Assembly (NCBI GenBank): GCA_902612125.1 | Contig: CACMBV010000009.1 | Coordinates: 1 to 64,000 of the forward strand | Source of the DNA: an uncultured Verrucomicrobiota bacterium | Lineage (GTDB): Bacteria; Verrucomicrobiota; Verrucomicrobiia; Opitutales; Seribacteraceae | Reading direction: 5' to 3' | Length of the DNA: 64,000 nucleotides | Shown here: positions 1 through 64,000 of the stretch, one piece after another | Layout of the letters: each line of letters starts with the position of its first letter | Position numbering within the stretch: the first letter of the stretch is position 1 | Program-made: the position numbers and the translations under genes | Notes under the pieces: generated by a model | The model's database searches: none | What the model saw: the letters and a program-made list of their open reading frames with translations, nothing else | What the model was told of the DNA's origin: nothing

Positions 1-549
1 ACTAACAGTTTGAGCCCGACACCCAGTAATTGGCCGAACAATCCGAACCGTCCTGTGGAAAAAGTTTCGTGGGATGATGCTCAGGTATTCCTGACCCGCT
101 TAAACGAACAGCAGGCGGGTAACCTGCCTGCAGGCTGGAGTTATGTTCTTCCTACCGAATCGCAATGGGAATATGTCTGCCGTGCGGGAACGACCACTGC
201 TTATTCATGGGGTGATAACATCACTAGCACGAATGCGAATTATAGTGCCAGCGGATATTCACAAACTCGCGATGTAGGGCAATATGCGGCTAACCCTTGG
301 GGCTTTTTTGATATGCACGGAAATGTCTGGGAGTGGACAGCGGATGCTTACCAGGCTACCTACCCAACAGATAATCCTGCGATTGATCCGACTAATCCTG
401 GTACTTCGGGTTCGAACCGTATTTTACGCGGGGGTGATTGGAGTGATAGTAGTGGAAGGTCTCTTCGCTCTGCCAAGCGGAACGGAGTCAACTCAAATAG
501 TCGTGGCACCAATGTAGGCTTCCGCCTCTCCCTACAAAAAAGCCAGTGA
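1..549 (+). CDS. FGE-sulfatase-fold (SUMF1-like) protein, 3' part only
   Basis: The reading frame is open to the window edge, so the N-terminus is missing; the TTG at base 10 is probably not the start. The visible ~182 residues carry the typical C-terminal half of a formylglycine-generating-enzyme-fold domain: VEKVSWDDAQVF, LPTESQWEYVCRAGT, the PWGFFDMHGNVWEW motif and a RILRGGDW segment ending in GFRLSL. In genuine formylglycine-generating enzymes the segment after RGGS holds two catalytic cysteines. Here the stretch after RGGDW (SDSSGRSLRSAKRN) has none, so this copy is unlikely to be the sulfatase-activating enzyme and more likely a non-catalytic or differently acting family member. Sulfatases occur nearby, but that is weak evidence of a link. 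Confidence 0.85.
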   Translation, partial: TNSLSPTPSNWPNNPNRPVEKVSWDDAQVFLTRLNEQQAGNLPAGWSYVLPTESQWEYVCRAGTTTAYSWGDNITSTNANYSASGYSQTRDVGQYAANPWGFFDMHGNVWEWTADAYQATYPTDNPAIDPTNPGTSGSNRILRGGDWSDSSGRSLRSAKRNGVNSNSRGTNVGFRLSLQKSQ

Positions 550-628
550 AGGAAGAGTGAAGTTTGAAAGGTGAAGAGTGAAAAGTAAGCTCTGACTGTT
601 CCTTCTGTCATCACAAACCCAACCACCC

Positions 629-758
629 TTGTCATCGCGAGGGCTAAGCCCCTGGCGATCCACTGGTTCTCAGCAAGCGAACAGACAAACCCGCCCGCGT
701 CCTCCGAGACACGATGGATTGCCGCGTCCCTCGCTCCGCTGGCTCCTCGCAATGACAA
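629..758. repeat. Dispersed palindromic repeat, copy A
   Basis: Begins TTGTCATCGCGAGG and ends CCTCGCAATGACAA, which are near-perfect inverted ends (13 of 14). Internal arms also pair imperfectly (GGCGATCCACT near the left, GATGGATTGCC on the right). The same architecture recurs at 781-894 and 1682-1812, so this is a REP/MITE-like non-coding element. Short open frames inside it are by-products of the repeat. Upstream bases 550-628 hold only a purine-rich GTGAA-type stretch and no gene. Confidence 0.8.
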
Positions 759-780
759 AAGCCACGCACCCACTCCCACC

Positions 781-894
781 TTGTCATCGCGAGGGCGAAG
801 CCCGTGGCGATCCACAGTGAACCAGAAACCGAACAGACAAATCCGCCCGCATACCTCAAGCCACGATGGATTGCCACCTCCCTCGCAAAGACAA
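781..894. repeat. Dispersed palindromic repeat, copy B (shorter)
   Basis: Same left end (TTGTCATCGCGAGGGCGAAG) and the CCCGTGGCGATCCAC arm as copy C. The right part is shortened: it reads GATGGATTGCCACCTCCCTCGCAAAGACAA and lacks the segment between CCCTCGC and the final CTCGCAATGACAA seen in copies A and C. It lies 22 bases after copy A and 33 bases before the end of the toxin gene. Confidence 0.75.
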
Positions 895-927
895 TCCCAC
901 TCAATTTTGAAACATGAGCAGTCTGTA

Positions 928-1317
928 TCACCGAATTCTTTCGACTTCGTATGCATCCAGTTGATCATCCGTCGATAAAATCGGAGCATTCCGGTTTTGT
1001 GCTTCTGCAATAAGGTAGCGATCAAAAGGATCCCTATGATGCCAGGGAAGTTTACTTGCCCGGCAAATTGCCTGCCAGGATAGTGGAGCAATTTCAAACC
1101 CCTGGTTTTCCAATTCTCTGGGAAATTCGAGGGTGGTGGCCGGGTTGTAATTTAATTTCCCTAAACTTGTTTTGATTGATATTTCCCAAAGGCTGGCAAT
1201 GGAAACGAGGGAGACTCGATTTGAATCTTCGATTAAATCCGCAGCCCGAGAGGGTAATCTGCGATCATTTTGTAGAAAGAACAAAAGGATATTGGTGTCG
1301 ATGATCTGCTCGATCAT
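928..1317 (-). CDS. PIN-domain toxin, VapC-like ribonuclease
   Basis: A 129-residue protein of normal length for a PIN-domain toxin. The acidic metal-binding set is visible: D7 (IIDTNILL), E45 (LWEISIK), D96 and D99 (HRDPFDRYLIAEA) and D117 (LSTDDQLDAY). Family members are Mg-dependent RNases that block translation when not bound by their antitoxin. The start ATG overlaps the end of the upstream antitoxin gene by four bases (ATGA), the usual coupled arrangement. The HHRDPFDR and LWEISIKxxLGKL motifs are typical of the PIN subgroup paired with Phd/YefM-type antitoxins. The target RNA cannot be inferred. Confidence 0.9.
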   Translation of the reverse strand: MIEQIIDTNILLFFLQNDRRLPSRAADLIEDSNRVSLVSIASLWEISIKTSLGKLNYNPATTLEFPRELENQGFEIAPLSWQAICRASKLPWHHRDPFDRYLIAEAQNRNAPILSTDDQLDAYEVERIR

Positions 1318-1607
1318 TTCTTTTGGGTGGAATGATATTTTCCTTTGGGCTCAGAAGCTTTCAGTAAAGATGGGGATTCGGAGGTGAAGAAGTCTTCGAA
1401 GCCAATTTCGGACTGATCAAAATCCTTGCTCATTCTAAAATTCTTTCCCTTTAGACATCCACGAACAGGGGAATTTTTCGATGGGGGTCTTAATTCAGCA
1501 ACAACTTTTCCATGCCTGGTCAAGGCAATCGGGTTACCCGATTCCTGCACCTCCTGAACCAGAGCCGAAATTTTTGTTTTTGCTTCGTATAAACCAACTT
1601 CTTTCAT
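1314..1607 (-). CDS. Phd/YefM-type antitoxin of the PIN toxin pair
   Basis: A 97-residue protein whose first ~45 residues (GLYEAKTKISALVQEVQ, then PIALTRHGKVVAEL) match the Phd/YefM DNA-binding antitoxin fold. The remaining tail is polar and probably forms the toxin-wrapping segment. It precedes the PIN toxin with a four-base overlap. The start ATG lies just downstream of a strong promoter-like sequence carrying a palindrome, which fits classic autoregulation by the antitoxin-toxin complex. No Shine-Dalgarno sequence is visible before the ATG. Confidence 0.88.
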   Translation of the reverse strand: MKEVGLYEAKTKISALVQEVQESGNPIALTRHGKVVAELRPPSKNSPVRGCLKGKNFRMSKDFDQSEIGFEDFFTSESPSLLKASEPKGKYHSTQKK

Positions 1608-1613
1608 AGGCTT

Positions 1614-1642
1614 ATAATAGACCAGTTTGGTCTATTTAGCAA
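1614..1642 (-). promoter_or_regulatory. Promoter with embedded operator palindrome for the toxin-antitoxin operon
   Basis: On the minus strand a -35-like TTGCTA (1637-1642) and a -10-like TATTAT (1614-1619) are separated by exactly 17 bases. A perfect inverted repeat, AATAGACCA / TGGTCTATT with a 3-base centre, fills 1616-1636, covering the spacer and part of the -10. A repressor bound there would occlude RNA polymerase. The -10 ends only six bases before the ATG at 1607, so the transcript is probably leaderless or nearly so. Sequence match is direct; function is inference. Confidence 0.7.
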
Positions 1643-1681
1643 GGTCACGATTTTCTTATCAAAAAGCCGTCTTCCCCCACC

Positions 1682-1812
1682 TTGTCATCCCGAGGGCGAA
1701 GCCCGTGGCGATCCACTGGCTCTCAATAAACGAACCGCACCCTCCGTCCGCATCCCCCGAGCCACCATGGATGGCCGCGTCCCTCGCTTGCGTTCTCTCC
1801 TCGCAATGACAA
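1682..1812. repeat. Dispersed palindromic repeat, copy C
   Basis: Third copy of the element at 629-758 and 781-894, with left end TTGTCATCCCGAGGGCGAAG and right end CTCCTCGCAATGACAA. It lies between the toxin-antitoxin promoter and the sialidase gene, so the toxin-antitoxin cassette has a repeat copy on each side. Confidence 0.8.
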
Positions 1813-1888
1813 AGGGTGGGGTGTCATTCTATCGGATGGCAGGGTTTCGAGCTTGTACCATCTTCACCTCTTTCGTCTTAATTTAAAA

Positions 1889-3040
1889 ATGAAACTTCAT
1901 CTCGTCCTATTTCCTTTATCTTTTCTTTGTCTTAAGTTCCTGCACGGAGCAGAACGGAAGGTAACCATCATTCATAAGCAGGGGCAGTTTGACTGCCATA
2001 CTTTTCGGATTCCGGCCATGGTCACCACCAATAAGGGTACTTTGCTCGCGGTTTATGATATGAGATATAGGAGCCGGCGGGATTTGCAGGGGCATATGGA
2101 TATTGGATTATCCCGTTCGACGGATGGAGGAGAGACCTGGGCACGGCCGGTTCCGATCATGGATATGAAAAAGTTTGGCGGACTGCCCGAAGACCAGAAT
2201 GGATGTTCGGACCCGAATATTTTGATCGATCGTGAGACGGGCGAGATTTTTGTTTCGGCAGTGTGGACACATGGGAAACCGGACACGCACCAGTGGCGGG
2301 GAAAGGGATCGGAACCGGGTCATTCGATTCACCAATCATCCCAGTTCATGATGGTCCGCTCAACGGATGACGGAGTGACCTGGGGTGAGCCGGAGAATTG
2401 GACCCGGAGACTGAAGGATCCGCCATGGTGCCTCTTTGCCCCCGCCCCGGGGAATGGAATTACCCTCAAGGATGGCACCCTGGTCATGCCCACCCAGGGA
2501 AGGGATGCGGCTGGGTTACCCTTTTCCAATTTCATCTGGAGCATGGATCATGGGAAAAGCTGGACATTATCCAGCCCGGCACGCAAGAATACCACCGAGT
2601 GTGCGGTGGTGGAATTGAATGACGGTTCCTTACTCTTGAATATGCGGGATAACCGGAACCGATCCGATAAGTCAAAAACCAATGGCCGGGCAGTTAGCGT
2701 TACCCAAGATATGGGAAAAACCTGGACGGTTCATTCATCGGATCACGGATCCCTGCCCGAACCGGTCTGTATGGCCAGCCTGATAGCCCATGATTTAAGG
2801 GATGGGCGCCGGGTGCTCTTTTTTTCCAACCCGAACAGTAAACACCGCCGGGAAAAGATGACCGTGCGCATAAGCCTGGATCAGGGAAAGACCTGGCCCC
2901 AGTCCATCCTGCTCGACCCAAAGGGCGGGGCCTACAGCTCATTGACCATGGTGGATGATCAAACCCTGGGGATCCTCTATGAGTCTTCGGTGGCGGACAT
3001 GGTCTTTCAAAAAATCAAACTCTCCGAATTTGGATTGTAG
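1889..3040 (+). CDS. Exported sialidase (GH33-like, BNR/Asp-box repeats)
   Basis: Predicted exo-alpha-sialidase that would remove terminal sialic acid from glycans outside the cytoplasm. The ATG at 1889 is preferred over an upstream TTG (1853) because it opens a clean signal peptide ending near FLHGAE. The hallmark FRIP motif (arginine at about residue 40) follows, and five Asp-box repeats are seen: SRSTDGGETW, VRSTDDGVTW, WSMDHGKSW, TQDMGKTW and SLDQGKTW. The ~383-residue length suits a single six-bladed propeller. It lies upstream of a YHYH-protein gene and, after a decayed gene, an esterase/sulfatase run that includes a SASA esterase, consistent with attack on acetylated sialylated or sulfated glycans. 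Related BNR enzymes with other substrates cannot be excluded. Confidence 0.85.
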   Translation: MKLHLVLFPLSFLCLKFLHGAERKVTIIHKQGQFDCHTFRIPAMVTTNKGTLLAVYDMRYRSRRDLQGHMDIGLSRSTDGGETWARPVPIMDMKKFGGLPEDQNGCSDPNILIDRETGEIFVSAVWTHGKPDTHQWRGKGSEPGHSIHQSSQFMMVRSTDDGVTWGEPENWTRRLKDPPWCLFAPAPGNGITLKDGTLVMPTQGRDAAGLPFSNFIWSMDHGKSWTLSSPARKNTTECAVVELNDGSLLLNMRDNRNRSDKSKTNGRAVSVTQDMGKTWTVHSSDHGSLPEPVCMASLIAHDLRDGRRVLFFSNPNSKHRREKMTVRISLDQGKTWPQSILLDPKGGAYSSLTMVDDQTLGILYESSVADMVFQKIKLSEFGL

Positions 3041-3077
3041 GTTGTGATTTTTTTGATTCGCTACCATTTGTAAAAGT

Positions 3078-4058
3078 ATGAAATTTATAGCCCGTTTTGC
3101 CTCCTTCTTGCTTATAATCATCCTGGATGGAAATTTGGTATGGGCACAGGAAAGAAGACCGGGAGGAAGGCCTCCCGTCCGTAAGCATACCGTCACCGAG
3201 AAGGGAGTGCTTACACTGATCCCTGCGGAAGATAAACTGCCCTACAAGCAACAAAAGAAATTTACGGAGTCAAAGTCTGAGCTACAGGTGGAGTCCAATG
3301 CCATACCGAGGCATAAAATCGGGAAATTCCCCAGTGCCCGCAATCCGAATAAGGTCAGGGAGCAAAGTTTCAAATTTTCTTTACCCCTGGACCCAAAGCC
3401 GGCAAAAGAGCCAATCCCTCTGCATAACGACAGCGGGAGAGGTCCACCCAATACTCCTTTTGGCATTGCTCTCAATGGCGTGCTTTTTGATCCGGGGACG
3501 GCGGAATTTTACATGGGGGACCGTCGGGCGGATTGGAATTATGAAGCCCTAAGCGGGTCGGTGTTGCTGGGACTGGATGCGAATCATGGACATGTCCAAC
3601 CCAATGGCTCCTATCATTATCACGGATTGCCGGCCAGGCTTCTAAAAAAGCTCGGGGTCAAAGCGGGGGAACATTCTCCCCTCGTCGGATATGCCATGGA
3701 TGGATTTCCGATCTATGCCTTGTACGGCCATAAGAATCCAAAGGACCCGGAATCCGGGATTAAAAAACTAAGCAGTAGTTTCCGTCTTAAGAAAGGAAAC
3801 CGGCCCGATCCACCGGGTGGAAAATACGACGGTACTTTCAGCAAGGATTTTGAATATAAGGAGGGATCGGGGGACTTGGATCAATGCAATGGCCGCTTTA
3901 CCATAACCCAGGATTTCCCGGATGGTACCTATGCCTATTTTTTGACGGAGGACTGGCCGGTGATTCCCAGATATTTCAAGGCGGAGCCTTTGAGATTACG
4001 CGGAGGAGGACCGCCAAGACACCGGGTAGGCGGGTATGGCCCCAACCGTAGGCCTTAG
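3078..4058 (+). CDS. Exported YHYH-domain protein
   Basis: A 326-residue protein with an N-terminal signal peptide (through about residue 23, ending LVWAQ). The central region contains the family-defining motif NGSYHYHGLP, preceded by GLDANHGHVQ and followed by VGYAMDGFPIYALYG. This matches the YHYH protein family, whose biochemical role is not established; clustered histidines suggest metal binding. The N-terminal ~100 residues and the Arg/Pro/Gly-rich tail are low complexity. It starts 37 bases after the sialidase stop, so the two may be co-transcribed. Confidence 0.82.
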   Translation: MKFIARFASFLLIIILDGNLVWAQERRPGGRPPVRKHTVTEKGVLTLIPAEDKLPYKQQKKFTESKSELQVESNAIPRHKIGKFPSARNPNKVREQSFKFSLPLDPKPAKEPIPLHNDSGRGPPNTPFGIALNGVLFDPGTAEFYMGDRRADWNYEALSGSVLLGLDANHGHVQPNGSYHYHGLPARLLKKLGVKAGEHSPLVGYAMDGFPIYALYGHKNPKDPESGIKKLSSSFRLKKGNRPDPPGGKYDGTFSKDFEYKEGSGDLDQCNGRFTITQDFPDGTYAYFLTEDWPVIPRYFKAEPLRLRGGGPPRHRVGGYGPNRRP

Positions 4059-4325
4059 TTTTGATTGATTTGATTGATGGCCATTTTTGCAGCCTGCCTA
4101 AGTTGTATAGCCTGAGTCTTCTCAATCGATCCGTTCCCTTTAATCGTGGTGGGATCTTTACCGGTCAGAACACCCCAAAACACGGAGGAGACGAGGAAGG
4201 CTCCAACTTGTGAAGGATGGCTCCCGTCTTTTTTGTAAAGACTTTCAAAAAGTGACTAGGGAATGGTGGAAGCCAAAAGGAACGCTGATTCCATCATGTG
4301 CTTTATAAATAAACGGATCGACTAA
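4055..4325 (-). pseudogene. Decayed 3' remnant of an SGNH/GDSL-type hydrolase gene
   Basis: On the minus strand a frame ending at 4055 encodes SLFESLYKKDGSHPSQVG followed by AFLVSSVFWGVLTGKDP. This is the conserved C-terminal block (D-G-x-H-P-S...G) of SGNH hydrolases. An in-frame TAG sits just upstream (LASTIP, stop, SLFES), and no intact upstream part or start is found, so the gene is truncated and interrupted. It runs into the 3' end of the YHYH gene by four bases. The rest of the gap to 4461 holds no other gene that I can see. Confidence 0.5.
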
Positions 4326-4461
4326 ACACGCTACGGTCCGCAAAAAGCTCTTAATCTAGCTTTGAGGGAGTAAAAAACTTACATAAATGCGATTAGTAAT
4401 TTTTTCCTAATCTAAGAATCTATTCTTGTTCTTGGGGGCTAGATTACGGAAGATCCAAACT

Positions 4462-5232
4462 ATGAAATTACTTGCCACTATCATCTCCCTATCGGTCCTT
4501 GGTTCCGTGTCTGCTCAATCGGAGCAACCTAAAATACAAACCTTGGATTCAAAACTTAGCCAAAACACAAAATGTTTAAATCCTGAATATCTTCTATTTT
4601 CCGCAAGAAAGAGGGGGAACCAGAAACCGGCCCTTCTCTTCTATCTGCACGGAGGTGGCGGGGTGGGGGACGATGTCCTTCGACTGCAGGGACAGGCGCG
4701 AGCGTTGCTTGAAGGAATTGAAAAATTCAAAAAAGGCCCCTGCCATGTGGTGGTTCCCCAGTGTTCCCGTACCCGCAGGGCGGGTGGTCGGGGAACCTGG
4801 GAAGCCAGTGATCTGGATCTTTTACTTAAGGGACTGAGTTCAACTTTGGATTTTGATTCGAGGAGAATTTATCTGACCGGAAACAGTATGGGTGGATACG
4901 GGTCCTGGACATGGGGTGGAAACAGTCCGCACCATTTTGCGGCCATTGCCCCCGTAGTGGGGGGAATCGGACCGGGCGGGCCGAAGGATGTGACGCCAGA
5001 ACTGGATCAATGGGCTGTCAACCTGGCCAAGGTTCCGGTTTATGCGTTTGCCGGGGCCAAGGACCGGGTGGTGCCGGCCGAACGGTCGGTTCGGATGGTG
5101 GATGCCATAAGAAAAGCGGGGGGGAAGCTTGCAAAAATTAAGGTCTATCAGGATCAGGGACACAATGCCCGGCAAGTGGTCTATTCCAGTAAGGAATTTT
5201 ACGACTGGATGTTTTCCCAAAAAAGCAGGTAG
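4462..5232 (+). CDS. Exported alpha/beta-hydrolase (dienelactone hydrolase/phospholipase-like esterase)
   Basis: The ATG at 4462 gives a signal peptide ending near VSAQ; the upstream TTG at 4426 is rejected. Catalytic features numbered from that start: oxyanion HGGGG near residue 63, nucleophile S142 in TGNSMGGYGSW, probable D201 (AGAKDRVV) and H234 (DQGHNAR). These match the exported esterases common in PVC glycan-degradation loci, which probably remove acyl groups from polysaccharides. It is the first gene of a five-gene plus-strand run that continues with an SASA esterase and a sulfatase. A second, clearly related enzyme with the same SMGGYGxW block lies at 55248-56036. The substrate is unknown. 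Confidence 0.82.
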   Translation: MKLLATIISLSVLGSVSAQSEQPKIQTLDSKLSQNTKCLNPEYLLFSARKRGNQKPALLFYLHGGGGVGDDVLRLQGQARALLEGIEKFKKGPCHVVVPQCSRTRRAGGRGTWEASDLDLLLKGLSSTLDFDSRRIYLTGNSMGGYGSWTWGGNSPHHFAAIAPVVGGIGPGGPKDVTPELDQWAVNLAKVPVYAFAGAKDRVVPAERSVRMVDAIRKAGGKLAKIKVYQDQGHNARQVVYSSKEFYDWMFSQKSR

Positions 5233-5245
5233 AGGACTGATTTAA

Positions 5246-5956
5246 ATGAAAAGTTATTTATTAATTATCCTTTCAGTATTAACTGGATCGGGCCTTCTCA
5301 AGGCCGATGCTTCCGGCAAGCACTTGTTCATTCTTTCTGGCCAGTCCAACATGGCACGATTTAAACCGGAGTTGTGGTTTACCCCGGGAATCAATGATGC
5401 ATTGGGAGAAGACAATGTGATCATGAGTTTTTACGCCCAAGGCGGGCAACCGATTTCCAAATGGTACAGGGAATGGAAAAGCAGCAAAGGGGAGACCGAT
5501 CCGGATGCAGGGAAGATATATGGTGCGATGATGAAAGCCACAAAAGGGCGGATTGAAGGTGAAAAGATCGGCAGCGTGACCTTCATCTGGATGCAGGGTG
5601 AAGCCGATTCCAAAGCCAAAAACAGCGATGTTTATTTAGCCAGTCTCAACGGATTAAAAAAACAGCTTGAGGAAGATTTCCAGCGAACCGACATCAACTT
5701 CATCATTGGCAGACTGAGTGACAGTGGGTTGTATCGAAGAAGGGATAAAAAGAGAGTGGAAAATCCTCACTGGGAAGAAATTCGGAAGGCTCAGCAAACC
5801 TTTGCTGATTCCTCGCCTAAAGCCGTATGGATCGATACCGATGATCTTAATGGTGAGAAAAACGAGCTTCATTTAATCAAGCCGGATGGCTACAGCATGC
5901 TTGGTCAACGATATGTCGCCGCCGCCAAGAAACTAATCATCGAAAATAGTAATTGA
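5246..5956 (+). CDS. Exported SASA-domain carbohydrate esterase (sialate O-acetylesterase family)
   Basis: A 236-residue protein with a signal peptide (to about residue 21). It carries the family motifs: the nucleophile block LSGQSNMA (serine about residue 34), YAQGGQPISKW, and WMQGEADSKAKN (the second conserved block), with a late aspartate-histidine region (ELHLIKPDGY). The family removes acetyl groups from sugars such as sialic acid or xylan-type substrates. It lies 13 bases after the preceding esterase gene. A role alongside the sialidase at 1889 is plausible but inferred; other acetylated sugars are equally possible. Confidence 0.82.
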   Translation: MKSYLLIILSVLTGSGLLKADASGKHLFILSGQSNMARFKPELWFTPGINDALGEDNVIMSFYAQGGQPISKWYREWKSSKGETDPDAGKIYGAMMKATKGRIEGEKIGSVTFIWMQGEADSKAKNSDVYLASLNGLKKQLEEDFQRTDINFIIGRLSDSGLYRRRDKKRVENPHWEEIRKAQQTFADSSPKAVWIDTDDLNGEKNELHLIKPDGYSMLGQRYVAAAKKLIIENSN

Positions 5957-5993
5957 GAACATTACGCTAAGATTGTCTTACAAAAAAATTACG

Positions 5994-7355
5994 ATGCCCC
6001 ACTTTTTCCCAAGGTTATTTTTAACCGTGTTGATGTTTTCAGCCAATGCTGTGGAAAAGCCCAATATTCTTTTCGTCCTCTTTGACGATATGGGTTACGG
6101 AGAGCCAACCTCTTACCGCCCAACCAGTCTTTTCAAGACACCAAATATTGATCGCATGGCCAAGGAGGGGATGCGCCTTACCGATGCCCATGCCTCCGCT
6201 GCCAGTTGCACGCCAACCCGCTATGGATTTCTTACCGGCCGTTATCCCCACCGAATCGGACAATTTGGAGTACTGAGTACATTCTCTCCACCCCTGATCC
6301 CTGCTAACCGAATGACCATAGCTTCCTATTTAAAGCAAAATGGTTATACCACTGCTTGTATTGGCAAATGGCACTTGGGGATGCAGTGGAACAGACCCAA
6401 GAGTAAGGGAAAGAATAAAACCAAGGAGAAATTGAAAATTGGAGAAAAGATGACCGGTGGACCCAACGCAATTGGCTTTGATTATTTCTATGGTTTTACC
6501 CATGCCAGAAATTTTCAGACCATCATTGAGCAGGATACTGTGGTGAGGAAAGTTGAGCCGGTCGAAAATCAACCGCTCATGATTGCCAGGGCGGTTGAGT
6601 TTTTAAAAGAACAATCCTCCAATCAAGAGAAGCCATTCTTCCTTTATTTTCCCATGTGCCCGCCGCACAAACCGTTGGTGCCTGCTCCTGAATATGTAGG
6701 AAAAGGTGGCATGGGATCCTACGCCGACTGGGTTTATCAGGGCGATGATATGCTGGGGCAACTTTTAGACACGCTTGAATCGACTGGAATGGCCGATGAT
6801 ACATTTGTTCTGGTCTCAGCAGATAATGGAGCTGCCGGAAGGGATTATCCGCCCCTTCGTGATAATAAAGGAAGTATCTACGAGGGTGGACATCGTGTAC
6901 CTTTTCTGACCAAGTGGCCTGGCATGATCAAACCTGGGTCTACGGGTGACCAAATTATTTCAATCACCGACATTTTCGCAACCTGTGCGGAAATTATCGG
7001 AGTTCCTTTACCTGATCATGCCGGCGAGGACAGTGTAAGCTTTCTCAATTGTCTGCTGGGTAAGCAGGTCGGACCTTTTCGTGAAGCGAGTGTTCAACAA
7101 AGTGGAAAAAAAGCATTGGCCATTCGGAAGGGGAAGTGGAAATTAATCGTTCATGGTGACAATAGGCGGGAGTTGTTTGATTTGAAAACCGACATCGGCG
7201 AAGCCAATAATGCCATTCATTCAAATCCGGAAGTGGCCGCTGAATTAGCGTCTTTGCTTCAAAGTTATCTTGATAGAGGACGATCCACTTCCGGGAAAGC
7301 CCAGCCCTTGGATTATAAAATATCCCTGGATGAGGTTCGTTTTAAGAAAAAGTAA
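5994..7355 (+). CDS. Exported type I (formylglycine) sulfatase
   Basis: The ATG at 5994 is chosen over a TTG at 5973 because it opens a signal peptide (LFLTVLMFSANA). Metal-binding aspartates D31-D32 (FVLFDDMGYG) are followed by the sulfatase signature SCTPTRYGFLTGRYPHR, with C72 as the residue expected to be converted to formylglycine. Further conserved blocks are CIGKWHLGMQ, VLVSADNGA, IYEGGHRVPF and the C-terminal IRKGKWKLI. It should hydrolyse sulfate esters of carbohydrates outside the cytoplasm and needs an active formylglycine-generating enzyme. No such enzyme is seen in the window, since the partial homologue at 1-549 lacks the cysteines. It lies 37 bases after the SASA gene. Confidence 0.92.
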   Translation: MPHFFPRLFLTVLMFSANAVEKPNILFVLFDDMGYGEPTSYRPTSLFKTPNIDRMAKEGMRLTDAHASAASCTPTRYGFLTGRYPHRIGQFGVLSTFSPPLIPANRMTIASYLKQNGYTTACIGKWHLGMQWNRPKSKGKNKTKEKLKIGEKMTGGPNAIGFDYFYGFTHARNFQTIIEQDTVVRKVEPVENQPLMIARAVEFLKEQSSNQEKPFFLYFPMCPPHKPLVPAPEYVGKGGMGSYADWVYQGDDMLGQLLDTLESTGMADDTFVLVSADNGAAGRDYPPLRDNKGSIYEGGHRVPFLTKWPGMIKPGSTGDQIISITDIFATCAEIIGVPLPDHAGEDSVSFLNCLLGKQVGPFREASVQQSGKKALAIRKGKWKLIVHGDNRRELFDLKTDIGEANNAIHSNPEVAAELASLLQSYLDRGRSTSGKAQPLDYKISLDEVRFKKK

Positions 7356-7396
7356 ATGAATCAGTTCCTTCTCAAATTTCAATCGTTCTGAGCGTC

Positions 7397-8260
7397 ATGA
7401 AAATTCTGAATCTTCTTTTTTTAAGTAGCATGCTATTAAATGTTCAGACAGCACAAGCCGGTTCGGGCATTCATGAGGGTCGCTACCAAAAGAACCTAAA
7501 ATACAAGGGTTTGATTACGGGGGACGAGATCATCTATACCTTGTATCTTCCTCCAGGGTATGCCAAGGACAAGGGACCTTATCCGCTCATCGTGTTTCTG
7601 CATGGGGCCGGAGGGGGCAACGCTTCTCTTCAGGTAATGCAAAGTTACGAGTTGGCTCGCGAGGCTGGCAAAATAGGAGATTTTACCGTCGTCTTTCCCG
7701 AAAAATACGGGGGAACGGTGTGGCGGGACGGAGCCAGGGGCAAACGACCGGAAACCAATATTCTCAAGGAACTGCTTCCGTATCTAGAGAAGGAGCATAC
7801 CCTGACTCAAGATCGTCGAGCACGCACCGTCATGGGTTTTTCCATGGGGGCGGCCGGTTCGATCTATTGGGGGGCCAAACACCTCGACATATTCTCGACG
7901 GCTGTGGCTCTCGACGCCGGAGGAGGGACCAGTTTCACCGATCCCCAGGCCCGCAATTACGTGCCTGAATACGGAAAAAAAACCAAGGCGATCCAAGAAT
8001 CCCTGAAGCTGCGCCTGGTGCAGGGTGGACTCAACACCAAGAAATTTAGGGATTCCCTAGACCAGTTGAAGATTTCCTATGACTACTTTCAATTACCCAA
8101 TGATATCGCCGCTTACCCGGCTGGCTCCTGTTGTTTGAACAAGAAAGATCCCACCAGGAAATTTCTTCACAACCCGATTTGCATGACCGAAAATGTCTGG
8201 GGAATGGCCACTTGGGCTTTCATCGAGAAGAATACCTTTACAGAAAAGATTATAAAATGA
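7397..8260 (+). CDS. Exported putative esterase (alpha/beta-hydrolase, esterase D/feruloyl-esterase-like)
   Basis: A signal peptide (cut near TAQAG) is followed by FLHGAGGG (oxyanion region, residues 68-74) and the nucleophile elbow VMGFSMGAAGS (S149). The fold matches the putative-esterase family that includes feruloyl and acetyl-xylan esterases. The catalytic aspartate and histidine are not obvious in the C-terminal part, which instead has a paired cysteine (GSCCLNKK). Its stop codon overlaps the start of the next sulfatase gene by four bases (ATGA), so the two are translationally coupled and probably act on one substrate. Confidence 0.75.
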   Translation: MKILNLLFLSSMLLNVQTAQAGSGIHEGRYQKNLKYKGLITGDEIIYTLYLPPGYAKDKGPYPLIVFLHGAGGGNASLQVMQSYELAREAGKIGDFTVVFPEKYGGTVWRDGARGKRPETNILKELLPYLEKEHTLTQDRRARTVMGFSMGAAGSIYWGAKHLDIFSTAVALDAGGGTSFTDPQARNYVPEYGKKTKAIQESLKLRLVQGGLNTKKFRDSLDQLKISYDYFQLPNDIAAYPAGSCCLNKKDPTRKFLHNPICMTENVWGMATWAFIEKNTFTEKIIK

Positions 8261-9612
8261 AAATGAATCAGTTTTTTTACTTACCGTGGTGGGTTTTAGC
8301 CATTGTTACTACAGGTACAACGACGAGCGGAAAAGAAAGCAAAAAACTCAACATTGTTTTGATCATGGCGGATGATGTCGGCTATGAATGTTTCAGTGCC
8401 TATGGGAGCAAGGAGTTCTCGACCCCAAGACTTGACGCACTTGCGGCCAGGGGCATGCGCTTCGATCACTGCCACTCCACGCCCTTGTGCACACCCAGTC
8501 GGGTCAATCTGATGACCGGAAAGTCAAATGTGTTCAATTATGTCGACTTTGGGGTATTCCCCAAAGGAGAACCGACCTTCGCCAATCACTTCAAAGAGCA
8601 CGGTTACATGACGGCTGTGGCAGGCAAGTGGCAATTATTAACAAAGAAAAACGGAATCTTACCCAGGGAAGCGGGCTTCGACCGGCATTGCGTCTGGAAT
8701 ATTCCCGGGACGGAACGCAGGCGTTACTGGGAACCTTCGCTGATGCATGACGGCAAGGTCATCAATCACGGCGAGGAAAAATACGGATCAACGGTCATCG
8801 CGGATTACCTGATTGATTTCATCAAGACGAACCAGGACAAACCGTTTCTCGCCTACTACCCGATGAACCTGCCGCACAGTCCTTTTGACCCGACTCCCCG
8901 GAGCGTGAACCGAAGTAACAAAGATGGGAAGCAGAACTTCATCGACATGGTGGCATACATGGATCACTGCGTCGGACGGATCGAGGACACCCTGATCGAG
9001 CTTGGATTGCGTGAGAATACCTTGATGATCTTCACGGCGGACAACGGAACCAGCTCCAGCCTGACCCTCGATTTTTTTGGCAAGGAGCGCAAGGGAGGGA
9101 AGGGCTACACCCACGACCACGGAACCAAGGTGCCGTTGATCATAAACCTCCCGGGGCGTATCAAGGCCGGCCAGGTGAACAAGGATCTGATTTGCTTTTC
9201 CGATCTTTTCCCAACCATCGTGGAGGCGGCAAATCTACCGGGCAAGAAAATCACCCAGGCAGATGGGTGGAGCTTCTGGCCTCAATGCCTGGGGAAGGAG
9301 GGTAAAAAGCGTGAGTGGATTTACGGCTACTACTTTCCGCGTCCGTTTTCGAAGCAGTTTGATATGAAGTATTCTCATTGGGAAGTAGCTTGGGCACGAA
9401 ACAAGCACTACAAACTTTATCGGGACGGTCGCTTCTTCGACGTGATCGAAGATGTTCGCGAAGAGACACCTCTTGGGAAGCAGGTGGACCTTGGCGCCGT
9501 GCACAACAGCCTGCAGGCGGCTCTTGACAAATATCCTCTGAGAGGCGGAAAAATTGACTATGAACAGGTGACCGGTGTACGCAAGGCACCCGGAACCAAG
9601 AAGAAAAAATAA
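8257..9612 (+). CDS. Exported type I (formylglycine) sulfatase
   Basis: The start at 8257 overlaps the previous stop in an ATGA; the longer frame back to 8131 is an artefact inside the esterase gene. Numbering from 8257, D39-D40 (IMADDVGYE) bind metal and C78 in LCTPSRVNLMTGK is the formylglycine site. Other blocks are AVAGKWQL, MIFTADNGT and THDHGTKVPL. About 451 residues is a compact sulfatase length. The tail is basic (GTKKKK). This gene ends the esterase/sulfatase run; the 177 bases to the convergent gene at 9790 hold nothing recognisable. Confidence 0.92.
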   Translation: MKMNQFFYLPWWVLAIVTTGTTTSGKESKKLNIVLIMADDVGYECFSAYGSKEFSTPRLDALAARGMRFDHCHSTPLCTPSRVNLMTGKSNVFNYVDFGVFPKGEPTFANHFKEHGYMTAVAGKWQLLTKKNGILPREAGFDRHCVWNIPGTERRRYWEPSLMHDGKVINHGEEKYGSTVIADYLIDFIKTNQDKPFLAYYPMNLPHSPFDPTPRSVNRSNKDGKQNFIDMVAYMDHCVGRIEDTLIELGLRENTLMIFTADNGTSSSLTLDFFGKERKGGKGYTHDHGTKVPLIINLPGRIKAGQVNKDLICFSDLFPTIVEAANLPGKKITQADGWSFWPQCLGKEGKKREWIYGYYFPRPFSKQFDMKYSHWEVAWARNKHYKLYRDGRFFDVIEDVREETPLGKQVDLGAVHNSLQAALDKYPLRGGKIDYEQVTGVRKAPGTKKKK

Positions 9613-9789
9613 AAAGGTTTAATAATGAGGGAAATAATTTCTTCACTTTCCTGTATCCCTGGTTGAGCCCGGGGAGCAAAAATGGCCTCCAATCGATTAA
9701 CATTCTCACTGAGACATGGCTATGGTGAAGAATTTAGATATCCCCAAGTCAATCGCCCGGCTCAATGATCAAAACATTATCAGGAATCC

Positions 9790-10533
9790 TTAGAGTTGGC
9801 CGGAAATAGGACCATGATTTTTCTGATCAAAAGGATAGAAGCTAACCTCAATTTGCTGATTTTTCTGACGCATGAAGGTCTTAAATTCACGCAGTAATAA
9901 AATGGTCCTCGAGGAGCGACTGACAGAGGCAAGACAATGAAACAGAAAACTATTTCGAGAACTTATCCTAGCTTCGATTAGGGCAGCTCCAGACTTTTGG
10001 GCCATCCTGCGAAAATTCATTTTCCATGGAGATTCCTTAATGCTTAGGCAGGTCCAATCAAAATGTTCCACTGTTCCGGCCGGAAACAGACAAATACATC
10101 CATCTTCATCTAAATGTGAAAGCAACTGCCTTACGGTTGAGAAATTTCTTCCCTTCCCGTCGTTTGCCCGGGTAATGAATAACTCATTAAAGTGTGGGAT
10201 TTCGTGGAGTAACTGGTTAACCACAAACTTTAAATCCGGCCTAATCGCTTCCAGACAAAAAAGGAGCACTAAGCCGTCGCCCACACCCCGTGGGTGATTG
10301 GAAACCACCAGCAATGGACAACCCGTTGGAATTTTTTCCAATCCGTTAACTTTGATTCTTTTTTCTAGGTTGGAAATCTTCAGTAAATAACCCATAGCTT
10401 CCGCTTGGCTCTTAAAACTCGACAGCTGACGGAGCAGATTATTGGTAAAATCCATTGCCAGTAATTTATCCAGAAGTGCAACTGTCAGTTTTCCCTGTAG
10501 CATCACGGGAAGCTTGGATTTTAGGGTAAACAC
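9790..10533 (-). CDS. PlsC-like lysophospholipid/N-acyltransferase-family protein
   Basis: A 247-residue protein with the acyltransferase blocks VVSNHPRGVGDGLVL (His80, Asp86) and LFPAGTVEHFDW. The spacing NHP-x-G-x-x-D-G is that of the hemolysin/ornithine-lipid-type acyltransferase branch rather than classical PlsC. Family members move acyl chains to lipid or amine acceptors at the membrane. It is the last gene of the operon, 11 bases after the YcaO stop. A GTG start at 10533 is used; an ATG at 10503 would remove ten residues. In context it may add a fatty acyl group to the pathway product, but it could also be a separate lipid gene. Confidence 0.72.
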   Translation of the reverse strand: MFTLKSKLPVMLQGKLTVALLDKLLAMDFTNNLLRQLSSFKSQAEAMGYLLKISNLEKRIKVNGLEKIPTGCPLLVVSNHPRGVGDGLVLLFCLEAIRPDLKFVVNQLLHEIPHFNELFITRANDGKGRNFSTVRQLLSHLDEDGCICLFPAGTVEHFDWTCLSIKESPWKMNFRRMAQKSGAALIEARISSRNSFLFHCLASVSRSSRTILLLREFKTFMRQKNQQIEVSFYPFDQKNHGPISGQL

Positions 10534-10544
10534 CTGATATTCGA

Positions 10545-12089
10545 CTAAGTTTTATTCTTCAATGCTAGCTGAGCAGTGTGACTGGATGGCTCCCTGTAGA
10601 GAGCATAGAGATCATGGATCGTCGAATCTATCCGGTTGGCATCAAGCCACAGATCATCTCCAAGTCGGGCCTTGGCTTCCTCATCAATCAGTATGGGAAG
10701 GCAACGAGAGTGAAGTCTTTTCCCCCGACCAACCAATCCCAAGTCCCGGTTTTCTAGTCTTTGATAACCTCTTTCACCGATGCGGTAATAACTCATTGTT
10801 TCACCCTCCAGTTTGGTTACCACAGCCTTGACTGCCCGTGGACCGGAAGTACCCTCAGGCGAAGCGTCAAAGTAGAAAATAGATAACTTTTCATCAATTA
10901 GCTTTTTAGACAAAGAGTCCAGCCTGACCGGGTGGGATAGACTGGAGGAGTGGGATTCGTATGGCAGACTGGAAAACTTCACTTTAGTTTTTGAAGAAAG
11001 TACACTTTGCTCCAGTAGTTCCAATAACTCAGAGGGAGTCTTGCCCAGCCAGTCGGTCATTGCGTTTAGTGCTCTTTCTTCCTCACAGGCAGGATCTTGA
11101 TGATTGACCACCCGAGCAAAATATTCTTGCGGAGCGATTTTAGCGATTGCCTCCAAAGGACCGTGCATGAATGTCTTTCTGCATCTGGAAGCGAGGTATT
11201 CGGTTGAAGCCTTGCGAAGGGCTTTTTCGCGATTCGCATCAACCGCTTCTCCGCATGAAGTTACCACGAGGGGAAAGTGGTCGTTTTTGCCTCGTATGTA
11301 ATGGTCTTCCGCCGTGACATAAAGATTACAGAGGCCAAAATCGGTCGATGCAAGCTTTGGCCTGAGATTAATGCCAATATTTGCCAATTCGTTGAAAATC
11401 GAAAGGACTTCCGCATCAATTATCTCGTCCAATTCAATGTCGATTCCTTGATCCATGGCCCGGAAGTTGGTGCAATTTCCATCTCTTTGTAAAAGTTCGT
11501 AAATTGCGTGTAACAAGGCCTGCTCAAGGGTTTTTCCGGCACCCAATCCACAGGTAATGGGCGTGATAATTCTTTTGGACAAGTTCCCAGTATCATGAAG
11601 AACATTGAGGGTTGGTGATTCGTAATCACTCACAGATGCTGCAATGAATTCCCTGGGTATCCAATGGGGACTCATGGATGGATACGACTTCACTTCTACC
11701 CACTTCAATGGAATTTGTTTCGTGTAAAAACTACCCGCAGGAAGACAAAGGTGTTCGGGATTGATGACCCGATCAGTTCCAAACAAATCTGTCATCTCCA
11801 AGTAACTTAGTCCCAAACAGGATGGGGCATTTTGCAAAGAATAATGAAGATGATAGGTCTCACTTATTTCTCCGAGAGCCCCAACTTCGGATTCAAGTTC
11901 GCTGGTTCCATATCCAAAGCCATCATTGGTGAATCCTTGTTCGTCCCGTAATGAAGCGACTTTTATGGAAAAGCCGGTCCTGTCCAAGTCTCTTAAATCA
12001 AACGAAAAAAGGTTTTTACCATCCAGATGCTCAAGGTAGAGGTTTTTTGCCTCAACTAATGAATCATGACATGGAGCAACCGACTGCAT
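10545..12089 (-). CDS. YcaO-domain protein
   Basis: A 514-residue protein with the two glutamate-rich ATP-binding blocks of YcaO enzymes: GTSELESEVGALGEISE (about residues 61-77) and GLGAGKTLEQALLHAIYELL followed by QRDG (about 181-204). YcaO enzymes use ATP to activate amide carbonyls, giving azolines, thioamides or amidines in peptides, and occasionally act on small molecules. The C-terminus lacks the PxPxP ending common in azoline-forming YcaOs. No E1/ocin-ThiF partner, TfuA protein or convincing precursor peptide lies nearby, which argues for a small-molecule or unusual substrate. It begins 37 bases after the GNAT-type gene. The fold call is firm; the reaction is unknown. Confidence 0.85.
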   Translation of the reverse strand: MQSVAPCHDSLVEAKNLYLEHLDGKNLFSFDLRDLDRTGFSIKVASLRDEQGFTNDGFGYGTSELESEVGALGEISETYHLHYSLQNAPSCLGLSYLEMTDLFGTDRVINPEHLCLPAGSFYTKQIPLKWVEVKSYPSMSPHWIPREFIAASVSDYESPTLNVLHDTGNLSKRIITPITCGLGAGKTLEQALLHAIYELLQRDGNCTNFRAMDQGIDIELDEIIDAEVLSIFNELANIGINLRPKLASTDFGLCNLYVTAEDHYIRGKNDHFPLVVTSCGEAVDANREKALRKASTEYLASRCRKTFMHGPLEAIAKIAPQEYFARVVNHQDPACEEERALNAMTDWLGKTPSELLELLEQSVLSSKTKVKFSSLPYESHSSSLSHPVRLDSLSKKLIDEKLSIFYFDASPEGTSGPRAVKAVVTKLEGETMSYYRIGERGYQRLENRDLGLVGRGKRLHSRCLPILIDEEAKARLGDDLWLDANRIDSTIHDLYALYREPSSHTAQLALKNKT

Positions 12090-12126
12090 GAAGATAAAAT
12101 GGTTAGGTTAAAGAAAAAATTATCAT

Positions 12127-13053
12127 TTAGCTATTGAGCGTAATGGAATAACGGCGCGATTTAGCAATGATTTCAGCCCCCGCGTTTTTTGCAAGATGCA
12201 GGGTTTCCTGATGTCTTTCAGAATTTGCATTGAAGCAAAGAAAATCGATATCGATCTCCAACCCCTGGCGGACTGCTTCGTTAATAAGAACTGCATTCAC
12301 CCATGATCCCCTAAAATTTTTCTCCACCCATCGTATGAGAATTTCATAGGTTTTGATTTCGGTGTGCTTGGCTACCAAAATAATACCGACCATTTCTCCC
12401 ATAAATAAAACGGATAGACAATGATCTTGTGAAAAAGACTTTAATGAATCGCCTTTGAACTTATTGCGGAAGTCATAGTCGTCCATCATACCTGATTCGT
12501 GTAAGATTTTCATTGCGGTGTTGGAAACTTCCTTAATCGGTACCACTTTGTATCCGGGTGGAATTTTATTTTTTTTTGCCAAAGCTTTGGCGATCCGCGT
12601 TGCCCGCCTGGCAAAGAGTGTGAAAGGGACCCGTAAGGTAATAGATTCATCGATTGGTTTGAAACCAGCACTGATCAGTGCGGGTAAATCATTTCCTTTG
12701 AATAATGGTAATTTTTCTTGGGTGACCAACTGACGGATACCCATGTCAGATGCAATCTTCTTAACACATTGTAACGAGTCCCCGGAAAAATTATGAGAAC
12801 CACTTTCATTGAGGTTTCTAATTACAAATCTGCCATCCTCTTTGGCTGGATTTGAGAGTCGATGGACTCCAATCAGATAGCTTGTTTTGCGTTGGCTTGG
12901 AAAAGCGTGAATTCTGGTTTGTTCGCAATCTGGAAAGGGGATGCTTCGAATTGCCTCAGAGGTGACGTTAGTGGGCTCAAATGTTTTATTAGAAGGTAAG
13001 GTATACCTGGTCCTTCTTGTGGTGCTAGTTGGTATGTGCGATGTTGTTTTCAT
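12127..13053 (-). CDS. GNAT-type acyltransferase, possibly tandem-domain
   Basis: A 308-residue protein. The C-terminal half (about 190-305) reads as a GNAT-like domain: CLSVLFMGEMVGIILVAK strand pair, YEILIRWVEKNFRGSWVNAVL, then FNANSERHQETLHLAKNAGAE. The N-terminal half (about 55-150) has a weaker GNAT-like pattern ending GFKPIDESITLRVPF. Two GNAT units in ~310 residues resembles the layout of mycothiol acetyltransferase MshD, though I see no specific signature. The start ATG lies 29 bases inside the 3' end of the MBL-fold gene, so translation is probably coupled. It could acylate an amine freed by the neighbouring deacetylase; this is inference. Confidence 0.6.
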   Translation of the reverse strand: MKTTSHIPTSTTRRTRYTLPSNKTFEPTNVTSEAIRSIPFPDCEQTRIHAFPSQRKTSYLIGVHRLSNPAKEDGRFVIRNLNESGSHNFSGDSLQCVKKIASDMGIRQLVTQEKLPLFKGNDLPALISAGFKPIDESITLRVPFTLFARRATRIAKALAKKNKIPPGYKVVPIKEVSNTAMKILHESGMMDDYDFRNKFKGDSLKSFSQDHCLSVLFMGEMVGIILVAKHTEIKTYEILIRWVEKNFRGSWVNAVLINEAVRQGLEIDIDFLCFNANSERHQETLHLAKNAGAEIIAKSRRYSITLNS

Positions 13054-13927
13054 TTATAAATGGTCTTTGCAGTCGTTCGAGTGAAATGAAATGTGATGAG
13101 GGCCGTTCTACTTGAAAAAGCTCAAATAGTTGTAGGGCTTCTTCACAACCAAAATTAAATACTTGCTCAAAAGGCGTGAATGTTTTGTTAAAATTCATTT
13201 TTGAAAAGACTTTATGATACTGAGCGGCTTCCTTTTGGGTAATCGGTACTCCGCGGACGAATGCTTTATGCGAAGAGACACGAAGAGCCGTTCTGGGCGA
13301 ATCATTTGAGCATTCAAATTTCAACGAGTCTCCGCAAAAGCATATTTCTTTTTCCTTATCGTATGCAAAGGTGTGGCCGGCGAAATGCACTCCACTGTGC
13401 AGAACGGAGAATCTCTCGGTAAATTGTAATATATCATCGAATGGCCAAGTAACCTGAAAGGCTCCTGCCCAAGAATAATCTTCAGGGTGCATAATAATCT
13501 CAGGTTCAAAAAGCTCTTCTATCTGCCAGAGAGCACCGTAAGAATGAGGATGGGAGGAAGAAAGATAGGAAATTCCGCCCAAGTCCCTAATATTACTGAT
13601 TACCTCGTCCGAGAAAACGGTTGCTCCTTCGAAGAGAAAATTACCGGATTGGCTTATCGAGAGGTAGGAATTTGGGCCGATGCCTTCAACTGGCTCATTC
13701 CAAATTCTATATAATCCTTCGAGGAGTTTTTCCATATGGCACGGGTATCGGTCCCTGGCCTCCTCAAAGGGTCGAAAGACCCAATCACCCGTAGGTGGAA
13801 CATGACGGGAATCGAGACAGATTGGACACGAAGTTGGAACCTGGGATGAACGCTGCCAAAAACCACAGTTTGTACAAACGAATGCCGTGAGTCGTAAGGA
13901 GGGTAAAAATGGGGATAGTCCTGGCAT
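13025..13927 (-). CDS. Metallo-beta-lactamase-fold protein with N-terminal zinc ribbon
   Basis: Residues 18-37 contain a four-cysteine knuckle (CTNC ... CPIC) followed by DSRHVPPTGDWVF, as in a family of MBL-fold hydrolases with a rubredoxin/zinc-ribbon-like leader. The MBL region has GPNSYLSISQSGNFLFEG and SSSHPHSYGALWQ in place of the canonical HxHxDH, then HSGVHFAGHTFAYD and CFCGDSLKFE. The incomplete metal motif means catalytic activity is uncertain, although this divergent HPHxYG form is typical of its subfamily. It lies between the PIG-L deacetylase (11-base gap) and the GNAT-type gene (29-base overlap). The role in the pathway is unknown; hydrolysis of a thioester or lactone-like intermediate is one option. 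Confidence 0.72.
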   Translation of the reverse strand: MPGLSPFLPSLRLTAFVCTNCGFWQRSSQVPTSCPICLDSRHVPPTGDWVFRPFEEARDRYPCHMEKLLEGLYRIWNEPVEGIGPNSYLSISQSGNFLFEGATVFSDEVISNIRDLGGISYLSSSHPHSYGALWQIEELFEPEIIMHPEDYSWAGAFQVTWPFDDILQFTERFSVLHSGVHFAGHTFAYDKEKEICFCGDSLKFECSNDSPRTALRVSSHKAFVRGVPITQKEAAQYHKVFSKMNFNKTFTPFEQVFNFGCEEALQLFELFQVERPSSHFISLERLQRPFINENNIAHTN

Positions 13928-13938
13928 AGCTGTCAGTT

Positions 13939-14724
13939 TTAAACTTTCGAGAGCAATGTTTTATTACCCAAAATAGGAAACGAGGAGCTCGGGTTTCTCG
14001 GTACGATGCTTATGCCTTGCTGCCATGCTTCAGATAGGAATGAGGCGGCATTTTGTTCTCCGCCAAACTGATATCCCAGCTGTGAGTGAAATTGACATAC
14101 TCCTCTCAACGAATTCTTTAAGCAATCATCATCGAAATAATAGGTGTAGTCAGTTGAAATAATTGGTGGTGCGGAATTTTTCTTTTTAAATTTACTGTAG
14201 TAAGGTTGATCCAAATAATAAAACAACCCGGTATTTTTACCATCTGGGTTTTCCTCGATGACTCTTTTTAAAAGCCTGTGATCTACATGATTGCCTATCG
14301 CTGAGGGGCTAAATACATAAATTGCCGGAAACTTTTCCATTACTTCGTTTATCCAGCTGCTAATTTCACTCCTAAGTTTTTCCTCTTTTTGCAAATTGCC
14401 AAAAAGAAGATTTGAGGAATTATATCCACGATGAGGTGCTTCGAGAAAAGGGCCATGGACTATTTCTACTTTCTCAATAAGTGTGGCTGCCCAGTTTTTA
14501 TCTTCCAGACGCCGTAATTCCATGTAATCGAAATCTTCGGCGAATCCCTTACTCGTTTGACATTCCAGTGCAAAACCGGAGGGATGCAACTTGGATCCTG
14601 TAAAGCAGGTTGCGACTACACAGCGAAATCCCTCTTCAGAGAGTTTTACGATCAAAGGAGTACAGGAAAATGCAACATCATCCAAATGCGGGGAAAAGAA
14701 AATTATTGAATGATCTCCCGTCAT
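13939..14724 (-). CDS. PIG-L/LmbE-family N-deacetylase
   Basis: A 261-residue cytoplasmic protein with the zinc-site motif [10 protein letters not shown] (H13, D15, D16) and the second motif GNHVDHRLL (H146, D148, H149), both standard for PIG-L/LmbE deacetylases. Family members remove the acetyl group from GlcNAc conjugates, as MshB does in mycothiol and BshB in bacillithiol synthesis. The start overlaps the stop of the GT4 gene by four bases (ATGA), the same glycosyltransferase-then-deacetylase pairing expected for a GlcNAc-conjugate pathway. The exact substrate is inferred only. Confidence 0.85.
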
Positions 14725-15986
14725 AGCAAGTGAGGTTCGTATCTAAACTTGCAACTCAAGTCAGCATTTTCCAGATGGGTAAGAGGATTGTAAATTTTTT
14801 CCCATCCGTCATCAGGTTTTCTTGGAAGCACTTTTTCGATGCTTTTTGTCAGGAGAAGAGATACTGTTTTCCAGCTATATTTTGCATTAACTTCTGAAAT
14901 CGCGGCGGATGCCAATTTTTTTCGGAGGACATGATTTTTAAGTAGCAAACTGATTTTGTCAGCCAGGTCTTCAATATCATGAGGTTCATGGAGCAGCCCA
15001 TTTTCCAGGTGTCTGATGCAGTCTACGACCCCCACTGAATTGGCGGCGATGATTGGAATTCCGCTGGACATGGCTTCGAGTATGGTGTTCGAAAATCCTT
15101 CCGACCAAGTAGGTGAGAGAAAAATTTCAGACTTCCTGTAAATCTCAGGTACATCTGAGTAACGGGCTTTTCCGGTAAATTCAACCAAATGGCTCAATTT
15201 AAGTTTATTGGCCAAGTCTATCGACTCTTCCAAGTCAGGACCAATTCCGCTCACCACAAGCTTAATAGGGCAAGTTTCCTTTACCAGTTGTAAAGCTTCC
15301 AAAAGATCAAAAATCCCTTTTCGTCGATCGACCCGTCCATGGTAAAGAAGTTTTGCCGGGTTGGAAAGTTCTCCCAATTGCGCTGAGCGATTTGGCCGAA
15401 AATCATCCGAGTTAATTGCACCCGGTATAATTAACAATCGTTCCTTGTCCAGGTTATGGTTCTTGCAGACTTCATCGGCAAAGGAACTACTTCCAATAAT
15501 CAGAAGATTTGCATGATTAAGTACCGCAAGCATCGCGGATTTGTGGGTCGAACAACATAACCCGACCCAGTGGCCGTCGCCACCCTGAATGCTAACCACA
15601 TTGGGAATGCCAAGCCTCGAGGAAATTTTCAGGGCGGCCATTCCATTGGGATAACAATATTGTGCGTGTATCAAGTCGAACGGCTTCCTCTTATGCAGGG
15701 TCACTGCAAGTTTGACCATCTGATCCATGTCAGACTCAAAATCTGCAGGCTTACCGGAGTTGGCGATTTCTTCGCCGTGGCTGCGCAACCCATGAATCTC
15801 CACCTTATCCAGAAGACTTGGTGGTCCGCCACCGTATATCCTGGTCCCTACTTCATCCTCCCTGTACTGGGATATCATAACCATATCATGTCCCAAATTC
15901 GTCATCTCGCGCAGGTAATTCATGGCATAGACACTCATTCCGCTTATGGTTGGAAAATACCTTCTGGACAAAAAGCATATTCTCAT
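14721..15986 (-). CDS. GT4-family glycosyltransferase
   Basis: A 421-residue GT-B enzyme. The N-terminal domain starts [17 protein letters not shown] with the donor-side glycine loop. The C-terminal domain has [12 protein letters not shown] (about 213-224) and [17 protein letters not shown] with the EX7E pair E296/E304. This architecture is shared with MshA and BshA, which move GlcNAc to inositol phosphate or malate, but also with many polysaccharide enzymes. It lies three bases after the methyltransferase-oxidoreductase fusion and overlaps the deacetylase by four. It probably attaches a sugar, perhaps GlcNAc given the PIG-L partner, to the pathway cyclitol. Confidence 0.85.
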
Positions 15987-15989
15987 AAG

Positions 15990-18278
15990 TCAACTTTTTT
16001 CGAAGGCCTTGAGAAACATAGCCATGGTTTCAATTTCAGTTTCGTCCACCAAAGAAGGCTTGCCAGGTTTCTGCCATTCTCTTGAAACTTTGTCGAGTTG
16101 CCTGACAAAAGGAGAATAAATGTGGTCATTTGGAAAATTGATCTCTTTCGACCCATGCAGAGTGGTAACTTTAAGATGACCACCCGCTTCCTGACCCAGG
16201 GTATTAAGAGCGTAAATCCTTCCCTCCGTTCCGATTATCTCAAGTTGTCTTCGGGGCAAGGGGTCCGGGCAATTGTATCCACATTGAACGGTGCCCAAGA
16301 TTCCACACCGTGTTTTAAACTGAGCAATCGCTCCATCGTCAACCGCTGACTCTTTTTGAGAGTAGGAATGCACGAGATTCTGTCTTTCCAGAGTAATTGA
16401 TTGAAAGGAGGTGCGTAAGAGAAAGGAACACAAATCAAGACCATGTGGGATTAAGTCAATGGAAGCTCCACCGCCCGCAGCCTGTCTATCGATCCGCCAA
16501 TTCACGGAGGATCTTGACCAGTCCTCAGACAACCAGCACGCATAATGAATGCGAATCTGAGTGACTTGTCCCAATTCTCCTTTGGCAAGAAGGGTTTTGA
16601 TGAGTTGGTGGGCGGGGTGATACCTTTGGTTGTAAGCCGACTTCAGGCGTACGCCGGCTTCCTTGCAGAATGAAACGGCTTTACGCAGATCTTTCAAATT
16701 GGTACAGATTGGTTTTTCACAAAGAATATTGATCCCAAGACTCGAGGCTTGCTCGATAATTCGAAGGTGCTGGTCGTTCGGAGTTGAAATATAAATGGCA
16801 TCCAGTGCGGATGGATCTTCCAAGTCTTCGAGCGAAGAGCGGCATTCGATTTTCTCCCCGAAATCCCCAGTGAATTCTGCGAAAGCTTGCGGGTCAGAAT
16901 CTATTATTGCTCGAAGGGAAGAATGCGGACTGTATTGGAAGGAGGGAATCATGAAATCGTTGGCTACCCAACCCATGCCCACCACCCCCCACTTGATTGG
17001 TAAATTCGCGACCGTTGAAAAAAAAGAAGGTTGCATAACCCTAAAGTCAATGCTTCCGGAAAGATACATGGGGCCGTCCGACGGCAATTTCGGGCTATCC
17101 ATGGAGGTTCTTTTCGTGGCTAAGTCGAACTCCTTCCTGAAAAGGTCATCGGGCCATTGCATAGATAATTCATGGGCTGAGTTTTCAGCCGCGAAGGGGG
17201 AGGCAACGAAAAAAGCCTCTTTCAAAAGACCGAGTGTAGGATCTGGAGGGGAATTTTTGGTCGAAGACTGAACAATGTATATAGCTTCATCAGTGGAGAG
17301 GTATTGCAATGACGAATCAATTGAATCCAAAAAGTCGTTCGCCAATTCCAAATCCGATCCGATTTGCAGGTAGGTATCATCACTGAACAAAGATTGATAT
17401 TTCTCCCTGGTTAAAGGATATCCTGAAACTATTCCGTGTTCCTGATCCGACAGATGTGCGTGGCCAATCAGAATTTGGCTTCCGCGACAGAAATTTGAGG
17501 AAATACGGTCAATTATTTTTTGTTTATTTTTAAAAAAATAAAAAGCATCGTGACAAAAAAAGGAAGCGGAACCGCAGGAAGTGGAAAAAGGAAACATTTT
17601 ACCAGACTCAAGGTCAGCGGCGATCATTGGAAAAGATTGAACCAATCTCGCTTTTCTGGAAATCCACAACTTAGAAAATACAAAATCTACGCAAATTCCC
17701 TGAATACCCATTTGTTCAAGAATGGATGAGAAGTGACCAATTCCGCAACACAGATCAACAAAAAGGTTTGCAGGATCAAGAAAATTATTGAGCAATCCCA
17801 AACCTGAAAAGAAACTCGGGGTGTTTGGCCTGAGTTGAAAATATTGGCAAACTCTGCCATAGTTCAAGGCTTCCATCGTACCACTTGCGTCAAAGGTATT
17901 GTCAGGATTGAGCAAGTAATTTTCAGCGATTTCAAGGGCTATTTCAAAGCGGGGAAATTGAAGAGCGTAATTATCTGAGTCAGAAAGGGCGTAAGCCAAA
18001 GCATGGGCCCATTTGCAGTCTCGAATCTCAGTGCAAATTTTTTTGGCCAAGTCGTGCCTGCTTGCATTTAAAAAAATGATTCCGTCAATTTGTGGCCATC
18101 CTTCGAAAGAGGGATTTTGGGTGTCTTTCCAGAAGCCCCATGGCTCTTGACCGGGAGCGTTGGGAATGGGTTCGAAAATAAGCTCAGAGCAAGTATTCGG
18201 ATCATATAGTTTGGGGAGACCAGAAGAATTAGTATTAAATCCAGTAGAAGAACTCCGATGAGGTTCTATCTTGATCAT
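15990..18278 (-). CDS. Methyltransferase - Gfo/Idh/MocA oxidoreductase fusion
   Basis: A 762-residue two-domain protein. Residues about 165-335 form a SAM-dependent methyltransferase, with motif I FVDLCCGIGHFSSIL (173-187). Residues about 428-760 form a Gfo/Idh/MocA NAD(P)-dependent oxidoreductase, with the Rossmann start WGVVGMGWVANDF and the EKP motif at 521-523. The N-terminal ~160 residues have no family I recognise. The frame is continuous, so this is a real fusion. In vertebrates, gadusol is made from a sugar-phosphate-cyclase product by MT-Ox, also a methyltransferase-oxidoreductase fusion, which makes the nearby cyclase notable. The start overlaps the HD-domain gene stop (ATGA). Confidence 0.82.
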   Translation of the reverse strand: MIKIEPHRSSSTGFNTNSSGLPKLYDPNTCSELIFEPIPNAPGQEPWGFWKDTQNPSFEGWPQIDGIIFLNASRHDLAKKICTEIRDCKWAHALAYALSDSDNYALQFPRFEIALEIAENYLLNPDNTFDASGTMEALNYGRVCQYFQLRPNTPSFFSGLGLLNNFLDPANLFVDLCCGIGHFSSILEQMGIQGICVDFVFSKLWISRKARLVQSFPMIAADLESGKMFPFSTSCGSASFFCHDAFYFFKNKQKIIDRISSNFCRGSQILIGHAHLSDQEHGIVSGYPLTREKYQSLFSDDTYLQIGSDLELANDFLDSIDSSLQYLSTDEAIYIVQSSTKNSPPDPTLGLLKEAFFVASPFAAENSAHELSMQWPDDLFRKEFDLATKRTSMDSPKLPSDGPMYLSGSIDFRVMQPSFFSTVANLPIKWGVVGMGWVANDFMIPSFQYSPHSSLRAIIDSDPQAFAEFTGDFGEKIECRSSLEDLEDPSALDAIYISTPNDQHLRIIEQASSLGINILCEKPICTNLKDLRKAVSFCKEAGVRLKSAYNQRYHPAHQLIKTLLAKGELGQVTQIRIHYACWLSEDWSRSSVNWRIDRQAAGGGASIDLIPHGLDLCSFLLRTSFQSITLERQNLVHSYSQKESAVDDGAIAQFKTRCGILGTVQCGYNCPDPLPRRQLEIIGTEGRIYALNTLGQEAGGHLKVTTLHGSKEINFPNDHIYSPFVRQLDKVSREWQKPGKPSLVDETEIETMAMFLKAFEKS

Positions 18279-19177
18279 GAAATTAATCCAAAGGATTTTA
18301 ATGTATCCAGTTGAAAGCTTTTGACTGGCCCGTCATGAATGAGATCCAGTTCTTCGATGGCATGGGTAACTGAGAAACTATGGGCTGTTTCGTAATACTG
18401 CATTTGTAATACCCGATCCAAACAGTCAGCCGCATGGAATGCTTTGGCAACCGGAGAGGAGGCCTCTTCGATTTCTTTAAAAAGACGGGATATCTTAGAA
18501 TTCGTGCGACTCGAAAGGCTTGACATGGCAAGAGATCTTGCTGATTCGATTGATTTGGTAAGATGGTTTCCCAACAGACATTCTCCTGCATATCCAGAGT
18601 CTGGCAGGGTCAAGTTATGTAGATGATGAAAAAGACCAATTAAAAAAGAGTCAGTTGGGTCACTGCCATAGAATGGAGAAAGTAAAAATGCATAGGCAGC
18701 GACCATCATGCAATGATCAGCATGAGACTCGACCGGATATAAAACGACCCTGGGCTTACCCGGGGTGGTGGGACCCGCTCTTGGTTGTGAAATGAGACCA
18801 TTAACTAATTTATTTGAACGAAGTTTGGGATCGTCAAACGAAACCAAACTATTACTGGTTTCAAGTCTGAGATTTATTTTCAGGGCATCGAGTTCGACCT
18901 GAAACGAATCGATCGTTTCCCGGAAGATGTTGAGTATTTGGTCGGCAGTCAAACCGACGGAGCTGAGGTTGTTGTAATTTAAGAATCCCAGCCTGGAACC
19001 AGCCAGAAACATGGTAACCAGTTGTTCAATTGATTTGTCGGAATTCGGTGGATCGCAATACTCAACTGCCACTGCGAACGCAGCTTCAGCAAAAGACAAA
19101 CCATTCGAGGTGTTGGACTTAATCCTTTTGAGCTCATTGAGTTCTTTAAAAAGAGAAAGGGCGTGAGTCGGATGCAT
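18275..19177 (-). CDS. HD-domain-like protein, possible phosphohydrolase
   Basis: A 300-residue protein. Its C-terminal half looks like an HD-superfamily domain: VESHADHCMMVAAYA (H152, H155), a central GLFHHLHNL (H184-H185, where classical members have HD) and AFHAADCLDRVLQ (D251/D254). The pattern is closest to nucleotidase-type HD proteins, with the helix order conserved. The N-terminal ~130 residues are helical and not recognised. If active, it could remove a phosphate from the cyclitol intermediate before or after glycosylation; this is inference. It starts 24 bases after the cyclase stop and overlaps the fusion gene by four. Confidence 0.6.
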   Translation of the reverse strand: MHPTHALSLFKELNELKRIKSNTSNGLSFAEAAFAVAVEYCDPPNSDKSIEQLVTMFLAGSRLGFLNYNNLSSVGLTADQILNIFRETIDSFQVELDALKINLRLETSNSLVSFDDPKLRSNKLVNGLISQPRAGPTTPGKPRVVLYPVESHADHCMMVAAYAFLLSPFYGSDPTDSFLIGLFHHLHNLTLPDSGYAGECLLGNHLTKSIESARSLAMSSLSSRTNSKISRLFKEIEEASSPVAKAFHAADCLDRVLQMQYYETAHSFSVTHAIEELDLIHDGPVKSFQLDTLKSFGLIS

Positions 19178-19201
19178 GTAAGTTGTTCATGAGGAATTCA
19201 A

Positions 19202-20416
19202 TTATAGAGAAGACCCTAACTCTTGAGAAAGAGATTCGAGCTCATTAATTGAATCACGCATAATCTTTTGTGAGATCGAATGAACATTAATTGGATGACC
19301 GGGAGATTCGATCAGGGTAACAGTTAAAATTCCCCCGAGATGTTGTCTAAATTCTTCCAACCCCATAAGAATTACGTCAGTATTTCTCATTAATGGATGG
19401 AAAGTGGGGAGACCCATGTCAGCCAGGCATTTTATGGCCTTGTGGCAATAATCAGTAGCCAAACCGTGCACTTTTGAACTGTAAATGCAGTCCAAGGCAA
19501 CCCCGATGGCTACTGCTTCTCCGTGCCTTATTTCGTACTTGGAGAGAGGTTCAAGTTTGTGAGCAGACCAGTGTCCAAAATCCAAGGGTCTGGCAGTTTC
19601 CGATTCGAAGGGATCTCCCCCTTTGGTAATGTGATCCAAATGAAACAATACCGATTGGGTAATGGCCTCCTTACATATCGCTGGATTTCTTTTGTTGATA
19701 TCGAATGCGTGAGCACATAACCAAGAGAACTTTTCAGGACTTTTCAATAAGAACACTTTCAATGCCTCACTGAAACCACAATGGAAATCCCTGTCGGAGA
19801 GTGATTCAAGAATACCGTAATCATTAATTACTCCCCATGGAACGCTGAAAGAGCCCAACCAGTTTTTTTTGCCAAAATGATTGATTGCATTTTTGACGCC
19901 GACCCCTGAATCAGCCTGTGAAAGGGTAGTGGCAGGGACTCGGATAATTCTGATTCCACGGTGGGCAAGGGCAGCAGCATAACCAACGGAATCTAGAGCG
20001 GCCCCACCGCCAATTGCTAAAACATAGCTTCTCCTGTCCAAATCATCATAATTGAAGGAAGTCCACATTTCTTCAATGATTTGGTTATTCATTTTGGAGT
20101 TTTCTCCCCCGGGGGTTGTATGAAAGCCCCTGTAATCAATTGATGAAGAGTTGGTCAAAAGATTATCGATGGATTCAACTTTCTCGGGAGAAAATTTCAA
20201 AACCCCGGAGTCAATCCAAGCCTGAACTTTTGGCAAAGTTTCGTTAGACCGTTCAAATAAATCTTCCAAGACTCCAAAATCGCTGGAAAATAAATTTTGA
20301 CTCGAGCGAAGTCTGATTGTGAATGGCACATTGAAGTTGACATTTTTCGAGGGCAGGGATTTTGGATGGTTATCGTCACAAAAGAGGAGAGTGTTATCTT
20401 GAATTGAATTATTCAC
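19202..20416 (-). CDS. EboD-like sugar-phosphate cyclase (3-dehydroquinate-synthase superfamily)
   Basis: A 404-residue protein with the NAD-binding GGGAALDSVGYAA (136-148) and the block RVPATTLSQADSGVGVKNAI. Metal-ligand positions of the superfamily are kept: E217 (GFSEALK), H282 (DFGHWSAHKLE) and H298 (RHGEAVAIG). The phrases SGVGVKNAINHFGKKNWLG and ARPLDFGHWSAHKLE are those of EboD-type homologues rather than AroB. The superfamily converts sugar phosphates such as sedoheptulose 7-phosphate or DAHP into cyclitols. It is the first gene of the operon, starting with GTG. No other Ebo gene (EboA, B, C, E or F) is nearby, so it probably feeds this local pathway. Substrate preference is unresolved. 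Confidence 0.85.
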   Translation of the reverse strand: MNNSIQDNTLLFCDDNHPKSLPSKNVNFNVPFTIRLRSSQNLFSSDFGVLEDLFERSNETLPKVQAWIDSGVLKFSPEKVESIDNLLTNSSSIDYRGFHTTPGGENSKMNNQIIEEMWTSFNYDDLDRRSYVLAIGGGAALDSVGYAAALAHRGIRIIRVPATTLSQADSGVGVKNAINHFGKKNWLGSFSVPWGVINDYGILESLSDRDFHCGFSEALKVFLLKSPEKFSWLCAHAFDINKRNPAICKEAITQSVLFHLDHITKGGDPFESETARPLDFGHWSAHKLEPLSKYEIRHGEAVAIGVALDCIYSSKVHGLATDYCHKAIKCLADMGLPTFHPLMRNTDVILMGLEEFRQHLGGILTVTLIESPGHPINVHSISQKIMRDSINELESLSQELGSSL

Positions 20417-20659
20417 ACACTTAGAACGAAGAAAGAATATTAAAAGTTTAACACAGGACTCAGAAGTAAGTAAATTTTATGTGAGCAGATAAGTCAGATT
20501 ATATTTCATTTGAGATCAATTTTCTATGATTTTCTTGCCGGGGTTTCTTACAATTTCACGCAAGGACATCAAAAAACGAATAGCGATACTTAAATTTTTA
20601 GTACAACACAAATTTTACCTAAGCATATCCCCTTACAAACCTATAAACATAAGAACTAA

Positions 20660-21808
20660 ATGAAATACTTGGTAAGTTTACTATTCAGTCTGTTTTGCAG
20701 TGCATCTCTGGTTGGTATTCATCCAGTTAAATTCGAAATGCAGCTGTTGGCTGTGGATGCAAATGAAGGCCTTGCCGTTGCTGATTTTGACAAGGATGGA
20801 AAGCTCGATGTCTCCGCCGGTCGCAACTGGTACCGGAACCCTGGAAAGTCCGGAGCCTGGGTTCCCAGACCCCTGCGCATAATCGAAGACAGAGGGGGCT
20901 ATGCCCACTCCAATGGCGAACATGCTTACGATGTCGATGGCGACGGCTGGATCGATGTCATATCGAACAGTTTTTGGCTGCCTGAAGTGCACTGGTATCG
21001 AAATCCGGGAGAAAAAGGTCTGAAGTGGGGCCGGTTATGGGAGCAGAATCTATTGATTGATACCCGGCAGAAAACCAACGAACTCTGCCAGTTTCTTGAT
21101 ATTGACGGTGACGGCAAACGCGAATGGATTGCCAACCAATGGAACAAGCAGGCACCCATGATGGTCTGGTATCAGGATGAAAAAGGAAAATTCAAAGGTC
21201 ACACAATTGGGCCACAAAGCGGACATGGGATCGGATTTGGGGATCTAAACAATGACGGACGAAGTGATATTGTGATCGGTACGGGCTGGTACGAAAGACC
21301 AAAGGGTGATCCGTATGCTGGACCATGGAAGTATCACCCAAGCTGGACCATGAGTTTGTCCTGTCCGGTGCTGATTCGCGACCTCAATGACGATGGCAAG
21401 AGCGATCTGATATGGGGTAAAGGGCATGATTACGGTGTATTCGCATGGCTGGGCAAGGGCTTTGATAATGACGGAAACTTTCTTTACGATGAAGTCAAGA
21501 TCGACGATTCATTCAGTCAGGCACATGCACTACACTTCGCCGATCTGGACGGCGATGGGGTCGATGAATTGATTACCGGTAAGCGTGTTTACGGACATAA
21601 TGGACGGGATCCGGGTGCCGATGATGTTCCGGTGGTGATGTACTACACTTGGGACAAAGAGTTCAAGAATCTCAGCAAGCAGGTTGCGGCCAAAGGAGCT
21701 GGTATCGGATTACATATTGTCACTGCCGACCTCGATGGAGACGGCGATCTTGAGATCGTCGTACCCGGTAAAGAAGGTACCCAGATTCTCTGGAATATGC
21801 AAATATAG
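20660..21808 (+). CDS. Exported FG-GAP/VCBS-repeat propeller protein
   Basis: A 382-residue protein with a signal peptide (to about residue 18, ending SASLVG). At least seven Asp-rich calcium-loop repeats follow: DFDKDGKLDV, DVDGDGWIDV, DIDGDGKREW, DLNNDGRSDI, DLNDDGKSDL, DLDGDGVDEL and DLDGDGDLEI, each before a strand such as WYRNPG. This is a beta-propeller of the integrin-like FG-GAP type, common in secreted PVC proteins, probably binding a ligand or glycan. Its stop is directly adjacent to the stop of the convergent gene at 21809. It diverges from the biosynthetic operon across 243 bases. Confidence 0.85.
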   Translation: MKYLVSLLFSLFCSASLVGIHPVKFEMQLLAVDANEGLAVADFDKDGKLDVSAGRNWYRNPGKSGAWVPRPLRIIEDRGGYAHSNGEHAYDVDGDGWIDVISNSFWLPEVHWYRNPGEKGLKWGRLWEQNLLIDTRQKTNELCQFLDIDGDGKREWIANQWNKQAPMMVWYQDEKGKFKGHTIGPQSGHGIGFGDLNNDGRSDIVIGTGWYERPKGDPYAGPWKYHPSWTMSLSCPVLIRDLNDDGKSDLIWGKGHDYGVFAWLGKGFDNDGNFLYDEVKIDDSFSQAHALHFADLDGDGVDELITGKRVYGHNGRDPGADDVPVVMYYTWDKEFKNLSKQVAAKGAGIGLHIVTADLDGDGDLEIVVPGKEGTQILWNMQI

Positions 21809-22699
21809 CTAAATTTGGTCGAGAAATTCATGGAGTTCTGCCCCTGCATTTAAATTTTCGATCCAATGACTGGGAATGGATGCCATACCGTTGGCTGCCC
21901 CCAGAAGCATGCCTAAAACTAAACCGCGGGCACAGTTATCTCCTCCTGCCATCGCGTTCTCAATAAATGCAGTTTCGATATTATCTCCATGTTTTAGGGC
22001 AAGGAAAAGAACCGAGGGGAGGGCGGATGAAATGGAACAGGCGGGTCCAAGCTTGTTGATTGCGTACACAGCCCTTTCTTCGAGAACGGAGTTAGCCTGG
22101 GCAAGTGCCCATTCAGGTGCGGTTTCCCGGAGGGTATCCAGCAGATTGGCTCCATGGATGAGCCGGTGACCAGCCTGAGCAAGAAAGGTTGCGGATTCTT
22201 CCGCCTCCTTGGACCGATGAGTCAGAATGGTCTGCTCGACTGCCGCCCGTACTACTTCCTCTTCGGAAAAATCAGCAAGGAAAGTTAGCAATGGAGCAAT
22301 TCTTGCGGGCCCGGCAATCTCAACCGAATCACTGCCTCCCAAGGTTTTGTCGGATTGATTTTGCAGATTGGCCAAGGTGGATTTCGTCGCACCGTCTACA
22401 TAATCGTGGTAGTCGGGCCACATCCCTAGCCAGTCATCCATAAAACCAACAGCTTCCCATCGTTTCTCTTTTTTGAGATAATTTAGCAGGCACAAAGATT
22501 GATCGCCCACATGACCCTGGTCTCCAGCCAGTTTGCGGGGATGATAGGATTCAGGTCCAGGAGTCTTGTAATGGGTAATGCGTCCGTGTTTCTCCTCCAG
22601 CTCTTGGGTGTCATAAATCCAGTGAACCCCGAGAGAGAGGGCATCGGCGCAAAAAGTTCCGTAAAGTAAGCCTGATTTCTTGTCATTAATCATGATCAT
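21809..22699 (-). CDS. ADP-ribosylglycohydrolase (DraG)-family protein
   Basis: A 296-residue cytoplasmic protein. Family features are the N-terminal GLLYGTFCADALSLGVHWIYD, the central LTHRSKEAEESATFLAQAGH and the C-terminal MAGGDNCARGLVLGMLLGAANG, which corresponds to the GGDxD(T/N) metal-site block near the end of DraG-like enzymes. Family members remove ADP-ribose from proteins or other targets. The first acidic metal motif is not the classical one, so its substrate is open. It is a single gene, convergent with the FG-GAP gene with no gap between stops. Confidence 0.78.
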   Translation of the reverse strand: MIMINDKKSGLLYGTFCADALSLGVHWIYDTQELEEKHGRITHYKTPGPESYHPRKLAGDQGHVGDQSLCLLNYLKKEKRWEAVGFMDDWLGMWPDYHDYVDGATKSTLANLQNQSDKTLGGSDSVEIAGPARIAPLLTFLADFSEEEVVRAAVEQTILTHRSKEAEESATFLAQAGHRLIHGANLLDTLRETAPEWALAQANSVLEERAVYAINKLGPACSISSALPSVLFLALKHGDNIETAFIENAMAGGDNCARGLVLGMLLGAANGMASIPSHWIENLNAGAELHEFLDQI

Positions 22700-22832
22700 A
22701 GATCATATTCGGAAGGGATGATTTTGAAAGCTCAGCTTTTGATCAAGTTGTGAAGGGCTCTAATTCAAAGGAAAAAGAGTTTTGTCTTTTTTGTAAGAAA
22801 CGAAAAACTGTAAACTTTTAAACTATGTGATC

Positions 22833-23867
22833 ATGCCCTCTTTCTTATTATACCTTAAATTACTTTTTCCTACATGGGTGGTTTTATCATGTTCGGTAAC
22901 TGGGGATTGTCGTGCGAAAAGTGCAGTCCCACTTTTTCAGAATGGAGACCGGGTCGCGTTTGTGGGGGGCGGGTTGATGGAAAGGGCACGGTTGAATGGG
23001 TTTCTGGAAACAACTCTTTCAAAGGCCGCAGGGGCAGAAGTAAGTGGACTTAGATTTCGTAATCTCGGATGGAGCGGGGATACGGTGTATAACGATGCCC
23101 GCTCCTACTTTGGCAAACCCCAGGAGGGCAGGGATCGATTGGGGAGAATCATCGCGGAATGGAAGCCCAATGTTGTTTTCCTGAATTATGGGGCGGAGGT
23201 CGCCTTGTCAGAAGGTATGCCATGGACGGACGAACCAGAAGTGAAAAAACAATCGGCGGGAAAGTGGGAAGACAGCATGAAGGTATTTTTGGAGGGTTAT
23301 CAAAAATTGGTCGATGCAATCCAAAAAAAAGCCGGTGATAATCTCAGGGAGGTTGTGGTGGTAGTACCGCCTCCCCTTGAAAATCTCGGCCCACCTCTTC
23401 CCGATCATCAAAATAGTAACATTCGAATGGGTAAGGTTCGAGACGCCCTCGCTGGTTTTGCCAAAAGGAACCAGGCACGCTGGGTTGATCTGTTTGCCCA
23501 GATGGGCGGAGATAAGATGAACGGAAAAATCATTCCCAATCCATTGACGCACGATGGTCTGCATTTTACGGATTTTGGATATCAGGAACTAGCCAAACAT
23601 GTTTCTCACGGATTGGGCTTTCCTCCTGAAGATCCTGACTTCTCAGATTCCCTCACCCATAATTTAAGAAAAAAGATTATTGAGAAAAATCGATTGTTTT
23701 TTCATCGCTGGCGTCCCGCCAATGAAACTTATCTGTTTCTTTTTCGAAAGCACGAACAGGGTAATAACGCCAAAGAAATTCCCCAATTTGATCCCCTGAT
23801 CAAGAAACAGGAAACCGCGATTGAAAAGATGCGTAATCAACTGCTCAAAAAAGAAGCCATCAATTAA
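22833..23867 (+). CDS. Exported SGNH-fold protein of the PVC cytochrome-associated type
   Basis: Start taken at the ATG at 22833 (a GTG at 22827 adds two residues); a signal peptide of about 28 residues follows. Block I reads GDRVAFVGGGLMERARLNG, where the catalytic GDS serine is replaced by glycine (residues 45-47 GGG). Later blocks are FRNLGWSGDTVYND, VVFLNYGAEVAL and HDGLHFTDFGYQELA. The fold call is good, but the missing serine suggests it is not a normal esterase. It sits 21 bases before the large PVC heme-binding gene, and the two are probably co-transcribed. Confidence 0.72.
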   Translation: MPSFLLYLKLLFPTWVVLSCSVTGDCRAKSAVPLFQNGDRVAFVGGGLMERARLNGFLETTLSKAAGAEVSGLRFRNLGWSGDTVYNDARSYFGKPQEGRDRLGRIIAEWKPNVVFLNYGAEVALSEGMPWTDEPEVKKQSAGKWEDSMKVFLEGYQKLVDAIQKKAGDNLREVVVVVPPPLENLGPPLPDHQNSNIRMGKVRDALAGFAKRNQARWVDLFAQMGGDKMNGKIIPNPLTHDGLHFTDFGYQELAKHVSHGLGFPPEDPDFSDSLTHNLRKKIIEKNRLFFHRWRPANETYLFLFRKHEQGNNAKEIPQFDPLIKKQETAIEKMRNQLLKKEAIN

Positions 23868-23888
23868 ACTTCCGTCCATCCTGAGATC

Positions 23889-26800
23889 ATGAAAAAAGCA
23901 GCTTTTTTATTCTTTTCATTTCTTTTATCCCTCGCTCATTTACCTGCCCAGCGTGGTTTGACCAGGATACCGGACACATCCATCAAAGCTCAGCTGGATG
24001 CCTTTATTCTGCCAGAGGGGGCCAAGATCAATCTCTTTGCGAGCGAGCCCGTGGTACGAAATCCCATTCATATGAACTGGGATGCACAAGGCAGATTATG
24101 GGTGGTGGGCAGCCCCTTGTATCCCCATATTAAACCCGGCCAGGAGGAGTCGGATCAGGTGGTTATACTCGAAGACACCACCGGAGACGGAGTGGCAGAC
24201 CAGCATACGGTTTTTGCGGATGATCTTCATATACCCACCGGTGTGCTTCCAGGGGACGGGGGAGTCTATGTCGCCAACAGCAATAATGTCCTCTTTTTAA
24301 AAGATACCAATGGTGATGGCAAAGCGGATCATCGCAAGGTTGTTCTTTCCGGGTTTGGCACGGAGGATACCCACCATATTGTACACACTTTCCGGTGGGG
24401 ACCGGAAGGAATGATGTGGCTCAATCAGTCGATTTATATTCATACCCATCTTGATACTCCTTATGGAATACGCAGATTACTTGGTGGCGGGATGTGGCAC
24501 TATCGTCCGGAAACCCGTCGATCGGAAGTCTTCATGAAGGGATTAGTAAATCCTTGGGGTCATGTTTTTGACCAATGGGGGCAAAGCTTTATGACCGATG
24601 GAGCCGGTGGACAGGGAATCAATTTTGTTTATCCACGATCCGTTTTTGTGGCCTCACCCGGAGCCTCCCGCAGATTACAGGGTCTGAATCCGGGGCAACC
24701 CAAGTTGTGTGGTTTGGAAGTCTTATCGGGTAGTCATATCCCCGTTCATTGGCGTGAGGCATTAGCCTCTCCTGATTTTCGGGGCCATCGCATCAAAACT
24801 TACCGATTGAGTAATAAGGGAAGTGCATATGAATCCAGGGAATATAAAGAATTGCTTGCATCCAGACACGGGGCTTTTCGTCCGATTGATGTTAAAATGG
24901 GTCCCGACGGAGCGATCTATGTGGCCGATTTATACAATCCGATCATTCAGCATGGTGAAGTTGATTTTCGCGATCCCAGACGTGATCATAAGCATGGGCG
25001 GATCTGGCGGATCAGTTTTCCGGAAAATCCTCCAGCCCCTTTTACCAAGCCGGCCAATATGAAGGCCATGGCTCTGGCTGAAGCCTTGCTTTTTTCCGAG
25101 GAGAATATTGTCAGGGAGTTGGCCACCGCTGAATTACGAACCCGTAATCCAGGTAAGATGTTGTTGGCATTAAATTCCCTGAAGCTAGAAGATGATCTTC
25201 ATAAGGTTAGACGAGTCTGGGCAACCCAGGCCCTAAACCGATTGGATATGGGGTTGGCTAAACAATTGACCCAATCGAAATCACCCAAGGCAAGGGCAGC
25301 CGGACTGCGTGCCATTTATTACGATGCAGCCAATAAAAAATACAAAAACTTGCTTTCCATTGCTGAAGAAGCGGTTTCGGATCCATCTCCGCATGTTCGT
25401 TTATGGGGGGTGAGCTTGTTGGCTCAATTGGATGACCCCCAAACTGTCTCCATTGCATTGCGTGCACTGGAGAGTGTGGAAGTTGATGACTTTTTGGACT
25501 TTGCGGTGTGGTCCATCTGCAGGGAACATCGTGACCGCTGGGTGAATGAAATGAAAACCAGGGGAGAGAATCAATTCAACAGCTTGACACAGCTTCTCTT
25601 TGCCTCTTCTGCAATCGGAGAGCCACTGGGTGCTGATCAAATCCTAGCTTCGATTGCCAATGGTAAGATCATGGAAGATAAACAAATTTGGGAAGTTGCC
25701 AATTGGATTTCCAACAAAGGTTCTCCTGCCCATCTGCAAAAATTGCTGGATCTTTCACAGCAAACGAATTCTGTGAGTCAACAGCATGCGTATCTGAATG
25801 CCATGCTTAATGCTAGGAAGATTCGCAAAATCAACCCATCAGGAAGCCTCGAAACGGTTATGAAATTCTTACAAAGCGAGAATGACACGGTTTGGAGTAC
25901 CGCGGTTGAATTGGCTGGTTTATGGAAACTGGACTCTGCCCGCACAAGCCTGGAGACCACCCTGAAACAAACCGATTCCAAGCAGGTAAGAAGGAAAGCA
26001 GCTATCAATGCCTTAATCGCAATGGGTGGAGAAAAGACACGCAAATTTTTGGATCAGCAAATTCAAAATCCACAGGTTTCTTATTCCCAAAAATCAACCT
26101 TGATTAAAGGGCAGATCAAAATTCAGCCAATGTTGGCAGCCCGCCGGGCTACCGCTCTACTTGGTAATCTTCCGGAAGGGCAGGAACCGAACGACTTGAT
26201 ATCTGCGTTTATTTCCAACAAAGGAGCCACGCAGGCTTTGATCAAAGAACTTGAGAATAGCAAACTACCCGAAGTAGTGGCATTGAAGGGGATGCAGTTG
26301 GCGGAGAGCGCACCCACGCGTCCGCAGGCTCTTATCGAAGCATTGCAAAAAGCCGGAGATTTGAAGCCAATGATGATGAGCCTGTCGAAAAAAGAAATGA
26401 TCGCATTAATCGATCGGGTCAAATCCCAGGGTAATGCTACCCGTGGAGAGGCTGTTTATCGTCGTGAAAATTTGCAGTGTGTGGCCTGTCATGCGATTGG
26501 CGAAGTGGGTGGCGTAATCGGTCCGAACTTGGTTTCGATTGGCGCCAGTGCCCCGGTTGACTATTTGATCGAGTCACTCCTTGAACCAAGTAAGAAAATT
26601 AAGGAAGGTTACCATACCAACCTGATCACCCTGAAAAACGGGGACTCTCACGCGGGTGGTATTATGAGTGAAACGGACACGGAAGTGGTTATTCGTGATC
26701 TTACTGGAAGGCATAACCGCGTCGCAAAGAGAGACATCACAAGCCAGACAATTTCCCCAGTTTCCCTAATGCCGGTTGGGTTGACCGCTCAATTGCGGGA

Positions 26801-27323
26801 GGATGAGTTTGTGGACCTTGTCCGATTCATGGTGGAACTTGGTAAGGAGGGAAAGTTTAAAACCGGCACCCAGCGTTTTGCCCGAAAATGGGATGTGCTA
26901 CCCGTCAATTCCGCGAATCCAGGAACCATCCATCATTATGGGGCGAAAATGTTCACCCTGGAATTTGACGGGTATGAATGGCAACCATTCTATGCCATGG
27001 TTGGAGGAGGGATCCCGTTTGATGAAATACCGGTGGCTCTTAATCGAAGGGGGGAGAAATACCAGGTCTTACGCACGCAAGTCGAAGCTGTGAAGAGAGG
27101 AAATCACAAGATGCGGTTGAAGGGTAACTTAGGAGGATTAAATCTCTTTCTTGGAAATCAGGAAGTGGAAATTCCAAGTGGAGGAGAGCAAGCTGACTTG
27201 CTAATTGATTTTAAGCAGCCGGGGAAACAGAGCCTGGTTATGGTGGTAAATGGGGCAGGGACCAAGGGATATTTTGCCCTGGAGGCATTGTCCGAGGACC
27301 TCAGGGTTATTAATACTTTGTAA
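23889..27323 (+). CDS. Exported PVC-type heme-binding (CxxCH) dehydrogenase-like protein with HEAT-like repeats
   Basis: A 1144-residue secreted protein. A signal peptide (to about 20) is followed by a PVC-specific propeller domain (about 30-380: NPIHMNWDAQGRLWVVGSPLYP, DTTGDGVADQHTVFADDL, GPDGAIYVADLYNPII). A helical, HEAT-like repeat region spans about 390-830. A cytochrome c unit follows with CVACH at residues 864-868 and the conserved GGVIGPNLVSIG plus SLLEPSKKIKEGY. The ~140-residue C-terminal beta domain is unassigned. Such proteins are abundant in Verrucomicrobia and Planctomycetes and are thought to oxidise sugars or pass electrons in the periplasm; a specific substrate is not known. 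Confidence 0.88.
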   Translation: MKKAAFLFFSFLLSLAHLPAQRGLTRIPDTSIKAQLDAFILPEGAKINLFASEPVVRNPIHMNWDAQGRLWVVGSPLYPHIKPGQEESDQVVILEDTTGDGVADQHTVFADDLHIPTGVLPGDGGVYVANSNNVLFLKDTNGDGKADHRKVVLSGFGTEDTHHIVHTFRWGPEGMMWLNQSIYIHTHLDTPYGIRRLLGGGMWHYRPETRRSEVFMKGLVNPWGHVFDQWGQSFMTDGAGGQGINFVYPRSVFVASPGASRRLQGLNPGQPKLCGLEVLSGSHIPVHWREALASPDFRGHRIKTYRLSNKGSAYESREYKELLASRHGAFRPIDVKMGPDGAIYVADLYNPIIQHGEVDFRDPRRDHKHGRIWRISFPENPPAPFTKPANMKAMALAEALLFSEENIVRELATAELRTRNPGKMLLALNSLKLEDDLHKVRRVWATQALNRLDMGLAKQLTQSKSPKARAAGLRAIYYDAANKKYKNLLSIAEEAVSDPSPHVRLWGVSLLAQLDDPQTVSIALRALESVEVDDFLDFAVWSICREHRDRWVNEMKTRGENQFNSLTQLLFASSAIGEPLGADQILASIANGKIMEDKQIWEVANWISNKGSPAHLQKLLDLSQQTNSVSQQHAYLNAMLNARKIRKINPSGSLETVMKFLQSENDTVWSTAVELAGLWKLDSARTSLETTLKQTDSKQVRRKAAINALIAMGGEKTRKFLDQQIQNPQVSYSQKSTLIKGQIKIQPMLAARRATALLGNLPEGQEPNDLISAFISNKGATQALIKELENSKLPEVVALKGMQLAESAPTRPQALIEALQKAGDLKPMMMSLSKKEMIALIDRVKSQGNATRGEAVYRRENLQCVACHAIGEVGGVIGPNLVSIGASAPVDYLIESLLEPSKKIKEGYHTNLITLKNGDSHAGGIMSETDTEVVIRDLTGRHNRVAKRDITSQTISPVSLMPVGLTAQLREDEFVDLVRFMVELGKEGKFKTGTQRFARKWDVLPVNSANPGTIHHYGAKMFTLEFDGYEWQPFYAMVGGGIPFDEIPVALNRRGEKYQVLRTQVEAVKRGNHKMRLKGNLGGLNLFLGNQEVEIPSGGEQADLLIDFKQPGKQSLVMVVNGAGTKGYFALEALSEDLRVINTL

Positions 27324-27325
27324 AA

Positions 27326-28138
27326 ATGATTTTTAAAGGGGGTTTTCTTGCAGCATGCAGTTTACTTTTTTTCCAGCTTTCTACAGCTAAGCCAATGATA
27401 GTGGCCCATCGGGGTGCCTCTTTTGACGCACCGGAAAATACCTTGCCTGCCTTTAAATTGGCTTGGAAGCAAAAGGCGGATGCAATCGAAGGAGACTTTC
27501 TTTTGACTAAGGACAATCAGATTGTATGCATCCATGACAAAACGACCAAGCGCTTTTGCCAACAGGACCTAATTGTTGCAGAAACAATATTGAAAGACTT
27601 AAAGGCCCTGGATGTCGGCTCGTGGAAGAGTAAAAAATATGCACAAACTCAGATACCTACCATCGGTGAAGTTTTTGCAACCATCCCTAAAGGAAAGAAG
27701 ATCTTCGTGGAGGTAAAATGCGGTCCCGAGATAATACCACCCCTGATATCAGAAATTAAAATGAGCGATTTGGAACCTGATCAAATTATTCTTATCTGCT
27801 TCAAGGCTGAAGTAATTAGGGAATTTAAACAAAAAATGCCTGAATTCAAAGCGTTTTGGCTATCCAGTTTTGAAAAAGAAAATTTTTGGAAACCTTCGCT
27901 AAAAACCGTGCTTTCCACCTTGAAGAATTGCAATGCCGATGGGCTTGATTCCCAGCATACCATACCGGCTGAATTTTCAAATGCGGTTCTGGAGGCAGGC
28001 TTTGAGTGGCATGCGTGGACCGTTAATGATGTGGGAACGGCAAAGAGACTGGCCAAGCGGGGTATTTATTCGATAACCACAGATCGACCCAAACTGATTG
28101 GTCTGGGCCTTGGCAAGAAGCCTAGCTGTGGAATATAA
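27326..28138 (+). CDS. Exported glycerophosphodiester phosphodiesterase
   Basis: A 270-residue protein with a signal peptide (to about residue 21). The GDPD active-site pattern is clear: MIVAHRGASFDAPENTLPAF (H28, R29, E37), AIEGDF (E55, D57) and VCIHD (H70). The TIM-barrel end has GFEWHAWTVND and ITTDRP. The family hydrolyses glycerophosphodiesters to glycerol 3-phosphate and alcohol. It begins two bases after the PVC cytochrome gene, so both are translated from one message. Confidence 0.9.
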   Translation: MIFKGGFLAACSLLFFQLSTAKPMIVAHRGASFDAPENTLPAFKLAWKQKADAIEGDFLLTKDNQIVCIHDKTTKRFCQQDLIVAETILKDLKALDVGSWKSKKYAQTQIPTIGEVFATIPKGKKIFVEVKCGPEIIPPLISEIKMSDLEPDQIILICFKAEVIREFKQKMPEFKAFWLSSFEKENFWKPSLKTVLSTLKNCNADGLDSQHTIPAEFSNAVLEAGFEWHAWTVNDVGTAKRLAKRGIYSITTDRPKLIGLGLGKKPSCGI

Positions 28139-28200
28139 AGTACCTGTCTTTGCCTTTTTGGATTGGTATTCAAAATAATTCGATTTGAATATGTATCCTC

Positions 28201-30786
28201 ATGCAAAAAGAACCTAGTCTCTCGTATCTAAATTTGAAGCCCGTAAAACTCATGCCCAGCTATCTCATTTGGTTCTGGTGCCTGCTAATGTGCGTCACCT
28301 TTTTGGATGGAGCCAGCTACAAATCAAAACTTCGTGACGACATCACCCGGCCCTACATCAGCAAAGAGTTGTGGCCCAATCCACAAATGGATTGGCAGTT
28401 GAAGAGCGGGCAGATGGAGGTGATGATCAGTAAGATTGGGAAAATGCACGACATTCATCTTCTCACCCATCAATTGAAGCCTGAAGAAGGTAGTTTTCTG
28501 CAATCTGTTCAGTTGAGTTTTAGGGACATACATCCCAAGAAAATAAAACGGGCCGGGTTTAAATTTGGAGTCGTCGGAGTCATGCCGGAGGAATATCGGT
28601 CTAATTTATTTTTAAGCTCAGGCTTTATGGTTGGTGTAACATCCGAAGGAAAACTTTTTGGTCCTGGTATTGAGAGCAAATCTTCCTTGCCCAAGCCCGT
28701 TTTGGAAGATCTTCAGTTAACTCTTGAAGTGGAACATCGAAGTGATCGCCTTGACTATGTCCTGAAAGCCAGCAAAAGCAGCATTGTAGAAAAAAGTGCG
28801 AATACCCTGTTTATCAATAACTCAGTGCACATAAAAAAAGGACTCTTGGGTAATCTTGCCTTGTTTGCTGATTACGCACAAAAGAATCATGCCCCTGCAA
28901 TTGCTGCTGATATTGAGGAATTTCAAACCGATGTAACTTTCAAAGACTGGCAAGTTTCCGGGAATAAAGTGAAAGAAAATTTGAATCAAACATTTGGACC
29001 GATTCTATGGACCCAATATACGCTGCATCGGGGAATTATGAAAATGACGGCTCAGGTGGCTCCGATGGGAAAGAGGAACAAGGAAAAAGCCCATCTCGAA
29101 TTTTGGAAAGAGGGAGAGTGGAAAACAATACAGAGTTCAGAAATTCATAAATATGCAAGCACCGCTCATTTCCGAGTGGAAAAATGGAATGATAAGCAAG
29201 CCGTTCCATACCGTGTGGTCTTTAAGGATGGTGATGAACCGGGTGAATGGAAAGGTACGATTCATCCAGATCCGAAGAAGAAACACACCATCAAGCTGGC
29301 TGTTATGTCATGTATGAAAGACGGTGCATTTCCCAATCATTACTTGCAACAAAATGTAATAGCCCAAGATCCCGACATCCTATTTTTCGCAGGTGATCAA
29401 CTTTATGAAAGCAATGGAGGATACGGGATTGTACGGGCTTATAAGTTGGCAGATGTTGCCCGTGCTTCCCTGAACTATTTACAGAAGTACTGGATTTTTG
29501 GATGGAGTTTCCGGGATGCGATGAGGGATCGACCATCCGTGGTAATTCCGGACGATCATGATGTATATCATGGAAATATTTGGGGGCTGGGAGGAGGACC
29601 GGTCCCCGAAGGAGGAAGCAGGGGAAGTGATGGTGGGTATGAAATGCATGCTGAATGGGTTCGAATGGTGGAACGCACGCAATCTTCCAATTTACCCGAT
29701 CCCTATGACCCAACGCCAGTCCTGCAAAATATTGGAGTTTATTACACCGATTTTAATTATGGAGGGATAAGCATGGCGGTGCTGGAAGACCGTAAATTCA
29801 AGTCCGGACCCGCTCAGGCTGTTGATAAGAAGACACATAAGGGACGGGTTGACCATGTAAGGGACCCGAATCTTGATCCCATGGTTTTGGATAAACCGGG
29901 TTTACATTTACTGGGAGACAGGCAGGAGAAATTTTTGGAGGAGTGGGCGGGAGACTTCCGGGATGCTTCAATGAAGGCAATTCTTTCCCAGTCTCCATTT
30001 TGTGCGGTAGCCACACACCATGGTGGTGGAAAGGACAGCCATATTTTAATTGCGGATTTGGATGCCAATGGATGGCCACAGTCGGGTCGTAACCGAGCGA
30101 TTGAATTAGCGAGAAAGGGTCACGCAATCATGATTCACGGGGATCAGCATCTTGCCACCGTGGTGCAGCACGGAGTGGATGAATGGAATGATGCGGGTTT
30201 TTCTTTTGCGGGTGCCGGGATCTTTAACGGATATCCCAGATTGTGGGCACCAAAGGAAGCGGGCAAAAATCGCCGGCCCGATTCACCTGACTACACGGGC
30301 GAATTTTTGGACGGTTTTCATAACAAGATCAATGTCTGGGCGGCGGCCAATCGAATGGATAAGCAATTTCCGGAGCAAATCAAAAGCGGAGCAACCTCGA
30401 TGCTTGATAAGTTAAATAATTCAGCATCCGGATATGGAATTGTAAAATTTCATAAGCCAGATCAAAAAATCACCTTGGAGAGTTGGCCCATTTACAATGC
30501 CATAAGTTCAGATGTTTCTGAATATAACATGCATGAGGGGTGGCCGATTACCGTTTCCGTGGATCAGCAATATAGCCGAAAACCCATAGGTTTTTTGCCC
30601 GCCATCAAGATGAAACGGAAGAATTTTATCGTTCGTGTAATCAAGGAATTATCAGGGGATTTAGTTTACGCAAGAAGAGTTACGGGAAATATTTTCCGTC
30701 CAAAAATTTTTGAAAAGGGAACTTATCTGGTCGAAGTCGGACAAGCAGGTAAGTGGAAATCCTTCAGGAACCAAAAAATAAGATAA
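28201..30786 (+). CDS. Exported PhoD-like metallophosphatase
   Basis: An 861-residue protein. An ATG at 28252 (residue 18) would give the neater signal peptide (SYLIWFWCLLMCVTFLDGAS); the ATG at 28201 is kept because both are plausible. The N-terminal ~350 residues are beta-rich and unassigned. From about 360 a PhoD-type phosphatase domain follows: KLAVMSCMKDG, ILFFAGDQLYESNGG, VVIPDDHDVYHGNIWG, AVATHHGGG and IMIHGDQHLATVVQHG. Metal-ligand Asp, His and Asn positions are well kept. It probably releases phosphate from phosphodiesters or monoesters outside the cytoplasm, fitting the neighbouring glycerophosphodiesterase. Confidence 0.82.
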   Translation: MQKEPSLSYLNLKPVKLMPSYLIWFWCLLMCVTFLDGASYKSKLRDDITRPYISKELWPNPQMDWQLKSGQMEVMISKIGKMHDIHLLTHQLKPEEGSFLQSVQLSFRDIHPKKIKRAGFKFGVVGVMPEEYRSNLFLSSGFMVGVTSEGKLFGPGIESKSSLPKPVLEDLQLTLEVEHRSDRLDYVLKASKSSIVEKSANTLFINNSVHIKKGLLGNLALFADYAQKNHAPAIAADIEEFQTDVTFKDWQVSGNKVKENLNQTFGPILWTQYTLHRGIMKMTAQVAPMGKRNKEKAHLEFWKEGEWKTIQSSEIHKYASTAHFRVEKWNDKQAVPYRVVFKDGDEPGEWKGTIHPDPKKKHTIKLAVMSCMKDGAFPNHYLQQNVIAQDPDILFFAGDQLYESNGGYGIVRAYKLADVARASLNYLQKYWIFGWSFRDAMRDRPSVVIPDDHDVYHGNIWGLGGGPVPEGGSRGSDGGYEMHAEWVRMVERTQSSNLPDPYDPTPVLQNIGVYYTDFNYGGISMAVLEDRKFKSGPAQAVDKKTHKGRVDHVRDPNLDPMVLDKPGLHLLGDRQEKFLEEWAGDFRDASMKAILSQSPFCAVATHHGGGKDSHILIADLDANGWPQSGRNRAIELARKGHAIMIHGDQHLATVVQHGVDEWNDAGFSFAGAGIFNGYPRLWAPKEAGKNRRPDSPDYTGEFLDGFHNKINVWAAANRMDKQFPEQIKSGATSMLDKLNNSASGYGIVKFHKPDQKITLESWPIYNAISSDVSEYNMHEGWPITVSVDQQYSRKPIGFLPAIKMKRKNFIVRVIKELSGDLVYARRVTGNIFRPKIFEKGTYLVEVGQAGKWKSFRNQKIR

Positions 30787-30806
30787 AGTCCCTTTCCTAT
30801 TAATAG

Positions 30807-32759
30807 ATGAAAAACATCTGCTTTTTTCTACTATTATTTTTTTTCCCATTTGTGGGATTGAGCTCAGCTCCGTTTTCACGCTTTACCGGGAAACAAGCTG
30901 AATGGAAGGGATTTCAAAAGACTACATTTAAAGTTGGTGAATATGAGGCTTTTGTGGTTCAGCCGAGGAGAACGGCTGAGGGCAAACCATGGGTCTGGCG
31001 GGCAAGATTCCCGACTTTTCATAGTGAAATTGATGAAATGTTATTAGCGGACGGATACCATGTCGCTCATATTAGCACGGGTAAAAGACTGGGCAGTCCA
31101 ACTGCCCTGAACATATGGAAACAATTTTATGATCTACTGACGGAGAAGCATGGCTTAAATAAGAAGGTTGTTCTTGAAGGAGTGAGTAGGGGTGGACTTT
31201 ATGTATACAGGTGGGCAAAAGTATATCCTGAAACGGTGGCTTGTATTTATAATGACACACCGGTGTGTGATTTAAAAAGCTGGCCGGGTGGCATGGGGGT
31301 TGGTAAGGGAGCTCAGCGGGAGTGGAAAAGAGTAATTGTAGAATATGGATTTAAAAATGAAGGGGAGGCGATTGCCTACAAGGACAATCCGATTGATAAT
31401 TTACAACCCCTGGTCGATGCGAGAATTCCGATTATGCATATTATCACCGAGGACGATGCAATCGTACCGGCCAAGGAAAATACCTATGTCTTAAAAGAAG
31501 GTCTGGAAAAGCTGGGGCATCCAATCTTCTATGTAATTTCAATTGATAAGGGAAGTCGGGCCAATGGTCACCATTTTGATGTCAAATATCCTCATGTTGG
31601 ATACCACTTCATTCGAAAATACAGTGATTTTTCCAATGAATATCCAATCTATCTCCGCTCTGGATTAAAAAATTCGCAATATGTGTTTTCCAAGGAGAAA
31701 AAGGGGCGGGTGGGTTTTCTGGGTGGTTCGATCACCGAGTCACCCGGTTGGCGTCTGCATGTGGCTGATTCCTTGAAAAAAAGATTTCCACAGACTGAAT
31801 TTGAATTTGTTTATGCCGGGATCAGTTCAACTGATTCGACTTATGGTGCCTTTCGTTTGGGGCGAGATATTCTCTCAAAGGGGAAAATTGATCTGCTCTT
31901 CATTGAATCGGCGGTGAATGAGCTTCATAATTCCCGTACCCGTGACGATATCGTGAAAGCCGTCGAAGGCATCATTTTACAAGCACGCCGACAAAATCAA
32001 TATATGGATATGGTAGCCCAGTATCTTTATGACATGCCATATGTGGAATCATACCGTAAGGGAATTACACCCTGGCAAATTGCAGCCCTTGATCGAATTT
32101 CTTTGCAGTATGGAATCAATGCGATTGATCAGGCAAAACAGGTAACCAGATGGTTTGATAGCAGAGAAATTCCAGCTCAAAAATTTGGCGGGTGCCACCC
32201 AAAACCCGTCGGTCATCAGGCATACGGGGAAATGATTGACCGCTTGCTTGATCATGGGTGGAAACAACCAGTGACTCAATCCCTGATACCGCATCCTGGT
32301 TCCAGAAGATATGATGAACATTCTTATGATCGGGGTCATCTACAGTCCATCAACTCCGCAAAAATAAAGAGTGGATGGAAACTCGTTAAAAATTGGCAGG
32401 GAAGCGAAAAGGGCAGGGTACGTAAGCATGATTTGGGCATTGACTACCTGGAAGCCCTGAGTCCGGGTGCAGAATTATCGGTTGAATTTTACGGGACTGC
32501 GATTGGACTCCCAATGGTGGCAGGTCCGGATGTCGGCGTAATTGAATGGAAGATTGATAATGGTAAGTGGAAATCGTTGGATCAATTTACCAAGTGGAGC
32601 AGAGGGCTCCATATACCATGGATTTATATGCTCGAAAAAGAGCTGCCAGAAGGTAAACATCTTTTGACTTTGTGCACCACCAATCAAAAGAATGATCAGT
32701 CAATCGGTTTTGCCTGTCGCATTCGAGCGTTTGCGGTGAATGGAAAGCAGTTAGATTAA
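30807..32759 (+). CDS. Exported alpha/beta-hydrolase - SGNH hydrolase fusion
   Basis: A 650-residue protein with a signal peptide (to about 20). Residues 30-275 are an alpha/beta-hydrolase, with nucleophile S127 in VLEGVSRGGLYVY, acid region HIITEDDAIVP and a histidine-rich GHHFDVKYPH. Residues 298-510 are an SGNH domain, with block I RVGFLGGSITES (S308), AGISSTDST, FIESAVNELH and GGCHPKPVGHQAYG. The usual DxxH aspartate of the last block is glycine here. Residues 520-650 form a beta-rich C-terminal domain. Two esterase modules on one chain suggest action on a doubly esterified glycan. It starts 20 bases after the PhoD-like gene. Confidence 0.78.
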   Translation: MKNICFFLLLFFFPFVGLSSAPFSRFTGKQAEWKGFQKTTFKVGEYEAFVVQPRRTAEGKPWVWRARFPTFHSEIDEMLLADGYHVAHISTGKRLGSPTALNIWKQFYDLLTEKHGLNKKVVLEGVSRGGLYVYRWAKVYPETVACIYNDTPVCDLKSWPGGMGVGKGAQREWKRVIVEYGFKNEGEAIAYKDNPIDNLQPLVDARIPIMHIITEDDAIVPAKENTYVLKEGLEKLGHPIFYVISIDKGSRANGHHFDVKYPHVGYHFIRKYSDFSNEYPIYLRSGLKNSQYVFSKEKKGRVGFLGGSITESPGWRLHVADSLKKRFPQTEFEFVYAGISSTDSTYGAFRLGRDILSKGKIDLLFIESAVNELHNSRTRDDIVKAVEGIILQARRQNQYMDMVAQYLYDMPYVESYRKGITPWQIAALDRISLQYGINAIDQAKQVTRWFDSREIPAQKFGGCHPKPVGHQAYGEMIDRLLDHGWKQPVTQSLIPHPGSRRYDEHSYDRGHLQSINSAKIKSGWKLVKNWQGSEKGRVRKHDLGIDYLEALSPGAELSVEFYGTAIGLPMVAGPDVGVIEWKIDNGKWKSLDQFTKWSRGLHIPWIYMLEKELPEGKHLLTLCTTNQKNDQSIGFACRIRAFAVNGKQLD

Positions 32760-33146
32760 AATGAATACATTGTTTATCCCTGCTTTATTTACCCTCACAC
32801 CGTCTTTGTAAGGACATTGTCTTACCTAGGAAATGAAAGAATTTGCCGTAGGTCAATCCAAGTGCTTCGTTCTGGATGCAAACTCCGCAACCAAGAGAAA
32901 CCCCTAAGTTTGGTCATTTCGGACTGCAATACCATGTTCAACCAGTCTGGTTTAGATACATTTTCGTAAAAACCCTGAAAAGCCATTTTGTCACTAGCGT
33001 AGTCAGTGCAGGAGTTATTAACATTAACTCTATTTGATTGTATTCATAAATCCTCAAATCAAACTAGGTTGGATTACTTTACACTAGGTCAGGGCCAATG
33101 TTGTCGTGATCACAAACTTAAACAAACTAACCAAAAGGATTCAAAA
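32760..33146. other. Intergenic stretch without recognisable gene
   Basis: About 390 bases between the fusion hydrolase and the SWIB-domain gene. A frame running through 33006-33146 in phase with SWIB is an upstream extension without protein-like character. I see no tRNA, repeat or clear terminator. The leader before the SWIB ATG presumably holds its promoter. Confidence 0.5.
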
Positions 33147-33473
33147 ATGGCAGAGGCAAAAGGTCTGAGTAAACCTGTAAAATTAAAGAGCGATTTATCT
33201 TCATTCTTGGGTGCAAGCGAGCTCCCAAGAACCGAAATAACCCAAAAACTATGGGATTATATTAAGACAAATGAACTGCAAACCCGAACCGAAAATGGAC
33301 AGCCTGAGAACGCGGGTAAATTTATTGTGGCCGATGCCAAGTTACTTACCATTTTCAAAAATACTCACACCACCAGTAAATCGGGTAAGGTAACGGATCT
33401 ACGTAATCTAAAGGAAGGCGAGACCATTAATATGATGCAAATGGCTTCCGTGGTTGGAGCTAATATCGAGTGA
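33147..33473 (+). CDS. SWIB/MDM2-domain protein
   Basis: A 108-residue protein. The ATG at 33147 is chosen because a good ribosome-binding site AAAAGGA (33133-33139) lies seven bases upstream, and the SWIB domain starts soon after. The domain reads LSSFLGASELPRTEITQKLW, DYIKTNELQ, then FIVADAKLLTIFKNT, as in SWIB domains. Stand-alone bacterial SWIB proteins are known chiefly from Chlamydiae and related PVC lineages, where a chromatin or topoisomerase role has been suggested. A strong terminator follows, so this is a monocistronic gene. Confidence 0.88.
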   Translation: MAEAKGLSKPVKLKSDLSSFLGASELPRTEITQKLWDYIKTNELQTRTENGQPENAGKFIVADAKLLTIFKNTHTTSKSGKVTDLRNLKEGETINMMQMASVVGANIE

Positions 33474-33515
33474 CCGTATTCCCAGACCTTTTATCCGCTT
33501 AAATCCGGAATTTAT

Positions 33516-33549
33516 AAACGCACTCCTAACGCATGGGAGTGCGTTTTTT
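33516..33549 (+). terminator. Rho-independent terminator after the SWIB gene
   Basis: A perfect 11-base-pair stem (AAACGCACTCC at 33516-33526 with GGAGTGCGTTT at 33536-33546) and a nine-base loop, followed by further T residues to 33549. It lies 43 bases after the SWIB stop. Confidence 0.9.
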
Positions 33550-33738
33550 AATTGGAAACTTTTCATTTTAGAAAAAAAGTGTGGGGAGAAATGATTTTTA
33601 TATTATTTGCAAGCACATTCAGCTTTGAACGTACAGTATCTATGTTTAATGGGAAAATTTATAAATCAATATTCAATTGAGGCTATGGAATACGGCTACA
33701 GCTGCCTTTTAACATAATACTGGAATCATTGTAGACCT

Positions 33739-34551
33739 ATGGGTTTGTTCCGAATTTTAAGGTTATTTATCTTACTTCTCCTACTTCTTACTGGTTCCTT
33801 TTTTTCGGAGGCGAACAAGGCGGATGGAAAGCTAGCAAACCTTAAAAACCTTGCCTCCATGGAACCAAAACCCTTTGTGGTGCTGGAAGCGAGCGGTAAA
33901 AATACCAAGAATCGAGGACAGGGTGTGGTGGTGTCAAAAGAAGGACATTTTCTTTCTGCTGCACATATCGCATGGATAGGAGAAGACGGAAATTTCACAG
34001 AGGACTTTCGAGTTAGTTTTCGTGGAAATGGAGAAAAGTTACCGGGTGGTGAGGTACACTTCCATTCCACTACTTTTTCAGACAGGGAGGATGCTTTATA
34101 TGAAGAGAATTATTATGAGGCTCAGCTTCTTCGGTCAGTTAAATCTCGATTTTTAGCAGGCCAAGATCTGTCATTGTTTAAGATGAAATCTGACAACAAA
34201 GGGAGCTTTCCCCGTTTGGAATTTTATTCCAGTGCAAAACCCAAAATTGAAATTGGAGATACATTTCACTTATGTCACTACAATTTTCCTCACAAACCAG
34301 CCGATCCTTTTTTCCTGATTAACCCACTTGAAGTGGTAGGGGTTGCCCGGACTTCCAGTGGTCTTCAATACCTGGCGAAGGGATATTATCGTGTAGGTTC
34401 AAGTGGAGGTGCCATCCTTAAAGATGGAAAATTGATTGGCATACAAAGCTCCGCCTACACCGTGAATGCAAAAGGCGGGGGGGAGATTCCCTTGGGATTA
34501 ATTTCCTTTCAACTCGTTTGGAAAAATCAGATTAAAGATTTGCTCAAGTAA
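33739..34551 (+). CDS. Exported trypsin-like serine protease-fold protein
   Basis: A 270-residue protein with a hydrophobic leader (RILRLFILLLLLLTGSFF). The trypsin-fold triad is visible: H76 in SAAHIAWIG, D143 in GQDLSLFKM and S222 in VGSSGGAILKDG, with IGIQSS nearby. It has no PDZ domain, so it is smaller than DegP/HtrA. It could process secreted proteins or be a quality-control protease. Bases 33550-33738 upstream are A+T-rich and presumably hold the promoter. Confidence 0.78.
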   Translation: MGLFRILRLFILLLLLLTGSFFSEANKADGKLANLKNLASMEPKPFVVLEASGKNTKNRGQGVVVSKEGHFLSAAHIAWIGEDGNFTEDFRVSFRGNGEKLPGGEVHFHSTTFSDREDALYEENYYEAQLLRSVKSRFLAGQDLSLFKMKSDNKGSFPRLEFYSSAKPKIEIGDTFHLCHYNFPHKPADPFFLINPLEVVGVARTSSGLQYLAKGYYRVGSSGGAILKDGKLIGIQSSAYTVNAKGGGEIPLGLISFQLVWKNQIKDLLK

Positions 34552-34601
34552 TTCTCATCAACATCCTGAATTGTGTAGAAACAACTTTAAACCCTCTAGA
34601 T

Positions 34602-34868
34602 ATGTTAGAAAATCAGGAAAACGATTCAACCGAACAAAAACCAGTCATTGCAGATAAAAAGCCTGCAGTCATGAAGATGGAAGCAGGAGAGTATTGGTGG
34701 TGTTCCTGCGGCCAATCATCCAAGCAACCCTTTTGTGATGGTTCCCATCAAGGCACCTCCTTTCAGCCTCAAAAAGTGGTTTTGGAAGAAGATAAAAATG
34801 TGGCATTTTGTCAGTGTAAACATTCCGCAAATGGTGCCTTTTGCGACGGTGCCCATGCCAGTTTGTAA
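34602..34868 (+). CDS. CDGSH iron-sulfur protein with two cluster motifs
   Basis: An 88-residue protein with two CDGSH-type 2Fe-2S binding motifs: C34, C36, C45 and H49 (CSCGQSSKQPFCDGSH), and C70, C72, C81 and H85 (CQCKHSANGAFCDGAH). Both have the full three-Cys one-His ligand set. Tandem CDGSH proteins are small redox or cluster-transfer proteins. The N-terminal ~30 residues are polar and unassigned. It begins 50 bases after the protease stop. Confidence 0.9.
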   Translation: MLENQENDSTEQKPVIADKKPAVMKMEAGEYWWCSCGQSSKQPFCDGSHQGTSFQPQKVVLEEDKNVAFCQCKHSANGAFCDGAHASL

Positions 34869-34900
34869 GTCATTATCATGTTCATGAGAATCCGATTTAC

Positions 34901-35176
34901 TTGAAGCCAAAAATTCTATGTCTCTTCCTGATTCCTTTTGTCGTTTGCCTTGGAATTTGGATTAAGGATGGTGTGAGACTCGGGTTTTGGCTTACCAGTG
35001 TAGAGGAAAAAAAAGAGATTCCCATCATCGACGGAATGCCCGAACTGGGTACGCAAACTCAAATTGTTTGGCAGGATAAATTTGTAAGTGGGGTGGAAAC
35101 ACCACTCATTGGCCTTTTATTGTCAATAAGCTTGGTTGTATTCTTTTATATTCGCAAACAAAGAATGTTGGGCTAA
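34901..35176 (+). CDS. Small membrane protein of unknown function
   Basis: An open frame with a possible TTG start at 34901, 32 bases after the CDGSH stop, giving about 92 residues. It has two hydrophobic segments (ILCLFLIPFVVCLGIWI and PLIGLLLSISLVVFFYI) flanking a polar loop (TSVEEKKEIPIIDG) and ends IRKQRMLG. The layout is membrane-protein-like and the frame has no shadow partner, but no family is recognised and the non-ATG start lowers certainty. Confidence 0.5.
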   Translation: MKPKILCLFLIPFVVCLGIWIKDGVRLGFWLTSVEEKKEIPIIDGMPELGTQTQIVWQDKFVSGVETPLIGLLLSISLVVFFYIRKQRMLG

Positions 35177-35215
35177 GACCTATATCGCTAAGATAACAAT
35201 ATTACCGCAGATTAT

Positions 35216-36061
35216 TTAATTGCTTTCGCTCAAAAGCTCCAAAATTAGAAGGAAAAGATTTATAATATCGAGGTATATACTGACCGCAAGGTCTACAGCT
35301 GTACCCCAGGACTCGTCTCCCTGTACCATTGCTTTTTCGAGACGGTTGAAATCGTAAATAAGGTAAAAGGTGAAAATAATGATACCAATACCCGTCTGTA
35401 TCATACTGAATGAACTGTCCTTGATCACCCATTCTTTTAATATGCGGACTATGACTAGACCCAGAAGAGCAAAAAAAAGAAAACTCCCCAAAAATCCAAA
35501 ATCCGTGTCTGAGAAATAAACGATAGCTGCAGTCATGAATACAGATAGAGTGGTGGCGACCATGGCAAAAAAAACATTATTCTGCCATTTCTGTGAATAA
35601 GGATCCTTATCTTTGGATAGTACTTCCTCTTTAAATTGATTTTGAATTTTAATAAATTCTGGAGAATTATATTCAAAAACCTTTTTGGGAGAATCCTCGA
35701 AGAAAAATATAGTTTTTTTGTTTTCATTGCCGCCCCAAAAACTTTTCTTCTTTTCCACCACCTTGCTCTTAAGACCGATTCTCTGACTGTACTTGCGAAA
35801 CTTAAATCTTTCTCCAAACATGGTGATCGTTGGGCCCATGCTCCATCCTATGCAAAATGAAAAAGCAGCCAGAGCCAAGAGATTGGTGGGAAAATCATCG
35901 CGCTGTGAATAAACAATGAAAAGGGTCAGAAAGGTGCCACCGATGGTCAAAACAGCTTCCAATATGGTTTCGTATGCCTTATTTACACGGGCACCAATTG
36001 ATGTAATCAGTAGCATTCCTCCCACAAGGAAAAATGTTTTGAAAAATAAGATATCGTTCAT
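35216..36061 (-). CDS. Bax inhibitor-1/YccA-like membrane protein with a loop insertion
   Basis: A 281-residue multi-pass membrane protein. The C-terminal segment (YLIYDFNRLEKAM, then SWGTAVDLAVSIYLDIINLF) is the BI-1 signature, including the paired aspartates thought to form the pH sensor of the calcium-leak channel. Hydrophobic helices lie at about 8-21, 36-51, 60-80, 163-183, 190-207, 219-236 and 255-275. Residues about 86-160 form an unusual charged insertion rich in K, E, F and N (VVEKKKSFWG). Members are linked to membrane stress or calcium handling. Confidence 0.75.
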   Translation of the reverse strand: MNDILFFKTFFLVGGMLLITSIGARVNKAYETILEAVLTIGGTFLTLFIVYSQRDDFPTNLLALAAFSFCIGWSMGPTITMFGERFKFRKYSQRIGLKSKVVEKKKSFWGGNENKKTIFFFEDSPKKVFEYNSPEFIKIQNQFKEEVLSKDKDPYSQKWQNNVFFAMVATTLSVFMTAAIVYFSDTDFGFLGSFLFFALLGLVIVRILKEWVIKDSSFSMIQTGIGIIIFTFYLIYDFNRLEKAMVQGDESWGTAVDLAVSIYLDIINLFLLILELLSESN

Positions 36062-36443
36062 TTGTTAACACTCATCTGATTAAGAAAATTATTCAACAAA
36101 TTATTTGATTAAATAATCAGATAGTATGATGGTGCAACTATTGCTTTTTCCTACTATGAGATCGGTCAAGCGAATCTTTTAAACAAGATTTTAAATAGGG
36201 ACTGTTTTACTGATAGCTGAGGAATTTTAAGTGAATCAATAAGATAATACACTAATAACTAACAGTTAAATTTTAATACATCTAAAATTATTTCCACTTT
36301 GCATACACAAAATCTAAGGTTTTCGATGGGATTACAAAGGAACCACCATGTGGACCATCAAAGAGGAATTCCAATAATGAACACAAAATTTTTAAAGTAC
36401 TTACGACTTAGTCCGAGCCACATGACCGCGGTTGTGAGATCAA
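36062..36443. other. A+T-rich intergenic stretch with an inverted repeat
   Basis: About 380 bases without a gene, between the BI-1-like start and the convergent-side end of the PVC cytochrome gene. It contains a nine-base inverted repeat, ATCTGATTA (36074-36082) and TAATCAGAT (36114-36122), just upstream of the BI-1-like gene, which could be a regulatory site. Nothing else was identified. Confidence 0.4.
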
Positions 36444-39272
36444 CTATTCGATGAATGTGACAGTTCCGTTTTCTCGAATCTTCTTGGTGTAAGTTTTTCC
36501 GTTAATTTTATACTTCAAATTAAGAACCTTGACCGTACCGCCTGCCGGGTCTTTGCCCGCAAGTTGATTATTGATGGCAAAATCGTATTGCCGGGAATCA
36601 AGCTGTTTTTGAATAACCTTACGAACATCCATTTGGCGTTTTGGGTTGTTTGCTTCCCCATATATCGCGCTGATTATTTCAACCTGAAGCTTTTTAAGAG
36701 GGCGGAAGACCTTATGTTTGCGATCACCCCCTGATAAAAAATAGGCCATAAGATCCTTTAGCTCATCCGGGTTCATTGCATTAATTAAGCCGCCAGGCAT
36801 CATGGACAGTTTTGAACCTCTTTTGGATGCGACTTGTGTTTTATCGATTTTGGTCAATTTCAGAGGATCAAGTGCGGATTGCACAACAGAATACTGATCA
36901 TTCTCCTCTGCAACCACTCGGCCCATGACCAGTGATCCGTCCTTCATGGTTAATTCATGTTGTTCGAATTGTTCAGATACGATCCTGTTTGGGTGAATGG
37001 TTGATTCAAGAATAGATTTATAATCGCTGCGTTTGGCGAGGTTGGTGAGGTCAGGGCCCACACCTCCACCTTCCTGATCAAATCGGTGGCATGCTACGCA
37101 TAAACCCGCAGAAAACATTTTCTTACCGTTAGCATAACTTCTGCCCACAAGGGGTTCTTTATTGAGGGCATCCAACGCAGAACCCACAGTCCATGCAACA
37201 CCAGGGCCTTTTGCCTTGGGCAGTTTGGACAAATCCACGCTCTTAACTTCACCCATGAGGTATTGGAGTGCAATACGATCTTTTTCAGGAACGGCGGCAA
37301 TGGCAGACTCGCGAATTTTCTGGATGTATCCAGTAAACATATTTCCACCTTTTTTGGTCATAAGGGTTTGGAGTTCACTAAGATATGACTTTCGGTGATC
37401 CATGGTCCATCCAGTGCGCACATCCTTAAGACAAAAGAGAAAATGAATGTTTAGAACATTGGGAGCTACCTCTTCCTGCATGCTGCTAAGAATTTTACCT
37501 CCATACCCGGCATGTCTTTTCATGATCGAAACATCGTAGTCGGGAATCTTAGCCTTGGTTGTTTTCATCAAGGCTATGGTTTTCTTGACCACGGAAGGGT
37601 GATCCAGGTAGCAAAGCAGGCGACATAGTTCTTCGTTAAGGTTATCGTCATTAGCCGGGAAGAGGGGATCGAGTTGTTTACCCATGGCTTCGACCTGCTT
37701 TGGATCAGGCATGCCGCTTCTACTCATAATGACCGAGTAGGTACGAAGGAGGGCAAGTTTGCCAGTTTTGTCTAAATCTTTGAAATTGATCTGTAATAGC
37801 CTGTCTATACTTGGTTTAGCACTTCCCTTCAAATCGCAGCGGGCCAGTCCCAGTAACGCATGAATGGCCGCTAAGTCATTCTTTTCCGAGTATGCCTTGC
37901 TTGCCCAGGATTTTGGATCCTGCCATTCCATGGCAATACGGGCGGCATAACGGATATGATAATCTTTGCTCCCCAAGTGATCCCATACCTCTTGCAAAGC
38001 TTTAGGATTTGGTTTGCCGTGAAATTTTTCGATCATCCGACGGGTTGCACGGGCTTTTGCATGTACGCTGGTGGTATCCAATTTGGATAATTTGGTAGCG
38101 GAGTTTCCAGTGTAGGAAATTCGATAAAGGCGGGATTGTCCGCCGCGCCCACCGACACAGAAGTACATATTGCCATCCGGGCCGATATCCACATCTGTTA
38201 GAGCAAGTGAGCCATTATTGTTTGAAATAAATTCCCTTTTCTCTCCAATGTAAGATGATCCATTTGGTTTGAGGTGGATTGAATACATGGTGGCAAATGT
38301 CCAATCGCAAATGAATAAAGCATTACGATAATGGGTGGGGAAATTTGCATTGGTTCCAGCAATAACTCCTGTTGGAGACCCGGGGCCAATATCAATCACC
38401 GAACCGATCGTATCGGGATAGTATTTACGCCATTTTTTGGAGGTTGCCCGCCATCCGCTTTCACCGCCTGAGATGGCATGATTAATTCGGGTGGGCCGAT
38501 ACCATGGAGCTCCGATGTCCCATTCCATATCGGCATCGTATACGAAAAGTTCTCCATCCCGATTTAGGGCAAAATCGCAAGGGTTTCTATACCCCATTGT
38601 AATTATTTCCCGATTTTTCCCATCCGGACTCATTTTCATAACCCATCCACCGGGGGCCTTTCCATGAGACATATGTCCATAGGCATAATTTTGCAAAAGC
38701 ACATCGTCTTTCCAATTTGCGGGGATTCTTGAATTGAGAAATTGTGGTGGTCTGGTGGCATTTCCAGCGATTACATATATGCTTTTTCCGTCCGGGGACA
38801 CAATGATGGAGTGAGGACCGTGCTCTCCGCCACCAGCCATTTCGGCGAGGAATTCCGTGGGGCCCAGGGTTCCGTCAGGCAGTACTTTGGCACGGGTGAG
38901 TTGGCGGTTACCCATCATGTAAAGGTGGTCAAAGGCGTAGAGCATGCCATACAGGGAAGAAGCAACATTCAGCTTGCTGATTTTGCTTTCATCTAATTTT
39001 TGCCCGCGCGGCGGGATATCTACAATGAATGTACCTGCTTTTTGCTGATCGGAAACGGTAAGCCGGCCTTTCTCATCAAACGCCATGGCTATCCATGAAC
39101 CGAATTTTGTCTTATCCACTTCGTAAACCAAGTCGACTTCGAAACCCGGGGGTACATGTAGACCGGTTGATGAATCTACGATCGGTTTTTTAATCGGCGG
39201 AACAAAGTAATTACCCAATGCAAAGCAGATGGGAAGAAAGAAGACGACTGTGGTTGTTACGGATCTTTTCAT
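36444..39272 (-). CDS. Exported PVC-type heme-binding (CxxCH) protein
   Basis: A 942-residue protein from the ATG at 39272 (an upstream TTG at 39287 is rejected), with a signal peptide to about residue 20. A propeller domain like the PQQ-dependent dehydrogenases follows (about 40-390: GMLYAFDHLYMMGNRQL, GPHSIIVSPDGKSIYVIAGN, NPCDFALNRDGELFVYDADME). After a helical region the cytochrome motif CVACH lies at 725-729, then GGGVGPDLTNLAKRSDY. The last ~90 residues (VEIISAIYGEAN, FAINNQLAGKDPAGG) resemble DUF3395-type C-terminal domains. It is a second, different PVC cytochrome in the window, downstream of the esterase/DUF1501 locus. Confidence 0.86.
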   Translation of the reverse strand: MKRSVTTTVVFFLPICFALGNYFVPPIKKPIVDSSTGLHVPPGFEVDLVYEVDKTKFGSWIAMAFDEKGRLTVSDQQKAGTFIVDIPPRGQKLDESKISKLNVASSLYGMLYAFDHLYMMGNRQLTRAKVLPDGTLGPTEFLAEMAGGGEHGPHSIIVSPDGKSIYVIAGNATRPPQFLNSRIPANWKDDVLLQNYAYGHMSHGKAPGGWVMKMSPDGKNREIITMGYRNPCDFALNRDGELFVYDADMEWDIGAPWYRPTRINHAISGGESGWRATSKKWRKYYPDTIGSVIDIGPGSPTGVIAGTNANFPTHYRNALFICDWTFATMYSIHLKPNGSSYIGEKREFISNNNGSLALTDVDIGPDGNMYFCVGGRGGQSRLYRISYTGNSATKLSKLDTTSVHAKARATRRMIEKFHGKPNPKALQEVWDHLGSKDYHIRYAARIAMEWQDPKSWASKAYSEKNDLAAIHALLGLARCDLKGSAKPSIDRLLQINFKDLDKTGKLALLRTYSVIMSRSGMPDPKQVEAMGKQLDPLFPANDDNLNEELCRLLCYLDHPSVVKKTIALMKTTKAKIPDYDVSIMKRHAGYGGKILSSMQEEVAPNVLNIHFLFCLKDVRTGWTMDHRKSYLSELQTLMTKKGGNMFTGYIQKIRESAIAAVPEKDRIALQYLMGEVKSVDLSKLPKAKGPGVAWTVGSALDALNKEPLVGRSYANGKKMFSAGLCVACHRFDQEGGGVGPDLTNLAKRSDYKSILESTIHPNRIVSEQFEQHELTMKDGSLVMGRVVAEENDQYSVVQSALDPLKLTKIDKTQVASKRGSKLSMMPGGLINAMNPDELKDLMAYFLSGGDRKHKVFRPLKKLQVEIISAIYGEANNPKRQMDVRKVIQKQLDSRQYDFAINNQLAGKDPAGGTVKVLNLKYKINGKTYTKKIRENGTVTFIE

Positions 39273-39392
39273 CACGGATATAAACAAATGTGAGAGAGAA
39301 AACTGAAGTAATTCTAATTTAATAATTTTATTGTAAAAGCCTAAACCGTTAAGTGAGGAAGATTTCCTAGGGAAGAAAGGGATTATGTTTTA

Positions 39393-40268
39393 TCATTTGA
39401 AAAATAATTCTTGGAGAAATTGCGCTCTCGTTAGTGATGGCGTCTCGTGTTCCTTGACTTGCAGATGGCAGTGGATCGCAACAGATTCGCATTTTTCCTT
39501 AAGGAGACGGCCAAAGCCAGCGTGATGAATGCCGTCTCCCATGATTACGGGGACTGGATCTGGTTTTCCATAGCTGAGAAAAACGGGAGGATCATCCTTG
39601 GAAACATGGGTTATGGGAGAGCATTCCAGTGAAAGTGCTTTGTATTTACCCCAGTTGTCCATAAGGTCTTCAATACTTTTTGCTCCCACGGTTTTCCAAA
39701 TCATTCCATGCTGAACGCACGCTGGACCAATCTTTTTTTCGAGAAGAAATGGATCGAGAGTTGTTTGCCCGCCCATGGCAACCGCCCCGCAAACCCGTGA
39801 TGATTGCCGGAGGACTGAATCCTTGCTTTGGGGATCAGCCAAATCATCGTGATAAGCAAGCCACAGGCTGGAAGCCGCCCCTGCGGACCCACCGGTAACC
39901 GCAATGCGGTTGGGATCAAAATTCCAATCACTTGCTTTTGTTCTTAAAAATTGAATCGCTCTGGCTGCGTCATGTACGGCAGCGGGCAGGAGTTCTACCC
40001 CAGCAAGACGATAGTCGATCGAGGCAAAGCTGTATCCATGTTTAAGCTCATTTGCATTAGCCTTTTCGTGTTTCTTTCCGCCCAACCAGCCTCCTCCATG
40101 GATATGCACCAGCAGAGGAGCTGGGTTTTGGGATTCAATTTTCCAAAAGTTCAGGGTCATATCCTCATGTGGTCCATAGGAAACCTGCTTATAGGTAGGA
40201 TCTACTTTTTGGGCTAGGACAGAAAAAGCGAGGAAAAGAGAAAAAGAGAAATACAAAAAAGTTTTCAT
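39393..40268 (-). CDS. Exported alpha/beta-hydrolase (HSL/carboxylesterase-like)
   Basis: A 291-residue protein with a signal peptide (cut near VLAQ). The oxyanion motif HIHGGGWLGG (residues 55-64) and nucleophile S128 in VTGGSAGAASS identify a hormone-sensitive-lipase-type esterase. A late GKPDPVPV and IHHAGFG supply possible acid and histidine residues. Its start overlaps the UDP-sugar pyrophosphorylase stop by four bases (ATGA), so the two are coupled. The substrate is unknown. Confidence 0.82.
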   Translation of the reverse strand: MKTFLYFSFSLFLAFSVLAQKVDPTYKQVSYGPHEDMTLNFWKIESQNPAPLLVHIHGGGWLGGKKHEKANANELKHGYSFASIDYRLAGVELLPAAVHDAARAIQFLRTKASDWNFDPNRIAVTGGSAGAASSLWLAYHDDLADPQSKDSVLRQSSRVCGAVAMGGQTTLDPFLLEKKIGPACVQHGMIWKTVGAKSIEDLMDNWGKYKALSLECSPITHVSKDDPPVFLSYGKPDPVPVIMGDGIHHAGFGRLLKEKCESVAIHCHLQVKEHETPSLTRAQFLQELFFK

Positions 40269-41635
40269 ACGGAGAATTTAGTCAGGTATATTTTATCTTC
40301 CGTTAAATCTTCCTCCTGCAGATCGATTTTTTCAGTATCCACAAAAGAGGGATAGGAGCGGGGACATATTTCGATCGTGGTATTTTCAGGGATGGATAAA
40401 TTATGTTGTGAGAGCCATCTATGGGCTTTTTTAATCTGGTCCTCCATGGAACTTTCCAGTGAATCAACCCCGGTCTTATTCTTTACCGGGGAAAACTCTT
40501 CCCGCCGGTCAGCTTCCAGAATTAATGGATTTTTAGCCATTGGCAGGGCATCGAAAACAAAGGTTTCAAATTTCACTGCGTTTGGTTCATGCGGCTCGAT
40601 CAGCTCACCCTTCTCATTGATGAAAGAGACCTTTTTTTCAGCCCGATGGTAAGGCAGTTTATTTTCGCCACGGGCAAATTGCTCAATGAAGTCGCACCGC
40701 AGAACATGAATAGCCGGACTTCCCGCCCGGTATTTGATACGGCCATCGTCTTCCGTCTCAAGTGCTTTTTCCTCCGGGAGATCTGAGTATTCGATTATGG
40801 TAACCCGATCGCCGATCGAAACGAAGTTGCCCAATTTTTCAAACGGCCCGGTTTTGGTCAGGGACCGGCTCGACATATCTGATTTTTGAAGGTCATGCAG
40901 TCCGATAAATAAAGGGTTGAGTATGGTCACCAATGGATTATCGACCTGAAAATAGGAGACATGCTCAATACCTCTTTTTGCCATGTCGGCAATGGATCCG
41001 GAATCAATCAAAGCCTTGAGGGAACCGCCATGTCCATTGGGGGATAGGGCGAGACTATCCATCGAAGCCAGGAGCAGGTTACCCTCGAAATCAGTGGCGG
41101 GCATGACGCCTTGAGCAAAAAAGCGGAGATTTTCTTCACCAAGTCCGTAAAAATTGTTTTCCCTGAAGTGGGTGACCGTGGCATGCAAATTTAAAGGACT
41201 GCACATGATATACCATGGAATGATTATCTCATATTTTTCAGAGAGCCCGAGAATTTGCTCCGCAAATAGTTGAAAGAGTGTCTTCTTTTTGATGGGGGTG
41301 ACCGGTAAGGTTCCTTTGGGCCCATCATAGCCAAGTCGGGTACCCTGTCCGCCTGCCACGGTGAATGCAGCCGTTTTACCCGCCCGAATCAGGCTTTCGC
41401 CATGCTGGTAAGCTTTTTTATAGAGCTCGTTCTGTTCGGTAGATTCCGGAAGCAGCGGGAAATAAGTAGCGGGGCCATAATCCTTGGGCAATCCAATTTC
41501 GTTTTTGTTAAAAATGCATTCCTCCAAGGCTGATTCTAGCTCGCTCCAGTCCAACTCCTCAACTTGTTTGGCAAGATGGGGGCTTTGGGAAGAGAGCTTA
41601 AACATCCGTTGCTTATTCTTTTCAATTATGTCCAT
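40265..41635 (-). CDS. UDP-sugar pyrophosphorylase (UAP1/UDPGP family)
   Basis: A 456-residue cytoplasmic protein of the eukaryote-like UTP-dependent uridylyltransferase family. The nucleotide-binding loop TVAGGQGTRLG (92-102) and the lysine block DGPKGTLPVTP are conserved, as are SPNGHGGSLKAL and FQVDNPLV. The overall pattern fits UDP-N-acetylglucosamine pyrophosphorylase rather than UGPase. It would make UDP-HexNAc or UDP-glucose from UTP and the sugar 1-phosphate. It is oddly placed among exported hydrolases, being followed by an esterase with a four-base overlap. Confidence 0.85.
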   Translation of the reverse strand: MDIIEKNKQRMFKLSSQSPHLAKQVEELDWSELESALEECIFNKNEIGLPKDYGPATYFPLLPESTEQNELYKKAYQHGESLIRAGKTAAFTVAGGQGTRLGYDGPKGTLPVTPIKKKTLFQLFAEQILGLSEKYEIIIPWYIMCSPLNLHATVTHFRENNFYGLGEENLRFFAQGVMPATDFEGNLLLASMDSLALSPNGHGGSLKALIDSGSIADMAKRGIEHVSYFQVDNPLVTILNPLFIGLHDLQKSDMSSRSLTKTGPFEKLGNFVSIGDRVTIIEYSDLPEEKALETEDDGRIKYRAGSPAIHVLRCDFIEQFARGENKLPYHRAEKKVSFINEKGELIEPHEPNAVKFETFVFDALPMAKNPLILEADRREEFSPVKNKTGVDSLESSMEDQIKKAHRWLSQHNLSIPENTTIEICPRSYPSFVDTEKIDLQEEDLTEDKIYLTKFSV

Positions 41636-41657
41636 AGTGATAACCTACCCATACTGC

Positions 41658-41676
41658 TTGCCAGACGCACTGGCAA
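41658..41676. promoter_or_regulatory. Perfect inverted repeat 22 bases upstream of the pyrophosphorylase gene
   Basis: TTGCCAG (41658-41664) and CTGGCAA (41670-41676) with a five-base centre. No T-run follows on either strand, so a terminator is unlikely; an operator or 5'-leader hairpin is possible. Confidence 0.3.
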
Positions 41677-41749
41677 ATGCATCTAATTCAAAATATGGTG
41701 ATCGTTTTTCGAAAAATACCCGTAACCTGAGTGGCAATTATTCATCAAA

Positions 41750-43018
41750 CTAGGCAAGTAGGTTCAGCTGGGGTTTTCCCTTATGAGCGACGGTGAAAGG
41801 TCGTACGGTTGGGCTATACATAACATAGTCTGTTGGAATTCCCAAGGCATGGGCAATGGTTGCATTAAAATCAGGAATTGTCATCGAACCTTCCAAAACC
41901 TCCTCTGCTCCTTCGGAAGTCTTTCCGTGAACATAACCTCCCTTGAATCCTCCTCCAGCCAAGACGCTGGTGAATGCCTGGGGGTAATGATCTCGCCCCA
42001 CATTTTGATTGATTTTGGGAGTCCTTCCAAACTCGGTGGTTAAGACAACCACTGTATCTTTCAACTTACCTATTTTCTCCAGGTCATCGAGCAATGCAGC
42101 CACTGCCTGATCCATGGTATGGCACAACTCCGGAAGGGTGGTGAAATTATTTTGATGAGTGTCCCATCCGCCATAACTGACTTCCACGGTGCGGACATTT
42201 CTTTCCACCAGCCTACGGGCAAGCAGGCATCCCTGTCCAAAAGGCTCCGTGCCATAGCGCTCTTTGGTTTTTGTGTCTTCTTTATGAATATTAAATGCTT
42301 CAAGATCCGGGCTTTCCATTAAGCGCACTGCATCCGCATACATATGACCATAGGCACGGATAGGTTTCGAATGGTACCGTTTGAGAAATTCCGCATCAAT
42401 GTCCGTGGTTAAATTAAGCCTCCTCTCGAAGCGTGATTTGTTGACCATGGCTCTTGCGTACTTAAGCCCGGATTGAGGTTCATTGATGGCCAAGGGTTCA
42501 AATTCGGGCTCAAAAAATCCTCCGCTTCCATGGAAGCGGCTCTCTTTTCCTACAAATACGGAAGCGGGTAAAGTGGGATTAAGTTTGCCACTGAATTTAT
42601 GATACCAAGCCCCTATTCCGGGATGCCTTATGGTTGCCCGCTGTTGGTAGCTCGTATGCATGAAATAATTACCTTTTTCGTGGTCACCGGCGGTAGAAGT
42701 GAGGGAATTCACGATGCAAAGTTTATCGGTATGCCTAGCTAGATTGGGTAAATGACTTGATATTTGAATGCCATCGACATTGGTGTCTACTGGGCGCGTG
42801 GATCCTTGGTTTTCATGACCAGTTTTTAAATCAAAAGTATCAATATGGCTCATGCCCCCTTCCATGTAGAGATAGATGAGTTGTTTATCTGAACTTGCGA
42901 GAGGCGGACTTGACTCTTTGGTTCCAACTGATCCAAAGCAGTTACTGGCGGAGACACCAAGAAAGGTACCTGCAGCTAATTCCATGAAGCGACGTCGATT
43001 GTAATCTGATTTTATCAT
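41750..43018 (-). CDS. Tat-exported DUF1501 protein
   Basis: A 422-residue protein. The ATG at 43018 is chosen because it overlaps the DUF1553 stop in an ATGA and opens a twin-arginine leader (NRRRFMELAAGTFLG); the frame back to 43057 is artefact. DUF1501 features follow: LIYLYMEGGMSHIDTFDLK, SYGGWDTHQNNF and VVVLTTEFGRTP. The fold is that of alkaline-phosphatase/sulfatase-like proteins. It is almost always paired with DUF1549/DUF1553 proteins in PVC bacteria, as here; the pair's role is unresolved but is thought to be in polysaccharide or organic-carbon breakdown. Confidence 0.9.
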   Translation of the reverse strand: MIKSDYNRRRFMELAAGTFLGVSASNCFGSVGTKESSPPLASSDKQLIYLYMEGGMSHIDTFDLKTGHENQGSTRPVDTNVDGIQISSHLPNLARHTDKLCIVNSLTSTAGDHEKGNYFMHTSYQQRATIRHPGIGAWYHKFSGKLNPTLPASVFVGKESRFHGSGGFFEPEFEPLAINEPQSGLKYARAMVNKSRFERRLNLTTDIDAEFLKRYHSKPIRAYGHMYADAVRLMESPDLEAFNIHKEDTKTKERYGTEPFGQGCLLARRLVERNVRTVEVSYGGWDTHQNNFTTLPELCHTMDQAVAALLDDLEKIGKLKDTVVVLTTEFGRTPKINQNVGRDHYPQAFTSVLAGGGFKGGYVHGKTSEGAEEVLEGSMTIPDFNATIAHALGIPTDYVMYSPTVRPFTVAHKGKPQLNLLA

Positions 43019-45663
43019 TGTATAAAAATAAACTGTCGGGAATTTAGTAAAGCCCAAACCAAATCTTCGGTGGTTTCCTCCCCGTGCGTTTCATATTCGG
43101 ATAGAATTCGTTCCATTTCACGACTGGTTGGCTCTCGAGTAAGCATGCTCCGGTAGATCAGGCTGATTTTTTCCTTCGGGTCATCTAATTTATTTAACTG
43201 CCGCCCGAGAACCGAGTTTGCGTTGTGAATTGCGATATCTAGAGGGCTGTTGAGCAAATATAAGGCTTGCGGAACCGATGCGTGGGAGGAGGCATTTTCA
43301 ATCACCTCCCGGTCTGACTGGCCAAAGTCACGTAAAAAATGACCCCGTTTGGCTGGCGATTCCAATTCCACAGCACGAGCCATTAATCGGACGACTTCTC
43401 GAAAGTGCCGCAGGGACAAACGTTCCTTATCCTCCCATTGCCTGCGTTCTTTTGGTTGCAAGCCGTCGGGTGCTTTTCTTGGCCTTGCACTGGATATCTG
43501 TTCATTGACCTGAGAGGTATCTTCGCTCATAGGGCCTGTCATCATTGACGAACCCATCATCATGGAGGGGATGGCCTGATTGTCCTTAAGATCGACGAAA
43601 ACCAACTCCCGATTACGGTTTTCCATATTTCGCACTTTTTGCTTTAATTCACTCGTGAGTTGTTTCGCAAGTTCATGGTTGGATTGAGCATAAGCGGAAG
43701 AGATTTGTTTTTCGAATGACTCCTGTTCCGACCGAATTGCACGGCGAAGGGCGCCGGCTTCCCGTATTCTGGGTAGCACTTCCGCTATGGGTCTTCCTTC
43801 AAGGCTGTGATAAATTGCTTTGGTTCGGGCAATGCGTTCCAATGTGCGCTTTCGGTTTGGTGCATAGGTATCGACCTGGGGAAGGATGAGGGTGGTAATT
43901 GAGTCCCAAATCTGTTCTGCACTCATCCTTTTAAGAAGTGGACCCGAGAAGTAAAATTTCATGCCAGCTGAATGATCTTCCAAGTGCATTTCACGGCGAA
44001 AAAGTTGAGTATGAAAGAGAACATTTTGAAACGCCCGAATATTGAAATTGAGATCCTGCATCAAGCTTTCAAGAAAATCGAGCAACTCAGGATGACTTAT
44101 TTCCGTTCGATCCGTCAGGTTATCCACAGGTTCAAAAAGGCCGTGGCCAAAAGTGCGTTTCCAGATCCGGTTCACAATCACCCGGGTGAAGCGGGGGTTC
44201 TCGGGAGAAGTCAGCCAATTAGCATAGGCCTTTTTTCGCTCAGTCTGATCTTCAAGATAGGGAATCTCCGGTCCAAACATGGTCCCGGGTTGAACGATAT
44301 CATGGGGAGATCCGTTTTCATACTGATAATCATGGGGAAGTTTGAGGGGCTTATCTTGGTGATGTTGGACCTGAACATTTGAAATATGGCCGTATAACAT
44401 GTTGACGGTCTGCGAGACAGGGTTGTCAAAATCAGAAGCTTTTTTCCGTGCCGCCAGCCCTTTCAAGGCGGCTTCCCTAAATTCCTCTTTTGTTAAATTG
44501 TTACGTTCCAGATAACCAGGAGCATAGTGCTGACTCAGCCAGTCATTAATCTTAGACTCATCATGAATGTGGGGAAAATCTTCGAATCCAGCCGCATTTT
44601 TATAAGCCTCAGTTTTTCTTTTTCCAAAATCCTGATAAATCCGTTGTCGATTTGACTCTTTGGTCACGCCCATTCGCACATCAAAATCATAGGTGTAAGC
44701 GGCCATCTTGAAATAGTCCATCTGTGTCCACTTATCAAAGGGATGGTCATGGCATTGGGCGCACTCCAATCGGGTGCCTAGAAAAATCCGGACGGAATTG
44801 GACATATTATCGAGTGCCATGCCTGCATCGCGCAAGTAGTAGGCAGCAGCTGGGTTGTCAAAGATCAAGCCGTGTCCGCTGACTAGTTTGTGGGCAAGTT
44901 TGTCGTAGGGGGTGTTTTCCCTTATTTGATCCTTGATCCATTCGCGGTAATAAAGAGTGTAGTCGACATTTGTGGGGATGCGCAGAAGATCAGCCCAAAA
45001 CTGATAGTGGTGAGCGACATATCCTGCATCATTGGATAGTAACTGCTGGGCAAGCAGGGAATGTTTGTTTTTTGAGTTGGAGTTGAGGAAATCATTTGCT
45101 TCCGGGATGGTGGGAATCCGGCCAATAATGGAGAGATAGATTCGGCGTACAAATTGTTCATCCGTAATCGTGGGGTTGGGTTGCAAATTTTCTTTTTCAA
45201 GGCGGTCAAAAAGAAATTCGTCGATTTTTTGGGCTGCGGGCCTAGGGTCCAAATTGCCAAATTTTGAGCCTGTTAGATGAACAAATTCCGTCTTTCCCGA
45301 GGATGGATCCTGGCTTAGGCTCCCAAAAAAATAAAAACCGAGACCCAGAGCCGTAATCACAAATGAAGGAACACCTGCAAATAGGAGGATTTTCCATGGT
45401 ATTTTTTTATCCTTCGACTTGGGTGTTGCATTCTTCTCTATTTCCGCAATTTGTGGTTTTTTAGGGGGTAAAGGCTTTTCGAGTGAAACAGGTTTTCTGG
45501 CTGGATTAAAAATACCAGGCACATCGGATAGTTTGATCCATTCCTTTCCGTCGTGGCAGGCTAAATCCGACCTCAATACCTTACCTTCCTGAAGATATCG
45601 ATTGAGTTGATTGATCGAATAGGGGCCGAAAGTTTTGCCGCTTCGATAAATAAACACTTTCAT
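43015..45663 (-). CDS. DUF1549/DUF1553 protein with N-terminal GYF_2 domain
   Basis: An 882-residue protein. Residues 1-52 are a GYF_2 domain (FIYRSGKTFGPYSINQL, EWIKLSDVP). A charged linker and one transmembrane helix (about 98-118: LLFAGVPSFVITALGLGFYFF) follow, so the N-terminus is cytoplasmic and the rest periplasmic. DUF1549 covers about 145-345 (RRIYLSIIGRIPTIPEA, LECAQCHDHPFDKW with a cysteine pair able to bind heme or metal). DUF1553 covers about 500-860 (FTRVIVNRIWKRTFGHGLFEPVD). The usual cytochrome domain at the N-terminus of this family is replaced by GYF_2 plus a membrane anchor. It precedes and overlaps DUF1501. Confidence 0.88.
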   Translation of the reverse strand: MKVFIYRSGKTFGPYSINQLNRYLQEGKVLRSDLACHDGKEWIKLSDVPGIFNPARKPVSLEKPLPPKKPQIAEIEKNATPKSKDKKIPWKILLFAGVPSFVITALGLGFYFFGSLSQDPSSGKTEFVHLTGSKFGNLDPRPAAQKIDEFLFDRLEKENLQPNPTITDEQFVRRIYLSIIGRIPTIPEANDFLNSNSKNKHSLLAQQLLSNDAGYVAHHYQFWADLLRIPTNVDYTLYYREWIKDQIRENTPYDKLAHKLVSGHGLIFDNPAAAYYLRDAGMALDNMSNSVRIFLGTRLECAQCHDHPFDKWTQMDYFKMAAYTYDFDVRMGVTKESNRQRIYQDFGKRKTEAYKNAAGFEDFPHIHDESKINDWLSQHYAPGYLERNNLTKEEFREAALKGLAARKKASDFDNPVSQTVNMLYGHISNVQVQHHQDKPLKLPHDYQYENGSPHDIVQPGTMFGPEIPYLEDQTERKKAYANWLTSPENPRFTRVIVNRIWKRTFGHGLFEPVDNLTDRTEISHPELLDFLESLMQDLNFNIRAFQNVLFHTQLFRREMHLEDHSAGMKFYFSGPLLKRMSAEQIWDSITTLILPQVDTYAPNRKRTLERIARTKAIYHSLEGRPIAEVLPRIREAGALRRAIRSEQESFEKQISSAYAQSNHELAKQLTSELKQKVRNMENRNRELVFVDLKDNQAIPSMMMGSSMMTGPMSEDTSQVNEQISSARPRKAPDGLQPKERRQWEDKERLSLRHFREVVRLMARAVELESPAKRGHFLRDFGQSDREVIENASSHASVPQALYLLNSPLDIAIHNANSVLGRQLNKLDDPKEKISLIYRSMLTREPTSREMERILSEYETHGEETTEDLVWALLNSRQFIFIQ

Positions 45664-45666
45664 GGA

Positions 45667-48030
45667 TTACGGAGAATTTAAAATTTTTTTAAGTTTTGTT
45701 ATTCTTTTATCTTTTTTGTGAAGATAATCAAGACTTGCTGAATGAGCGGCTCGTCGATCTTTCATAAGCTTCTGGAAGAGCGGATCTTCCCTCAGTAATT
45801 TCTCTCGCAAATCTTGCCTCTTTTGACTCAATTCCCTGCTTGAAGAAAAAACTTCCGGGAATCGTTTTATTTTCTCATTTTCCAGTAGATTCACTTTTTC
45901 GACCAATGCCCGATAAGCCGGGTCAGTCATGTGTAATTGTGCATGAAGATTCTGTTTAAGAATTCTATATTCTTCTTTTGGCGTTTTTTGGAGAGGAAAC
46001 TTTCCGATGCAAGATAGTATATGAGACAGGTTTTCATCCATTTCGGGGTGCCTTCCCACTTGAAAAATCTGTACATTATCAAAAGAGGCACCCGCTTGAT
46101 CCACTTGAAAGGCAAAATAAGTTCTTTCTTGCCGGATAATCGGATGTTTTGCGAATGCGATGTGATGGTGATCAAGGTGAGCGATAACTTGATCATCCAA
46201 GAACTCAAGGGTCATGACATACCATTCACCGTCCTTAAAATCATAAGCACATTCGCCGTGTCTCAGGGGATAAGGGGGGCTTGCCTGATCATGAGTAGTC
46301 TTAATAAAAAAGTGATCTTTACGAATATGAATCACGGTGTTGTATCCTCCATCGGGTCCCGTAACCAAACGAATTTCGTTTGCCCCCTCAAAGCGAAACT
46401 CAAACCGAACCAGGGCATCCTTGAAATTCGGATTCGTATAAATAAGTCGAGCATTTTCTAACTTTACTTGGTTTCTTCGAAGAATTCCATGCTTCACATC
46501 CCATTCTTTTTGAAAAGACCAATGGGGACTTATTTGCCCCTCTGAAAAATGTTCTCCCCAAACAAGGTTCCTGGTTTCGCTAAGCATGGGTCGTGACGGG
46601 ATCTTTGCTCCAATGCGGTTACGCCATCCGGTAAGTGTGTCGTACAAATCTTTAACAATGTTCTTACGGGCATCCGCTAGGTTCTTTTTTTCGGAAGGAT
46701 CCTTCTCCAAATTGAAGAGTTCGAATTGATTGGGGCTCTTGGGATTGAAATATTCGATTAATTTCCAGCAGCCTTTACGAATTGCCCCAGCTGAAACTCC
46801 CCCGAGGAAGTGAGGTTTGTCCAAAGGGTAATGCCAATAGAGGGAATCGCGGTTTGGCTGGGTGGAAGGGTTTTGCCAGGTGGCTAAAGTCGACACACCA
46901 TCGAACTTTTGTGCTGGGTTTGGCTTTATTCCGGCTGCATCCAACAAGGTGGGGTAGAAGTCGTGGTTGACCACAGGTTGCGAACAAATTTTGCCTGATG
47001 GAACCAAACCTGCGGGCCAGCGAATGATCAGGGGGACCCGGATTCCACCCTCGTATAACTGACTTTTTCCTCCTCTCAGCGGTTCGTTGCTCGTGACATT
47101 CGTTTCTCCCCCATTATCACTTGAAAAAATAAAAATGGTATTTTCAAGAAGACCGAGTGAACCGAGCTTTTTCATCAACTGTCCAACTCCATCGTCGATA
47201 CTTTCAAGCATGGCAGCAAGATGAGGGTTATGATCCTGGGCCCAATATTCACAGTTTTCTCCACTTACACTGGCATCATCGCAGAGATAGCATTTCGTCC
47301 TGCTAGCCTTCCCGGGAGGGTGTTTTTTGCGATACTTCTCAACCAAGGCAGGTCGACCATTCAGTATGGTATGAGGAGCATAATGGCTTAGGTATAAGAA
47401 GAAAGGCTTATCCTGATTCCTTTCAACGAAATCAACGGCTTCCAAATTCAAACGATCGGTTAAGTATTCTTTTCCCCCCAATCTGTTTTTTGGAAGATCG
47501 ATCCACGAGATCGGTTGAGTACGAAACACATAAGGCCAAAAATTGGCTCCATTCCCAACCCCTTTGATTTCGCTCCCGATATTCCAATCGAAACCATGAT
47601 CACTGGGCCTTACCTCAAATTGAGCATCCTGGTATTTGTACCCGGTCAGGTGCCATTTGCCGACCATACCGGTCGCATATCCATTTTCGCGAAGAATTTT
47701 GGGAAGGGTGAGCTGGCTTACCGGCAATGCATTGGAAGAGTTGGGCCGGAGGTAGTCCAAAATCCCAATGCGGGCAGGGTGTTGACCAGTTAACAAAGCA
47801 GCCCGGTAGGGGGAACAAACGGGAGCGGCGGCGTAGGCATTGGTAAAGCGGAGGCCTTCCTTGGCCATTCGATCAAGGTGGGGTGTTTCGTTGAAGGTAT
47901 TCCCGTAACAGCCCAGCTCAGCCCAGCCAAGATCATCGGCGAGAATAAAGATAATATTGGGCTTTTTTCCCTTGGTTGGAATTTGAAAAAGACAAACGGA
48001 AAGAACAAAGAATAGAAGATGGAATTTCAT
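45667..48030 (-). CDS. Exported type I sulfatase with C-terminal beta-sandwich domain
   Basis: A 787-residue protein. The ATG at 48030 overlaps the upstream glycosidase stop in ATGA and opens a signal peptide. Metal aspartates D32-D33 (FILADDLGWAE) are followed by C72 in PVCSPYRAALLTGQHPAR as the formylglycine site. Conserved blocks are MVGKWHLTG, IFIFSSDNGGET and LYEGGIRVPL. After about residue 495 a laminin-G/3-keto-disaccharide-hydrolase-like domain appears (HWSFQKEWDVKHGILRR, GEWYVMTLEF). A ~90-residue charged helical tail follows. The extra domain may bind the glycan substrate. Confidence 0.9.
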   Translation of the reverse strand: MKFHLLFFVLSVCLFQIPTKGKKPNIIFILADDLGWAELGCYGNTFNETPHLDRMAKEGLRFTNAYAAAPVCSPYRAALLTGQHPARIGILDYLRPNSSNALPVSQLTLPKILRENGYATGMVGKWHLTGYKYQDAQFEVRPSDHGFDWNIGSEIKGVGNGANFWPYVFRTQPISWIDLPKNRLGGKEYLTDRLNLEAVDFVERNQDKPFFLYLSHYAPHTILNGRPALVEKYRKKHPPGKASRTKCYLCDDASVSGENCEYWAQDHNPHLAAMLESIDDGVGQLMKKLGSLGLLENTIFIFSSDNGGETNVTSNEPLRGGKSQLYEGGIRVPLIIRWPAGLVPSGKICSQPVVNHDFYPTLLDAAGIKPNPAQKFDGVSTLATWQNPSTQPNRDSLYWHYPLDKPHFLGGVSAGAIRKGCWKLIEYFNPKSPNQFELFNLEKDPSEKKNLADARKNIVKDLYDTLTGWRNRIGAKIPSRPMLSETRNLVWGEHFSEGQISPHWSFQKEWDVKHGILRRNQVKLENARLIYTNPNFKDALVRFEFRFEGANEIRLVTGPDGGYNTVIHIRKDHFFIKTTHDQASPPYPLRHGECAYDFKDGEWYVMTLEFLDDQVIAHLDHHHIAFAKHPIIRQERTYFAFQVDQAGASFDNVQIFQVGRHPEMDENLSHILSCIGKFPLQKTPKEEYRILKQNLHAQLHMTDPAYRALVEKVNLLENEKIKRFPEVFSSSRELSQKRQDLREKLLREDPLFQKLMKDRRAAHSASLDYLHKKDKRITKLKKILNSP

Positions 48031-50357
48031 TCTAGGGGAATGGAAACAGAGCATGAACGAGAAGTGCCCGCAGAGGAAAACCGGAGAGAGTTGGGCCGAT
48101 TGGAGTCAACCTGGACAAATTTGGCTCCTTGAAAAGAAGGGCTACCGGAAGTATTTTTTTGGTCAAGCCAAACCTCAATGCTGACAGGCATGGGGCTTCC
48201 CTTCACTAATATGTTCTTACGCATACCTCCAAAGAGATCTTTTGTTCGTTCCATTTTTATGCTGGTCCATCCCGGATGGTCAGCCACGGGAACTTCCACT
48301 TCCATCCAGTCCCAACTAAGGGGTAGAGAATCCTGAACGGTGAAAATATTTCCAGGCACGGAGTAAGAAAGTCCAGCCAATCCTTCCAGAAAAAGAAGAA
48401 TTTTTCCAGCATTGAAATTTGAATACTGGTCGCCAAAAAGCTGAAGGTCCCTGCGATATGCTTCAGGGGCGACGGGGATTCCCCAGGCTTCGTGAAAGTT
48501 GTAATTTTCAAGGTGATTTAGGGTTAATTCGGATGCAATTTTAGGAAAGCCTTGTTTGAACATTCCGTCCAAAGTAAAATAAGCGGTGTCCGGGGTGTAG
48601 CCAAAAGCGAGGTCATCAGGTGATGTAAATTGTTTCATAGATTGCTTTGCCATGGCTAAGGGAAAAAACTCCCCGTAAAAACCTCGAGTCCTGTCCAAGG
48701 CCCATGCATGAATCATGCTTTCAGCATAATGACGTGGAAAGCATTGAGAACGCATGGCCCAAAAAGCATTGGTGTGAAGCTTTCCGTCTTTGGGACCCGC
48801 GAAAAAATTTTCGTGCCCATGGGTCTCCCATCTTTCGGCGAATGTGAATCGGATATGATCGGGGTCCTGCCTGACCAAATTTTTCCAGTGGTCAACATCA
48901 TCGGGAAATCCAGTCATTTTAGCCATTTTTTGCAGCACGGAAACTACCTCGAAATCGTTCATCGAAAATCCGAGAAAGCTTTTCCAAAAAACTTTTCGGA
49001 AATAACCATCGTAGCAATCCCGTAGAAATTTCAAATCATTAGTGTGTTCATAAATTTGCCAAGCTCCTAATACATGTTCGGCAAGTTCTCCACCATAAGA
49101 ACCTGAGTGCCAGGTGGTGCCCTTGTTGTCCGAAAGCAAGATAAGACCGTTTGGTAACTGACGATAGCGATTATTCCTGACGAGATGTTTCCAGGTGAGA
49201 ACATTACCATAAGCGAAACGAGCTTTGTCTCGGGTCCAGGCACCCACTTTAATTTGAAAACAGGAATCATACCTGTGAATGCCCAGGAAGTTGTTCACTG
49301 CGGTTTGGGTATGATTTTCCATTTCCCAGCCTTTTTGCACATCAATGTAATACATCAAGTAGAGGGACCAGAGATAGTAATAAATCTCTTCAAATTTTGG
49401 GTCACTGCAACGAAACTGCGGGATGCCGTTGCGTAAGAGCTGGTTCATCTCCTTTGTTTTGGATTCAAGTGATTGCTCAGCTTGCAAAACAATTTGCCTG
49501 GTCTTGGTCAGAGCCGTTTGTCGGTCATCATCCATTGCCCAGGAGACGGTAACACCATTTTTATCGCAGGGAATTTCAAATTCGTATTTTTGCTCGCCAT
49601 GCTGGCCAATTTGCGAGCTAAAGGTTTCCGAAAAGTCTTCGGAGGCAGAAAGTGCGGTAGTCATTCCTTCATAAACGCACGGACCGGTCCTCACCGGACC
49701 ATCCGGATCTGGCTTGGTCCTTACACTGCCACCTTCATGAATAAGGATGGTGTTGGTCTGTTTCTGATAGGATATTTTGGCGGTCGAAGAAACGCTATGG
49801 CGAACAAAGAAACTGTGTCCCTCGAAGCGTAGGGTTACAGGTTTGGATGAAGTGATAATGGATGCGGCGGCATCATTCTTACCGATGAATTTTTCCTCCC
49901 TAACCAGAATATCATCCAGTTCGTATTCACAAATCATCTTATCAGGTCGCCAAAGCATTCGGGATGGAACCGGGTTTTTGAATTCTCTATCTCCAACAAA
50001 CACGCTTCCATAAAGCACCCGTGTATCCTTGTAAAATTCCCAACCCATATAATCGTTGCCCACGCCCGTATTTTCAATACCTGAAACCTCGCTTCCAAGA
50101 AGTCCTGCCCCTCGACTTCGAAGGTCGTGAAAGAAAGGGTGGGTTAAGCCTATGGTTTCATCTTCGACAGGTTCCCAACTGGCATGAAAGCCACCAACAT
50201 AATAGGCAAGATTACCTGCCAAAAATCCATGCTTTTTTCCCTGAATCGACTGTTCCAGTCTTTGGCAAAAGTCCTCCGACTTTGAGGATAATTTCGGAGA
50301 AAATAAAATAAAATTTATTCCAGCAAGAACAAGGCAGACCAGATTTCCTTTGATCAC
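48027..50357 (-). CDS. Exported (alpha/alpha)6-barrel glycosidase-like protein
   Basis: About 776 residues from a GTG at 50357, chosen because it opens a signal peptide (LVCLVLAGINFILF) 16 bases after the GH127 stop; the longer TTG frame to 50411 is less likely. The N-terminal part is a beta-sandwich, and the region from about 330 is a six-hairpin toroid typical of GH63-, GH78- and GH95-like enzymes. Candidate acid-base residues lie in NHTQTAVNNFLG, WHSGSYGGELAEH and YNFHEAWGIP, but the exact family is not recognised. It sits between GH127 and a sulfatase and probably cleaves a sugar from a sulfated plant or algal glycan. Confidence 0.65.
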   Translation of the reverse strand: MIKGNLVCLVLAGINFILFSPKLSSKSEDFCQRLEQSIQGKKHGFLAGNLAYYVGGFHASWEPVEDETIGLTHPFFHDLRSRGAGLLGSEVSGIENTGVGNDYMGWEFYKDTRVLYGSVFVGDREFKNPVPSRMLWRPDKMICEYELDDILVREEKFIGKNDAAASIITSSKPVTLRFEGHSFFVRHSVSSTAKISYQKQTNTILIHEGGSVRTKPDPDGPVRTGPCVYEGMTTALSASEDFSETFSSQIGQHGEQKYEFEIPCDKNGVTVSWAMDDDRQTALTKTRQIVLQAEQSLESKTKEMNQLLRNGIPQFRCSDPKFEEIYYYLWSLYLMYYIDVQKGWEMENHTQTAVNNFLGIHRYDSCFQIKVGAWTRDKARFAYGNVLTWKHLVRNNRYRQLPNGLILLSDNKGTTWHSGSYGGELAEHVLGAWQIYEHTNDLKFLRDCYDGYFRKVFWKSFLGFSMNDFEVVSVLQKMAKMTGFPDDVDHWKNLVRQDPDHIRFTFAERWETHGHENFFAGPKDGKLHTNAFWAMRSQCFPRHYAESMIHAWALDRTRGFYGEFFPLAMAKQSMKQFTSPDDLAFGYTPDTAYFTLDGMFKQGFPKIASELTLNHLENYNFHEAWGIPVAPEAYRRDLQLFGDQYSNFNAGKILLFLEGLAGLSYSVPGNIFTVQDSLPLSWDWMEVEVPVADHPGWTSIKMERTKDLFGGMRKNILVKGSPMPVSIEVWLDQKNTSGSPSFQGAKFVQVDSNRPNSLRFSSAGTSRSCSVSIPLE

Positions 50358-50373
50358 CGTCTGTTCATGAAAC

Positions 50374-52839
50374 TTAATTTTCAAATGCCACCTTAACCTC
50401 CAAAATGCCAACAGCAGAATTTTCTTTGGGGATCATATTTATTCGAATGGCGTCGCAGGTAAGAGGCGAAGCTGGATGTACCACATTATACTGATTGGCC
50501 CGGTTGTCGTATCGATCGGTAACATAAAGTTCAAAGGGCTTCCATTGGCCATCGTTCCTGACTTCAAGCGACCATTCCTCAGGAAACTTTACATCCTGTT
50601 GGTCTTGCATCCAATAAACTCCGATGTCACGCACTTTTTTGGGTTCGGTAAATGACGCTTCAACCCACTGGCGTGTTCCCAGTTGAGGACGACTCGTCCA
50701 GCGGGGCACATCTTTTCCACTGGACCATCTTGGCTCCTTTCCATCACCAATAGCTGATTCGGTGTCGAGATCGGAAGTGTGAGATGCTTTTATGTTAGAA
50801 AAAATGCTTTCTTTGGGAAGTTTGTGGGGATCAAATACAGCAAGTTTGGAATTGCTTGGAAACCAGATGGTCATGGAACCGGGTTTACGGTTGTTCCAGG
50901 CATAATAAGGAATAAGGGAAAGATTTCTTTTTTCAGAATTTCCATCTTCAGTAAGGGCATTCGTTAGGGTTGTGGTTTTGAGAAAAGAGCCGGCTGGCAG
51001 GGTTACTTTGGAAAAACTGGCTTTTTTTATCGAAGGTTTTGAATCAAGATAAAATCGCTGGGTGGCCCCATCGTTATCGATTGATTCAGCACAGAGTACA
51101 AAGGGGCCTCTGGTGAATGCCAAACGGTTATGGTTTTCCTCCACTCTTGAATCACACTGGTTCAGTCTCAAAGGCATGGGTAATTCCAGCAGGACCTTGT
51201 CGCCTTTTTTCCACTTTCGCTCGATGGTCGCAAAACCAAATTCGGTGTTGGTGGAAATGCTTTTTCCATTTACTGAAAGTTTCCAAGTATCTTGAGACTT
51301 GGTAAGGTATTGATAAAGCTTGCCGGGTACGAACTGATTACCTGCCCAAGTGGGGATTCGCAGATGAAGCTTAAAGGAGGTGGGCTTCTGTGGATTGAGG
51401 AAAACTTCTATTCTCCCGTCGTTTGGATATTCAGTGGTTTGGGAAATTTCCAATGGAGTGCCGGCGATTTCAAGCTTGGTGGAAGTTTCGGCATACATGG
51501 CGAGGTAGAGATTTTTTTCGTCATGAGCATAGGTCATACCCTGAACTTGTGGCAGAAGCCGTGCCATGTTGCTTGGACAACAGGCAGTCCCAAACCATGG
51601 AGCCCGGCCCGCAGTTCCGTGATTAAAAGGATATTTACCATCGGCTTCCAATGGATTGACATAAAAGAAACGATTGCCTTCCAAATTTACGGCGGCCAAA
51701 ACATTATTTAGGAGGGAAACCTCGGCCACGTCGAGATACTTTGCATCTTTGTGGGCAAGGAACATTCTAAAGTTAAAGAGCACATTTCCCACTGCGGCAC
51801 AGGTTTCATTAAAAGCGTCAGCGTTGGGAAGAAGATATTTGGGACCGAACCCCTCAATGCCGTGGACGGCTCCAAGACCACCGGTTATATGCATACGGGT
51901 ATCAGTAATGTTGGCCCAAATTCGCTGAAGAGCCGCGGTGTAGGATTTTTTTTGTTTTAAACCGGCAATATCTGCCATGGCCGAGTAGAGGTAAGTTGCA
52001 CGCACAGCGTGTCCAACGGCTTCGGATTGATCTTCGACCGGCGCATGTTGCTGAGCGTATGTAGGTGACATCACGCCCTCCCCATCGGGTACATAAGTCT
52101 TTCCGCGAACCTCGAGAAATTTTTCTGCCATATTAAGATATAATTCCTTACCAGTAATTTGATAAAGCTTGACTAAGGCTAACTCCATCTCCTGATGACC
52201 GGGTGCCTGACGGATCGGTTTGCCTTTGTTGTATTTGGGGTCACCTTCAAAGAAAACTTTGTTCACGTGCTGGGCGTTTTTTTCAGCGACTTTGAGTAGT
52301 TTATCTTTACCTGTTGCAAGGTAGTAGGCAATGGCTGCCTCGTAAAGGTGACCCATATTATACAGTTCATGGCTGTGTACCACGAAAGTGTAGGGCTGGT
52401 TGCCCATCATATTTTTGTCGGAGCCAACTTTAGTGGTATGAGAAGGATAGAGGTATCCGTCTGTCTCCTGAGCCGAGGCGATTACATCCACAATTTGGTC
52501 AAATTGTGCCTCGAGTTCCGGATCATCCTGTAATTGAGCCAGATAGGCCGCTCCCTCCATCACTTTGTATAAATCAGAATCGATAAATCGATGGGGGCGG
52601 TGATCCGGAACTTCTTTGCCGTTTAAGTAATCAGCAGCAGCTTGTAAGTGGTCTACCCCCGGCTTAGTTTTTTCAAAGGCAAAGGGAACAAGCACTTTTC
52701 TTTGGGTGACTAGACGCGGCCGCCAAAAATCACTTGTCATTTCTACTTTGTGAAAAGGTACTGCCCTGATCTTTGCACCAACATTATTAATGCAAGCAGA
52801 AGCTAAAATGAACAGAATAATTAAAGGGAAAATTTTCAT
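50374..52839 (-). CDS. Exported GH127 beta-L-arabinofuranosidase-like enzyme
   Basis: A 821-residue protein from the ATG at 52839 (signal peptide IFPLIILFILASA); an ATG at 52875 adds 12 residues. The GH127 toroid is clear: DLYKVMEGAAYL, YAQQHAPVEDQSEAVGHAVR and AFNETCAAVGN, then GTACCPSNMARL. E345 and C347, with C420-C421, match the zinc-binding Glu/Cys and cysteine nucleophile set of the family. A C-terminal domain (about 680-820: DIGVYWMQDQQD, EEWSLEVRNDGQWKPF) resembles a discoidin-like carbohydrate-binding module. It should release L-arabinofuranose or a related sugar from glycans. Confidence 0.85.
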   Translation of the reverse strand: MKIFPLIILFILASACINNVGAKIRAVPFHKVEMTSDFWRPRLVTQRKVLVPFAFEKTKPGVDHLQAAADYLNGKEVPDHRPHRFIDSDLYKVMEGAAYLAQLQDDPELEAQFDQIVDVIASAQETDGYLYPSHTTKVGSDKNMMGNQPYTFVVHSHELYNMGHLYEAAIAYYLATGKDKLLKVAEKNAQHVNKVFFEGDPKYNKGKPIRQAPGHQEMELALVKLYQITGKELYLNMAEKFLEVRGKTYVPDGEGVMSPTYAQQHAPVEDQSEAVGHAVRATYLYSAMADIAGLKQKKSYTAALQRIWANITDTRMHITGGLGAVHGIEGFGPKYLLPNADAFNETCAAVGNVLFNFRMFLAHKDAKYLDVAEVSLLNNVLAAVNLEGNRFFYVNPLEADGKYPFNHGTAGRAPWFGTACCPSNMARLLPQVQGMTYAHDEKNLYLAMYAETSTKLEIAGTPLEISQTTEYPNDGRIEVFLNPQKPTSFKLHLRIPTWAGNQFVPGKLYQYLTKSQDTWKLSVNGKSISTNTEFGFATIERKWKKGDKVLLELPMPLRLNQCDSRVEENHNRLAFTRGPFVLCAESIDNDGATQRFYLDSKPSIKKASFSKVTLPAGSFLKTTTLTNALTEDGNSEKRNLSLIPYYAWNNRKPGSMTIWFPSNSKLAVFDPHKLPKESIFSNIKASHTSDLDTESAIGDGKEPRWSSGKDVPRWTSRPQLGTRQWVEASFTEPKKVRDIGVYWMQDQQDVKFPEEWSLEVRNDGQWKPFELYVTDRYDNRANQYNVVHPASPLTCDAIRINMIPKENSAVGILEVKVAFEN

Positions 52840-52912
52840 AATTGGATGAGTAGTGGCTAAAATTTTATATATCATCTATTTTGGATATATAAAATAATTT
52901 TAAGATAAAGAC

Positions 52913-55108
52913 TTATTGAAATCGTAAAGTTGGACCAACCGGTAGTCTATGAAGTGTATAATCAGGGTGAAGATCGGCAAAGGAAGGTATCGGGAAAATC
53001 TGAGAGGGGTTATCTTTTTTTATAAGCACGCTTCTCACTATTGTGACGAGGGGATTTACCAGGGGAGATAATCCATCGAATGCCACATCGTCATGGAAGT
53101 GATCACCATCATCAGTACAAGTTGTCATTGTAAGCATGTAGAGATGATTATTGAAAAGTTGGACAGGTTTTTTTAATTCGAAATAGCGGAATTCATGGTC
53201 AAGCAGTCCAGGTTTTTCTGGGGTAAGCACAACGGAGGAAAGCTCTTCAGTTAAACTATGGTTGATTTTCCAAAGAGTGATTTCATGGTCATTCTCAAGG
53301 GATCTAGGTCTGGCTCCCGTTCGGCTGGGTTGGTCGGAGATGAGTTCTGTGGGAAGTCCGCGTGCATCTCGGACAGGCAGTTCACGGTCATGATCATCCC
53401 ACATGCCGAGGTGGCTTACTATTTGGTCAATGTTGAGCTTAAACTGAAAGCCAATCAAGCCTGTGACATCATTTCTCAAATTATGCCAACCATCATCAAC
53501 AATTAAGTTCTTGCTTTGAGAGTCATTTAAATCACGAGAGTATCCTTGGTTGTGGATTTTAATTAGTTTGGTAACCATTCGCTGGGTTTCATCATCTATT
53601 TTGGAAAAGTCTGCATTTTCATATGGATCTTGATTAAGATCATAACAGGCAACGGAGGTTGCAGTGCCTTGCGTACCCTTTGGGGTCCAAGCTTGAGCAA
53701 GACCACCTTGCACGATTACCTTTTTCGATTTCTGTCTGATGGCAATTGCATCATTTTCATAGGGTGGACCCAAATGACAAAAGAAGTATCGCGGCCGTGG
53801 GTCTTCCAGTTTCGGGTCAACCCAGTAGGTAAAAGATTGCAAACTATCCAGGGCTTCAGAGGGCCCTAAGTCATCGCCTATGATTTCGGCCAAGGTGGCG
53901 AAAAGATCGGTAAGAGAAAAAAGATTTCGGTTGGTAAGGCCCTGATCAAACCTGTTTTTCCAGGAGAGAATGAAGGGAACTCGATGCCCACCTTCCCAAA
54001 TTTTGGCTTTTTTACCTCTTAGTCCGCCGCTCTCTTCATTTGTTCCAGAGTTGTCACCCACATTGGGTCCGTTATCGCTTGTGAAAATGATCAGGGTGTT
54101 ATCGATGAGTGGGTGACCGGGATTTCTGGGATCGTCAGTCTCTTGAAGTATTCTTAATAGTGCACCGAAAGCGATATCATTTTCAAGAATCATGTCTCCT
54201 CTCTCGCCCCCTCCTGCACCATCCGTAAAACGACTTTCTCCCTTAACAGACTTATCATCAATGGTTTGGGGCACGGCATAATCTCCATCCACATTTCTCT
54301 GATAATGATTGGCCGCGGGTACATAATATAAAAAGAATGGAGATTTCTTCGCCGCGGCTTTACGGATAAATTGAAGTCCATTTTTTAGAAACTCCGGACC
54401 AATTTCACTTAAATTCCAATCAGGTCCATATAAAACCTGACCTTCTCGGTGAATTATTCCGCCCCATTGCATTTTCGAACGGTCCGCAAAAGTCCATTTA
54501 TCATCCCGAATGAAAATTCTTGGCTCCGTATCAAGTGAATCCTCGGTGTTACCCGGAACACCGAAAAACTCCATAAATCCATGATGGGTAGGCCCGTCTA
54601 AAATGGGCCTGGTGAAATCGACATCTTTATAATCAAATTCATCCGCAGGTTTTCCGTGCCCATCATCGAAGTCCATGCCCACATGATATTTACCCACGGC
54701 TCCGGTGTAATAGCCATTACGTTGAAGCATTTCAGGCAAGGTAATCAACGATTTATGAATCATGGGTCTGTTTGGCCCGTGCGGAAGCCAACCTTGTTTT
54801 TTGAGATAAGATCTGTGAGCAAGTCGACCTGTCAGAAGAGAATATCGGGTGGAACTGCACATCGACGCGGGTGCATGGGCATCGGTAAAAATCATTCCTC
54901 GTTTTGAAAACTTTTCTATATTTGGGGTCTTTAGGGTTTTTGAAATGGGTGCTGCGTTCTTGAGCAATGAAAAGCCCAGGTATGCACTGGTGTCTCCAAT
55001 ACCCATGTCGTCGGCCATAAAGAATAAGATGTTTGGTTTGGGCGATTCCGCCAAAATGGCAAAACTAGAAACGAAAAAAAAGCTGACCCAGTAGACATAA
55101 GATCTCAT
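52913..55108 (-). CDS. Exported sulfatase-family protein with atypical signature
   Basis: A 731-residue protein from the ATG at 55108 (signal peptide VYWVSFFFVSSFAILA); an upstream frame to 55159 is rejected. Metal aspartates D33-D34 (FMADDMGIGD) and other sulfatase blocks (YYTGAVGKYHVGMD, LIIFTSDNGPNVG, IWEGGHRVPF) are present. The modification motif reads CSSTRYSLLTGR: the cysteine C84 and arginine R88 are kept, but the usual Pro/Ala two after the cysteine is serine. A ~200-residue beta-rich C-terminal extension follows. Likely a sulfatase, though formylglycine conversion is uncertain. It heads the minus-strand glycan locus. Confidence 0.85.
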   Translation of the reverse strand: MRSYVYWVSFFFVSSFAILAESPKPNILFFMADDMGIGDTSAYLGFSLLKNAAPISKTLKTPNIEKFSKRGMIFTDAHAPASMCSSTRYSLLTGRLAHRSYLKKQGWLPHGPNRPMIHKSLITLPEMLQRNGYYTGAVGKYHVGMDFDDGHGKPADEFDYKDVDFTRPILDGPTHHGFMEFFGVPGNTEDSLDTEPRIFIRDDKWTFADRSKMQWGGIIHREGQVLYGPDWNLSEIGPEFLKNGLQFIRKAAAKKSPFFLYYVPAANHYQRNVDGDYAVPQTIDDKSVKGESRFTDGAGGGERGDMILENDIAFGALLRILQETDDPRNPGHPLIDNTLIIFTSDNGPNVGDNSGTNEESGGLRGKKAKIWEGGHRVPFILSWKNRFDQGLTNRNLFSLTDLFATLAEIIGDDLGPSEALDSLQSFTYWVDPKLEDPRPRYFFCHLGPPYENDAIAIRQKSKKVIVQGGLAQAWTPKGTQGTATSVACYDLNQDPYENADFSKIDDETQRMVTKLIKIHNQGYSRDLNDSQSKNLIVDDGWHNLRNDVTGLIGFQFKLNIDQIVSHLGMWDDHDRELPVRDARGLPTELISDQPSRTGARPRSLENDHEITLWKINHSLTEELSSVVLTPEKPGLLDHEFRYFELKKPVQLFNNHLYMLTMTTCTDDGDHFHDDVAFDGLSPLVNPLVTIVRSVLIKKDNPSQIFPIPSFADLHPDYTLHRLPVGPTLRFQ

Positions 55109-55197
55109 CAAAATAATACATGACCTGTAGCCGATGCGTTTGCTTGGGTTTCTCAACATAAATTAGACAAACAAGGTTTACTAGTATCAAAGTCAAT

Positions 55198-55227
55198 TTG
55201 ATATATCAACTTGTATTCATATATCAA
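55198..55227. promoter_or_regulatory. Palindrome with repeated ATATATCAA half-sites
   Basis: TTGATATATCAA is a perfect 12-base palindrome (55198-55209), and ATATATCAA recurs 18 bases later (55219-55227). It lies between the esterase at 55248 and the sulfatase start at 55108, upstream of the latter. Possible operator; A+T richness makes chance occurrence plausible. Confidence 0.3.
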
Positions 55228-55247
55228 AATCCTGATTTAGGACACTT

Positions 55248-56036
55248 TCATTTTTTGGAAATCGAATAAAGCCAATTCCATAGCTTATCCGAACTCCAGC
55301 AATCTAGCCATGAATTATGACCCCGATCCTTGATTTCAGAATATTTTGGTGTGCCCCCTGCCTTTTCTATGGCATCAATCATCTCACGAGACCTAGATGG
55401 CTTGATCACCTTGTCTTGATCTCCATGCCATGCCCAAATGGGAATTTTCGTAAGTTTATGGGCCAGCGAAACATCACCTCCGCCACAGATGGGAACAGCG
55501 GCGGCAAAGAAATTGGGTTTTCTTTGAATGGCGTCCCAGGTTCCATAGCCGCCCATGGAAAGGCCCATCACATAAATTCGATTACGGTCGACCTGATTTT
55601 TCTGATCATTAATGTAAGTATCTACCATCTGTAAAGCCATGCTCATAGAATCCGAGATTTTGGGCATACTATGGCCGAGGAGCGACCAGTGGACATTAAC
55701 CCATCTTTCATCCTTTGGCACCTGCCCTGCAAATAAATGGGATTTAAATTTTGTTCGCACGCCTGCTTTTTCAAAAGCCGCCAACCCTCCTGCATCGAGA
55801 AGTTGATCCTTGTTGTTGTTACCACGACCCCCTGCTCCGTGAAAAAAAACGAGAAGAGGGTATTTTTTGCCTTTTTCCATTTTTTCCGGGGTAGCTGTTC
55901 GGTATAGAAAAGTTTTTTCTTCATCTTTTTCAAATAGATGTGGGATGTAGAAGTTGAGCATTGTATCGATTGATTTCGAAGAAGCTGATTGAAAAAAAAT
56001 AAAGCAGAAGCTGAAAGCCCAAATATTAATGTTCAT
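55248..56036 (-). CDS. Exported alpha/beta-hydrolase (dienelactone hydrolase/phospholipase-like esterase)
   Basis: A 262-residue protein from the ATG at 56036, with a signal peptide to about residue 21. Catalytic residues: HGAGGRG (about 66-72), nucleophile S160 in VMGLSMGGYGTWD, D208 in WHGDQDKV and H240 in KDRGHNSWLD. It closely resembles the esterase at 4462-5232 in layout and in the SMGGYGxW block, so the two are paralogues. It lies 139 bases upstream of the sulfatase gene at 55108 on the same strand and may be its operon partner. Confidence 0.83.
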   Translation of the reverse strand: MNINIWAFSFCFIFFQSASSKSIDTMLNFYIPHLFEKDEEKTFLYRTATPEKMEKGKKYPLLVFFHGAGGRGNNNKDQLLDAGGLAAFEKAGVRTKFKSHLFAGQVPKDERWVNVHWSLLGHSMPKISDSMSMALQMVDTYINDQKNQVDRNRIYVMGLSMGGYGTWDAIQRKPNFFAAAVPICGGGDVSLAHKLTKIPIWAWHGDQDKVIKPSRSREMIDAIEKAGGTPKYSEIKDRGHNSWLDCWSSDKLWNWLYSISKK

Positions 56037-56143
56037 TTTTATGGTGCTAGCCTGTGCAAAGATTTGCATCAACAAGAAAAGATGGTTGCGGAAGATGCTT
56101 TCTATTTATTTGATCGGAGAAGTTTCATCAAATTAAGAGTCAA

Positions 56144-56560
56144 ATGTCAGATCCAATCACAAAAGCGATTTCTGTTCTTCGAGAAAAAGGTTTACGGATT
56201 ACCGAGCAAAGAAAAGCCATTCTGGAGGTATTGTCCAAAGCTGATTCTCCTATTTCTGCCGAAGAAAACCATGCAATGCTGGTAGCCAGTCAGTGTGACC
56301 TGGTAACGGTTTATCGCTCCTTGGAGCAATTTGTCAAAGCAGGTGTGGTTGAACTTGGAGTAAGGGAAAATGGGACTAAGGTATATTGTTTCGGTCACGG
56401 CCATGGACATCACCATCATCTAACCTGTAGAATGTGCGGTGATTCAGAACGGGTTGATGTGTGTATGAAAAATGAACTGGAAGAAATTGCACGAGGGTAT
56501 GGCTATCAGGAAGTAACTCATGTGATGGAAGTTTTTGGAGTCTGCCCATCATGTAGCTGA
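56144..56560 (+). CDS. Fur-family metal-dependent regulator
   Basis: A 138-residue protein. The N-terminal winged helix reads LREKGLRITEQRKAILEVL, then SAEENHAMLVASQCDLVTVYRSLEQFVKAGVVE. The C-terminal dimerisation half has the structural zinc cysteines CRMCG and CPSC, preceded by a histidine-rich GHGHGHHHHLTC. This fits Fur/Zur-type repressors, which bind DNA when loaded with iron or zinc. The HGHGHHHH run is more Zur-like, but the metal cannot be settled from sequence. It diverges from the esterase gene at 56036 and may control neighbouring genes. Confidence 0.9.
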   Translation: MSDPITKAISVLREKGLRITEQRKAILEVLSKADSPISAEENHAMLVASQCDLVTVYRSLEQFVKAGVVELGVRENGTKVYCFGHGHGHHHHLTCRMCGDSERVDVCMKNELEEIARGYGYQEVTHVMEVFGVCPSCS

Positions 56561-56897
56561 AGTGGTGAAGACAGTCTAACTTATTTCTAAAATTCCCTTG
56601 GACATAGACATCGTCCTTGCAAGATTTGATTCTTCTTGTCGGTCAAACAACTCCTTAGAAAAAATTCCACCTTAATAATTACCCCATTTATTATGGTTTT
56701 TATGGTTTTACTTTTCGAAAATTAAAGAATCTGCCACTGTAATCTTGGCCAAAATAAATTCTCATGGTGGACTCTCTTTATGTTGCAACATTTTCTCCTC
56801 GGAATAATATTAAAACACCTAATCTCGATAGACCTTCGGCAGAACTTCCCCTTACAAAACAAACCCTTATGCTCTAATTAAGTAACATCAAAAAAAT
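56561..56897. other. Intergenic stretch without recognisable gene
   Basis: About 340 A+T-rich bases between the Fur-family gene and the oxidoreductase gene. I see no RNA gene, repeat or convincing Fur box, only the presumed promoter region of the oxidoreductase gene. Confidence 0.45.
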
Positions 56898-58232
56898 ATG
56901 AACGAAAAAGATATCGTAACCCGCAGAAAATTTATCGGAACTTCGGCTCTTGCCGGAGCAGCCGCGAGTTTCCCTTATGTTGCTCGTGGAGAAGACCTCA
57001 AGAGCGACACGATCCGTGTGGCTGCCATCGGTCTTGGAGGAAGGGGCTCAGGTGCTGTGTCTCAGATTTTAGACGCACCGAAGGACCTTGAAAAAGAGAA
57101 AGGAATTCGTTGCAACACCAAGTTGGTTGCGGTTGCGGATGCGTTTCCCGAAAAAGCCACCCGAAAGATTGATGGTTTTAAAAAGAAATATGGTGAGGAA
57201 CGCATCGATGTTGAAGGCAAAATCTTTGGTGGGATTGATGGCTACAAACAAGCAATCAATGAAGATGTGGATATGGTAGTGATTGCCACTCCTCCAGGAT
57301 TTAAGCCCCAGCAGTTTGAATATGCGATCAATCAGGGCAAAAAAGTTTTTATGGAGAAACCTGTTGCCAGTGACGTGGCGGGCGTACGCCGAGTTCTTGA
57401 AGCCTCGAAGAAGGCAAAAGAAAAGGGATTGAATGTTGGTATTGGTTTACAGAGAAGGCACGAGGAAAGATATATCAATACGGTTAAGCAACTGCAGGAT
57501 GGTGCGATTGGGGACATCAACCTCCTTCGTGTTTATTGGAATGGGGGCGGAATTTGGCATCGTGCCAAACAGGAAGGCATGACCGAGATGGAATATCAGG
57601 TAAATAACTGGTATCACTTCACCTGGGCATCTGGTGATCAAATTTGTGAACAACACATTCATAACCTTGACATCGGTTGTTGGATAAAAGGAATGTATCC
57701 AATCAAAGCCAACGGGATGGGTGGTAGCGAGATGCGTATGGGTGGGGATCGTAAGCTTTCCCAAATCTTTGACCATACTTTTGTGGAATACACCTTTGAG
57801 GATGGCACCAAAATGTACAGCCAAGGGAGACACTTAAAAGGGGGATGGTCGAATGTGTCAGAGTCAGCCCATGGTTCCAAGGGCACCTGTGATGTAGCCC
57901 GAGCGATTTTTCCATTTGAGGGAGATCCAACCCGTATCACCGGTGCAGCGGGCGGTCATTACCAAGAGCAAAAAAACTTAATTGAAGCAATGCACAAGGG
58001 ACAGTATTATAATGAAGCAGATTACGGGGCGATGAGTACCTTTACCGCTGTCCTAGGAAGAGAAGCTTGTTATTCCGGAAAGGAAATCATTGCGGATGAA
58101 CTTATGAAAAAAGGTAGGGACTACGCTCCGGGTATAGATGATTACACCTTTAATACCACGCCACCTGTGGTGCCGGATGATAACGGTGAATATCCCGTGC
58201 CTGCTCCAGGGATATACAGGCCGTTCGCCTAA
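56898..58232 (+). CDS. Tat-exported Gfo/Idh/MocA-family oxidoreductase
   Basis: A 444-residue protein with a twin-arginine leader (TRRKFIGTSALAGAAASFP). The NAD(P)-binding start VAAIGLGGRGSGA and the EKP motif in FMEKPVASDVAG are clear, with a C-terminal substrate domain (GDQICEQHIHNLDIGCWIKG). Such Tat-exported members are abundant in PVC bacteria and act on sugars, often within glycan catabolism; they carry their cofactor across the membrane folded. A terminator follows, so the gene is probably monocistronic. Confidence 0.9.
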   Translation: MNEKDIVTRRKFIGTSALAGAAASFPYVARGEDLKSDTIRVAAIGLGGRGSGAVSQILDAPKDLEKEKGIRCNTKLVAVADAFPEKATRKIDGFKKKYGEERIDVEGKIFGGIDGYKQAINEDVDMVVIATPPGFKPQQFEYAINQGKKVFMEKPVASDVAGVRRVLEASKKAKEKGLNVGIGLQRRHEERYINTVKQLQDGAIGDINLLRVYWNGGGIWHRAKQEGMTEMEYQVNNWYHFTWASGDQICEQHIHNLDIGCWIKGMYPIKANGMGGSEMRMGGDRKLSQIFDHTFVEYTFEDGTKMYSQGRHLKGGWSNVSESAHGSKGTCDVARAIFPFEGDPTRITGAAGGHYQEQKNLIEAMHKGQYYNEADYGAMSTFTAVLGREACYSGKEIIADELMKKGRDYAPGIDDYTFNTTPPVVPDDNGEYPVPAPGIYRPFA

Positions 58233-58256
58233 AATTAGATAACTTCAGGGTTTATC

Positions 58257-58288
58257 AAAAAGACTCCTTACAGACAGGGAGGCTTTTT
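58257..58288 (+). terminator. Rho-independent terminator after the oxidoreductase gene
   Basis: AAAAAGACTCC (58257-58267) pairs with GGAGGCTTTTT (58278-58288) with one A/G mismatch and a ten-base loop. The T-run is part of the stem. It lies 24 bases after the stop codon. Confidence 0.75.
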
Positions 58289-58353
58289 GATTACACGCAT
58301 CGGTTAAAAGGAAAATTGCAATCCAGTCTTGGGAATTTTAAGTCTTTTGTTTT

Positions 58354-58890
58354 ATGATTCTATCCGACCGATCTATATTGGAAGCTATTAGCACCCATGA
58401 CATTGTGATTGATCCTTACGACCGTGATTGCCTTGGGACCAATAGTTACGATGTGCATTTATCAAAGTTTTTAGCTTGTTATATTGACGATATTATTGAT
58501 GCCAAAAAACACAACCAGGTGGAGCACTTTGAGCTATCCGGGGAAGGCATGATTTTATATCCGGGGAAGACATACCTGGGATCGACTGAGGAATACACTG
58601 AGACCCGAAAGTATGTTCCTTTTCTTGAAGGCAAATCCAGCGTTGGAAGGCTAGGTATTGATATCCACGCGACGGCAGGAAAGGGGGATGTTGGGTTTTG
58701 TAATCACTGGACTCTGGAGATCTCCGTTTCTCAACCAGTGAGGGTCTATGCAGGCATGCCCATTGGTCAATTAATTTATTTCAGGGTGGATGGCGAGGTG
58801 GAGGTTGATTACGCCATGAAGTCATCTGCTAAATATAATCAGCGGACTCCAAAGCCAGTTGAATCCATGATGTGGAAAAACATCTTCTGA
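58354..58890 (+). CDS. dcd: dCTP deaminase
   Basis: A 178-residue protein with the dCTP deaminase/dUTPase fold: GTNSYDVHLSKFLACY, MILYPGKTYLGSTEEY, then EGKSSVGRLGIDIHATAGKG and DVGFCNHWTLEISV, in which the catalytic glutamate lies in TLEISV and the serine/arginine loop in KSSVGR. It deaminates dCTP to dUTP to feed thymidylate synthesis. The C-terminal YNQRTPKPVES is the usual nucleotide-closing tail. Its stop abuts the GTG start of the NifU-like gene, so the two are co-expressed. Confidence 0.92.
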   Translation: MILSDRSILEAISTHDIVIDPYDRDCLGTNSYDVHLSKFLACYIDDIIDAKKHNQVEHFELSGEGMILYPGKTYLGSTEEYTETRKYVPFLEGKSSVGRLGIDIHATAGKGDVGFCNHWTLEISVSQPVRVYAGMPIGQLIYFRVDGEVEVDYAMKSSAKYNQRTPKPVESMMWKNIF

Positions 58891-59307
58891 GTGGCGGAAG
58901 ACAGCTTACATCGCGAGATTCTCGAAGAGCATGCGAGAAATCCACAATTTGATCATCCGATCACTGATCCTACCCATAAGGCTGATTTTAAAAGTACCAA
59001 AACTGGCAATATCTGCAATCTCACCGTTAAGGTGGAAGAAGGAAGACTTGTTAAAATCGGTATGAAGGTGCAAGGGTCAGCCTTAGCTACTGCGAGTGCA
59101 TCCCTACTTTTTTCAGAATTGAATGAACTAACCCTTGAGGAGGCCCAACATATACATCAGGGAATTTTCAAAATTCTTCTGAATGGTGAAATAAACGAAC
59201 TACCGGGTGATCTATGTGTTTACCAGTCAATTTTGCATTTACCGGAGCGACATGATTGTGCTCTGCTGGCATGGAAAGCACTGGGAGAAGCTCTTGCTTT
59301 TCAATAA
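58891..59307 (+). CDS. SufU/NifU-N-like iron-sulfur scaffold-family protein, atypical cysteines
   Basis: A 138-residue protein starting with GTG right after the dcd stop. The family pattern is clear (LHREILEEHARNPQF, GSALATASASLLFSEL, LPERHDCALLAWKALGEAL). Of the three cluster-binding cysteines, C42 (GNICNL) and C123 (RHDC) remain. The middle one (GCxxxxASAS) is Ser63, and the aspartate after the first cysteine (CGD) is missing. An extra C109 (GDLCVY) lies late. It may be a degenerate scaffold or a sulfur-transfer protein. Its 3' end overlaps the convergent helicase gene by seven bases. Confidence 0.75.
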   Translation: MAEDSLHREILEEHARNPQFDHPITDPTHKADFKSTKTGNICNLTVKVEEGRLVKIGMKVQGSALATASASLLFSELNELTLEEAQHIHQGIFKILLNGEINELPGDLCVYQSILHLPERHDCALLAWKALGEALAFQ

Positions 59308-61409
59308 GAACGACGACCGTGCCTTCCCCCATAACCTCCCGATCCGTACTGATTCCAACCAGAAGATTTTGAGTAGGCTCGGCCAAAGGACGAATGAGTG
59401 TTCAAGAGTTGGTATTTTGTTTCAGGCAATTCCTTAAGAAAACGACTTTGCATTAGCCGTACGGGGGTTCCTTTTTGGGATGAAAGCATCGGATAAATCA
59501 TATGAAGAGATTTTTCTGCCCGGGTAGTGGCAACGTAAAAGAGCCTGCGCTCTTCTTCCAAGTCACTCTCTCCATCAATCGCCCGTTTACCGGGGAACAA
59601 TCCGTCGGCCAATCCAATGATGAAAACATGAGGGTACTCGAGACCCTTTGATTGATGAATGGTGGAAAGACGGAGGTATTTTTCGCCTGGGCGAACCACC
59701 CGGTCACCTGATTCTGAACTTAGAAGAACAAGTTGCGAAAGCATTTCTGCGAGATTTTGGTGCTTGGAGGCAAAATCGACCAGGCTTTCCAGGTCCTCTT
59801 CCCGTCTGGGCCAGTTTTCATAGGTTCTTCTCAGGTAATCCTGATACCACCCGCAAATGGCCCCTTCCACCACCTGAGCAGGGGTTGCCGATTGGGCAAG
59901 AGTATGGATATTTTGTAGGGTTTCCGTAACCTCTGACCAATCGTCTTTGGCATCGGCGGGTACCTTTGAATAAACAACCGGGTCGGCCAGGGTATCAAAA
60001 ATACTTTTTTGAAGGCTATTTCCCTGCTTTTCGGCATGGAGCAGGAGTTTGGCTGCGGTTTTTTCTCCCACTTTTGGAAGCAGGCAGATAAATCGGTAAA
60101 AAGCCGTGCGATCTCTGGGGTTGATCACGAACCGCAGCTGTGCCACCAGATCCTTAACATGGGCCTGTTCAAAAAACCTGAGTCCGCTGGTAATGACGAA
60201 GGGCATTCCCCGGCGGGAAAGTTCGATCTGTAATTCCATCGCATGAAAGTGAGCACGGTAAAGGATAGCGATTTGATCATAATCGATGCCCTGATCGTAG
60301 AGTTGTTCGACTTTCGAAAGGACAAAATCGGCTTGTTGATAGGTGTCCATGGTCGGCACCAGCACGGGCAAGTCCTGATGGGGGCGTGAGGGTTTTAGTA
60401 TCTTGGAATAACTGGTTTCGACAGCCCGTCTTTGAAGAATTCCATTGGCAAGTTCAAGAATTTCGGGCGAGCTCCGGTAGTTGGTCTCGATTTTAAAAAT
60501 TTTGGTGCCGGGGTGCCGTTCGGGAAAACTCATGATTTGATCGAGATCGGCACCACGCCAGGTGTAGATACATTGGGCATCGTCGCCTACCGCCATGATC
60601 TGGTGGTTGGAGGCAATTTTATCAACGATGCGGGCTTGAAGTGAATTAACATCCTGATATTCATCCACCAATACATGCGAAAATCTCTGTTGATAATATT
60701 CCGCCGCCTCTTGGTTATTTTCCATAACTTCCAGCCAGTAAACCAAAAGGTCATCATAATCCGCCAATCCTCTTTCGAGTTTGGTTTGTTGGTATATCCG
60801 GGCAAATGAATCGATCTTCGAACAAAGCTCCATGTTGCTAGGATAACGACCTTTAGCCACTTCCTCAAAGGATGCACCGATGTTTCTGGAGAAGCTTAGT
60901 AATCCCTTGATCGGTTTGGCTTTAGGGTTTTCTTTGGATTTGAAAAAGCCAGGATCCAAGTCGCGAATCACTTCATTGAGCAGAGAGTCTGAATCTCCGT
61001 CATCAAGAATGGTAAAACTTTTTGTCAAGCCTATGCTGTCACCAAATGAACGCAATACCTGACCTCCAACATGGTGAAATGTACCGCCAAGAAAACGGTG
61101 GGCACCCATGTCAGTCAGTTCTTCAACCCGTTCAAGCATCTGTTTGGATGCTTTGTTGGTGAAAGTAAGCAAAAGGATGGATTCCGGGGTGACACCGTTT
61201 TGTAATAGATAAGCCACCCGGTAGGTGAGTGTTCTTGTTTTTCCTGAACCGGCACCGGCCAGTACCAAGGCGGGTCCGTCTTCCGCGGTCACCGCGGCCA
61301 GTTGGTCGGCATTGAGTTCTCTAGTGAAATCAATGGCCGACTGGGTATTGCGGGGTACGGATGGGGGAGGGCCAAACACATCGTCATCATCATCTTCATA
61401 ATCGTACAC
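59301..61409 (-). CDS. UvrD/PcrA/Rep-like superfamily 1 DNA helicase
   Basis: A 702-residue protein with a GTG start. Walker A is AGAGSGKT (51-58), motif Ia LTFTNKAS, motif II VDEYQDVN (D249-E250), then VGDDAQCIYTWRGAD, and late motifs HQSKGLEYPHVFIIG and EERRLFYVATTRAEK. It is a 3'-5' DNA helicase used in repair and replication restart. The acidic N-terminus (YEDDDDD) and the Gly/Tyr-rich tail are unusual but minor. It is the last gene of a minus-strand run pyrH, frr, proB, helicase, with 54 bases to proB. Confidence 0.92.
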   Translation of the reverse strand: MYDYEDDDDDVFGPPPSVPRNTQSAIDFTRELNADQLAAVTAEDGPALVLAGAGSGKTRTLTYRVAYLLQNGVTPESILLLTFTNKASKQMLERVEELTDMGAHRFLGGTFHHVGGQVLRSFGDSIGLTKSFTILDDGDSDSLLNEVIRDLDPGFFKSKENPKAKPIKGLLSFSRNIGASFEEVAKGRYPSNMELCSKIDSFARIYQQTKLERGLADYDDLLVYWLEVMENNQEAAEYYQQRFSHVLVDEYQDVNSLQARIVDKIASNHQIMAVGDDAQCIYTWRGADLDQIMSFPERHPGTKIFKIETNYRSSPEILELANGILQRRAVETSYSKILKPSRPHQDLPVLVPTMDTYQQADFVLSKVEQLYDQGIDYDQIAILYRAHFHAMELQIELSRRGMPFVITSGLRFFEQAHVKDLVAQLRFVINPRDRTAFYRFICLLPKVGEKTAAKLLLHAEKQGNSLQKSIFDTLADPVVYSKVPADAKDDWSEVTETLQNIHTLAQSATPAQVVEGAICGWYQDYLRRTYENWPRREEDLESLVDFASKHQNLAEMLSQLVLLSSESGDRVVRPGEKYLRLSTIHQSKGLEYPHVFIIGLADGLFPGKRAIDGESDLEEERRLFYVATTRAEKSLHMIYPMLSSQKGTPVRLMQSRFLKELPETKYQLLNTHSSFGRAYSKSSGWNQYGSGGYGGRHGRRSY

Positions 61410-61463
61410 GGAATTAGCTTTCGCTCAATTGATCCTTCCGTTCAAGCGTATTCAATTCACATC

Positions 61464-62561
61464 TCAAAGATGGGGAGCAAGATGATCGCGGTGAATCACT
61501 TCAGCCCGGGTTTTCCCGGGGAATTTTGCCAAAATTTCCTGATTATTCATGCCTTTAATCAAGAGCAGTTCTTCGGAATCAAACTTGGATACTCCCCTGG
61601 CAATAGTTTCTCCCCGCAGGTTAATTAACGAAACGACATCTGCCCGGCAGAATGATCCATCTATTTGAGTAATGCCGCTGGCAAGGAGGCTTCCCCCGTC
61701 TTCCAGAATTGCTGTCGAGGCACCTTCATCTATATGAATGGTGCCTTTTGGCTTGGGAAAAAAGGCGAGCCATTTTTTCCTTTGATTTAAGTCCAGTCCG
61801 TGAGGGGGAAAAAAGGTACCTTCCGCATTATTTTCGATGATGCTTGATAAATCGGTTTTACCTTCACCACTACCGATAAAAACAGCACACCCTGACTTAG
61901 TAGCAATTTTAGCAGCTTCAATCTTGGTACTCATTCCACCCACCGCGGTTGAACTTGTGGTTCCTTTTGCCATATCTTCGATGGCAGGGGTGATTTCAGC
62001 GACAAAGGGAATGAGCTCGCCTGCAGTGGGATGAGTCATCAAGCCCTTGGCGGTTGAGAGAATTACCAGCAAGTGTGCACTGGTGAGGGATGCGAGTAAA
62101 GCTGATAAAACATCGTTGTCACCGAATTTGATTTCTTCATCACTAACGGAATCATTCTCATTGACCACGGGTATGATTTTATTCCGGGATAGACTGGTTA
62201 AGGTTTCCTTAACCTTTTGAGATCTTTGATTATCTTCAAAATCCTCCCTGGTGAGAAGGACTTGCCCAGGCAACAAACCGACTCGATCAAAGGCACTCGT
62301 CCATGCATTCATCAAGCGGCATTGCCCAATGGCTGCACATGCCCGGAGATCGGACAATCCGGTTGGCCTTTCTGTTAATCTGAGCTTCCCCATTCCCAAG
62401 CCAACTGCACCAGAGCTGACAAGAATGGTCCGGGTAGCATCTTTTTGGCAAAGGTCATGAATACCTTCAGCAATGGCGTTCAATCTTTCTTGATGAATTT
62501 TTCCAGATCCCGCGGAAAGAATTCCGGTTCCAAGCTTGATTACAACTGTTCGGGAGTTCAT
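61464..62561 (-). CDS. proB: Glutamate 5-kinase
   Basis: A 365-residue protein with the amino-acid-kinase domain (VVIKLGTGIL, ILVSSGAVGLGMGKL, PVVNENDSVSDEEIKFGDND, GGMSTKIEAAKIAT) and a C-terminal PUA domain (about 280-365, SLLASGITQIDGSF). It phosphorylates glutamate in the first step of proline synthesis. No proA partner is adjacent; that gene must lie elsewhere. Confidence 0.95.
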   Translation of the reverse strand: MNSRTVVIKLGTGILSAGSGKIHQERLNAIAEGIHDLCQKDATRTILVSSGAVGLGMGKLRLTERPTGLSDLRACAAIGQCRLMNAWTSAFDRVGLLPGQVLLTREDFEDNQRSQKVKETLTSLSRNKIIPVVNENDSVSDEEIKFGDNDVLSALLASLTSAHLLVILSTAKGLMTHPTAGELIPFVAEITPAIEDMAKGTTSSTAVGGMSTKIEAAKIATKSGCAVFIGSGEGKTDLSSIIENNAEGTFFPPHGLDLNQRKKWLAFFPKPKGTIHIDEGASTAILEDGGSLLASGITQIDGSFCRADVVSLINLRGETIARGVSKFDSEELLLIKGMNNQEILAKFPGKTRAEVIHRDHLAPHL

Positions 62562-62615
62562 GCAACAATTACAACCGCTCGGGGATATAAATTCTCAAGA
62601 AATCAGATGACTCAG

Positions 62616-63173
62616 CTAAACTTGACGAAGATCCTTTTCCTTTCCGGCTAAAGATTGGTTGATCTTGTCAACCGCATCATCGGTTTCTTTCTGCACATTT
62701 TTTTCAGCTCTTTTAAATTCGTCCTCTGGAAGACCATTTTTTTGGGCATCCTTAAGGGCGTCCATGGCATCTTTACGGGATGCTCGAATACCGATCCTGC
62801 CTTGTTCGGAAAAACCTTGCGCCATTTTGCATAATTCTTCCCGCCTCTCACCACTTAGCTCGGGGATGGGAAGCCTGATGATCTCTCCGGTAACCACGGG
62901 GCTGATCCCTAGTTTTGCTTCAATCAGTGCTTTTTCAATGGGAGCCGTGGTGGATTTGTCCCAGGGTTGGATTTGAATGGTGCGAGCATCGGGGGTGGTG
63001 ATAGCGGCTACATCCCTCAATTTCATACTTGAGCCATAGACATCGACCGTCACGCTTTCGACCATTGAGGAATTGGCTTTTCCCGTGTGCAGGGTATTAA
63101 ATTCATTGATTACATGCTCCACGGACTTCTGCATGTCCTGTTTCATGATGGAGAAGATATCTTCAGTTTCCAT
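62616..63173 (-). CDS. frr: Ribosome recycling factor
   Basis: A 185-residue protein of normal length with the family core: HVINEFNTLHTGKANSSMVESV, VDVYGSSMKLRDVA, IQIQPWDKSTTAPIEKALIE and LPIPELSGERREELCK. It separates ribosome subunits after translation together with EF-G. It lies 53 bases after pyrH, the usual bacterial pairing. Confidence 0.97.
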   Translation of the reverse strand: METEDIFSIMKQDMQKSVEHVINEFNTLHTGKANSSMVESVTVDVYGSSMKLRDVAAITTPDARTIQIQPWDKSTTAPIEKALIEAKLGISPVVTGEIIRLPIPELSGERREELCKMAQGFSEQGRIGIRASRKDAMDALKDAQKNGLPEDEFKRAEKNVQKETDDAVDKINQSLAGKEKDLRQV

Positions 63174-63226
63174 GGTATTGGGTTTTTGTGTCGTTTGGTT
63201 ATTTGATTGAAATTTAAGGATTGGTC

Positions 63227-63946
63227 CTATGATACGATAGTACCGATATTTTCTCCGCAGACTGCTTGTCGAATGGAGTTCTTTTGTTGCAAATCAAAGA
63301 CCAGAATAGGCATTTCATTATCCATGCAGAGCGAAAAAGCAGTTGAATCCATCACGGACAGTCTCTTTTTCAGGCAGTCCATATAGGTAAGGGAATCAAA
63401 TTTTTGGGCATCGCTAAATCGGTGGGGGTCCTTGTCGTAGATGCCGTCGACTTTAGTAGCTTTCAAGATGACATCAGCGGAAATTTCACTTGCCCGTAAA
63501 GCAGCGGCTGTGTCAGTGGAAAAGTATGGATTTCCCGTACCGGAAACAAAAATCACGACACGTCCGCGTTCCAAGTGTCGAATGGCTCTTCTTTGGATGT
63601 AGGGCTCAGCAAGTTTATCCATGGGAATCGCACTTTGAACTCGGACAACAACGCCTATTTTTTCGAGGCGGTCCATTAACGCCAAACCATTGATGACCGT
63701 GGCAAGCATACCCATGGAATCGCCAGTTGTACGATCGATTCCCTTATCACTGCCCTGAAGACCACGAAAGATGTTTCCTCCTCCCACGACCAGACCAATT
63801 TCAACTCCCATATCCGCAACTGCCTTAATTTCCTCGCAGATATTTTCCAAGGACTTTGCATGGATGGGTTCGCTTTCCTCACGGCTTCCAAGGATTTCTC
63901 CACTTATTTTTAGAATGATTCGTTTGTATTTAGTTTGAGTCATCAT
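63227..63946 (-). CDS. pyrH: Uridylate kinase (UMP kinase)
   Basis: About 239 residues. The ATG at 63946 is used, with another directly after it at 63943; the TTG at 63949 is ignored. Amino-acid-kinase-fold blocks are [26 protein letters not shown], and the UMP-binding [20 protein letters not shown], then [16 protein letters not shown]. It converts UMP to UDP. It precedes frr; upstream genes, typically tsf and rpsB, would lie beyond the window and cannot be seen. Confidence 0.96.
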
Positions 63947-64000
63947 CAATTAAAAGTGGATCCAACTCACTTGACTTTGTCGGTCTCCCTTTCATACTTT

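What the first reader, a model, noticed from the sequence alone, without database searches (positions are those of the whole stretch)
9790..20416. Uncharacterised biosynthetic operon combining gadusol-like and mycothiol-like enzyme logic
Nine tightly coupled minus-strand genes bring together enzyme classes not normally found in one operon: an EboD-like sugar-phosphate cyclase, a methyltransferase-oxidoreductase fusion, a GT4 glycosyltransferase, a PIG-L deacetylase, a GNAT-type acyltransferase, a YcaO enzyme, an HD-domain protein, a zinc-ribbon MBL protein and a PlsC-like acyltransferase. Established knowledge: gadusol is made by a sugar-phosphate cyclase plus MT-Ox; mycothiol is made by GT4 (MshA), PIG-L (MshB), a ligase (MshC) and GNAT (MshD). 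A plausible reading (inference) is a modified cyclitol that is glycosylated with GlcNAc, deacetylated and then acylated or conjugated on the free amine, with YcaO in place of the missing ligase.
Basis: partly seen in the sequence, partly recalled or inferred. Interest (0 to 1): 0.9.

Follow-up and report, generated by a model that had tools for sequence, protein, structure and literature searches.

The report
Mobile operon making a cyclitol–aminosugar compound
Nine adjacent genes in a marine bacterium form one transferable unit that probably builds an unknown small molecule, a sugar-like ring joined to an amino sugar, and core parts of the same gene set recur in unrelated bacteria with a different ring-making enzyme in the first position.

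Summary
In detail: nine minus-strand genes lie at 9790-20416 with gaps of -29 to +37 bp. They fill an 11.0-kb block; in three same-genus genomes without it the flanks lie only 126-282 bp apart. Of 72,556 plasmid records, the same four hold matches to YcaO and to the HD protein, and the only close GT4 relatives: Roseomonas, two Methylobacterium, Hymenobacter. All four clusters share HD, oxidoreductase, YcaO, GT4 and PIG-L with the window. Where the window has an EboD-like cyclase, all four have myo-inositol-1-phosphate synthase, directly before HD. That swap is the strongest evidence for a cyclitol pathway. The likeliest product is a modified cyclitol-aminosugar. Defining features of mycothiol, ebo, aminoglycoside and RiPP systems fail; gadusol is inconclusive. 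A probable tandem GNAT (low-confidence model) and an aminolipid-like PlsC were found only in the Verrucomicrobia version, suggesting acylation. The YcaO step is unknown; ATP-driven coupling on a small molecule is inference. My open-access library searches listed no paper describing it.

The parts
9644..20643 (.). Present/absent 11.0-kb block (island) between a sulfatase gene and an FG-GAP gene; edges as given by the G014 alignment; gain or loss was not polarised
   Evidence: Flank alignments with G014, G012 and G023, where the flanks lie 126, 282 and 258 bp apart; block also at this site in G021 and, in pieces, G022
19202..20416 (-). Sugar phosphate cyclase, diverged EboD paralogue
   Evidence: NCBIfam PRK06203 432.5 bits, cut-off 333; 36-40% identity to 11 EboD proteins of relatives, 26% to one AroB; EALK at 217, FGH at 280, HGE at 298
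18275..19177 (-). HD-domain protein with HD->HH and E->N at the usual active site
   Evidence: PF13023 29.9 bits; H184, H185, H187, N188, D251 invariant in 5 of 5 relatives; read against 2cqz in a weak alignment (E 0.033)
15990..18278 (-). Methyltransferase (about aa 1-425) fused to Gfo/Idh/MocA oxidoreductase (about aa 428-762)
   Evidence: PF01408/PF22725; MT half matches separate MT genes in Roseomonas and both Methylobacterium records
14721..15986 (-). GT4 glycosyltransferase, EX7E motif at 296
   Evidence: PF00534; 48-52% (best segment) to the four plasmid clusters
13939..14724 (-). PIG-L type N-deacetylase, HLDD at 13 and HVDH at 146
   Evidence: PF02585 48.7 bits; motifs; 31-35% in 4 of 4 plasmid clusters
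13025..13927 (-). Zinc-ribbon plus metallo-beta-lactamase-fold protein
   Evidence: RUBY_RBDX below cut-off; 33% and 36% to Roseomonas and Hymenobacter cluster proteins; not found in either Methylobacterium plasmid record
12127..13053 (-). Probable tandem-GNAT acyltransferase, seen only in the Verrucomicrobia version
   Evidence: Fold matches from a low-confidence model; no plasmid match at E 0.1, none in the four cluster loci at E 1
10545..12089 (-). YcaO enzyme without E1-like domain or PxPxP motif
   Evidence: PF02624 107.6 bits; Q201 in ExxQRD invariant in 6 of 6 relatives where LynD and MJ1094 have E
9790..10533 (-). PlsC-type acyltransferase nearest to ornithine/glycine-lipid O-acyltransferases
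   Evidence: OlsF 127.1 bits, GlsA 77.7 bits, both below their full-length cut-offs; the only other NCBIfam match, PRK08633, 19.4
20417..20659 (.). Leader between the operon and the divergent FG-GAP gene; small frames only, one of 31 aa on the operon strand (20516-20611) that could not be checked for conservation
   Evidence: Frames of 27-45 aa; the matching stretch of G022 lies in or beside an assembly gap; one promoter-like site at 20526-20498 minus, the scan as a whole not above shuffles

Best explanation
A horizontally mobile operon for one small-molecule pathway. The cyclase makes a cyclitol (a C7 one if it uses sedoheptulose 7-phosphate); the fused enzyme oxidises and methylates a ring position; the GT4 adds an N-acetylated sugar and the PIG-L enzyme frees its amine, giving an aminosugar-cyclitol pseudodisaccharide. 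YcaO then activates a carbonyl oxygen of the small molecule with ATP and joins it to an amine or closes a ring; no RiPP partner gene and no convincing precursor gene was seen. In the Verrucomicrobia version the tandem GNAT and the aminolipid-type PlsC acylate the product, possibly anchoring it in the membrane. Shown: gene content, one present/absent block, recurrence, the cyclase/MIPS swap. Inferred: every reaction, their order, the acceptor and donor of GT4, and the product's role (photoprotection is my favoured guess).
For: Shared core in three phyla; identical sets of 4 of 72,556 plasmid records for YcaO and HD, and GT4 at 47-49% in those four against 22-31% in the other ten records. MIPS, by two Pfam families over cut-off, in the first slot of 4 of 4 plasmid clusters, directly before HD; no SPC match in those four loci beyond a chance 34-aa one; no MIPS in 4 of 4 cluster-bearing genus genomes. 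Inositol 2-dehydrogenase is the second-best NCBIfam match of the oxidoreductases tested (100-109 bits, cut-off 355; first is a xylose dehydrogenase). PIG-L and GT4 motifs kept. MT and Gfo are neighbours in Roseomonas and Methylobacterium and fused here. The block is whole or absent at one site. No E1/TfuA partner or PxPxP.
Against: No product is known. GT4 is the best-kept protein (about 48%) although the ring-forming enzyme differs, so GT4 may act on something other than the direct cyclase product. MT was not found in Hymenobacter, nor MBL in either Methylobacterium record. The HD protein is in all five clusters, yet an SPC product should carry no phosphate, so a simple inositol-phosphate phosphatase role does not fit the window version. 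The plasmid clusters have a TIM-barrel enzyme that the nine window genes lack. GNAT rests on a model of mean pLDDT 48.3. The island search in other phyla was limited to plasmids. UV-repair genes are near the cluster in Roseomonas but were not seen among the Methylobacterium flanking frames tested.
Confidence: 0.5

Rival explanations
1. Envelope glycolipid locus: GT4, PIG-L, GNAT and PlsC build an acylated amino-glycolipid, and the cyclitol genes supply an unusual head group.
For: PlsC nearest to OlsF/GlsA; the genus carries a separate OlsF-like protein of about 627 aa (own genome and six others), so aminolipid chemistry probably exists there; an LPG_synthase_TM membrane protein follows PIG-L in both Methylobacterium clusters.
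Against: GNAT has no match in the plasmid collection or the four cluster loci, and PlsC only a chance 24-aa one there. GNAT has no Pfam match and looks like a tandem GNAT. YcaO has no role in it.
Confidence: 0.2
2. Mycothiol-like redox cofactor: GlcN-cyclitol acylated by YcaO and GNAT with an amino acid or thiol.
For: GT4, PIG-L and MIPS in the plasmid clusters are the classes of the mycothiol pathway; MshD is among the weaker GNAT fold matches (2c27, E 4.9e-3).
Against: No MshC-like ligase in the nine genes; MshA and BshA cut-offs missed by far; methylation and oxidation of the cyclitol are not part of mycothiol synthesis (recalled); GNAT not found in the four relatives.
Confidence: 0.12
3. 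YcaO-based peptide (RiPP) or protein-modifying system with sugar tailoring.
For: Best NCBIfam family for the window YcaO is the SagD-type TOMM cyclodehydratase (72.3 bits, cut-off 219.25); in Roseomonas the McrA thioamidation family scores equally (111.8 and 111.7). A 31-aa frame on the operon strand lies in the leader.
Against: No E1-like, TfuA or dehydrogenase partner among the nine, no PxPxP; a ring-forming enzyme heads each of the five clusters whose head was seen.
Confidence: 0.08
4. Chance neighbourhood of independent genes.
For: Single homologues of GT4 and Gfo are common in the genus or own genome.
Against: Present/absent block at one site and recurrence in other phyla.
Confidence: 0.02

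Closest known systems
2-Deoxystreptamine aminoglycoside core (DOI synthase, GlcNAc transferase, deacetylase)
   Same: Sugar phosphate cyclase, GlcNAc transferase and N-deacetylase classes in one cluster (gene list in PMC8719888, passage)
   Different: Cyclase is EboD-type, with DOI synthase the weakest of 16 PDB matches (65.2 bits); no aminotransferase among the nine genes; YcaO, HD, MBL and MT are extra
Mycothiol pathway (MIPS, MshA, MshB, MshC, MshD)
   Same: GT4, PIG-L and, in the plasmid relatives, MIPS; GNAT in the window
   Different: No MshC; equivalog cut-offs missed; SPC in place of MIPS in the window; methylation and oxidation steps
Gadusol pathway (EEVS + MT-Ox)
   Same: Cyclase plus a methyltransferase fused to an NAD-type oxidoreductase (domain description in PMC4426668, passages)
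   Different: The oxidoreductase here is Gfo/Idh/MocA; the two are separate genes in the plasmid clusters that have both; sequence relation to animal MT-Ox not tested
ebo operon
   Same: Cyclase is in the PRK06203/EboD family
   Different: None of the other ebo gene classes is among the nine; 34 of 57 relatives searched have another protein over the EboD cut-off, which in G021 lies beside UbiA and phosphodiesterase genes; none such was found in the incomplete own genome
Roseomonas/Methylobacterium/Hymenobacter plasmid clusters (not described in the papers I saw)
   Same: HD, Gfo, YcaO, GT4, PIG-L in all four; MT in three, MBL in two
   Different: MIPS instead of SPC; TIM-barrel enzyme added; no GNAT or PlsC found; MT and Gfo separate

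Membership tests
ebo operon | Cyclase of the EboD family | tested here: met
   432.5 bits against cut-off 333, but only 36-40% identity to 11 EboD of relatives, which are 63-97% alike
ebo operon | eboA/B/C/E/F alongside | tested here: not met
   No UbiA, amidohydrolase, phosphodiesterase or xylose-isomerase-like gene among the nine; EboA has no Pfam family and was not sought by itself
Mycothiol biosynthesis | MshA equivalog | tested here: not met
   80.4 bits, cut-off 462.5
Mycothiol biosynthesis | MshC cysteine ligase | tested here: not met
   No such domain among the nine proteins
Mycothiol biosynthesis | Inositol from MIPS | tested here: not met
   PF01658 in 0 of 4 cluster-bearing genomes, 60-91% complete, so a missed copy is possible; control positive in 6 of 14. 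Met in the four plasmid relatives
[quoted passage not shown]
   The cyclase 4p53 (ValA, recalled) is seventh among PDB matches, after six DHQ synthases; the product cannot be read from sequence
Gadusol pathway | Homologue of MT-Ox | not tested
   No animal MT-Ox sequence was compared
2-DOS aminoglycosides | Cyclitol aminotransferase | tested here: not met
   None among the nine
2-DOS aminoglycosides | Cyclase + GlcNAc transferase + deacetylase | tested here: inconclusive
   Classes present; substrates unknown
YcaO RiPPs | E1-like or TfuA partner | tested here: not met
   None among the nine
YcaO RiPPs | Precursor peptide gene | tested here: inconclusive
   Only small frames of 16-45 aa at the block's two ends; conservation could not be checked
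YcaO superfamily | PF02624 domain over cut-off | tested here: met
   107.6 bits, cut-off 25.7
Ornithine/glycine lipid synthases | OlsF/GlsA family for PlsC | tested here: inconclusive
   Best families, but below full-length cut-offs
Ornithine/glycine lipid synthases | OlsB-type N-acyltransferase | tested here: not met
   No Pfam match for the window GNAT at E 10; best fold matches of a poor model are tandem GNATs

The most novel reading that the evidence does not exclude
An undescribed family of natural products spread across Verrucomicrobiota, Alphaproteobacteria and Bacteroidota, in which a YcaO enzyme acts on a glycosylated cyclitol instead of a peptide, phosphorylating a vinylogous-acid or amide oxygen and coupling it to the amine freed by PIG-L. 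Two unrelated cyclitol synthases (SPC or MIPS) feed the same back end. The product is a UV-absorbing, mycosporine-like aminosugar conjugate, made membrane-bound by acylation in the ocean version; the Methylobacterium version could be the source of the UVA absorbers reported from that genus.
Probability: 0.15. Interest if true: 0.92.

Novelty: new variant of a known kind. Interest (0 to 1): 0.72.

Why it matters
It gives a defined, recurring gene set for an unknown metabolite in which a YcaO enzyme sits in a carbohydrate pathway with no known peptide partner. The natural exchange of the ring-forming enzyme (sugar phosphate cyclase for inositol-phosphate synthase) in the first position of otherwise shared clusters is unusual and makes the pathway testable: the plasmid-borne Methylobacterium versions are in culturable bacteria. 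If the photoprotection guess is right, it would be another route to sunscreen-like compounds beside MAAs, gadusol and scytonemin.

Tried and rejected
The only scan of the bacterial genome collection chose two poorly conserved peptides and returned one locus, already known as G001; it says nothing about the true spread. A viral-contig scan with the YcaO alignment found no relative. A phylum search with the MT half found only the own genome (1 of 387). A phylum search with the YcaO alignment matched 7 of 387 genomes: the own one at 819 bits and six partial matches of 19-62 bits. I fetched three of those six regions; apart from YcaO itself in one, no other window cluster protein matched there at E 1e-3, so these are other YcaO settings. 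The remaining three were not examined.

The HD protein was folded alone and failed (mean pLDDT 38.7), so no fold search was made. The GNAT model is poor (48.3); its matches are used only as 'tandem GNAT likely'. The second aligner was not available.

Considered and rejected: RiPP cluster, ebo operon, mycothiol operon, aminoglycoside cluster, defence system (0 of 9 proteins matched PADLOC at 1e-5). The block's base composition is not a strong mark of transfer: 43.5% against 49.1% on the left and 45.0% on the right, and 13 of 107 sliding 11-kb windows are lower. Promoter and terminator scans were not above shuffles.

Papers: ten searches ran. Only passages were read, of PMC12573535, PMC9664959, PMC5133447, PMC4426668, PMC8719888, PMC12542740 and PMC12416821. 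The structure of methylobamine was not in what I read; the paper that describes it did not come up.

Full report
Observation. Domain assignments hold for SPC, HD, Gfo/Idh/MocA, GT4, PIG-L, YcaO and PlsC at curated Pfam cut-offs. MT, MBL and GNAT are weaker by profile and rest on relatives or on a low-confidence fold.

One unit. The genes lie in a block at about window 9644-20643. In G014, G012 and G023 the two flanks are 126, 282 and 258 bp apart. G010 also has the right flank beside the left-hand esterase gene, and lacks the neighbouring sulfatase as well. G021 has the left flank (96-98%) running into PlsC and YcaO until its contig ends. G022 has pieces at 91-97% on contigs C108 and C164, and its flanking contigs C92 and C20 run up to the island edges; no YcaO was found in this genome (91% complete), so its copy is either broken in the assembly or lacks it. 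G001 carries PlsC, YcaO, GNAT and the MBL protein (69-77%) on a contig beside sulfatase genes, while its counterpart of the window's left-flank sulfatase gene is on contig C7. So at least 4 of 27 genus genomes hold part of the unit; absence from the others is uncertain because many are incomplete. In the wider relatives search YcaO was found in 3 of 134 genomes, 0 of 92 of the more complete ones. Whether the block was gained or lost at this site was not polarised; that it moves is inferred from its patchiness, its other place in G001 and its plasmid relatives.

Recurrence. tblastn of the window YcaO against 72,556 plasmid records gave four records (E 1e-5): Roseomonas haemaphysalidis p546-2, Methylobacterium bullatum, M. 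aquaticum pMaq22A_1p and Hymenobacter volaticus. The HD protein gave the same four and no other at E 0.01, and so did the Roseomonas HD protein at E 0.001. GT4 gave 14 records at E 1e-20, these four at 47-49% and the other ten at 22-31%. The Roseomonas YcaO gave 14 records at E 1e-10: itself, the other three at 41.5-46.7%, and ten at 27-31%. The MBL protein is less specific: 163 records, with the Hymenobacter and Roseomonas ones clearly best. GNAT gave none at E 0.1.

Cluster layout. Roseomonas: MIPS-HD-MT-Gfo-MBL-YcaO-TIM barrel-GT4-PIG-L (HD and MT). Hymenobacter has the same order without a detected MT, and there Gfo and GT4 are each split over two frames. Both Methylobacterium records lack a detectable MBL, at the locus and in the whole plasmid record; their chromosomes were not searched. 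MIPS is confirmed by two Pfam families over cut-off in all four. No SPC, GNAT or PlsC match beyond chance was found in the four loci at E 1. In the window the order is SPC-HD-MT/Gfo-GT4-PIG-L-MBL-GNAT-YcaO-PlsC. The first part is collinear, and the first position holds either MIPS or an SPC. MIPS was not found in 4 of 4 cluster-bearing genus genomes, of which only one is over 90% complete.

The cyclase. It passes the PRK06203 (EboD) cut-off but is a separate paralogue: 36-40% to EboD of 11 relatives (themselves 63-97% alike), 26% to one AroB. G022 has all three; in the incomplete own genome only the cluster cyclase and an AroB-like protein were found. EboD of G021 lies beside UbiA and phosphodiesterase genes, as in an ebo operon. 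EboD's substrate is itself unproven; the authors of PMC5133447 propose sedoheptulose 7-phosphate (passages).

YcaO and HD. The YcaO has no E1-like domain or PxPxP ending. In all six aligned relatives one conserved helix reads E-xx-Q-R-D-G where LynD and MJ1094 have E-xx-E-R-D. That this Glu binds metal is recalled. The HD family has HH in place of HD and N in place of the following E in 5 of 5 members, judged against 2cqz in a weak alignment (E 0.033), so ordinary HD phosphohydrolase chemistry is doubtful.

Acylation. The PlsC is closest to the O-acyltransferase part of OlsF and to GlsA, and the own genome has a separate OlsF-like protein. With the probable tandem GNAT, this suggests N- then O-acylation in the Verrucomicrobia version only. 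This is inference.

Pathway reading. Cyclase + GlcNAc transferase + deacetylase is the core of 2-deoxystreptamine aminoglycosides (gene list in PMC8719888, passage), and MIPS + GT4 + PIG-L that of mycothiol (recalled). This cluster family spans both logics, hence my best reading, a modified aminosugar-cyclitol. The role of YcaO is the open point. My bold guess is an ATP-driven coupling like the one that ATP-grasp enzymes do in mycosporine synthesis (recalled). I recall no YcaO known to act on a small sugar-like molecule.

Photoprotection. In favour: uvsE and two spore photoproduct lyase genes within about 10 kb of the Roseomonas cluster; the genus includes a single cell of plate AG-892, another cell of which is in the GORG-Tropics sunlit-ocean set (passage); Methylobacterium strains are reported to contain UVA-absorbing compounds (citation passages). 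Against: none of the Methylobacterium flanking frames tested is a UV-repair gene, and no gene cluster is tied to those compounds in what I read. This stays a guess.

Novelty. Ten library searches ran; five of them paired YcaO with pathway or host terms. Two of these returned nothing; the others showed 20 of 24, 25 of 30 and 10 of 670 papers, and no listed paper was about this cluster. The unlisted ones, subscription papers and preprints were not seen. I call it a new variant of a known kind (cyclitol-aminosugar pathway), with the categorically new reading kept in the section on the most novel reading.

Noticed in passing
L021 14075-15123 and 18326-19584 (Hymenobacter volaticus plasmid): The cluster's oxidoreductase and GT4 are each split over two frames, so this copy may be decaying or carry sequencing errors.
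   Followed up: no
L018 161-1231, 21738-23859 (Roseomonas plasmid): uvsE and two spore photoproduct lyase genes lie close to the cluster.
   Followed up: partly
L019 20386-23443; L020 21381-23904: In both Methylobacterium records an LPG_synthase_TM membrane protein and a histidine kinase follow the cluster; M. bullatum also has a 361-aa frame without Pfam match there.
   Followed up: partly
H11-H28: A relative of the zinc-ribbon MBL protein (25-30% identity) sits on listed Pantoea, Cronobacter and Corynebacterium plasmids, and by the tally on Rhizobium and Sinorhizobium ones.
   Followed up: no
L013 1-7427 (G001): The island's counterpart in G001 sits beside two sulfatase genes and a fatty-acid desaturase, at another place than in the window.
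   Followed up: partly
L068 2145-2294 (G010): G010 lacks both the island and the neighbouring sulfatase gene, so the site has seen more than one change.
   Followed up: no
window 1-1813 and L014 1-3700: Many short overlapping matches between the window's left end and G021, as if from a repeated sequence.
   Followed up: no
L023-L028: Six distant YcaO matches (19-62 bits) in other Verrucomicrobiota; three regions were checked and hold no other cluster gene.
   Followed up: partly
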